A DNA stretch of 64,000 nucleotides from positions 1 through 64,000 of the forward strand of contig NC_134681.1 of assembly GCF_024713945.1 (NCBI RefSeq). Reading direction: 5' to 3'. Of this stretch, positions 1-64,000 are shown one piece after another (the stretch's first letter is position 1; each line of letters opens with the position of its first letter). A program made the position numbers and the translations under genes. Origin of the DNA: Dermatophagoides farinae. Lineage: Eukaryota; Arthropoda; Arachnida; Sarcoptiformes; Pyroglyphidae. The notes under the pieces were generated by a model. It saw nothing but the letters and a program-made list of their open reading frames with translations, was not told where the DNA came from and ran no database searches.

Positions 1-693
1 ATTTTATTGAATTATCAAAGGAAATTCTATTAACTGCCGGGGAAGGGCGGTTTATTTTAAAGGCTACCAAGTCGTCGTTTATCGTCGAATTGGTCTTCGT
101 CGTTTGAAGCGGTCATGCGCCATCCCCGATGTATTGATCGTTGCTTTGTCACATAGGCATGTGTCAGTTTGTCCTTTGCCCTTGCCACAACCTGTGTGTT
201 GATCGACCCTCGTGTTGTTTGGCCTTGTTGATTGGGTCGTAAACCTTTCATGCATCAACCCCCGACGTTGAGCCATTTGCTTCCGTGATCTTGCTGAACC
301 ACTGGTTACATGCCCATGCTTGTTTTGTGGTTTCGATCTTAAACAATAATGCGCAATTTATTGCTTCTGCTGCCCTGCTGTGTTGGTCTATAAGCTGAGC
401 GTTTTTGTTGTTGTTGATTTCCTTCCTCGTTTTGCGTCCTCAATGGCTTGAAGTTTTGTACATGGGCTATTTCCAGCCATTTTGTTGATTATCGTCTCTA
501 CGTCGTTGTTCCCGGCAGTTGGTTTAGCACGCTAAACACGGCATAATTTGCAGGATTTTCTTTTTATGAAAACTTCGATCCCTACCTTCCTTGTTTGATA
601 ATCACGGAGACACTGCTGTGATGGTAACACGCCGCACAATCTGCCTGTGTTTGATGATAATGGTGTTTTTTGTCCATGGTTTAACGGTTCGAC

Positions 694-1203
694 TCATGTC
701 CAAATGTTCGATTGGGTGTCGATCGGTCCAAATATGATATTCAGAGCGTTAATTATGTTTTCGACACTTTCAGCATTTGGTGTTGTCGGATGATCACGTT
801 TCAAATGATTCGGCAGAGCATTTGTTAAAATCAGGTACTTTTCTTGTGGACTTGCTTCTTTAGTGGCAATCTCGAACAACGAGAGGAAACTTGCCCAGTC
901 CTGTTTCTTTCCAGAAAATTTGATCTTTATTTTCGGTATTTCTGCTGCTGTATTGGTGGAAATTTTGGATTTAGGATCCACTTCCTGTAGTAGCACTTGC
1001 AGTTTTTCTTGATACTGCGACATTTTGTTGATCTCTTCGGCCGTTGGTTCAGTTTCTGATGACCATATTTCATCATGTTCATTGGCCAGATCTTCGGCAA
1101 GCTTCAAGATTTTTTCTTTTTCCGCTTCCGGATTTAGTTTTCGAATTAATAGTCGACCATGTAAACGGGAGATTTCTCGCCGTGTAGCTGACAATGTTGC
1201 CAT
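694..1203 (-). CDS. Truncated gag-like protein of a BEL/Pao element (DUF1759-like)
   Basis: The frame is open from 1266 to 694 (190 codons), but the first ATG at 1266 lies inside LTR/primer-site-like sequence. The ATG at 1203, giving about 169 residues, is the more likely start. The product begins with a charged helical stretch (MATLSATRREISRLHGRL) like the N-terminus of BEL/Pao gag proteins. It then carries IPKIKIKFSGKKQDWASFL and the following EKYLILTNALP segment, which fits the DUF1759 pattern of a short P-x-I-x-F-SG motif followed by W-x-x-F. The frame stops soon after this domain, before any zinc knuckle or protease, so it is a partial or decayed gag and probably not functional. Gag would form the capsid of the retrotransposon particle. 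The family call is from memory of the motif, not from a search. Confidence 0.55.
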   Translation of the reverse strand: MATLSATRREISRLHGRLLIRKLNPEAEKEKILKLAEDLANEHDEIWSSETEPTAEEINKMSQYQEKLQVLLQEVDPKSKISTNTAAEIPKIKIKFSGKKQDWASFLSLFEIATKEASPQEKYLILTNALPNHLKRDHPTTPNAESVENIINALNIIFGPIDTQSNIWT

Positions 1204-1253
1204 TTTGATCGTTGAATTAACACGTTGAGTTCGAAGTCGTTCTGACACCAGTA

Positions 1254-1380
1254 ACGTTCGCACCACGGTTGAGAAGAAGAACTTTAATGGTCAACTAATC
1301 AAAGGGTAAACAACAAGTGAGTGTCCAGTGTTTGTGTCATGACCTTATATACATGTCGTGTCCTTTGTGTGTGTGTGACA
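1254..1380 (-). repeat. Putative 5' LTR of the BEL/Pao-like element
   Basis: Reading the minus strand from 1380, the segment starts TGTCACACAC and contains a good TATA box (TATATAAGG, 1351-1343). It then has ATTAAAGTTCTTCTTC near 1280, which resembles the polyadenylation region at the end of many BEL/Pao and Ty3 LTRs. It runs straight into TGGTGTCAGAACG (1250-1238), a sequence of the kind used as a tRNA primer-binding site. The gag frame follows about 35 bases later. The order TATA, poly-A-like signal, primer site, gag is what an LTR/internal junction should look like. No second copy of the segment is present in the window, so the ends and the short length of about 127 bp are provisional. Confidence 0.4.
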
Positions 1381-4159
1381 TTAGTAGTAGTGGTGGTGTT
1401 GTGTAGTGTGAGTGGTATATGTGTGTGTGAGCGCCGCATACTCTATGATTAAATCATCCATTTTTTTTGTCTTGCAATTATTTATTTGAATGAATGATCC
1501 ATCTAGTAGATTTTGTTCTGGATGTAACAACAACAACAACAACAGCAAAAATTCCGGAATAAAGAATTTCGATTGATGAGAAAAAAAAGCCACAATAAAT
1601 GAATATTGAAGATCAGAAGAAAAAAAAAATTTGAAAAAAAAGTTTGCTGATGTTGATTTTTGTTTGTTGAAACCAAACGAATCATTCATTCATTTGGCTA
1701 CTGTGCTTGTGTGTGTGGTGTTACATCATCAACATTATCGCCAATAGATATATATCAGGATCGGTTGTTCAAAAAAAAAAATTTTTCTTTCTTCGGGTGC
1801 GATATGTGTGTATGTGTGTGTGTGTCTAAGTATCTAATTTAATTACATTAAATGAATGGTGAACGGATACGATAAATAAAACGAGAAAGGAAAAGAGGGA
1901 GCGAAAGAATAATAAAAAAAACAATTGGGATTTTCGCTCTCACTTGCTTTCTCTCTGGATTGCCTACTAGCCAAGTTTTTTTTTTTGGATATTTTTTCCG
2001 GCTTGGTTTTTTTTTTTTTGACTTTGGAACAACGCACTAAAAGTTTGCTGAATTCAAGTAGACAAGAAAAAAATATTCTATAGAGATGATGGATATATCA
2101 CAGAATGTGGATAAAAAAAATAATTTAGTTAAAGATTGTGTTTGGGGAAAGAGGAAAATGTTCATTTCTACAAAAAAAATGAACATTGCAAAAGTTAAGC
2201 TTTTTTAATTACCATAAAATCGGGACTTATAAAGACGCGTCTTATACAAAAAGAATGTTGATAAATTAGTCTTATTTTTAATGTGTGTATGTGTGTGTGT
2301 CATTTAATGAATTTGTTTGAAAATAAGTTGCTAGCTATAATTGAATTGTATTGTATAGGTCGAATTGTTCAAATTAACTACTATTGTCATTGTTGTTATT
2401 TTACTATGATTGAAAACAACTTGAAATTTCCGGTAACATACACATAACACACAACACATTGAAACTTTTGTGATCATCAGATCGGTAATAGTGCAGTTTA
2501 TGAAATTTCCGGTGTGTTTAAATCATCACCATCATCAGCGGATATTGAGGGCAAACAATTGGCATCATGATGGAATTGTATTTTTGTTTCTGGATTTTTT
2601 TCTTTTGGTAAAAAAAAATACAATGATAAATACAATACAACGACATAACAGAATTCTTTTTATGATTTCAAATCATTTCGTTTTTTTTTCTGTGGTTACA
2701 ATTTCCAGAATTCTTTATTTAAATTGAACAATACAAATGTGAAGAATGATTATCATTTTTTATGCAGTAGGAAAAAAAATGGGAAAAGAATTCTACGCAC
2801 ACTATTTCCATTATCATACTATGTGATAATAGATCCAATCATTCATTTCACATCAAACCACAACCATTTAAAATTCGTTTCGTTTCGTTTCGCTACGTTT
2901 TTTTGCATTTGATATACCAATTCATTCATAATCAAAAATAAAATTTTTAAATCAAAAAAAAAAAAATCCACATTATTCTGAAAATCATCTGGAAACAATT
3001 TTCACCATTTAACCAATTACCATAATCATCATCATCGTCGTCATGATGGAAAATTGTCAGACTGTCTGCATATTATTGGTTTTACAAAAACGAAAACGAA
3101 AAACGAGACAAAACAAAATTTATTTAAAAACGATAAATGATCATGATCATTATCATTATTATTGAGATTGAATCTTTTATATCATCATATAACTGATTGA
3201 TTGAAACAAATTTTTTAAAATATTAGAAAAAAAAACTATTTGGCACACAATTTTATGAATATCAATAATTTAGAGATATCTGGAATTTTTTTCATTTTTT
3301 TTCAATTTTTTTTTTGAAAAAAAACGTGCTCGATATAATTGTTCGTACGTGCATAAAGAAATACATTCAATGATGTTGATCGAGAACGATTTTATTTATA
3401 AAAAAAAAAATAAAGAAACGATTCCATGAATTGAATAACCAGAAAAATAGAACCATGTCGCATAGAATTGTATTTTTATTTTTCAATACTTTAAATCGTG
3501 TTATTGAACTTTTTTTCTGGTTGAAAAAGTTTCTTTTTTTCCAATATTTATTTTTTTTAGTTTTTTTTGGAGGATTCGTGACTGTCATAGTCCACGTCGT
3601 TGACGTTTTTTTTGTTGTTGTTGTTGTCAAAAATGATTTCATAAACTGATTTCTACATATAGAAGAAAAAATATATTTTAATCAGTTTACTTTGTATCAC
3701 ACACACACAAAAAAAAAAAAAAAATGAATGAATGAATGAATATAGTGCACGCATCAAAGAGCAATTTTCGATTGTTGTCGACAAAAAAAAAATTCTTTGA
3801 ATCATTCTAAAGGTTTCAACGGGAAAAAAAATCTATTACAATTTTTTCTTTTTTTTTTGCCCATCATGTTGATTATCTGGAACTTTATTTTTTTTTCTCT
3901 CTTTTTATAACCGAATAATAATTGAAAAGATCAAATTATTTTCTACAATTTCATCATACATGCAATATTGGTTACGCGTGTGTTTTGTATATTAATATTA
4001 TGATTTGATCAAATCCAATCCAATTTCTGTTGCCAAATTCTCATGCTTTTTTTTCTTTCCTACTTTCTTTCAATGAGAATCTATATTTCATTCAGAAAAA
4101 AGCTTTTGAATTTAATCAATGTCGTTTTTTTTTCATCAACTTGTCTGTGTGTGTTTGTC

Positions 4160-4195
<36 letters not shown>

Positions 4196-4345
4196 ATTCT
4201 TTTTATACCCCAGGAAAAAAAGATCGATATTATCGGCATGAATGAGTGAGTGAGTGAGTGAAGAGGGAAATGAGTGGTATAAAAAAAAAATAATAATATT
4301 ACTCGCATGCATTGTGACATAATCGCTGAAATCAAGTTATGGATA

Positions 4346-4348
<3 letters not shown>

Positions 4349-4408
<60 letters not shown>
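4349..4408. repeat. (TC)30 microsatellite
   Basis: A pure run of TC dinucleotides of about 60 bp, some 150 bp after a (GT)n run at 4162-4192. It creates an artefactual arginine/glutamate reading frame on the minus strand. Confidence 0.95.
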
Positions 4409-4411
<3 letters not shown>

Positions 4412-5639
4412 GTTTTTTTTTCTGATAGTTGTTGATGTTCCCCCCACTTTTAGTCCATTCTCATGGGTTTTTCGTTTGCTTGATTTTTTTTTCTCCAATT
4501 CTAGTCGTTTTCATTGAGTGAAATGAGATAGCTCACACACACACATACATACATAGCTTGTAATAATGTGAAAAAATAAAACTTTCGCCCTTCAAAAAAA
4601 TGATATTCTACCAGTATCTTACCAGTCAATTTTTTTTTTTGCTTCCAACATTCCATTATGGCAAACATACGCTCATACACACACACACACACACACTAGA
4701 AGCCAATGGAGAGCAAAAAAAAAATGCCAAAAACAGCATCAAAATCATTTATGTGAAAAGACATCGAACGAAAAAGAAAACAAAAATCGAGCAATCACAA
4801 AACCAATGAGGCCTTGAAACAATGAACATTGAGAAATATATAATGTTGTGTATATACCCACAAAACCCGAATCCTTTTTTTTGTATTGGTTGAAATTGAT
4901 TTATCAAGAAAAAAAGAATCAGAATACACTCGTAATTGTAGTTTTACTTTATTTCGATTATTCATATAGATGTCACCCCATGAATTGATAGGCAACAAAA
5001 AAAATGTAATTCAACGATACAGATCGTTTATTGTTTTTTAGTTTCTATCCGAAACCGAATAATAAGATCCAATATTATGAAAAAAATTCAACATGTATAC
5101 CTTTCTTATAATTCAGACAATTACCCAAAATGCTATGCAATTCAATTCACTTTTACAGATATTTTTTTTCCGTCCGTCAATATCATTAACAGAAAACTAA
5201 CAGAAAAATCACTGAAACAGGACTAGAAAAGTTTTTTATTTGATTCTCTCACTCATCAGAAAAGTAAATCATTTAGTTTGTGTTTATCTTTGTTTCAAAT
5301 GTGTGTGTGAGTGTAAGTGTGTGTGTAAGTGTGTGTGCGTGTGTATCTCTGGATCTTGTAATCCATGATTGCCGATTTCGAATGATAAATCAAGTGGATA
5401 GTTAAACATAAATGCTCTGTTTTGCTATAAAAACAAGAATATTCTGGATATAATCAAAAAAAAAAATATATAACTTCAATAGTATAGCTTTCGGATTCAA
5501 TGACTTTATTATCTTTTTCTCTCATTCTCCATTTGATGATTGTTTTTAGTTTTGTAGTAATATAGTCATTTAGATTCTGTATACTTTTATTTTTCATTTG
5601 AAGAGTTGAGAATTGATTACAACAGCGATATTCACATCA

Positions 5640-5940
<301 letters not shown>

Positions 5941-8900
5941 TCAACAATAACATTTATCGATAACAATTTGTAATCAATGATGATAATGATGAATATAAAT
6001 AGGCAAATTTTTTTTCCTGTTATCATCATCACCATTGATGATGATGATGATTTTTTTTTTGTTGCCGATCCAAATTGATTTCGTTTTTTTTCTGGCCAAT
6101 TTAAGATCATTGAATCATTATTGTTGTTCATGATTTGAGAGAGATAAATCATACTTGAAATCTTTGTGATGATGATGATGATGATCTTTGATCACATTCA
6201 AAACGAATGTTTTGAACAATTGAAAACAATGATAATATGTACCAGATAGAGAGAAAAAAAAATGGAATAAGATTGATAAAAGTTGAAAATGTATTTCACC
6301 AATTGAACAGCTGAATATATGAATTGAAAAACGTTTTTTTTATTTGTCATAAAATTGTTGTTGTTGTTGTTGTCAGTCAAGAAATAGTGGTAAAAAAACC
6401 ACCATCGTAAAAAAAATAAAATGAAACTTAAATACACACACACAAAAAAAACATGATTGAAGTAATGATAGATGTTCACTATAGAATATGTGGTGTTGGA
6501 ATTTAGTTTTATGTAGTGTTATAATACTGGAAAAAAAACGAAAGAATATGACAAAAAAAACTAGAAGTTCCATGAACAACCATAAAGAATTATTATTCAC
6601 CGCCCGCCCTTTGCCGGAATTGTGTAACGGGTCAATGGTTTTAATCATTGTGATTGATATCATTGACAAGAATTTATTTTTTTTCCACAGAATTTTTTGT
6701 TTCTTTTCGTTATTGAAACAATTTCATTGTGATCGTTGTTGTTGTTATTGTTATTTTTTTTTGACTACCGGTTACTGAATTGATGGTCAATTTTTTTTTT
6801 ATCTTGAATGTTTCTTTGGTCGATTTTTTTTGTCTTCATCAAACAAGTTGATTTACATTGATTGACAAACTAAACAAAATGTTTTGACAGAAAAAAAAAT
6901 AAAATGGAGATAAAAAAAAATTGAAGAAGAAACTATTCAATTTGTTTTGTCATTAAATCTCTGGAAATTTGGTCAAATTCTATTTTTCTCATTTTGTTTT
7001 TAAGCTTGAATGTTATTGTTATTATCATTGTGAATGATGATGAAAAACACATTACTTTATTGTTCAATTTGTTCAATGTTTGCGTATTGGTTTTTTTTTC
7101 ATCATGATCATCATCATCATCATATTCTATCTCTATATATTTACAATAAATTCATCCGGTTTATTTTTTTTTTGTACTCATTCATTGAATCTATTCGCTA
7201 ATAGTAATCTGTGCCCATCTGGTTTTTTTTGTTATTTCTCATAATAACAGAATCAAATCAGTTTATTTCAGTATCTCTCTCCCTCTCTCTCTCGGTATAC
7301 GTTTATCAATGTTCCAAATTAAATGAGTACATTCTGTAGTATCTGTGAATGTGCAGTACAATAGGAATAAAATCAAATCGAAAAGAAAAAAAAATTACCA
7401 AAATAGAATACCGAAAAAAAAATCCCGTTAACCAAAATAAAATGTCCTAACTGACTATAAACAACAAAATTATATGAAGAAATTGTAAAATGCAATCCAA
7501 AAATAACAAAATACTTTTTTTAAAAACAATGAAACCAAAAAAGTGTTTGTTATTGATTCCAGAATTTTGATACATTAACGGATAATGAATGGATGATGAA
7601 AAAAAAATCGAGAATCAAATTTGTTTTCGGTTGATTTAATTCATTCATTCATCACATTATTTGTTATTATTCGCTGCTGTTGTTCAGATTCATCATGATA
7701 ATAATTGTTGTATGATTAAAAAATTCGGTAAACAATTCGATAATTATTATATCGATATTATCATCGAATGTGATATGATAATGCGTAGAATATTAATTTT
7801 TTTTTTTTGAAGAGTATATTTTCCATTCAATCAATTCCATTTCTAACAGTATGAATCACACACCCACACACAGTATCGTATGATCATAACACATATTGGA
7901 AATTGCGTATCGAAAATTTTTTTCTTTTTTTTTGCATTTTTATATGACAAATGGAAATTTCTAAAAATTATTTTTCTCTCTCTCTCTCTCCATCGTTTTG
8001 TCGCTTTTCATTTACTTATATTTTCGGTACATTGAACAAATTTATGCATTCACGCCTTTTTATTCTTGTATCCAAAGTTTATAACTTTCATATATAAAAT
8101 CAATGAGCATCACATGAGTGAATGAGACAGAAAAAAATTTCTCATTTCGATATGGTTACAATCAAAAAAAAAAAAATTTTTTTTCGATTCATTTTCATCA
8201 ACTTTTCTTGGTCGATTGACGATTGGAATTACAGTAGAATACCACCACTGCCACCATCATATCATCATTCACATTGATTCAATAATGTTTATCCACACAA
8301 ACACAATAATAATCAAACTCTTTTTTTATTCCACAACAACAAATATATATTTGATATATATAATATAATTTCATTAAGATTCTCATCATTTCATATTTCA
8401 TATCATATCGATATATAGATGTATTAATTTAATAAGTCGATAATGATTTTCAAACTATGGCTGCTTAATTGCATATTGATATCATGAACAGAAAATATTA
8501 TATATAAATCAAATACAAAAAAAAAATATGAAAAAGATTGTTGGGTCATCATGTTAATTTTTTGTGTGTCCGGTTGTTGTTGTTGTTGTTGTTGTCAACA
8601 TATATACTTCATTTTCAATTCAACAACAACAACAACAACAACAATTTACGCAAATAAAAAAAAAAAGAATTCAATCAAATGTCGAATTGCGGCCTTTTTA
8701 TGGCCTTTTGATATGGAAAATTTTTTTTTCCATTCTATCTCATTTCATGTTGGAACTTTGTTCCAAAATATTCTCTCTCTCTCTCTTTCTTATACGTAAT
8801 ATTAGTAAATATGTAATTCAAAACATGTCCATATACATCACCACACACACACACACTATGAACATTGAAAATAAAAACGTTTCTGATGAAAATTTATTCC

Positions 8901-9198
8901 AAATAGAATACATTTCTATTTCTTAAATTCTATTCAATTCTATTGCATTATATTCTATTTACTAACGAATATATTTTCTTTTCAGTTCAATTCAGATTCA
9001 GATTCAGATTTTGAGTTTCGTTTTCTTTTTCTTTTCTTTCATTTTCTATTCGAAAAAAAACAACATTTTCTATTACAGACATTCTATTTATTCGGCATTC
9101 TATTATCATCTTAAATGCATGAATTTTTGTTTTTTTTTCAAGTTAGAAAAAAATAAATAAATAAATAAAGAAAAAAAAGTATAATTCATTCTACTTAC

Positions 9199-12100
9199 CA
9201 AGAACATTATATGGTGTCCATGTGACAATGAATGCAAGTAAAATGGCTGACAATGTTTTTGCAGCTTTACGTTCAGATTTTGGTTGAAATGTTGCACGCA
9301 CACGTGTGAATGCGGCTGATGATGATAATAATGCTGGTGTCATTGTTGTTGATGTTTGTGATGTTGTTGTCGATTGTTGATGTTGTAATATATGTGCACC
9401 ATGCTGTTGTTGTTGTTGTTGTTGTTTTGTATTTATATTTATTGATGATGATTTAGTTGTCATCATTGATCCCTGTGGTTGACGATTTATTTTGGAACGT
9501 TGTTGTGGTTGTTGCTGTTGTTTTGCAACTAATACAGGTGTTGTATGTGTTGGTTGATTCTGTTGATTATTTTTAGAATTACTATTACTTTTAACACAAC
9601 GAATTGTGCAACAATTTTTAATCTGAATACTTGAATCACTATCATCTTCATCATCTTGTTCTGGTTCATTATCATTATTATCATCAATATCATCATCATT
9701 ATCTTCATCAAAATCATCATCATCTTCATCGAAATTATCATCATCATCATCATTAGTATACATAAATACATTGGTTTGTAAATCTTCATCAAGAATATCA
9801 TTATTATCGACATTAATAATTCCATCATCATCACCATCACCATCAACAACATCATATTCATCATCGATATCATCATCTAAGTCATCGTCATCATAATCAT
9901 CATCTTCAAGATTATCATCATTGATATCATAATTATCATCAATGTAAACATGACATTCATCAATATTATTTGTTCCCAATTGTTCTTGTCGATCAACATT
10001 ACGTTTATTATCCTTAGCAATGATTGATATCGATTGTAGTTCATCCGATATTATACCAGTAGCAGAATCTTGTCGGATCGCTGATGATGATGTTGATGAT
10101 GACCGTTTTGATCGATGTGATCGTAACATTTTAATTGATTCGCCGCTTCGTTGATTATCATGATGATTGAAATCTTTTGGATCCTGTAATTTTATAACAA
10201 TCGTATATATTGAACTATCCGATTGTGTATTATCATCATTGATTGATTCCATTTCTCTTATATGATAATTAATTCCCGTTTGTTTGATCGTTGACATGTC
10301 TAATGAATGATCGATCGATTTTGAAGGCATATCCATCATTCGTGGTCGAATATTTGTCGATGGCTGCTCTAATTCTAGGCTTTTTTGTTGACGAATCTGT
10401 TTCATTTTTTGTAATTGACGTCGTCTACGTAATCGTCGTAATCTATAAGCACAACCTGGACATTTAATTGCTGATGTTGTTTCGGTCGCTGTAACAACAC
10501 CTGATTGCAATTCTTGTATCGAATATTTTTTCTTTAATTGTGACCTTTTACTATGTTTACTACTATCGCTGCTACAACGTTTATGTCTGGTATTATTGAA
10601 TGTAAGCCGATTCCAGATCCAACCCAAGAATGTTAAAGATGATCTTCGAGATTCCGATGCTATTGAACCAATATCAGTCGCTGATGCAGCTGCTGCAATT
10701 TCTAATAGCTCATTTTCATAATCTTCAACATCTAAATCTTGTCCAACAATAGTTGCAGGTGATTTGAGACAAACTAATCCTTCAGTTGGATTTGGAATAT
10801 CTTCCAATTTAATCTCATCCCCATAATCATGTGTAGAGAATATTTTTGGCGCCGGTTCAACATATGATTGTTGACCAATAGATGTATGTGACATTGCTCG
10901 ACCAACAATCGAAATCGATGGCGTTTTATTATTGCTACGAAGTCGTGATGTACGGCCATGTGATGGTCGTACAAAACCGCAAGTTTTTTGTTGTTCAGAA
11001 TCTTTGCCGATTTCTTGTTGAGAAGTGGCCGTTGACACAACTATCTGACTTGTTCGAACTTTATTACGGTATATCAAACTACGTGGGCAGTTTGGTAAAT
11101 GGCTCGGACGTTTATGAGCTTTGGTCGATTGATTTTGATTCGAATTTTGATGATGACATTTCTTATCATCGCCAATAGGACTATTATTCGTAGTAGATTT
11201 CAATTTAATCTTACTTCGTGAATCACTAGTGGTTGGTAATGCGATATTTGTTCCACCAGTCAACGTGCCACTGGCAGTTGGTGTTGATGATTTTGTTATG
11301 GAAGTTGTTGTTGTCGTTGCAATCGTCGCCGTTGGTTGATTGGTTGTTGCCGGTGATATAACCACTAATGATGTGAGCTCACGATAACGATTTTCTGTCT
11401 CTCGCCAGATACGCCAATAAAGGATGCACATGATGGTTACTGGAATCCAGAATGCCATTATAGCGGTTATGGTTGTCACCCAAATGTTCGATTCAAGGAA
11501 TGGTATATAACATTGATGTTCAGGCACTGTACGGCGACCTTCGATCTTTGGCCAGGCAAATATCCACGGTGGCCATAATAATGCCGATACTATCCAAGCA
11601 AATGAAATAAATATACAAGCACGGCGCGTAGTTCTTTTGGCTCTATAGGTTAATGGCCGTGTAACCGAAAAATAACGATCAAATGATATTAATAACAGAT
11701 TTAATACAGATGCATTGGAATTAAGATAATCGATGGCCAACCAAATATCACAGATTGAATAGCCTAATGGCCAACCATCGGCAACAATATAAATCAATGA
11801 TAATGGCATCGAAATGAAACCGATAAGAAAATCAGCAACAGCTAATGATAATAAGAAATAATTTGAAATTGTTTGTAATTGGCGATCAATTTTGAATGCT
11901 ACCATCACTAAAACGTTTCCCAATATTGTAATTAATGATAATGATCCACCAATCAATATGATGGCATGATCAACAACTGTTAATTCCATGAATCCAGGAT
12001 CAGTATTATTTTTAATATCAACAGAATTATTATTTCTATCATATTCATGGTTTGATAATGATGTGACCACAGTCAGTGTTGTTGTTGTTTTTGTTGTTGT

Positions 12101-13660
12101 TGAATCACTTGAAAATGTAATTGAATCTATATCACTGGATGTCATTGTTGATGTTGGTGATGATGATTTATCGTTTTCGGGTAATTGTTTTTGGTGCAAT
12201 GGTTTCGGAATTGATTCAAAATAATTGCTTGTTATTTGTGATGATGGTGTTGGCATTGTTGTTGTGGTCATTATTATTGTTGAATCATTATTATTATCAT
12301 TAAGCTCGTTAAATAAAAGATTATATGGATAATAAACATTTAATATTGACATTATATCGGTATCGTGTAATGTTGCCGTTGTTGTGTAATCAATTTTTGA
12401 TACTTCTGTATCTATGATGGACGATGTTGTTCTAATTGTTGGTATTGTTGAAAACAATAACGACGATGATGACGATGGTGATAATGAGAATGTTTGTATA
12501 TTAGATTCTAATGAATTTTCAATCGCTGTTTCTGTTGCCATTGATGAATCAATTTCATCCATATGATGATGAATTGCAAGACAAAAATGATGATGATTAT
12601 TATCAATGAAAATATTGATAATAATTAATAAACAAAATATAAACATTAAACGATAAAACATGTTGTTGTTACCATTGTTCATTGATTTTTGATAATGATT
12701 ATAATGATGATGATGATAATAATAATTGGTATCCATCTTTGTCATTGTTGAATGATTATTTTGATTTTTCAATATTGAAAAAATATTGGAATGTTTTTTC
12801 AAATATGTTTTCATTGTAATTAATGGCGAATGAAAATTTTTATTTAAATTTTCACAATTTGATCTTTTTTCTCCAGATTTCTCAAATGAAATGACAATTT
12901 TTTCTTCACTATCAACATCATTAAATTCATCAACATTTTCATAGTGATCATCATAGAATTTATTTTGTTTGCATCTATCATCATCATCATCATTGTGGTT
13001 GGCTACAAAAATTTTATTAACATTTTGACATTGATAAAATCCATCCGAACAAATTGCCGTTGGTCTTTTTGATTCTTTTTTCTTTTTTTCTTTTTTCTTT
13101 TGTTGTTTTTGTTGTTGTTGATGGTGTTGTTGTTGTTGTTTGCCAATATTTTTGTCATCAATATTTTCATTATCATCTCGATATTGATGATACCAATCAA
13201 TTTTTTGATAGCTATCGCAATCATTTTCATCATCATCATCATCATCAACAACAACAACAACATGATCGTCATCGACCAGAATATTCGAATTATTATTATT
13301 ATTATTATTAGCAACAACAACAACAACAACAAATGCATCGCCATTGTCATTCATCATAAACAAAAATGATATCGATGATGATGATAATAATAACAATGAT
13401 GTTGGCATCGAAATTGACCACCATGAACAATGTTGATTATAATGATGATGATGATCATATAAATGAGAATATTTATCTGCATCACTAGTGTCGATTAATA
13501 TAATTAATTGAAAAATTTGGAAGTAATTTTGACATAATATCAATAATGGATGAAGGCAACAGGCATTAGAATTTTGATAAAAATATAATAAACAAATACA
13601 ATGCCGATGATTATAATGGCGATAATAATAATGATAATGATGATGATGACAAATAATCAT
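9199..13660 (-). CDS. Muscarinic acetylcholine receptor, A-type-like (lacks TM7 exon)
   Basis: Rhodopsin-family receptor for acetylcholine in the neuronal plasma membrane. One exon encodes about 1487 codons. TM1 is near residues 563-588, TM2 600-624, TM3 637-658, TM4 682-703, TM5 727-749 and TM6 1465-1487. Diagnostic features are the TM3 ligand aspartate D644 followed by Y645 ([19 protein letters not shown]), [17 protein letters not shown] at 661-677, ECL2 [11 protein letters not shown] with its cysteine pairing to C637, and WTPYNVL in TM6 with Y1484 and N1485. The ECL2 and TM5 wording is closest to arthropod A-type receptors. Loop 3 spans about 710 residues (750-1461), with a Thr-rich start, basic clusters and an Asp-rich block near 1233-1340. 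The exon ends in phase 1 at a GTAAGT donor, so TM7 and the tail are in a missing exon. The true start is uncertain: M283 or M327, the latter before a signal-like [15 protein letters not shown], may be better than M1. Confidence 0.88.
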
Positions 13661-16277
13661 CAGTCATTATAAAATGATAATCAATATGAATGAAACAAAA
13701 AAAAATGATTGATCCAAAATATCGATATTCACATAGTAGTAGTTTTATAGTTGGATATATATGGATGATATAGAAACTAGAAACAAAAAAATTTAGAAAC
13801 AGCGAAACAATTTCTATTATCGATCAATAAATGAATCGATTGATTGATTGATTAAGTGATTAATTCGAAATGATGATTCGATATATTTTTTTTTTTGGTT
13901 ATGTCAATTAATTTCGTTAATGATGATGATGATGATTAAATGTTGTTAATCATGTTGAATGTAGAATTCCAATGTGCACACAAATAGATGCAAACAGATG
14001 ACACACCACTTATCAGTAATAGTGTAAAACCAAAAAAAAAAACTACTTTACACATTTGATATTACAACAAATCCGAAAATGATTATTATTCGTGTTCGTT
14101 GTTCATTCATTCATTCACTAATGGATGGATGTGATCATCATCCGAATATATTTTTTTTGGAAAAATTTCCGGATATAAATTTCATAAAAAAGATGATGAT
14201 GATGATGATGATAATGATTTTCTCATCATCATCATCATGTTGTTGTTGTGTTAACATTCATCATAGTAACGATAATTCAATTAAATTCAATTTGATTGCA
14301 CTAGTTATTATTTTTTTTTTTTTTTTTGTCAATTCTTGTTCGTTGTTGTCAATGGTGATGGCCAAAGTTTAAACAAATCTAATGAATGAATTTAAAAGGA
14401 AAAAAAATATGTAAAAAAAAACATGCGTTTGAGAATGGAATATATTCATAGATGAATGAATGAATGAATGAATGAATTGGTGTTATATAATAATAATTTT
14501 AATTGAAAAGTTTTCCACTTGTATTCTTAATGTTCACTGTCTGTCTGTTTTGTTTTTTTTCTGCTGTAAATCATTATGGTTGCTCGAATTTTTTTTTCTT
14601 CTCAAACTCGGTTATCGTCACATTTGCATTGCTTCAGATGTGGTTTTTTTTGTTCCAGAATAAGTATATAGTCAAATCAGTTTTATATTCAACATGTTCT
14701 GGAAACAAAAAAAAAATTCATCATCATTTGATGCCACCATGATTAATATTAATATAATAATTAAAATTCATAAAATTTTGTTATCACGAAAAAAAAGAAT
14801 ATTCTGGATAAATCCTGAATTTTTTTTCCCTGTCCATCTATCTTTGTTGATCATATTTCATCAACAAATTTTTGCAATAGTTATGACGAATTATAATTAT
14901 AAATTCAAACGAACAGAAAAAAAAACAAACACTATTGATAACTGGCAATTTTTTGTTGCTTCTAATACTTGGACATTATGGTCAATAATAAAAAAGTTGA
15001 TCTCAAATTTCTATAAAAACTCAAAAATCTTTTCCACAAACATTTTTATCCATGATCATGATTCATAGAATAGATATAAATTCATTTATTCGACATTTTT
15101 TCATTTAAAAAAAACAAACAAACAAACAAAATACACAATTGTAATGCCGTTTTTTTTTGTCATTTTCTGTTATAATGATTATATATATAACATCCAGACA
15201 GAATCATCAATGAATTTGAAATGTTTTCATTTCTTTTCAAGAATGAAAAAAAAATGAAGAATATATAAAGACAACAAAAAAAAACCGATATGACAATGAC
15301 AATAAAGTTCGAATGTTGAAAGTTGATAAATTTGATGGCTATAATTCATCCGTATTTATATTTTATATTTATTTATTTATATATATATATATATGTGATA
15401 TACTATTTCACATTCATTCATACAATTTGATCCAGTTGAATTGAGCTGTCGTTTGATCGTTCATCTTTTCTTCTTTTATTTTTATTTTTTCTTTTCGATG
15501 ATTATTGTGAATTATGTTGTTGTTGTTGTTGTTGTTGTTGTAATAAAACATATATATATATATCGATTTGATTTAGTTTTGTTGAAATGAGAAAAACAAC
15601 AACAACAACAACAACAACATTAACAAGAAAAATTGGGACGTTGAACTTTTTATTTTCATTTCAATTTTCATGATGAAATCTGATGATATTAAAATCGAAT
15701 AAATGTAGAATAGAATAATTGAAACATTTTTTTAAATGAAAACAAACACCTGTTTGAACAATTGAATCAAAATTGAAAATTTTTTTTTACTCATTCAAAT
15801 TCCAAAACAACCAGGTTTGTTCGTTCACACACACACACACACACACACACAAAACAGCACTGCAAACAAAAATGGGATGAATAATGAAAAAGAAAAAAAA
15901 ATTCAAATTTGTTCATCCATAGATTTTAGTGATACACTGATTTTCACCACTGTAGCTGATTATTTAAGCCGAAAATTATTTATTTCTTCATCTTTATTGG
16001 AATATCTTTATGAAGCAAAAAAAAAAAAAAAAAATAAAAAAAATAAAACCACAAAAACAACACATTCTCTTATTACAACGGCAGACACACACACACATTC
16101 ACACACACACACAAACAATTTTATTTGGCACGTTTCATCATTCTTCATGGCACATGTGATGGAACTTACTAAAACACACACACACACACAACTGCGAAGA
16201 CAAACAAGAATTTTTATTCCATCTAAATTGTATGTATTTATTTTGTATTGTTATTTATGTGTATGTGTGTGTGTGTT

Positions 16278-16311
<34 letters not shown>

Positions 16312-19300
16312 CAAGTTTGATTATTATAGAATAATAAGTGAACACATTATTCGAACCATGAATGTACTAACACACTCGCACACACACACACACATTCACA
16401 CACAAACTGATTCTAAATTACAAACAATTCTTAAACCCATCGATAGAGGATAGAAATCCCGAAAGTCCTAATTTTTTTTCGAAAAAAAAGAAGAATGTGC
16501 TAACGGTCCAAGAAAAAAAAGGAAAATGGTTCAAATTTCATTTGTTTGGAACAATTGCGCTTGCGTTTTTTTTTCTGTGAATGAATGAATGAATGATTTA
16601 TCTATCAATGTTTGTGTGTGTGTGTGTGTGTAACTATATCCTCCAATTCAAGAATTTCGTCTGTATTTTTCCTACTATTCCTTGTTATTCTGGAGAGATT
16701 TTTTTTTGTTTGTTTGTTTGTTTGAAAATTACATTCTTCATATTCGTTTCATGTGGTACATAGACACAAACGCGCGCATATCTAATATATATATATAAAA
16801 TATAAATCTTTTTCGAATAAAACCAAAAAAAAAACAAAAAAAAAAACAGAAATTTTTGTTTGTACCATATACATTGAAAAATTATTGTCTTAAATATTGG
16901 TTTTTCAGTCGTATATTTGATTCTTATTGGATCTGGTCGATTGGTTTCCAATTTTTTTTCCATCGAGTTATTGTCATCCGTTTTTTTTGTTCATAAATGA
17001 TAATAATAATTTTCATTTTCATTTTTTTTTTTGGTCCAACTACTGTTTGAAATTTGACCATTATTCAAGAATTTCAAAGATGTTGTTGACTTGAATCGGA
17101 ATTTAAACTTAGATATATTGCAATTGAATATGAAATAAATAGTTTTTTTGTTTTTATTTTGTTTTGTGTAATCAAATATCGGAACCAGATGATGATGACG
17201 ATCATATTGATGGCCATGGGTTTTCAAACATCCTGTCCGAAGATGATTCAAATTGATGGAGAAAAAATTTTTTTATTCATTTTTTTTTTGTATGTATGTA
17301 AAAGCAAAAAAAAAAATTACATTTTCAATTTTTCAATCTCTGTTTTCTTCAGTGTTGGTTTTTTTTAGAGCGAAAATGATGAAAATAAATTATTGAATCT
17401 ATGAATGATTTTTCTAGTGAAACAAAAAAAAAAATTCAGCCATTAAGTTTAGAATACACGAATAGAAAAATGTATATATGGACATCTATTAAATCCCGTT
17501 AAATAAAATGATTTTCTTCCACTTCTTTTTTTTTCATCCCACCATCAACAACCATTAAGATGATGGTCTTAAACGATCATTAAGTCAACGTGTGATTCCT
17601 GTGTAGTATTTTTCTATTTGGATTTTTCAACAAAATATTATAGTGCAACGTTGAACCATTTTTTTCCACTTTATATATATATATATTGAAATTGAAAAAT
17701 TGATTTTCATCATACAACATACACACACACACATTACGAATATATTAATATTATATAACATCTATGCAAACAAACATTAAAGTTTTCAAATGAATAAAAT
17801 TAAATGTTTCATCAATGAAATGAATGATGAAAAAAAAAATTCATCATAGCATCAATCATCAATCAATAAGAATGATAATAATGCTGGAATCCAAAAATCC
17901 TTCGGGTATATATATATATATTATATATATATACCAGAGTCCCGGAATTTTTTTTCTTCCTGGTTTGTTTGTTTGTTTGTTTCAACCAAATGAGATGATG
18001 GTTATGATGATTGAGAAAAAAAAATAAAACAAGAAAACAATAATAAGAATAATAATTACATTTGGCTAACAAATGAAAAAAAATGATTCGTAAAAAGTTT
18101 GTCATAAGAAAAGTACAAACATAAGTGGAGAAAAAACAGATTCAGTAGCGTTTTGATTTTTTGTTTTGTTTTGTTTTGTTTCTCGGTTTTGTTGCAAGTC
18201 CAAAAAAGAAAAAAAACTACCAGAAAATAAGAAATGAAAAAAAAATAGAAAAAAACTTTTGTCATGCACATCATGATATTTGATGGTATTTGCGTGCATG
18301 ATATGATATAATGAAAAAAAAGGAATTTTTTTTTCGCATTTTTGATCTTTCAAATTCACCAAAAATATGGGAAAAAAATGATCCACAATGGTAGTGTGGT
18401 CATGGTTCGATGGATGGATCACACTTCTTGTTGGTATAGGTGCAAAAAAATAGAAAGAAATTATACGTTTCACAGAATTTCTACTTTTGTTTTCGTTGTG
18501 AATCGTAACAATTTTTTCAGGTGAATTTCAAAATTATTACTAGAACAAATTCAAACGATTTGTACAATCACAGCCACTGTTTTTTTGATAAAAAAATATT
18601 TGTTTCATATGTTTGAGGTTGGCCATGATCATCACTATTTCCATCAACGGTTGATTCATTAAATTTTTGAATTTTTTTTTATCTCCAACTCTCTCAGGAG
18701 AAAAAAAACTATAAATAATGATGTGATAATAATAATCATAATGGTTTTCTTCATCATCATCGCTATCTAATTTTCTTATTTTGAGGAACTATATATATGT
18801 GTGTGTTTGAAATTTTTTGCCAATAAACAGAATTTGGTTCAAAAAATTATTCTTGAAATTTTAAGAAAAATAAAACAATTTATATTATTATAATTATAAT
18901 GATGATACTTATTCATTTCAGTATTTTTTGCTGTTGTTTTTGTTGTTGTTGTTGTTGTTGTTGTTGTTGAATATTTATTTATAGAATTCATAGAATTGAA
19001 GTTTTTTATTTATTATCTTGCAAAAAAATAAGTTTATCATATTCATTGTTGTTGTCGTGGTTGTTGTTGTTGTTGTTATGAATGGATATCCGAAAAAAAA
19101 GAAATGATAATGATGATAGCTAACTGGTGGATGCTTGTTAATTACATCGATTTCCGGACATCACAACAAACACAAGGACAAACAATAAACAAAAAATGAA
19201 TAGTTATGAATGGAACTAACCAACAACAACAAGAAAAAAAAACTTGACATAATTACCCGATTATAATGATGATGATGATGATAGCCAAAATAGTGGCAAT

Positions 19301-20120
19301 GGAAATAAAATAAATTTCGGCCGGCAAAAAATGGATTTATGAAATTTTTTTTTATAGTTTTTTCTCATCATCATCATTACACGCTTTCATCTAATACTGT
19401 GTGTGTTGTTCATTTTTTTTTTTTTGGTCCAAATTATCCGATATGGTTGATGAAATGAAAACAATGAAAACCAAATTAATCGATTCAAATATAAAAACCG
19501 AGAAAAACAAACAAACAAACAAAATGAGCGATACTCAAATTCTATGGTTGTACAATAGTAATGAATATTCCTTGCTCATATAGCCAAAAAAAAATTCAAC
19601 TACCAAAAATCAATCGCAACCAGAATTTTTCCGTAAACAAAACAGAATGGCCAGTAAAAATAAATGGAAAATAATTTTTGCAAATTTTGTATTTGTATTT
19701 GTATTTTATTTTTTTTCATTGTTGATGACCATTTCATCATCATCAACATCATTAATAATGAACAAGATGATGATGATAATAATAATGTAAAGCAAATAAC
19801 ATGAAACACCAGAACAACAACAACAACAACAACAAAAACGGATGAATAAATAAAATGAATGTAGAACATTATGAAATATTCAAAAGTGTCATATATGCGT
19901 TTGTCTTGAATTTTTTTTTTGTTTTTGTTCTGTTTTTGTTTTGTTTGTTGTCGTCCATTTTTAATGTTTAACGAAATATAGAATTTCATAGTTAAACTAA
20001 ATAGATTTCATGTCATTTTCTTCTTTGCTCTCTGAATTTTGGTCTTTTTTTTTGTCTTGAACATTGAATCTGACAACAACAACAACAGCAACAAAAATCC
20101 TGTAAACCATATGAGTTCAT

Positions 20121-20151
<31 letters not shown>

Positions 20152-21597
20152 AGCAACGGTGACATTCATGAGACAAACATACATACGATTGATCTGATAA
20201 TTAAAATTTAATTATTTCTCGTTGTTGTCGTAATAACAAATTTTATATTATTTTAGTTACCTTGCAATTCAACATTGTTTTTTTATTTATGTATTTGCAA
20301 TTGAAAAAAAATTTTTGTTGTTGTTGTTGTTTTTTTGGTTCAATAAAATTTTCTATACAAAATAAAAATTGATTGCAATATGTTTTTTTTTATTTTGTTT
20401 TGTTTCTTTTATTTGTTTTCTATTTGGTGATTGAACACAAATGGATATCATATTTTTATTTGTCAAGCAAAAAAAAAAATCTGCAATAAAAATTTGAAAT
20501 AAATGACCAACCAAATCATCATCATCATCATAATAAAGAAGTTTGGAAATAAAATACAAAATTTTTCATTCACTCATCATCACTCATCATCATCATCATC
20601 ATCATTCACACATGACGTATATGTTGATGATGATGACGATGACGATGATGGTAATAATAAGCACCATTATATTTGGTTATTTTAAAAGAGAATAAAAAAA
20701 AAATATTTATTCAGAATATCATAATCATCATCATTGTAATTGGTAGGTCGACATTCATAAATGTAAAAAAAATTCATTTCAGCTTTGATGGTTAGCTTTA
20801 TTTTATTCATTACCATCATCATCATCATCATCATCATCATTAGCATCATCATATAAATATATAAATGAATCTCATTGAAATATAACTAAAAAAAAAACTG
20901 TCTACGACGAAACAAAACAAAAAAAAATGAATAGAGTGGCTGATCCATTTTTTTCTGTCTATTTTGTTTTTTTTTTTGTTCCAATTCTATAATTATTATT
21001 ACTATTATAATTACATGAGTATCATCATCATCATCATCATCATCATTAGAATCTTGCCTGGTTTATCCAATTCATTCATTCATTCATTGTCATTCATGTT
21101 CACGGCAGTTGGTCGGTTATACGTAATAGTTTTTTTGTTTTCTTGGCACAAAAATGAAATTCATTTGTACATTTCAAAATAAAAAAAAACAAGCAACATT
21201 ATGATCCATGATCATATAATATCTATTGATGGCCCCAACAGTTTTAGTGTTTCGTGCCTTAATTACCCACATTATGTGTGTGTGTGTGTGTGTGCGTATG
21301 TGTTTGATGGGCAATTTTTGTTTTTTCATTCTTTTTCGTTTTCTATTTTTTTATAGTTTCAAAGTTTATTACACAATTCGTTATTGTTTTGGTTTTTTTT
21401 ATTTCAAAAATTAATATAGCCTTATTTATTTGACCAGTCTTTGTTTCAACTTGATTTCATATATATTTATAAATATTTTAATTGGTTATATTGGAGATTT
21501 GTTTTTTATCATTATAATAATAATAATAATTTGATTGATAAAAGTTCATTGTACAATTTTATAAGTTATTTTTCTTGCTAAATATAAATTCTCATTA
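13661..21597. other. Gene-free region upstream of the receptor
   Basis: I see no supportable gene. The sequence is dominated by poly-A/T runs, (TCA)n/(TGA)n, (TTG)n (for example 15521-15540 and 18937-18968), (AC)n around 15826-15850, (GT)n at 16282-16312 and TA-rich stretches such as 17905-17935. All frames found run through these repeats. The receptor's promoter and any 5' non-coding exons would lie near the left end, but nothing distinguishes them. Confidence 0.6.
17905..17935. repeat. 31-bp TA-rich palindrome
   Basis: GGTATATATATATATATTA followed by its complement, ending ATACC, forms a near-perfect inverted repeat bounded by GG and CC. It is flanked on both sides by loosely similar GGAAT- and CCGGAAT-containing sequence. 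It could be a cruciform-prone microsatellite or the core of a small decayed element. No coding function is apparent. Confidence 0.7.
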
Positions 21598-21711
21598 CAG
21601 TGATACAAAATCCTCAATACTATCCAATGAAGCCAAAGTATCACTGTATCCATTCGAGAATTTGATGCTGACGTTTTTGTTATTATTACGTTATTGATTA
21701 ATCCTTATTTG

Positions 21712-22029
21712 TTATTGATGACTATGATGATGATGATGAATGTGATAAGCTATTGCAAATTGATAATCTTCTTTCGGCATATATTTTTGATGATGATATT
21801 CGATCGGTTTCCTTTTTTTTGTTATTGCATTCGAATATGAAGATTCAATTTTTTTTCCAACTTGAAATTCAACACTTGATTTGGTCATAAGGTAATTGGA
21901 TGTTATGACAAACACACACACATACACACACACGCATATTATCCATTTCAATGAAAAATCATTCATATTTCTACATGTATATATGTCACAGTGATTAGTA
22001 TTCATACCATCATCATTCTTTTGTTTCAT
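21712..22029 (-). CDS. Doubtful small ORF, uncharacterised (105 aa)
   Basis: I do not recognise this frame. It runs from an ATG at 22029 to TAA at 21712. The middle (SLKWIICVCVYVCVFVITSN) is hydrophobic but is partly encoded by a (GT)n run, a warning sign. The C-terminal half (for example KPIEYHHQKYMPKEDYQFAI) is not repeat-driven and looks protein-like before ending in a histidine run. Just beyond it, on the same strand and frame but separated by two in-frame stops, lies another protein-like piece (21675-21598; it includes IKFSNGYSDTLASLDSIEDF and ends in TAA). Together they could be the last exon or exons of an unidentified minus-strand gene, or chance. No convincing acceptor or donor pair joins them in frame. 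Confidence 0.2.
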   Translation of the reverse strand: MKQKNDDGMNTNHCDIYTCRNMNDFSLKWIICVCVYVCVFVITSNYLMTKSSVEFQVGKKIESSYSNAITKKRKPIEYHHQKYMPKEDYQFAIAYHIHHHHHSHQ

Positions 22030-22988
22030 TTAATGTATCGATTTTTTTTTCTTGTTTCTGGATTACAAAAAAAAAAATAAAAGTCAACTACCTGATATAA
22101 ATGTATGGCTATGAAAATCTAAGCATTTCATCAACACACACACAAACATACACACAAGCGAAACGATACCATTGCATAGATAAGCAATAGAAAAAAAAAG
22201 AAAATAAAATAGTTAAAAGAAAAAAAAAGAAATGAAATCTTCAATAAACTCAGACACACACACACACACACAAACATTGGATTGGAAAATAAAAGATGAT
22301 GATAAAACTAATACAAAATCAATAATAAGATTTTTTTTATGATTATAATTTTCAAGTATATGAATGATTGATCTATCAATATATCGATATTTGTAAAGAA
22401 AATAAATAAAACGGTAGGCTAATATATTTTTTAATTGATTGTGTTGGTTGATTGATTTCGATTTTGGTTTTTTTTCGTCATTATTATTATTATCCAATGA
22501 AATACTATGAATGAATGAACCACTTGACAAACTAAACAATCAAATATCAATATGTCGGTTGCTAATGTCGTTGTTTCCAAAATTGATTAATTATTAATTA
22601 TAATCAATTAAATTATCATTTTAAGATCATCGTCATCATCATCATCATCATCATCATACTTTATCTTAGTAAAAATCAATTTTAAAATTAATCGATCGAT
22701 TAGTACTTTGATTATTGATTCATTTTTTTTTTCTTTCTGTTCTAAATTTGCACTATTATTTATATATTGGTTTATTATAGTCAGAAGAATAAGAGAAAGA
22801 GAAAAAAAATTTCTCATTTTTTTTTTGCTGCCAATATAACATAAATGTGTGTTTTTTTTCTGCTCAAAAAAAAAAATTTTTTTTTTTGTTGTCTCTGTGA
22901 AAAAAAAACAAATCATGTTGACATTGTCGATTTGTATTTATTGAATATACAAATACAACGACAACGAACAAAAAAAAAAAAAAAAGAA
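22030..22988. other. Intergenic region before the ABCC gene
   Basis: No gene is supported. It contains (CA)n at 22255-22274, a (TCA)n run near 22633-22656, long A/T runs and a poly-A stretch directly before the ABCC start codon. The promoter and 5' leader of the downstream transporter should lie here, but no distinctive element is visible. Confidence 0.5.
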
Positions 22989-30819
<7,831 letters not shown>

Positions 30820-30840
30820 GAAATTTTTTTTTCATATTTT

Positions 30841-30846
30841 AATAAA
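30841..30846 (+). terminator. Polyadenylation signal of the ABCC gene
   Basis: AATAAA lies 22 bases after the stop codon, followed by A-rich sequence. This is the expected position for 3' end formation of the transporter mRNA. Confidence 0.55.
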
Positions 30847-33274
30847 CTAATAAAACAAACAAACAAACAAACATTTCGATTGAAAAACGTTTTTTTATTT
30901 AATAAAATCAGCTAAACACTAATTGTTTTTATCAATCAAACAAGCAAAATAAAAAAATCAATTATAATTCAAGTTGAAAATTTCCAATTAAAATTAATCA
31001 CCAAAAAAAAACAAGAATATCAAGAGGAGCTGCAAAAAAAAGAAGAAATTCTGAGAATAACAACAACAACAACGACAACAACAACAACGCGATAGTTTTT
31101 TTTCCAATGGTTGATTAATGATTATTGAAACTCTCAGATAGAAATAGAGAGAGAGAGATAGAGAGCGAGAGTGTATGTGTGATGAAAAAAAAAATCAAGA
31201 AAACATCATCATCATCATTAACAACGGCAAATAATATCTTGTGAAGAAAATTATTAATTACGATGTGCAAATACAACAAAGATAAGAAGAAAAAAAAACA
31301 AGTGGTCGCTAACAATCTTTGAAGGTATGAAAATTATCAAATTAATATTTTTTAAAAAAGCCATGACTATAGGATTATCTTTTTTTTCTCATTTGATTTT
31401 CAACATTCGGTAAATTTTTTTTTTTTTGCTTCTCTCCTTCTATCTCTCTCTTTTTGAACGTTGATCTTTTGATTTTTTTTTATTTTATTTTTGAATTTAT
31501 TAGAGAATAATTTGAAAAAAATATTAGAACCTGTTATTTGCTGCTATTTTTGTTATTTTTTTTTTAAATTTCTTTTATCCACATTGAAATCTGTAACAAA
31601 TGATGATGATGACAACAGGTAAATGCAGCAAAAAAAAAACGAGGAAAGGAAATTGATAATGATCTTGTGTTTTGAATTATCAATACATATACATTTATTC
31701 ATTCATCATCATGTTATAATTGAATGAATTATTTTTTTTTCTCATTTTTCAATCAAAATGTGTAAATCATGAATCAATCAAATCAATCAGTTCGATGCAA
31801 ATAATACCGGAATGTTTTTGCAAATATTATTATTGTCAATTTAATGATGACAAAAAAAAATACTTGTTTTTGTCATTTGGAATCGAACAGAACAACAACA
31901 ACAATAATAATGTAAGAAATGAAAATAAAAATATTTTTCAATGCTACAGAGTTGAAATGTTATCATTGAAAATTAAAAAAAAAATAAATTCAACCTTCTC
32001 ATGTCATTCAAAATGAAAAGAAAAATAATCACCAAAAAAAACATATCGATATCAATTATGGATTATGGATTAATTGGAACTTGGAACACAACTGCAAAAA
32101 CATACCACCACCAGTGTAAAATGAACATGTGAAACGATATATTTGTCATGAGAATCGAATCTCTCAATCAGAGCGAGAGAGAGAGAGAGAGATAGAAATG
32201 AAATTAATAATCATTATGGAAAATACTTAAAAATTTTTGAGACGACAAGTTGTCAAAATTTTTTTTTTTCCATTCCCAATCACAATTCGAGGCCATTTGT
32301 CGATTGTTTTTTTTCTGTTTCAATATTGCACTTGATTTATTTTGTGTGTCCGTGTGTGTGTGTGTTTAAGATCAGGATCAGGACAAAAATATTCATTGAT
32401 ATTTTTGGATTTTTTTTTGATGTGATGTCTTGTTTTTCAACAAAAAAAAATTTCCATTTCATTTTCTCTATTCGGTCGGTCTTGAGACACTTCTACTAAC
32501 ATACACACACACACACACACACACACATCGACATCGTGAATTGAAATACACGAGATACCACACACTCACAATTTGAATGAATGGCATCCAATGTCAAGAG
32601 AAAAATTTTGTAGCCATCACGCGACATTTTATTTTGAAATGGCAACAAATGAAAAAAAAAATAAAACAAGACAAAAAAAAAGACATTGAAAATATCAACA
32701 TAAAACATTTCTCATTAGAGTCAAATCAAAAATTTTTTTTGAACCATATGAAGTGGAAAAAAAAGAAATTCAAAGTCAAATAATCATTTTTTTATTTTGG
32801 ATTACTAATGATGGTGATCATTTTGATTCACACTAGTTTTCGATTATTATGAATTTTTGTGGTTTTTTTTTTCTTTTTCAGAATCACTACTTTTTATTGG
32901 GATTTGTCCAGAAAAAAAAATCAATGAATAATGTGTGTGTATGTGTGTGTGTGTGTGTATAACTTGTAATATGAAACGATACGTACTTTGATTTTATGTA
33001 TATAAAAATTGCATTCAAATTCATCAATCGAATGAACATCATCATCATCATCATCGTCATACATTCATCAAAACGGATATGAATAAAATGTTTATATGAT
33101 TTGATGATCACCGTTATTACCGGATTTTTATTTTACCCATCATGATTATCACATGATTATGGATTATCATAAATGAAAAAAAAACAACAACAACAACAAC
33201 AACATCAGTAAGTTTATATAATATAAAATTATTATAATTCAATCAATTTATTTTCAACATTTAGAAACATAATA

Positions 33275-33316
33275 ATTGGCTGATGTAAATCAAATCTAGC
33301 TATTACATCAGCCAAT
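33275..33316. repeat. Perfect 14-bp inverted repeat with 14-nt loop
   Basis: ATTGGCTGATGTAA (33275-33288) is exactly complementary to TTACATCAGCCAAT (33303-33316), with 14 unpaired bases between. The arms are not simple-sequence repeat, unlike almost every other self-complementary stretch nearby. It could be an RNA stem-loop, the residue of a small transposon, or a protein-binding dyad. It stands about 2.5 kb after the transporter and 3.4 kb before the TDO gene. Confidence 0.85.
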
Positions 33317-36300
33317 GTTTTTGAAATGGCAAATAAAACAAAAACAAAACAAAAAAAAAACATTTCAATAAAATGTTCCCTGATGATCACCAGGGTGAAG
33401 CAATTTTTTTTTCAACATTTCTAATTCGTTCGTGTAACATAAACTGTTGTCGTTTTGGCAATATTCTTTGCTTGATTTTATTTCATACAACAAAAAAAAC
33501 CTACAATTGATGGTAATGATGATGAGCTTTTGGTCACAGCTATAATTATTGATCATCATCATCATCATCATCAATTGATTTTAATTTTTTTTTTTCATTT
33601 CGGCATGGATTTCCAGACGATTTAATGCAATGATGATGATGATGATCTCTTGTTGCTTGTTGCCCTTTTCCATTCAGGTTGTTGTATGAATAAAAACCTA
33701 CAATTTTTGTGGATGATGAAAGTGTCGGCTTCTTTTTCATCATTTTTCTCTTCACTTTTTCTCCAATGATTACTAGCGGCGTTTTAAATATATGAATATA
33801 AGACTGAAAAAACTAAATTTTTGACGAAAAAAAAACTAAATTTTTTTTATCATTATCATTGCACATATAATGATTATTAGTTTTTTTCCGAATGTCTGCC
33901 CGGATACAATAAACAAAAATCGATTTTTGTTTATCATTTTTTTCTCTCTCACACTTGTTTGAATTCTTTTTTTTCAAACAAGAAATTCAATCCATATCCA
34001 TATTATCATTGAAATTGTTTTGAATCGGTTTCAATCGGCAACTGTAAAAATGGTAAATTTGTTTGTATGAAAATTCGAAGAAAACATGAAAAAAATCAAA
34101 AATTGCACTGATCCAAGTATAACGAATTGAATCAAACATTATCGTACATGTACATGTTTAACAAACATTAAATTTAATGAAAGCAATATCAGCGACAAAA
34201 AAAAATCCAGAATTTCTGCAGAAAAAAAAACAGCAACAAACAGTTGAAAGAGGGTAGTGTGTGGATTTAGAATTAAACAAAAAAAAAATTGAAGAGCTGA
34301 ATTTGGGAGGAGTTGAAAGCGAAAATTTCTCTCTTTCTCTTTTTTCTTTTTTCTCTGATGATAATGATTTGAATGAATTTTTTTTTTTTTTTTTTTTTTT
34401 TTGAAAAAAATGCAGCAACCAGATCGAGTACATGTATGTAATAGGAAAGGTAATAGGAAAAAAAGGAAGGAAAAACTAAATAATAATAAGGAAGGTTCAT
34501 CAACAGATATAGCCATCATGATGATGATGATGATGATGAAAGGTAGGCGTCGACAAACCAAAGCAAACCAAAAAAAAAAAAAAAATAACGTAAACCAATT
34601 CGAATGTACCATACAGATATAGCCAGATTATTAATTATATTATGGTATTACAGAAAGAGAGAGAGAGAAGATTCATTCTATATGTGTTTTCCTACTTGCT
34701 TTCCAGAAAAAAAGTTGAAATATAAATAATTTGTAATTATTTGTTTCGATTCATTTTTTCTTAGAATTCTATTCACGCGTGTACACACACACACACACAC
34801 AAACACACATCACCCATGATCAACCACCATCAACATGACAACATTTTGTTGATTTGAATTATATGGTGACAAATATAAAAAAAACCCCTGTGACAACAAA
34901 AAAAAAGATAACAAAAATTAAATATAAATCGTGTGACACGATCTTATGCTGTTTTTTTTTTGCTGTTGTTGTTGTTGTTATTGTTGTTGTTCCATGTGTT
35001 TGACTTGTTTATTTGTTTCATTTTTCGTTTTATGACCTCGAACATTATTTGTTTCATTCATTCGTTATTAGACACACACACAAATCATTAAAACCATTGA
35101 TCATTTTTTTTAACTATTTTCTGTTTAACATCCAGAAATAGGAACCTCGAAAATAACAAATAGGATTAACGATTGATTGAAAAAAAATCCTCCATGTTTA
35201 TAATTTTTTTTTTTTGATGTGTGTGTGTTAATTTTTAATCTGATCTATCAAGAAAAATTTTGTCAACAGAAAAAAAAGAAGAATATCCTTGAAGGTAATT
35301 ATCATTATTATCATGATTTAAATGATTTTCGATTCCGGTAATCAATTTGTTGTTGTTCCATAGAATTATTGAGAGAGAGAGCGAAAAAAAACCGAATGTG
35401 TCGTGTGTTGTAGTTGTTGTCGTTGTCGTTGTTGTTGTTGTTGTTGTTGTTGTTGTTATTGTTATCATCATCATCGTCATAATTATAGTTCAAACAAACA
35501 ATGTAGAGATTTATAAGTTCAAGGACATTAGTGAATTTTTTTTTTTTTTTTTTGAACAAATTTAATATCAAAATTCAAAATTCAATTGAAAATTTATCTA
35601 TTTTTTCGCTTTTTTTTGGATATATTTCATCCAACTTATGATGATGATGATAATGTCAGTTCAATAATCATATTTTTTTCCATTTTGTTGTTTATAACAT
35701 CAAGTTCGTCATCGACCATCAATTATCATATAAATTGGCTCAGTCCGAAACGAATCTATAATCTAATCATCATATTTCCTTTCACATATTGATCGTCATC
35801 AATTTTTTTTTCTCATTTCTGTTGATTGAATCAAATCAATCAATTTGATCGATGATGATCATCCGATGATAATTCATTTGATTTTTTTCTATTTGAACTT
35901 TAGACTTGTTGATGATTAGATGGGTTTTTCTTGCTCATTGTTCATGAATTTTTGTTTTTTTATTTGTTTTTTATTTTTAATTTTATGAATGTGAGAGATT
36001 ATTGTGTGAAGTGTGTGTGTGTGTGTGTGCGTTGCGATGTAATTGTCGATTTGTTTCACTTTTAATTCGTTTAGAATGAAGGGTAAGTGCTGTCGGTTGG
36101 CAAATTTTGCTCTCTTCATCTCTCGGGCCTCAATTATAAAAACAAAACAAGAGCCATGAAAAATAAATTGAGACTTTGACCCGAATTCAGTTTGTTTTTT
36201 TTTCCTGGTGACACCATTTTTTTTTTTTGTTTTCGTCATTTTTTAGATTAATGTGTTGATTATTATTGTTGTGGTTATATATCCAACATGTTGTCATCAT

Positions 36301-36704
36301 GTAGTCGTTTATGCTGTTGTCGTAAATCGTTGATCATCAAAAATCGAAGCCAATTTATGTGATTAAACTGTGTGGCATGATTTTATATCTTTTTTTTCTA
36401 CTGTTTTTCAAACACATGAAAAAAATTTTGTTTTTATATATGCTTTTATTTCATTTATATAATCATGTCTACATTTTTTTTCCATCCTTGTTACCATCCC
36501 TTAGTTTTTTTTTCGCTGTCATCATAATAATTTTTTAAAAATTACGCTATAAATAACCAATTATTCAACGAATCCAATTATCAATCATAATCAATTATCA
36601 TCATCATCATCACCATCATCATTATTATCATATAAGAAACGGGTATGCCCCAAAACGATTTTATATAAATCAAAAAAAAAAAAATTAAAAAAAAAAACAA
36701 AAAA

Positions 36705-38611
<1,907 letters not shown>

Positions 38612-40769
38612 TCATCATCACATGGAACACAATAATCATCATCATATAATAATATATCAAATCAAATAATCAACAATCATAACCAGATCAAAACAAGCAA
38701 CAGAGTAGAAAAGTATCGAAATTTTTTTTTTTGCATAATAATAATTACAAATTACAAAATGGACAAATATTTTTTTTTTCATTTCATTTCATTTCAAACA
38801 AATCGATATATTGTTAATGATGAAACGTTTTATATTCACTATAATAATAATAATAATAATAAAATTTTTTTTTTCTCATTTCCACTGTCTACTACTTTTG
38901 ACATTGGGAATCATTTTTCGCCATAATGACATCATCATTTTTTGTATTTATACACATATTTCATGTGTATTTGAATAATTTTATTTGTGTATGACCATGC
39001 ATGGTTGATGACCTTTTTGTTTGTTGTTGTTGTTGTTGTTGTTGTTTAAACATTTCATTCATTCGACCATGAAATTAAAACAAAAACATTCATCAAAAAA
39101 AAGGGGGAAAAACAACCAATTGTGTTTTTTTTAGGAAAAAAAATGATGAACTTATTGTTTGTTTGATGATAAACATTTGATTGATCGATGATGATGATGA
39201 TTATGATGATCATTATCATTATCATAATCATCATCTTGTTCATTTATTCACTGCGATGACAAGTGACTAACAAAATATAACGAAAGAACAACAAAAAAAA
39301 AATCAGATTCTTTGAGATTATATGTAAGACAAAGAGAGGGAGAAAATGAACATTTATTAAGGTCAACAAAAATAACATCACCAAAAAAAAAAAGATTCAA
39401 CAACAACGGTAATTGATCCATTATCATTAGAATGAAAAATGAACTTTCACATCTTTGGTCTATACCGCCTTACATGAAACATTGAACACACCAAACAAAC
39501 ACACACACACACAAAACAAGTCAATATATATTAATAAAGTCATCGTCCATTTTTATATATTTCTTGTAACACCCTTGTTCAACATTCGTGTTTTGTTTTG
39601 TTTTGTTTTTCGTCGTCATTACATTGCATATATTTCGCCCTATTATTGGAATTTTTTTTGTGCCCGTTTTTCATATTTACCATCATCATTGATTGAATGA
39701 ACCAACATAACGATGAATTGATTGTGTTGAACATGATTTTGTTGTTGTTGTTGTTGTTGTTGTTCGGCATGAAAAAAAAAACAATCAACCAACCTAATCT
39801 ATCATCGATACAAGATATAAGCGCACATACAAAAAAAAAAACCAAAACAACAGCAACGATAGAGAAAATATATGACCATCGTCAACAATAAATAACGACA
39901 ATTGACACGGTGCTATGATTATTGTAATTATACATGACTAGTAGAATAGAATAGTAGACTACTATTACCCCCCTTCCCGAATCAATCTCATTTGGCCATA
40001 TAACTATAGTCATAGTCGGTCATCATCATCATCATTAAATTTAAAAACTTTTTGTTTTCTATCTATATTTACCTGTTATTGCTGTAGCAATAGAGGACCC
40101 GATGGCAAAAAAATATTTACCACACACATACACTGATACTACATACACTACTTGACATCCTACCTATTTGATTTTCATTTATTCATTCATTCATTCATTC
40201 ATTCATTGACTTCAAGGTTGTTGTTCAATAATAAGATCTTTTATATTGAAAATAAATATAGAAGAAAAATATAAAATACTTGCCGCATTTGTCCTTTCAA
40301 GTCAAAACTTGTTCATACAATCATTCGATGTGTGCCTGTGTGTGTGTGTGTGTTCATGCGAATAGATCAATGCATCAATTTTTTTTTGTTCGTTTGTGTG
40401 AGGACCTCACCTGCTCAAAAGAAAAAAAAAATTTGTTTTTTTTTCTTCATTTGACTGCTTTTTTATCTCTCTTTGTATGTGAGTGTGTGTGTGTGTGTGT
40501 GTGTTTCTTTTGTCCAATTGTTATTGCTCATGTTGTTGTTTTTATTATGTTTCTGATGTTTTACTTGCTTATGATGATGATTATGATGATGATGATGTGA
40601 ATTTATTTTATTTTACTTCGATGATTATAATAACATTTTTTGATGATTTAAAATTCAAACAAAACAAAAAATTTTTAAATCCAAAAATTTGATTGTGATA
40701 AATTCATCCATACATACATTTTATTCATTTGCCAATGTGTGTGTGTGTTTGTATGTATACTGAAGAAGA
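38612..40769. other. Intergenic region between TDO and ankyrin genes
   Basis: The first 250 bases are the probable TDO 3' untranslated region. The rest contains (TTG)n at 39023-39043 and 39741-39763, (TCATT)-like runs near 40180-40207, (GT)n at 40482-40503 and a 17-bp near-palindrome at 39950-39966. No frame looks protein-like. Confidence 0.55.
38858..38863 (+). terminator. Candidate polyadenylation signal of the TDO gene
   Basis: AATAAA at the end of an (ATA)n run about 250 bases after the stop, followed by a T-rich stretch. It is plausible but could be a by-product of the repeat. Confidence 0.3.
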
Positions 40770-44130
<3,361 letters not shown>

Positions 44131-47100
44131 AAATGTTTTTTATCATCATCATCATTATTTTTTTTTCATTAACACTTTTAATCCAAAAATGATTTGAATG
44201 ATAACTGAGATATTAATTTTCATCGATCAATTGTTGTTGTTGTTATATCTAGTCAAATTGATGAATGAAAAGAAAAAAATAATTTTTTTTTTCATTCATC
44301 AATCACGAATTCTTTGCTCATATGAAAGTCTTTATTTATTGTTTCAAATGATTATGATCAATGTTTTAATGTCAATGAAAATGAAACTGGAAAAAAAATT
44401 TGAATAAAAAAATTTTTTTTTGTTTATAAATCATAAACAATACAGTAATAATATTGTTCAGTGAATGAAAACAATGTGAAATATGAATGATGAATCAATG
44501 AAAATCATCACAATTGATGACAATCCATTTTGTTGTTGTTGTTGTTGTTAACGATGATGATAATGATGATACTTGTAATTTTTATTAATGTTGTCATTAG
44601 TAGAATAATATAGTGATGACTGATTTATCATTGTGTCAATGTAATGTGATTGACCAAAAAAAAAAAAGTTTTAACCTTCTTGAAGCTTGTTTTTTTCATT
44701 GTTTTTTTTCTGTCCTAATGCAGCCAAATATATGGAAAAAAAACAACATTAAACTGAACGAAAATTTCATAATTCTATTTTTTTTATATTGAATTTCATT
44801 CCATTCTTTTTCCAAATCTTGGAACACAAACCAAAAAAAACAAGGTAGCGCGCATACACACACACACGTTCATTCAAGGTTTTGGAATTTTTTTTTCTTA
44901 ATTCATTCATTTTGTTCCATTTATATGTCCATATGTTCAATGTGTGTGTGTATGTGTTTGTTTGTTCCAAGATTCCAATTTTAAATTAAAATATGCGTAT
45001 GAATCTAATTGAAATTTGTTTTTATTTTTTTTTTGAATATTCAAATACAAACACATGCATTATTACACAAAGACATTTGTTTTACATGCAAATAATTTCT
45101 TTTTATTCAAATTTTACGGTAGTAAAATGTTGAATCTTTAATTTGAAACAACAACAACAACGGCAACGATAACAACAGAAAGAAAAAATCATGGCTACTG
45201 AAAATATCATCAACAGAAGCAAAAAAAAAAAAAAAAAACACATGCTTGTCTTGGAACACAAACACACACACACACTGACTATTTATTATGACCACATTTT
45301 ATTTCGAAAGATATATACATATAATGAATAAAGGTAACGAGACATCTTGAATTGGATTGTTGTTGTTGTTGAAACAAAGAAAATAAAATGTTTCACCAAT
45401 GATGAATGAATGAATGAAATTGGAATGGAATGAGAAATAGATAAGTTTTTAAATAAACTATAGTCAAAGTACATGAGAAAAACAAATAAAATTTGTCATC
45501 AAGTAAAAACGAACCAAAATATATGTTATGATGATGATGATTTATCATCATCATCATCGTCGTCATCATCAGACTGTCGTCTGGAAATTTTTTTAAAAAA
45601 AGGGTTACGAAATGTCAAACAATTCTCTAACGAAAATAAATATAAACTTTTGCTATTGTTATTGTATACAGACAAGTCAAACAACACACGTGTATTTATG
45701 GTTCATTTATGAAAATAAAGGGGAAAAAAAACACCAAAAACCATGGTCATCTGGTCTCAAATACTATCGATCAAAATTGGCACCGTTGGTTATGATCGAT
45801 ATGGTGATGATGATGAACAATAATTTTTAAGAATCCGATATGGTACTTGTCAAATTTTTCCACAAAGAAACAACGTTTCAGTTGTAAGTCTGTGTTTTCT
45901 ACAACAAGGTTATATTGTAATGTTTTATTATTATTATTATTAGTGTTGTTTATACTGGAAAATTTTGATATTTTGTTTTTTTTCAATTTCTAATTCTATT
46001 AATAGTGATCAAATCATCGTCATTACAAATGATTATCATTGGATAATTAATAATCACATCGTTTATAATGAAAATTTTTCATTTTCTATTTTCATCTATT
46101 CACACTCATATTAAATGTGATTTTTTTCCAGAGTATTTCTTTGCTTTTGGGTGACAAAATGAATGATAATATTCGCACAAGGGAATGGAAGGGAAAATGA
46201 TCCATTACAAAACAACGACAGCGGCAAAAAAAACACACACTTGCACGTAGATGCAATTTGTCCGATGAGAATTTGAACAATAATAATAATAATATGAAGA
46301 AGAATTATGATAATAAATCATTGAAATGAAATGTGAAAAAAAAACAAAAGAAATGACATGATATTCTATAGCTTCATAAAAATATAGCCGTCATCATCAT
46401 CATAATCATCGTTGTCGTTTGTCATTATCATTATCATTATTATCATCATCATCATCGAACAAGTGTTTCAAAATTATTTTTCATTCTACCATTCAATCTC
46501 ATTCATTATCATTATCATTGTTATTATGATGATGACGGTCATTGATAATAATAATAATAATGGAATACTTTTTTTACCTTTTGTTAAAAAAAAAAAATTT
46601 CCACGTTTCATTTATGAATGAATGACAATGCAGCAATAACAACAACAACAACAACATCAAATTAATTAATTAAGCCACCTTTTTTTCTACTCTAAACACT
46701 CATTACACATTTACTTATTACAACAACAACAAGAAATCCTATTCAAGTTTAAAATTTATAAAACAGAAATGAAATGAAAAAAAATGAATTTCAACAGAAT
46801 TGAAAATGTTCATAGAAAGAAAAAAAAAGAAGTTTGTTATTTGTTGTTATGTGCTGAAAATGGCTTCAACTCACGCTAAGTTTCTATTCTTACTTATTTA
46901 TTGATGGTCATCATCATCGTCATTATTATTATTATTCTCATCATTATCATCCATCAATGATGGTAAATGATGATGATGATGATGATATTCAAAGACATAA
47001 TTAGTCCGAAACGAATTGTCCACATATTATTGCTCTTTTTTTAAATATTCGTGTGCGTGTAAGTGTGTGTGTGTGTGTAAATTTAGCACAATTCACATTA

Positions 47101-48061
47101 TCAAAAGCAAAAAAAAAAGACCAGACTAAATTAATTGTACAGAATTGAATTAAAAAACATAAAAGTAAAAAAAAAAATTACACGCGCACATGCACGTGCA
47201 TGGATCTTATAATAATAATAATAATATATATATGATATGATAAAGGTAAAAATAAAAAAATTGCTGCAATATGTAAATATTCTAAAAATGGATGAATGTC
47301 ATCTCTTTTCTAATGTACGTATGTATTTTGATTGTTTGTCATCATCATCATCATCATCATCATCATAATCATAATCAGATTTTTTTTTTAATATTTACTT
47401 TTTCCATTTGTTCTGTGAATGAATTTTCATTTTTTTTTTCATTATATTTGCTGTGTGTGTGCGTGTAATGCATTGTATCTTGTTATGTTGAAAAAATAAA
47501 ATAAAAAAAAAACGAGACATATTCAGCAAATGACATTTTTTGTTTTCTTTTTTATTTGTAACTGTTGTTTTATATTGTCCCCTCATTGTTATTTCATTAA
47601 TAGAAAAGAGAATTTGGAAAAAAAATACAAAGAAGAAGAAGAATCATCATTTTAACCGGGGGCTTTTTTGTTTTGTTTATTCTTCTCTCTCTCTCTCATT
47701 CATTCTATCACTCCCATTTGAATTTTCTTATTTGTCACATAATATGGTTGTGTATAAACGTTCCTGGAACAAATGATTTAAATTTCATTTCATCTATGAC
47801 TGGCGACAAGTTTGGTTTCAATCATCATCATCATCATCAAATATTTTAAACTTGTACATTTTTTGTTTGTATAAATGTTAAAATTGTTCTGTTTCATAGA
47901 ATCTTAGAGTAAAAATAAAAAGATTCTTGTTTGTGAAAAACAATTTTTTTTCTTGTCTGTTGAATTCATTGATAATTGATTGAATAATTTCGGTTTTTTT
48001 TTCTATATCCACTATCATTGAATAAACAAATAAGATTAAAATAGCTGAATATTATATAGAT
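44131..48061. other. Intergenic region between ankyrin and first chitin-binding gene
   Basis: Only simple sequence is visible: (TGA)n/(TCA)n at several places (for example 46969-46985 and 47341-47366), (ATT)n, (CA)n near 44860 and 45255, a poly-A stretch near 45220-45238 and (TC)n at 47684-47697. No protein-like frame or RNA gene was recognised. The promoter of the downstream gene would be near the right end. Confidence 0.55.
44403..44408 (+). terminator. Polyadenylation signal candidate of the ankyrin gene
   Basis: AATAAA about 270 bases after the downstream stop at 44130, followed by A and T runs. The position fits a short 3' untranslated region and slightly favours transcription through the region beyond the frameshift. 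Confidence 0.4.
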
Positions 48062-50790
48062 ATGGTTGCTCCAAAATCTCATCATAGATTTTGGTTATTT
48101 ACAGATGATAATCACCATCATCATCATCAATGTCGCCAGAGTGATCGACAAAAATCGACTAAAATCAATCATCATCGAATTCGAAATTGTCAATCACCGA
48201 TAATGTTTTGTACAACGGATCAACAATTGTTATTATCATCGTCAACATTATCATCATGTTTTTCGAGATCTAAATCTAAATTTCAATCAAAATCGATATT
48301 GAAATCGAAATTAATTTCAATTTTTTCACTTGTTCATTCATTGATTATTATTTTGTCAGCATTGAATGTTCTTTATAATGTTAATGCTAATGGTATTTTG
48401 TTTTTTTAAATTGCTTTTTTTTCATTTTTGCTAATCATGTGGTCATTGGTCGGACAATATTTTTTTTTCAGTAATAATCAATTCCTTTAGAATCAGAATA
48501 TTAAACATTCTGATGATTATAAATGATATTGAATGACCAATGAACCATTTTCGTCTAATTTAATTTTTAATTAATTTTTTAAAAATTCAATTTTTAAATA
48601 AAATTAGAATTCAATGAAATCTGGCAACCACAAGCGGCACAAGTATTTGAAATAGAATATCCATTCGTTGTAGAACCATCACCATTACAGATTAATTCAT
48701 CAGACATTGTTATCAATGATACTGTTGCTATTAATAAAGTTAATAATAATAATGAAACTAATTCCAATTTGAATATGAATGATGTGCTATCGAAATATGA
48801 ACCAGAATTAAGTTACGAAGATGAATTAAATCTTATTGGTCATCGAACAAATGATGATGGATTGATCGAAGAAGATGAAGATGGATATGAAAATGAGAAT
48901 GAAATCGAAGACAATTCTAATGATAATGATGTTGATGATAGATGGAACAATTCTACATCAAGGGTAAGAATGATGTAATTATGATTAGATTGATGTTTTT
49001 TTTTTTGGAACAAATTCGAAAATTTTTCCATATAGTTGAAACGTGAAATATTTCGTGGCCAAAATTATCATTATCAACGTGGATATGAATTAAGTCGTCT
49101 TCGTTATGAGAATCGTCTTCGTACTGATCCTACAGCTGCCAAACCAAAAGCATTTTTTATTCGTGAATTTCATCAAGGTCGTGATGTTCCACGAGAATTG
49201 TTACGATTAACACACGGTGATATAATATCGGATACGATACAGCCATCCACTACATCACCACCAATTATTTCAACGGGTCATGATTCCGATATGAAAACCA
49301 TGTCAGATTATCAACAACAATTATTTGCAACAAAAGCAGCATTAAAAGCAGCATTGCAAAGTGGTGATAAAGATTTTAGTATTTTAGATTATCTCAATAA
49401 AATGAAAGCCAAAATTGATTCTGAACGTCAACAACAACAACAACAAAAACAAGGAAGTGGTGGTCATTCCGGTAGTATTGGTGGTGGTGTCGGTGCTCCT
49501 CTCATTCCAACAACAATAGGTGGTGGTGGTGGAAGCACCGGGAATATTGGTGGTATACCTGGTGGTGCTATCATACATCCAGATCAAATTATCGAACAGA
49601 TTAAAGATATTGACCAAAAACATGGTGGAATTGATGGAGGAAATTTAGGTGTACGATTCGATGAACAAATTAAAGAAGATCTGAATAAAATTCTTCCATA
49701 TGATCCAAGGTAAATTAACGATCTGATATGATTTTTATTAATAAAATTAATTTCAAGTAAACAATTCGGTGAACGTATTCGACCATTTCGCCCATCGTGG
49801 ATCGGATCAACGCCTGGTGCAGAACCAGGTCAAGGATCAAGCGGAAGTAGTGCTGGAATAGCAGGCGGGGGTTCTGGTAACCCAGCCGATGATTATCTGA
49901 ACAAAATTCGTCGTCTTTATCCACATTTGTTTCCCGGTCATTCAGGACAAGGAATACCAGGACAAAGACCTGGTGCAGGCGGCGGAACTGGCAGTGCTAG
50001 TCCTAGTTATGGTTCATCAGGAGACGGAAGTAGAACCAGTGGATCAGGAGAAGCTGGTAGGGATTCAGATGGCGATGGAACTGGAAGTCGACCTGGCGTT
50101 GGCCAAACTGGTTATGGGGGATCTGGAGGAGGTAACGACCCATATAGTGGAAGTGGAGCTGGTCCTAGCGGTGGTAGCGGTGCTGGTTCCGGAGCACCAT
50201 ATGCTTCTGGTGGTGGACCAAGTGGTCCGTTCGGCCCTAGTGGGGGTGGTTCTGGTCCCAGTAATCAATATGGAGGTGGTACTGGTCCTTCAGGATTAGG
50301 TGTCAGGCCAGTTATATCACCACCGTTTGTAACACCTATCGGAAATCGTACGGGAACATATCCTCCTTTACCGACACTTGGAACACCAGCTAGTGCATAT
50401 CCATCACGATTTCCAGGGCGTCTCTTATCAGCGTTGACACTTTATCCTGGAGTCCGAAACTCTACATTTCCGGGATTTCCTGGCTATATACGATTCGATT
50501 ATCCTGGATACAATACGGTGCCATATACAGGATTCCGATGCGAACTTCAAGCATATAAAATTGGTTATTATGCAGATGTAGCGGCTGGTTGTCAAGTTTT
50601 TCATATATGTCAACGTGATGGCCGTATGGATAGTTTTCTTTGTCCAAATGGAACATTATTCCATCAAAAAGTGATGACCTGTGATTGGTGGTATTTGGTC
50701 AATTGTCCAGCATCACCAAGCTATTATTATTTAAATGGACGTATTGGTGTATTGCCACCATTACCAGCAACATTGGGACGATTTGATTGA
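48062..50790 (+). CDS. Chitin-binding cuticle protein, single CBM14 domain (CPAP1-like), Gly-rich
   Basis: Probable extracellular cuticle or matrix protein that binds chitin. Exons 48062-48392, 48608-48963, 49036-49709 and 49758-50790 join in frame to 797 residues; the third intron is only 48 bp. The single type-2 chitin-binding domain lies near the C-terminus (cysteines from 715 to 770). Its six-cysteine spacing is C-16-C-5-C-10-C-12-C-7-C and it carries the aromatic-rich CQVFHICQ and CDWW features typical of single-domain peritrophin-analogous cuticle proteins. Before it lie an acidic segment, a conserved-looking basic region (LKREIFRGQNYHYQRGYELS), and a long Gly/Ser/Pro stretch (about 520-660). 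The only hydrophobic secretion signal is at about residues 82-108, after a long basic, His-rich N-terminus; the real start may be a later methionine such as 48202, or the protein is a signal-anchor type. AATAAA follows at 50799. Confidence 0.88.
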
Positions 50791-53700
50791 TATTGGAAAA
50801 TAAAGAAAAACGAAACAAAACAAAAAAAAAGAAAATAAAAATAATACATAATCAACGCATAAAAATATCATTCAATCATTTGCATGTTTTTATAATTATA
50901 ATATTGTAGCGATTATTTTTATGAAAAGTCTATTTTTTTCTTCTAAACACGAACACAATTTTCCAGAAACAAAGAGAAATATGAAAAAAACCCAAAGAAA
51001 ATCCATGCCGATGAACCAAAAAAAAAAAAAAAAAAAACAGTTCGTTTTTCTTCTATCCATTAATTCTACACATGAATCAAATTATAATGTTTTTTTTTCT
51101 CGTATATAAATTCATATAACACAAATGACAGAATATTGATTTGATTTTTTTTTTATTGTTGATTATGAATATGAATTGATTCATAGTTGTTGAAAATTAA
51201 AAAGTTTATATCTCAAATCAAAATAAAATCGATGTGTTTGGATTATGAATCTCTTGATCATCACAGTGTTGAGCAATTGTTCAGTTGAGATCAATAGTTG
51301 TGATTAAAAATCAATCATGATGGAATGAATTGAATTTTTTTTTCTACGATGATCCAATAGTCATACACGCACACACACACACAGATTATTCCGAAATACA
51401 AGTCAATAAAAAAAAATTACAAATACAGATGTTCCAAAAAATGATCAATAAATAATATTTTGTTCACAATAATCATAGTAGATTCACATGGTTTTAATAA
51501 TCCAAATCTCAATGTTAATTCGTGATGAAATGATGATAAAAACAAAAAAAAAATACTTGCCATTACAATCATCATTAATGACATGATGATAATCGAATGA
51601 AAATTTTTTTTTTGTTTTGTTTTTCTCCTGTATTATTGTAATTTAAAGTCATATATTCCAGTAGTTGTTGTTGTTGTTGTTGTTGATTTTTTTTTTTTTT
51701 TTTTTGGCAATCAATGATAATGTTCCAACAAGTGGTTAAAAAAAAAACACACACACACAAGGGCATGATTGACATGAAAATTAAATTTATTCATATAATC
51801 TCTATGTGTGTGTGTGTGTGTTGTTCATCATTCATTTGTCCATCAAAATATTATTTAGTAATTCTTGATGAGAAAAAAAAATATTATTATTATTATTATT
51901 AATATTAAAAAAAACCAAAAAAAAAAAAAAAAACGAAAAAAAAAATCATGCATAAGACATCATCATCATTTCATTGGAAAAAAAAACAAATTTTTCCATT
52001 ATGAATTATCATCATCATCATATAATCACATAATCACGGTCAAGGGTGGTAATATAGTATTAGTATTTTATATATAAAGTTTTTTTTTCTTTTGTTTCGT
52101 TACATGAATAATCATCATCATTTTGTCTATTGTGTATGTATGTATAATTGATGATGATGATGATGATGAACGGCAATCATCATTTTTTTTAGAAAAAATT
52201 TTTTTTTCCAAATAATAGTATTTTGAATTGTAGTTGTTGTTGTTGTTGTTGGAAAAACACTGGATTCCTAGTTGATTGAATGATATTTTTTTTCTAGTTG
52301 ATTAATAGACATTTTTTTTCATTCATTCATTGCCAAATTTCCATGAAAATTGAATCGAAAGAAAAACCCATTTTTAGTGTATGTGTGTGTGTGTGTGATT
52401 AATATAATGGTGAAATGAAACATCAAATAGTGAATGGCGAAAAAAAAACTTGTACATAATAGATATATATGAATATTTTTTTTTCTGTGAAATACCCATC
52501 ATATAATAGAAAATGGATAGAATGGACAACAGCCACTTTCTTTTTTATGTATCGAATGGAATTTTTTATCGAAATTCTTCACGAAATATTGATGATGATT
52601 TTTTTTTTGTAAATTTTCTTGTAGGCGTATATATTTCCATCAATGTTCTGGGTTTTTTTTTCTCCACTGTTCTTTCACTGTATTCATTCAGAAGCTGGAG
52701 AATTAAAGAAAAAAAAATCCATTAACACCTGTACGTTGAATATTGGTGGATGGTTAAAGTTAATTAATTCATATGTGTCCATCGGAAATTGCAATATTGT
52801 GTGTTTTTATGTTTGTTTGTTTGTTTATCGTTAAGATTTATCCATCCATCTAATTTCTAAATATGAAAAATAGAGAGACGAAACGAACAAAAAAAAAATT
52901 TTTTTTTTTTACCATATTCAGATTGAATATCGTTCAACAGCTGTGGGTTATTTTTTTTATATGGAGCTGTTCATATAGTCAGATACAAACACTGATTTAT
53001 GTTGACAATCTCTGATTTGTAAAAAAAATAAGACGTTTTTGTGATGATTAAAAATTTTGAAACATTTTTAACCTATGTGCTATATGATTTGTTTTTCATT
53101 TCTATCTTGTAAGTAAATTATTTACCTGTCTGTCTGTCTATATGTGTCTATCTTGTTTGAATGATGAAATACATTTATGAGTGTATAAAGAAAAAAAATG
53201 ATCGTAGGCGATTAAGATGGATTCATTTTTTTTTGTTCATGGTCAATGATTATCAACCATTTAAGCGTCATTTTTTTTGCAATGTAATTTTATTTGTAGA
53301 TGATAATGATAGCGATGATGATGATGATGATGATACGAAATCCGGTTGCAGACGAACAAATAAAAAAAATGGGTCTGGCTAATGGCAATATTTATAATAT
53401 AACAATTTATGATGACGATTATTCAAGGTAAAAAATAAAATTTATAAAAAATCAAAATTTTTTTCAAACTACTTAACTTTCTAACGACAAATAAATCAAC
53501 AAAACGAACGAACAGGAAAAACACAAATCAAACAATCAAATTTTTTTTGTTGTCAAATTATTTTATGCCTATTTCAACTATGAGAGAGGTTTGTCAACCC
53601 CGAAAAAAATGGGGAAAAAAGTCTATGTAAGCCACGCATTTTACGGACACTTTTCCATCCCCTGCCTTACTGTTGCTGTACAAAGTTTGCACTTTTTTCC

Positions 53701-55126
53701 CGCTAGGATTTTTTTCAATGAATAATAAAGATACGAATCAAACAAACAAACAAAAAAAATCATGGATCAATTCTGGTAACAATCGAAAATTTTGAAGATG
53801 AAACATTAACATGAAAATTGTCGGCAATTGTTTAAAAAAAAAAATTAACTTAACAAGCTTCTCATCCAATCCAACACATAAACATCTACACACACACCTA
53901 TTATGCATACAAATCATTTAAAATGATGATAATCATCATCATCATTGATCATTCTGTCGGAAATCATCAAATCCAATCCAAAAGAAGATACAAGAAAAAT
54001 AATGTTCAAAATTGGAAAAATTCAAGGACATTATTTTGTTGTTGTTGTTGAAACAAAAGATGTTCATTTGGTTGTTTTTTGTTTTCTTTTTCCTTTTTTT
54101 TCATTCATTCATTCATCCAGAGACAATAATTTCAGGTTTTTTTTTATAATAATTTTTTTCATATGAATTTTTTTTTTGCATCGTTATTGATTATCTAATT
54201 ATCAGTCATTTAACACCGATATAATATATATATTTCTTTTGTTTTTGTTTTTGTTGTTGTTGTTGTTGTTGTCATAATAATAATTCATGATTTATTATGA
54301 AAATGTTTTTGGGGATAATCCAGAAAATCCAATGGAAAAAAATCCAGCAATAACAAAAAAAAAATGTTTGTATGTAGATGAATCAATTCAAACACGATAA
54401 ATGGTATTTTACAGGAAAACATGACACATGTTTTTTTTCCTGTTTACTTCTGCTTCTACTTTTCTTTTCTTTTTAGCCATATATAAAATTCAGGAATGAA
54501 TAATAAGAAAAAAAAAATTTACAAACATTTTTTTTATTATTATTATTATTTGTACAACATTCACAACATAACACATAAGGCGAAAAACGTTCATAGAATC
54601 ATACAAACACACACACACACACATACACACCCACATTAATACATCACATACACAATCCTTTGCCACGCATACATCATTTTTTTTTTTTTTGATGATCATG
54701 ATGATGATGATGATGAAGATAATAATGATCCATTCCATCAATTGTTGTTGTAGTAAAAGAAGAAGAAAAAGAAGAAAAAAAATGTAGAAAATTTTTTCAT
54801 CACACCGCATTATAAAAATGGCCATCAGATACATTCGATTTGTTCATTGTTTTTGTATTCGGATAGTCAACATTCTTATTGAATAGAATTTTTTTTTTTT
54901 TGGATTAATATTTACTTGTTTTATTTGTGATTTTTTTTTCTCACATTTATCGTCATTGTAATTCTTGTTTTCATTCAATTTAGTCATTCTATTTGAATGT
55001 GAAAAAAATTATTCTTGTCAAACATAACATAATTCCTGTCGAATAATAATAATAATTATTTTTTTCCCCTGTTTATTTTGTGTACTTGTGGATTTTTTAA
55101 ACATCAACGATTAATTTTAATTTAAA
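50791..55126. other. Intergenic region between the two chitin-binding genes
   Basis: Mostly poly-A/T, (TTG)n (51665-51684, 52233-52251, 54254-54272), (TGA)n (52150-52167, 53310-53333) and (CA)n (54606-54622). An unusual patch at about 53577-53720 is richer in GC, includes CCCC and GGGG runs able to pair (53598-53601 with 53611-53614), and has no repeats; its nature is unknown. No further CBM14-type cysteine pattern was seen in this interval. Confidence 0.55.
50799..50804 (+). terminator. Polyadenylation signal of the first chitin-binding gene
   Basis: AATAAA nine bases after the stop codon, within an A-rich 3' region that has further AATAAA-like motifs (50833-50850). Confidence 0.45.
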
Positions 55127-57402
55127 ATGAAATTTTTATCAATATCATCAATTTTATTGTTTGTCGTATTAACGGCAACAATCATCACTGTTGTTCATGG
55201 AAATTTTGATGGATATAAATGGTCGAATAATTTTAATGGTCGAGTAAGTTGAAGTAAAATTTTTCATTTTTGATTAATTTATTAATTTTTTTTTTTTTTT
55301 GGAAATTTTACAATGATAATAGTTTCGACGACAAGGAGTTAAAGGTCCCAAATACAATAGAGGTGGTGAGGCATCACAATCTGGTCTAGCTGGTGGTGCT
55401 CGACAATATGTACGACCTATGCCATCAAGTACTAATGTTGCTGCAGCAAGTTCATCTGCTTCTGCTAGTAGTAATGCTGGTGGACAATCTCAGAATTATG
55501 GATCAAATGATGGTAGCCAATTTCAAGGACAATCTGTTAGACCAATCGGTGGTGGCGGCAGATATTCTGGACAACAAAATCCTAGTAAATTTACTGGTGG
55601 TCAATCTGGTCAATATTGGCAGGGAAACGCTGGTGGTAATGATAATTCTGTTGATTCTGAACCACCATCATATGGAGGTGTTCAAGGAACACCTGGAGTA
55701 GATTTTCCCAACTACGCACGAATTCCAAATACTGCATTCACTTGTAACGGTGTTCCTTATGAACCGGGAATGTACGCTGATGAAGAAACACGGTGTCAAG
55801 TCTATCATGTTTGCTTTCAAGGCCGTAAAGAAAGTTTTCTTTGTGGTGTTGGAACCGTTTTTAATCAAGCTATTCTCGCTTGTGATTATTGGCATGCAGT
55901 TGACTGTGGTGCTTCTAGAAAATTCTATTCAGTCAATGAAGAATTAGGTATGTCTAGTGTTTCATCTACAGTTTTTTTCTCATTAATTTTTCCAAAAAAT
56001 AGGAAAAGCTGGTGCTGAGCCGTCACAAGGCGGACAAGCTGCATCTTTACGTGGACCAACTGGACCATCATTCAGTTCACCTGGACCAACCGGACCTTCT
56101 ATCCAAGCTCAAGGGCCAACCGGACCATCATTCAGCGCTTCAGGACCAACCGGACCATCATTCCAAGCTCAAGGGCCAACCGGACCATCATTCAGTGCTT
56201 CAGGGCCAACCGGACCGTCTTTCCAAGCTGAAGGGCCAACTGGACCATCATTCAGTTCATCTGGACCAACCGGACCATCATTCAGTTCATCTGGACCAAC
56301 CGGACCATCATTCAGTGCATCTGGACCAACCAGACCGTCATACCAAGCTGAAGGGCCAACTGGATCGTCATACCAAGCAGAAGGGCCAACCGGACCATCA
56401 TTCCAAGCTGAAGGGCCAACCGGACCATCATTCAGTTCATCTGGACCAACCGGACCGTCTTTCCAAGCTCAAGGGCCAACCGGACCATCATTCCAAGCTG
56501 AAGGGCCAACCGGACCATCATTCAGTGCTTCAGGACCAACCGGACCGTCATTCAGTGCATCTGGTCCAACCGGACCATCATTCAGTGCATCTGGACCAAC
56601 CGGACCGTCATTTCAAGCTGAAGGGCCAACCGGACCATCATTCAGTGCTTCAGGACCAACCGGACCGTCATTCAGTGCATCTGGACCAACCGGACCGTCA
56701 TTCCAAGCTGAAGGGTCAACTGGACCATCATTCAGTGCTTCAGGACCAACCGGACCGTCATTCAGTGCATCTGGACCAACCGGACCGTCTTTCCAAGCTC
56801 AAGGGCCAACCGGACCGTCTTTCCAAGCTGAAGGGCCAACCGGACCAACAGGTCCTTCCGGATTCGGCCCAGGCACATCACAAATGAAAAGCGATAACGG
56901 TATTGAAGTTGAAAGTGGCAATTTGCAAGTTCAGCCACAACCACCAATGAGAGGAAAAGAAAGTTGGTCATCTATGTCAGCTATGCGTGGTGGTGCACGT
57001 GGTAGAGGACGTGGTCAAGCTGGTCGTCATTTAATACCACCTGCGATTGGCGGAATAGATTTTGTAATGATGTCTCAACCAGTTAAAACACCCTTAAGAC
57101 CATCGCCGATATCAGTAGGAAAAATGCAAGCTCCAAGATATAGTCCTTCAACAAGTGGTTTGCATGCACCAAGTAGTCGACCGCAAGGTCCAAGATATAG
57201 TCCTTCAACAAGTGGTTTGCATGCACCAAGTAGTCGACCGCAAGGTCCAAGATATAGTCCATCAACAAGTGGTTTGCATGCACCAAGTAGTCGTCCACAA
57301 GGTCCAAGTGGATATACAGCTTCACAAGGTGGATCATTTCGAATGATTCAACAACAAAAACAACAGCAATTTGACAATACTCAACAAAAAATTGAATATT
57401 AA
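55127..57402 (+). CDS. Secreted CBM14 (CPAP1-like) protein with GPTGPS tandem repeats
   Basis: Probable secreted cuticle or matrix protein. Exons 55127-55243, 55323-55947 and 56003-57402 close in frame to 713 residues. A classic signal peptide spans residues 1-25 ([14 protein letters not shown], cleaved after VVHG). A basic Gly/Ser/Gln-rich region follows, then one chitin-binding type-2 domain (cysteines 180-234, spacing 16-5-9-12-7) with CQVYHVC and CDYW. Next come 26 units of 10 residues, GPTGPS plus FSAS, FSSS or FQAE/FQAQ (265-524), then an Arg-Gly patch ([12 protein letters not shown]), three 19-residue repeats with [12 protein letters not shown] (625-681) and a Gln-rich end. The Gly-Pro-Thr/Gly-Pro-Ser triplets are collagen-like, but every third triplet is broken, so a collagen helix is unlikely; an elastic or glycosylated linker is more plausible. 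The CBM14 domain is close in type to the gene upstream. Splice sites GTAAGT/TAG and GTATGT/TAG support the model. Confidence 0.9.
56053..56832 (+). repeat. 26-copy 30-bp coding minisatellite (GPTGPS array)
   Basis: Twenty-six in-phase 30-bp units, each starting GGA/GGG-CCA-ACC-GGA-CCA/CCG, code for GPTGPS followed by a four-residue tail. There are two main tail classes, F-S-A/S-S and F-Q-A-E/Q; two adjacent units (10 and 11) use Y. A diverged 27th unit follows at 56833. Single substitutions (GPTRPS in unit 9, GPTGSS in unit 11, GSTGPS in unit 22) show some decay. From unit 16 the order becomes regular. Confidence 0.95.
57133..57303 (+). repeat. Three tandem 57-bp coding repeats
   Basis: Three nearly identical 57-bp units encode [19 protein letters not shown] three times. 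Only a few synonymous differences separate them (for example CCT/CCA and CGA/CGT), pointing to recent duplication or ongoing homogenisation. Confidence 0.95.
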
Positions 57403-57935
57403 TCATCAATCATTCATTCATTAATCGATCAATTTCTTTAAGAATCTCATTATTATCATTATCATCAACAGAAAGTTGTTTTTATTATATAACTAATTAA
57501 TTGTTATACAAACAAAAAGAAAAAAAAACGAATTCTTATTCAAATGAAGATGCCATTGCAAATTCAGATTATTATGGTTTTGTGCATACACTTACAAATT
57601 ATCTTAAGCCAAAATATCATTGATATATACAAAATCATAAACATACTATATTGAATCATTTTTTTTTTGAATTTTGTTTTTTAATTTCAATGGTTTTTCA
57701 TTCGGTACCTGCTGCCATCATTATTACTGTTGTTTTATGTCAATAATATTCTGTAATTACAAGAATATTTTAAATTTTGATTTATCATGTTTTCAGTTTA
57801 TGAAAAATTAAACAAAAAAAAAGAGTAAAATCAACATTCATTCAGTATTCAACTTTTTGATTTGGAATAGAAAAATCAAAATTATATGTTTCATCAATGG
57901 TACCTCTAAATGTGTCATAAAACAAAATTTCTGCC

Positions 57936-57968
<33 letters not shown>

Positions 57969-60900
57969 TCGGTCCATTGATTTTCTATGATTGGTTTCAA
58001 GAGAAAAAAAATGGAACGATTTAAATAGATGAAAAAAAAGTTTTGAAAAATAGAAATGTTGATGCAGGTACTTTTTGTCTCAAAACTGTTGTTAATGAAA
58101 GTAATGACATTCAATCAATCAGCTGAATCATATAGCCATGTTCAATGTGTTGGCATTTCTAAATAATAGGTGAAACAAACAAACAAAAAAATCGAAAATA
58201 TTCACTCACGTCTGTTTTCTATGAAATTTCTTGAAAAATAAAAAAAATGATTTTTTTTTTTTGTTTCAAGTACAAGTCAATGAACCTGAAAAGTTTATTT
58301 TTGGTCATGTTTTTTTTCGAGATCATAACCATGGTATAAATAATGGCCGCCATTTTTATTTTTTTGGTATGTGATGATGTGTAAAGAAAAAACTTGATAA
58401 CTTCCTGGATTTTTTTTTTTTTTGTTTGTTTGTTTGTTTTAAATTTCAATTTTCAATTTGTTTATTTTTTTTTTTTGATTATTATTGGACATATAAATTT
58501 GCCTTTCCATTGATTTGTTTTTGTTGTTGTTGTTCGTTGTTTATTTTTTCTTTTTTTTTTAATGACTGGACAAATCTTGATAAATATAAACTATCTGAAT
58601 CATGGATGATTGAATCAAAAATGATCAATATTGATTTAGATAGTATTTGAGGGAAATTGAAAGTGAATTTTTTGTTGTTGTTGTTGTTGTTGTTGAATGA
58701 AACAAAATACAAACCCAAGGTTTCATGATATTTTTTTTTTTTTTAATCGTATGTGATAAGCAATATATGAGTTGTCAACAACAATGTTAAGAATCCATCA
58801 TCCAGTAAAGCGACAAAATTTCGTTGTTTTTTTTTTGTCCAAATTGGTTTTTTTCCAATTTTATTAAATATCAAACAGAGATAGACACATGCACACACAC
58901 ACAAACACTTGCATTGAATACATTTTATTTCTGATGAAAAAAAATGAAAAAAAAAAATCCAATTTTCAAATTACAAAAAAAATGATTGATAAAATAAAAC
59001 GATTGTATTGATGTATCAAATGATTTTTTTTAATGTATTCGAGCAAAAAAAAAATTCTGGAATTTTTGCAAAATAAAAAAAAACTTGGACTTTTCATATT
59101 ATTAAAGTATTAACATTTTCTTCTTTTTTTTTGGCTGTCATTCACCTGTTTAATTATCAATCATCTTATCTTGATGAATTATCTTGCGAATTATTTTCAT
59201 TTTAATTGATCCATAACAATGGTCATTAATAATAATCATCATCATCATCATGTTTATGTTTGATGGATTGAAAAAAAAAAATTTCAAGGTCAACAATTTG
59301 ATAATATGATAATTCTTTATGCAATAAGCTATATGATGATAATAAATGAATGACAAAAAAAACCCATGCTGTTCTACATATATCACACATATGCACAGTT
59401 GTTTTTTTTTATTATTCGGTTCCAATATATCAACATAAGATATTTGTTAAAATATGCAAATTATGCCTTTTTTTGACAACTGATGAAGATAATTGTGTGC
59501 GTGTGTGTGTGGTTAGCCAATTAGCCACACACACACACACATACATAAATTCGTCATATTTGTTGAATAAATTGAAAAAAAACCAATAAGAAAAAAAAAT
59601 TCTCTTGTATTTTGTCTGAATATTTTTTTCATTGAATCATAATTCTTCATTGAAAAGTAGAATCAATTTTTTTTGCACAATTTATATAATCATTGTTTGG
59701 GTAGGTTTTTTTTTGGTTTTGTCTATGAACCAAAAGTTGATGAAAAAAAAATTGACAATCGCTGACCTTGATCAGGTATGATATTATTTTATTTTATTGT
59801 TTCTATGTTGAATTACAAATAATCATAATCATAATCCATATATTGGAATTTTTTTCTCATCATCATCAAATTTTTTCAATAAAAATGATGAATAGGCGGA
59901 TGATTATTCATCATACACATTGATTGATAATGAATATGAAAAAAAAATAAATTTCCTTTTACAGAATGCTAATGAGTAGGTTCATTTTTTTTTGTTCTTG
60001 TTGTTCAAATATGCATACACGTCGGAAACAGATAGGTATATCCATCATTTTATAACAAAACAAACAAGGAAAGAAAGGGTAGACACACACACACACACAC
60101 ACACATTAATGATCTAAAAATTGTGGGCGTTCAATGAACAGGATGGGAAAAAAAAGACAAGCAAACCAAAAAAAAAAAACTCACCCATTCAATTGCAAAT
60201 GAATATTATTATTGCATAATAATATTCAAATGATAATCATCATCATCATCATCATCATCATTAATAATGGTTTTCAATTAACTGATTTTTTTATCGTTTT
60301 GTTTCCTACTTTTTGTTTTGAGAAAAAAAAATTCACAATCATATCATTACCGATTGTGTGTGTGTGTGTTTTGTTCACCCATTATAAACTATTAATTTGT
60401 ATTTTGAGCTATAATTTCAGAAATAATAACCAGAAAATTTAACAATTCAAGAAAACAATCAATGATAATAATGATGATGACGATGATGATGATTCAGTGG
60501 AAGATAACTTTGTTGTTTTGGTTTTAAATTTAAAATTATCATCATCATCATTGCATTTCATTTCCAATGAAATGCTCAAATCAAATTATGCATCAATCAA
60601 TTATATATACTATAAATTATGATGATTATTTCCAATAACATAATTATACCAGGATTATAAAAGTTTCAAATTTTTTTTTTTTACCCTCTTATTATTAATT
60701 TTGTTCAATGCTAAATTCCTATTTTGCTGCAAAAAAAAAACAACCAATCAAAATCCATTCAGAATGAATGCCAAGGTCATTGGAAAATGAAAAAAAAAAA
60801 AATTTCTGGATCGATTATTTAAATGATTTGTATGGATTTTTTTTAGTGTTGCCTTTTGAATTCACAAACAGGATGGATCTGGTATTTTTTTTTTTTTACT

Positions 60901-62802
60901 TCAAGATTCTTTTAATAATAATGATAATAATTGCGTGACAACAGAAAACCGTAATGTCTATTTTTTTTACATGTTGTTGTTTCCGAATATTCCCACGCTT
61001 TTCAAACAAACAAACAAACAAAATACTACATGACAATCCAGAAATGTATTAGGTCTCATTTCCGAACATGTCAATTTATCATTTATTTTTATATTTTTTT
61101 CCTTGCAGGAAATGTCATCTTTGTTTCCTATTTATTTTATTTTTTTTTTTGGTGTCAGATTTATATATTTGGAAGCGTAACGATATCAAAATCAAGGATC
61201 CATATGACAATAATCATATATATATATAATATGTGGGTAACAAGAAAAATTTATTCGAATTTTAATTGTTAATTTTTATATTTCATTTTTTTTTCTCTCG
61301 AAGCAAATTTTGCCAATTTTGTTCATCCATCATCATCATCAGTGTAATTAAAAATACAAATTGCCATTGTTTGCCCCTTTCAATCAAACAAAAAAAAGGT
61401 GGATGAATCGAAAAAGATTTCATTATTTTTTTTGTTGTTGTTGTTGTTGTTGTTCCAGAAACATTTATTTTCTTTGTTTTTTTCTCTCTCTCTATTTTTA
61501 TCTTTTTTTTCTCTCTTGTGTGAAATGTTTCTTGTTTTAAACACAAAAAAAAATTATTATATTCAACACGTGTACATGTTTTATGCTTTTCATCATTCAG
61601 GTAATATACTTTATTGTTGTTTATTTTTGTATATACAATATTACACACACACACACCCATATTTACATTTATTCAATGAATTTAATGAATGGATCAAGAT
61701 CCAAAAGAAAAAAAAATTGTCATCATAATAAATGTCAATGTTAAAACCGGTGATAATGATAATAATAATAGTAATGTAATGTACATGTGATTGACAGGTT
61801 AACCACACACATACATACATGAATACGTTATAATCATGGAACCATGAATACAGGTAGTCAAAATCACTACATACACACATATATTCAATAACTAATTGTG
61901 ATTGTGATGTATCGGTATTGATGTTAACTATACACAATATACAATTGTGAAAAACAAAAAAAAAAGAAAATATCGCCACACACCATCAAACATGACCAAA
62001 ATAAATAAATGGAAAAAAATATAAAGCTTTTCAGTTATTTTTTTTTACCCAAAATGGGTTTGAATTATAAACATATATATAATACAAATACATACAATAT
62101 TTTGTCCGGTTTTGGCTTTTCATTTTCAATTTTTTTTTTCATCAACAAAAACAAAACATATTACCAAACTCATAATGATACCATCACATATAACGCCCTA
62201 ATCTAGACGAAAGTGAATATGGAAAGGTGGAGAGAGAGAGCGAGAGCGAAAGAGAGAGAGAGAGAGAGAAAGCTAAATGACAGGTAATTTTTTTAATGAA
62301 TGAATTCGAAATAAAAAGAAACATGGAATATATAAAAAGCCGATAATTTTTTTTTTATTTCCACGAATTTACTTTCAATCATTTAATATACCAAACGACA
62401 ATATATATATGCGAATTATGATTGAATTTTTCACACTATGTACATTGTATCAATTTGTGTGTGTGTGTGTTCGTGTCTATGGTGAATTTGAATTTGAATG
62501 ATGATGATAATAACAACAACGATGATTCCATCTGTAAATGAATGTTTCATTTTAAAATTAAAAATTTCAATTCAATTTTTTTTACATTTAAATTGACCAA
62601 TTTTTTTCTCCTGTTTTTCAGAATCGAAAATTTTTCAACAACAATAAGTTTCTTTAATTTTTTTTCCAATTATTGATTCATTTTTCCATTATACGTTCAT
62701 CATTTTTTTTTTTAAAGAATCCTGAACTTTAAATTTTTCCTTGAACACATCTATTGTTATTTGATTGATAAATTAAACTCACAAAATTTTTTATAAAAAA
62801 AT
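57403..62802. other. Intergenic region before the SLC10-like gene
   Basis: Repeats only: (CA)n at 57940-57966 and 60085-60104, (TCA)n at 60237-60260, (TTG)n at 58678-58695 and 61434-61452, (GA)n near 62230-62270, and many poly-A/T runs. A hairpin with GT and AC arms lies at 59501-59536. An ATTAAA near 57808 could serve the upstream gene as a variant poly-A signal. No protein-like frame was found. Confidence 0.55.
59501..59536. repeat. (GT)n/(AC)n hairpin with unique loop
   Basis: GTGTGTGTGTGG (59501-59512) pairs perfectly with CCACACACACAC (59525-59536) around the 12-base loop TTAGCCAATTAG; after one mismatch the stem continues four more pairs outward. Opposed microsatellite arms like this are unusual beside the many single-orientation GT tracts in the window. 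Confidence 0.85.
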
Positions 62803-63544
62803 ATGATAATTCCTATGAAAAGCAACGATAGCCAATGTGCTATCATTCGACGATATGAATCGACGCAATTGGCTATGATTCTAGTTTTTTGTATTTTACT
62901 ATCGATTTCAACAACGGATGCTGAAACTGTACAAAAGAAAAAAATTGAACGCGCCGAATCATTGATACCAAATCCAAATAGAATTACAAACAATGACAAT
63001 AATTTGAAACAGAATCTATCTATATCGCCGACTCCGTTGAAATCAATTCATGATAATATTGTTATTTCGGTTGATGATGATGATGATGATGACGATAATA
63101 ATGTTGGTAAACATGATCATCATCTTGATAATCATTCACGATCATTACTTTCATCTGAAACAATTGTTGAAAATATTCTTTCTGATGGTAGTGAATTGAT
63201 CGATACATCAACCAATACAACAGCCGAAGCAATTGTAAAAGCAACACCAATATTAAAATTAATACACGATTATCTATTGGTTATATTGCTTATTTCAGTA
63301 ATGTTTTCAATGGGTTGTGGTGTTACCATTATTGAGGTATTTATATGTTTAATATATGAAAAAAATAATCGAAATTGAAAATTATCATAAAAGGTATGGA
63401 ATCATTTACGAAGACCAACAGCCGTTTTAGTTTGTATTGCTGCACAATTTTTTCTTGTACCATTTATTGGTTATTTAATAATGACATTATTGGAATTGGA
63501 AGTATTACATTCTACTGGCCTATTGATATTAGCCTGTTGTCCAG
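62803..63544 (+). CDS. SLC10-family sodium/bile-acid cotransporter-like protein, 5' part
   Basis: Plasma-membrane carrier of the SLC10 family, which couples sodium to uptake of bile salts or other organic anions; the mite substrate is unknown. Two exons are visible, 62803-63336 and 63394-63544, joined in phase 0 through a 57-bp intron; the second ends in phase 1 at GTAGGT. A hydrophobic signal-like segment (MILVFCILLSISTT) is near residues 25-38, followed by a polar extracellular N-terminus of about 110 residues with an eight-aspartate run. The first core membrane segment ends in MFSMGCGVTIIEVWNHLRRP, then QFFLVPFIGYLIM and LILACCPG, the typical SLC10 order (FSMGC, xHxRRP, CCPG). The expected continuation, GG-x-SN, is not in the remaining 456 bases; a frame opening at the AG near 63752 gives a stop soon and does not fit. 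The gene therefore continues beyond 64000, and about 230 residues are seen. Confidence 0.85.
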
Positions 63545-64000
63545 GTAGGTTTTTGTTCTTTTTTTCAGAATTTTTAAGGTTTTTTTTTGCACACAAACAC
63601 ACACACACACACACACACCATAAAGAGATATATGATGTCAATATACAATTATCATTTATATCCACGTGATAAAAAAAAATACAAAAGTCAATGACGTTTT
63701 TATGAATAATAATATTGATATATAACTAACTAAAATAATTTTTCATGGTTCAGGGTTCACACCTCTTTCACTTTTTTTTTGTTTGTATTTGATCCTAAAA
63801 AAACCTTGGATTAATGTCCATGTATTAGTGAATGTTTTTTTTTGCCTTCAAATAAACCGATACTATACGACAATGACGATGATAATGAAAACTATCAATA
63901 CGGTAATTGATATTTATAATTCATCATCATCATCATCATTAATTTTATTATCACTATGGTAATTGATGAATTTTTTTTTCTATTCATAATTATCATCTAC
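63545..64000 (+). other. Partial intron of the SLC10-like gene
   Basis: Sequence after the GTAGGT donor contains (CA)n at 63595-63618, poly-T runs and (TCA)n near 63923-63938. No exon encoding the expected next SLC10 segment is present, so the window ends inside an intron. Confidence 0.6.

Follow-up and report, generated by a model that had tools for sequence, protein, structure and literature searches.

The window examined here is the whole stretch of 64,000 nucleotides at positions 1 to 64,000 of the forward strand of contig NC_134681.1 in the Dermatophagoides farinae assembly GCF_024713945.1. Within it, positions 55127-57402 of the forward strand read as three exons that join into a single frame of 713 residues with one stop at its end, the exon joins being predicted from splice consensus alone (Table 1). 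The locus had been described in an earlier note as a three-exon gene for a secreted chitin-binding protein with a long repeat array. Its coordinates are exact, the three-exon frame is borne out under predicted splicing, and almost all that it says about the locus holds. Judged by its sequence, the locus is a real gene.

Table 1. Features of the repeat-bearing gene and of its upstream neighbour (positions in the window)
Feature	Positions	Strand	Details
Neighbouring CPAP1-like open frame	49732-50790	+	Gly/Ser/Pro-rich stretch, then CBM14 at 50557-50706
Exon 1	55127-55243	+	Start codon, hydrophobic N-terminus, first Arg of R-F-R-R; donor CGA/GTAAGT (slash marks the exon end)
Intron 1	55244-55322	+	79 nt, GT..AG; consensus only
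Exon 2	55323-55947	+	Gly/Ser/Ala-rich stretch and CBM14 domain
CBM14 / ChtBD2 domain	55743-55907	+	aa 180-234; six Cys spaced 16-5-9-12-7
Intron 2	55948-56002	+	55 nt, GT..AG; consensus only
Exon 3	56003-57402	+	Array, Arg-Gly patch, 19-aa repeats, stop codon
GPTGPS array	56053-56832	+	26 in-register 10-aa units, GPTGPSF(S/Q)(A/S)x; aa 265-524
Degenerate 27th unit	56833-56862	+	10 residues
Arg-Gly patch	56983-57027	+	15 residues
Three 19-aa repeats	57130-57300	+	Each (A/G) + 18 residues; aa 624-680

Inclusion of the array in the protein depends on removal of intron 2, as its retention would bring the frame of exon 2 to a stop at 56016-56018. Alternative acceptors for this intron (exon starts at 56009 and 56030) keep the frame open and leave the array unaffected in a slightly shorter protein. 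A simple scan of exon 3 found no GTRAGT or GTATG donors and no pyrimidine-tract acceptors, and thus there is no sign within this exon of the array being spliced out.

Elsewhere the window contains a near-perfect AG dinucleotide repeat of about 300 nt (5642-5940), a 1490-codon open frame on the reverse strand (9191-13663) in which a rhodopsin-type receptor domain sits among long tracts rich in Asn, Asp, and His, exons of an ABC transporter (26402-30559), and an exon of tryptophan 2,3-dioxygenase (37416-38159). A further reverse-strand open frame of 198 codons (694-1290), which resembles gag by eye, gave no Pfam match at E 0.001.

The N-terminus of the protein is hydrophobic by hydropathy, which is the basis of the predicted signal peptide, and the protein is probably secreted. 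The first splice junction creates the motif RFRR at residues 39-42 (window 55241-55331), which is presumably a furin-type site shortly past the signal peptide and may serve as a trimming point of the secreted protein.

The chitin-binding module is a CBM14 domain, matched by Pfam as CBM_14 (PF01607) at aa 180-234 with an E-value of 1.1e-10. It is the only ChtBD2 stretch in the protein, and its six cysteines, the only six of the whole chain, follow the strict CPAP1 motif CX15-17CX5-6CX9CX12CX6-7C, as given in an excerpt of PMC7379184. CPAP1 proteins are characterized in part of the text of PMC3504105 as having a single ChtBD2 and no further identifiable domain; their length varies, and conservation is confined to the domain. 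No second domain was found besides CBM_14 in Pfam at E 0.1. The domain count, the cysteine spacing, and the lack of a further domain together justify the label "CPAP1-like", and by its sequence the protein is CPAP1-like with one CBM14 of the CPAP1 type, as the earlier note had proposed. The likeness to CPAP1 proteins extends to a variable remainder of the chain and to the probable signal peptide, whereas the long regular array sets the protein apart from CPAP1 proteins generally. Searching solved structures with the domain returned three weak matches (best 8in3, E 0.0023), and a structure model of the domain was uninformative, with a mean pLDDT of 40.6. For CBM14 relatives, a viral contig collection that is not meant to hold mites gave six pattern matches, none of them confirmed.

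The array is highly regular. An exact GPTGPS is present in 23 of its 26 units, the other three reading GPTRPS, GPTGSS, and GSTGPS, and the 26 regular ten-residue units claimed earlier are confirmed, in register. Shuffling the array residues 2000 times never yielded more than one GPTGPS, versus the 23 observed. Phenylalanine occupies position 7 in 23 of the 26 units. Position 8 defines two unit types that follow one another in irregular order, with Ser in 14 units and Gln in 12. There is a weak higher-order period of four units, as Tandem Repeats Finder scores are 952 at a period of 120, 764 at 60, and 655 at 30, and mean identity between units is highest at lags 4 and 8 (0.827 and 0.822), compared with 0.765-0.816 at other lags up to 12. 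Copy number is taken from one assembly.

In composition, the array is 20% Pro and 20% Gly (40% together) and 10% Thr, with Ser plus Thr at 33% and Pro, Thr, and Ser together at 53%. Its 270 residues include 25 Phe or Tyr, of which 2 are Tyr, and 9 charged residues, with no Lys and no Cys. The whole protein has no N-glycosylation sequon; mucin-type O-glycosylation of the array is possible given its Ser/Thr and Pro/Thr/Ser fractions. Beyond the array, the Arg-Gly patch and the three 19-residue repeats of the earlier note were both recovered, the latter with 96% matches in Tandem Repeats Finder.

Differences among the units point to constraint on the amino acid sequence. Ser-type units have a pS of 0.284 and a pN of 0.034 (pN/pS 0.12), and Gln-type units a pS of 0.261 and a pN of 0.059 (pN/pS 0.22). 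Over all 26 units the ratio is higher, at 0.48, owing in part to fixed-position differences between the two types. With synonymous differences exceeding amino acid differences within types, the array looks like translated, selected coding sequence, and the low within-type ratios may be due in part to gene conversion or recent duplication of units.

The domain belongs to a large family in this mite. The genome searched comprises 62,435,336 bases in 22 contigs of one assembly. One of its genes, on C1 (L026), gives on translation, from NNEIKK to GKIR, the Der f 2 chain with one difference visible by eye, which confirms the mite as Dermatophagoides farinae. The Pfam CBM14 profile matches at least 78 places in this genome at E 0.01, a figure that does not stand for a number of genes. 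Used as a query, the 82 residues of the protein itself match 16 places, their own included. By eye, eight of the genes behind these matches (L001, L002, L003, L005, L006, L008, L009, and L010, the present gene among them) have a D-(Y/F)-P and then (I/V)P.T.F.C in common ahead of the domain, and all but one of them also carry (Y/F).(L/V)N after it. The best non-self match (50500-50748) lies in the neighbouring CPAP1-like frame, an upstream frame of the same strand whose end is 4.3 kb from the gene. The two domains are 44% identical and both proteins have a Gly/Ser/Pro-rich region; in the neighbour, however, this region precedes the domain and contains no array according to Tandem Repeats Finder.

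A tree of the domains was built from 26 of 33 rows; L053, L064, L066, L068, L076, L077, and L081 were dropped without test, and the tree did not include the genes whose domain is divided between exons (L008, L009/L014, L010, and L016). The tree is weak, with 1 of its 23 inner branches well supported. The present gene falls in a nine-row group that contains all six CPAP1-type rows included, with weak support (84/30). These six rows do not form one side of a branch, as two changes are needed, and of 200 bootstrap trees 0% unite them; none of 500 label shuffles did as well. The tree does not show the neighbour as the closest relative of the gene.

Within the genome, the repeat unit was found at this locus only. 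A degenerate DNA pattern for GPTGP followed by TC has at least 24 matches in the genome, and 24 of 24 lie inside the array; the reversed control pattern has none. These pattern counts and the similarity counts are lower bounds, and simple repeats are skipped. A 130-residue array query gave six genome matches, all within the array, two of them antisense with stops. With a 170-residue tail query, the two matches at E 0.01 were both at the locus itself, and no relative was found elsewhere in the genome. The array as a shared genome repeat is therefore rejected, being found at its own locus only. Relatives of the array were also sought in collections not meant to hold mites: none was found among plasmids, and neither the 155 pattern matches in genome contigs nor the 25 in viral contigs were confirmed.

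Arrays as such are not confined to this gene. Among CBM14 loci, 46 were surveyed with about 1.5 kb on each side, which amounts to 33 places after 4-kb clustering and to part of the 78 profile matches; arrays were counted with units of at least 9 nt and spans above 80 nt. CBM14 together with a long in-frame array occurs at 3 of these 33 places, the present locus included, and the two others (of 32) have units of another sequence. At C1:8978659-8980482, an open frame has a 25-residue Gln/Pro-rich array between two CBM14 domains. This frame begins with a long Ser/Thr/Glu-rich region and has a Lys-Ser-Pro-rich stretch before the second domain (L063, L067). At C7:1662304-1665160, CBM14 domains are split by Thr-rich, mucin-like linkers in frame (L072-L074, L081), and a 450-nt higher-order repeat is present. 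A fourth, candidate case is an open EQER-type array close to a CBM14 exon on C5 near 635 kb (L010). The C1 and C7 genes thus share CBM14 and long in-frame tandem arrays with the present gene and differ from it in having several CBM14 domains and Gln/Pro-rich or Thr-rich units. What is special here among the CBM14 places of the mite is the unit sequence together with the single domain.

Novelty, as claimed in the earlier note, holds in part. The unit is found only here in the genome, but the excerpt of PMC3504105 has CPAP1 proteins conserved in their domain alone, and two of the 32 other places carry arrays of their own. The general design by its sequence fits a known class of arthropod cuticle proteins, with a tail unit that is absent elsewhere in the genome. 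No description of the protein was found among the listed titles and opening lines of abstracts from open-licence literature. In excerpts from that literature, GPTGPS appears once in the black widow silk protein CRP1 (PMC7397007), once inside a bacterial collagen-like protein (PMC10987987), and also in a paper on codfish peptides. For D. pteronyssinus, an excerpt of PMC12105342 counts 39 CPAP-like genes, 26 of them with one domain, and an ortholog may well sit in table S4 of that paper.

The explanation that best fits these features, with a probability of roughly 0.55, is a CPAP1-like, chitin-anchored, disordered matrix protein in which the array would be a hydrated, Phe-studded spacer. The single CBM14 domain would bind chitin, as expected from its family. 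The 26-unit Pro/Gly tail, with an aromatic residue about every ten positions, is likely disordered and hydrated, as Pro at 20% and Gly at 20% argue for such a chain; an excerpt of PMC5703643 ties high Pro plus Gly in self-assembled elastomers such as elastin to a disordered, hydrated, and elastic state. The tail would act as a long spacer whose Phe residues may make weak chain-to-chain contacts. In this way the protein would join chitin and a soft protein phase, and its most likely place, as we infer, is the cuticle. A chitin-anchored spacer or matrix role appears consistent with the sequence. CPAP1 genes are expressed in cuticle-forming tissue, according to the excerpt of PMC3504105. In D. 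pteronyssinus, juveniles show higher levels of most genes in the CPR-like, CPAP-like, and hypothetical groups (PMC12105342, in excerpt), which by analogy fits cuticle formation and is not data on the present gene.

The main rival, to which a minority share of the probability belongs, is a mucin-like peritrophic protein. The Ser and Thr residues beside Pro would be O-glycosylated and the product would form a hydrated barrier on the gut lining. Mucin-like peritrophins are defined by Pro/Thr/Ser-rich tandem repeats, and the array is of this kind, with Pro, Thr, and Ser making up 53% of a tandem repeat. Two other CBM14 genes of the mite have repeat arrays, which in one case are rich in Thr and resemble mucin. 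An excerpt of PMC12105342 reports that Der p 23 and Der p 37, two CBM14 proteins of the sister species, occur in the peritrophic matrix, and it also states that sequence hardly separates cuticle from gut CBM14 proteins. On the other hand, the domain is of the CPAP1 type with shared flanking features, Thr is only 10% of the array, and a regular Phe per ten residues is unlike the Thr-rich linkers of this mite. Likewise, group 23 mite allergens and mucin-like peritrophins resemble the protein in CBM14 and Pro/Thr/Ser-rich sequence and differ from it in that its array is based on Gly-Pro and Phe. In length, its 713 residues contrast with about 90 in group 23, such as the 92 of Sar s 23 (PMC4930577).

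A more specific version of the spacer would make the array itself a material. Given the Phe at position 7 in 23 of 26 units and a nearly uncharged Gly-Pro chain (9 charged residues in 270), the array resembles a sticker-and-spacer polymer, to which the cohesive FG repeats of nucleoporins (PMC9918544, in excerpt) offer a loose parallel. It is unlikely, if conceivable from the sequence, that the Phe/Gly-Pro array is a "sticker and spacer" elastomer, with the chains cohering into a hydrogel or coacervate that CBM14 would hold to chitin. The obvious comparison is resilin, as excerpted from PMC12426002, where pro-resilin also combines a chitin-binding domain with Gly/Pro-rich sequence. Resilin has an RR-2 chitin-binding domain and Tyr in its elastic repeats for cross-links, whereas the mite protein has CBM14 instead, and its array contains 2 Tyr among 270 residues. 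With so few Tyr and no Lys, resilin-type cross-linking within the array is unlikely. Resilin by descent is rejected by the same Tyr count and the lack of an RR-2 match in Pfam at E 0.1.

Two further explanations are improbable. One assigns the protein to the matrix of another chitinous or egg-associated lining, such as the foregut, the reproductive tract, or an egg covering. An excerpt of PMC12105342 suggests reproductive linings or chorion as the place of action of sex-biased CPAP and hypothetical cuticle genes in D. pteronyssinus, but nothing in the present sequence points to such a role. The other, which is given equally little credence, holds that the array is drifting low-complexity filler produced by unequal exchange, without a job, and that only CBM14 matters. 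The weak four-unit period, seen in the best repeat score at 120 nt and at lags 4 and 8, and the free variation of CPAP1 proteins outside the domain (PMC3504105, in excerpt) would suit such an origin; against it stand 26 units in register and within-type pN/pS values of 0.12 and 0.22.

An interrupted collagen can be dismissed almost entirely. Collagen requires long uninterrupted Gly-X-Y, and in this Gly-Pro-rich sequence Gly-X-Y runs reach 12 residues at most, the longest falling at the degenerate last unit; Pfam at E 0.1 matches CBM_14 alone. These short runs and the ten-residue register exclude a collagen triple helix, and the description of the array as "collagen-like" in the earlier note does not stand.

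Should the array act as an elastic spacer with cohesion, it would provide a natural repeat polymer, anchored to chitin and simple enough for production and testing, and an elastomer of this kind would be a resilin-like material with a different chitin-binding domain and no dityrosine. If it is not an elastic spacer, the protein would be another CPAP1-like protein with a lineage-specific tail, as the definition of the family allows. For a mite of medical importance, the protein is also a candidate component of the matrix.
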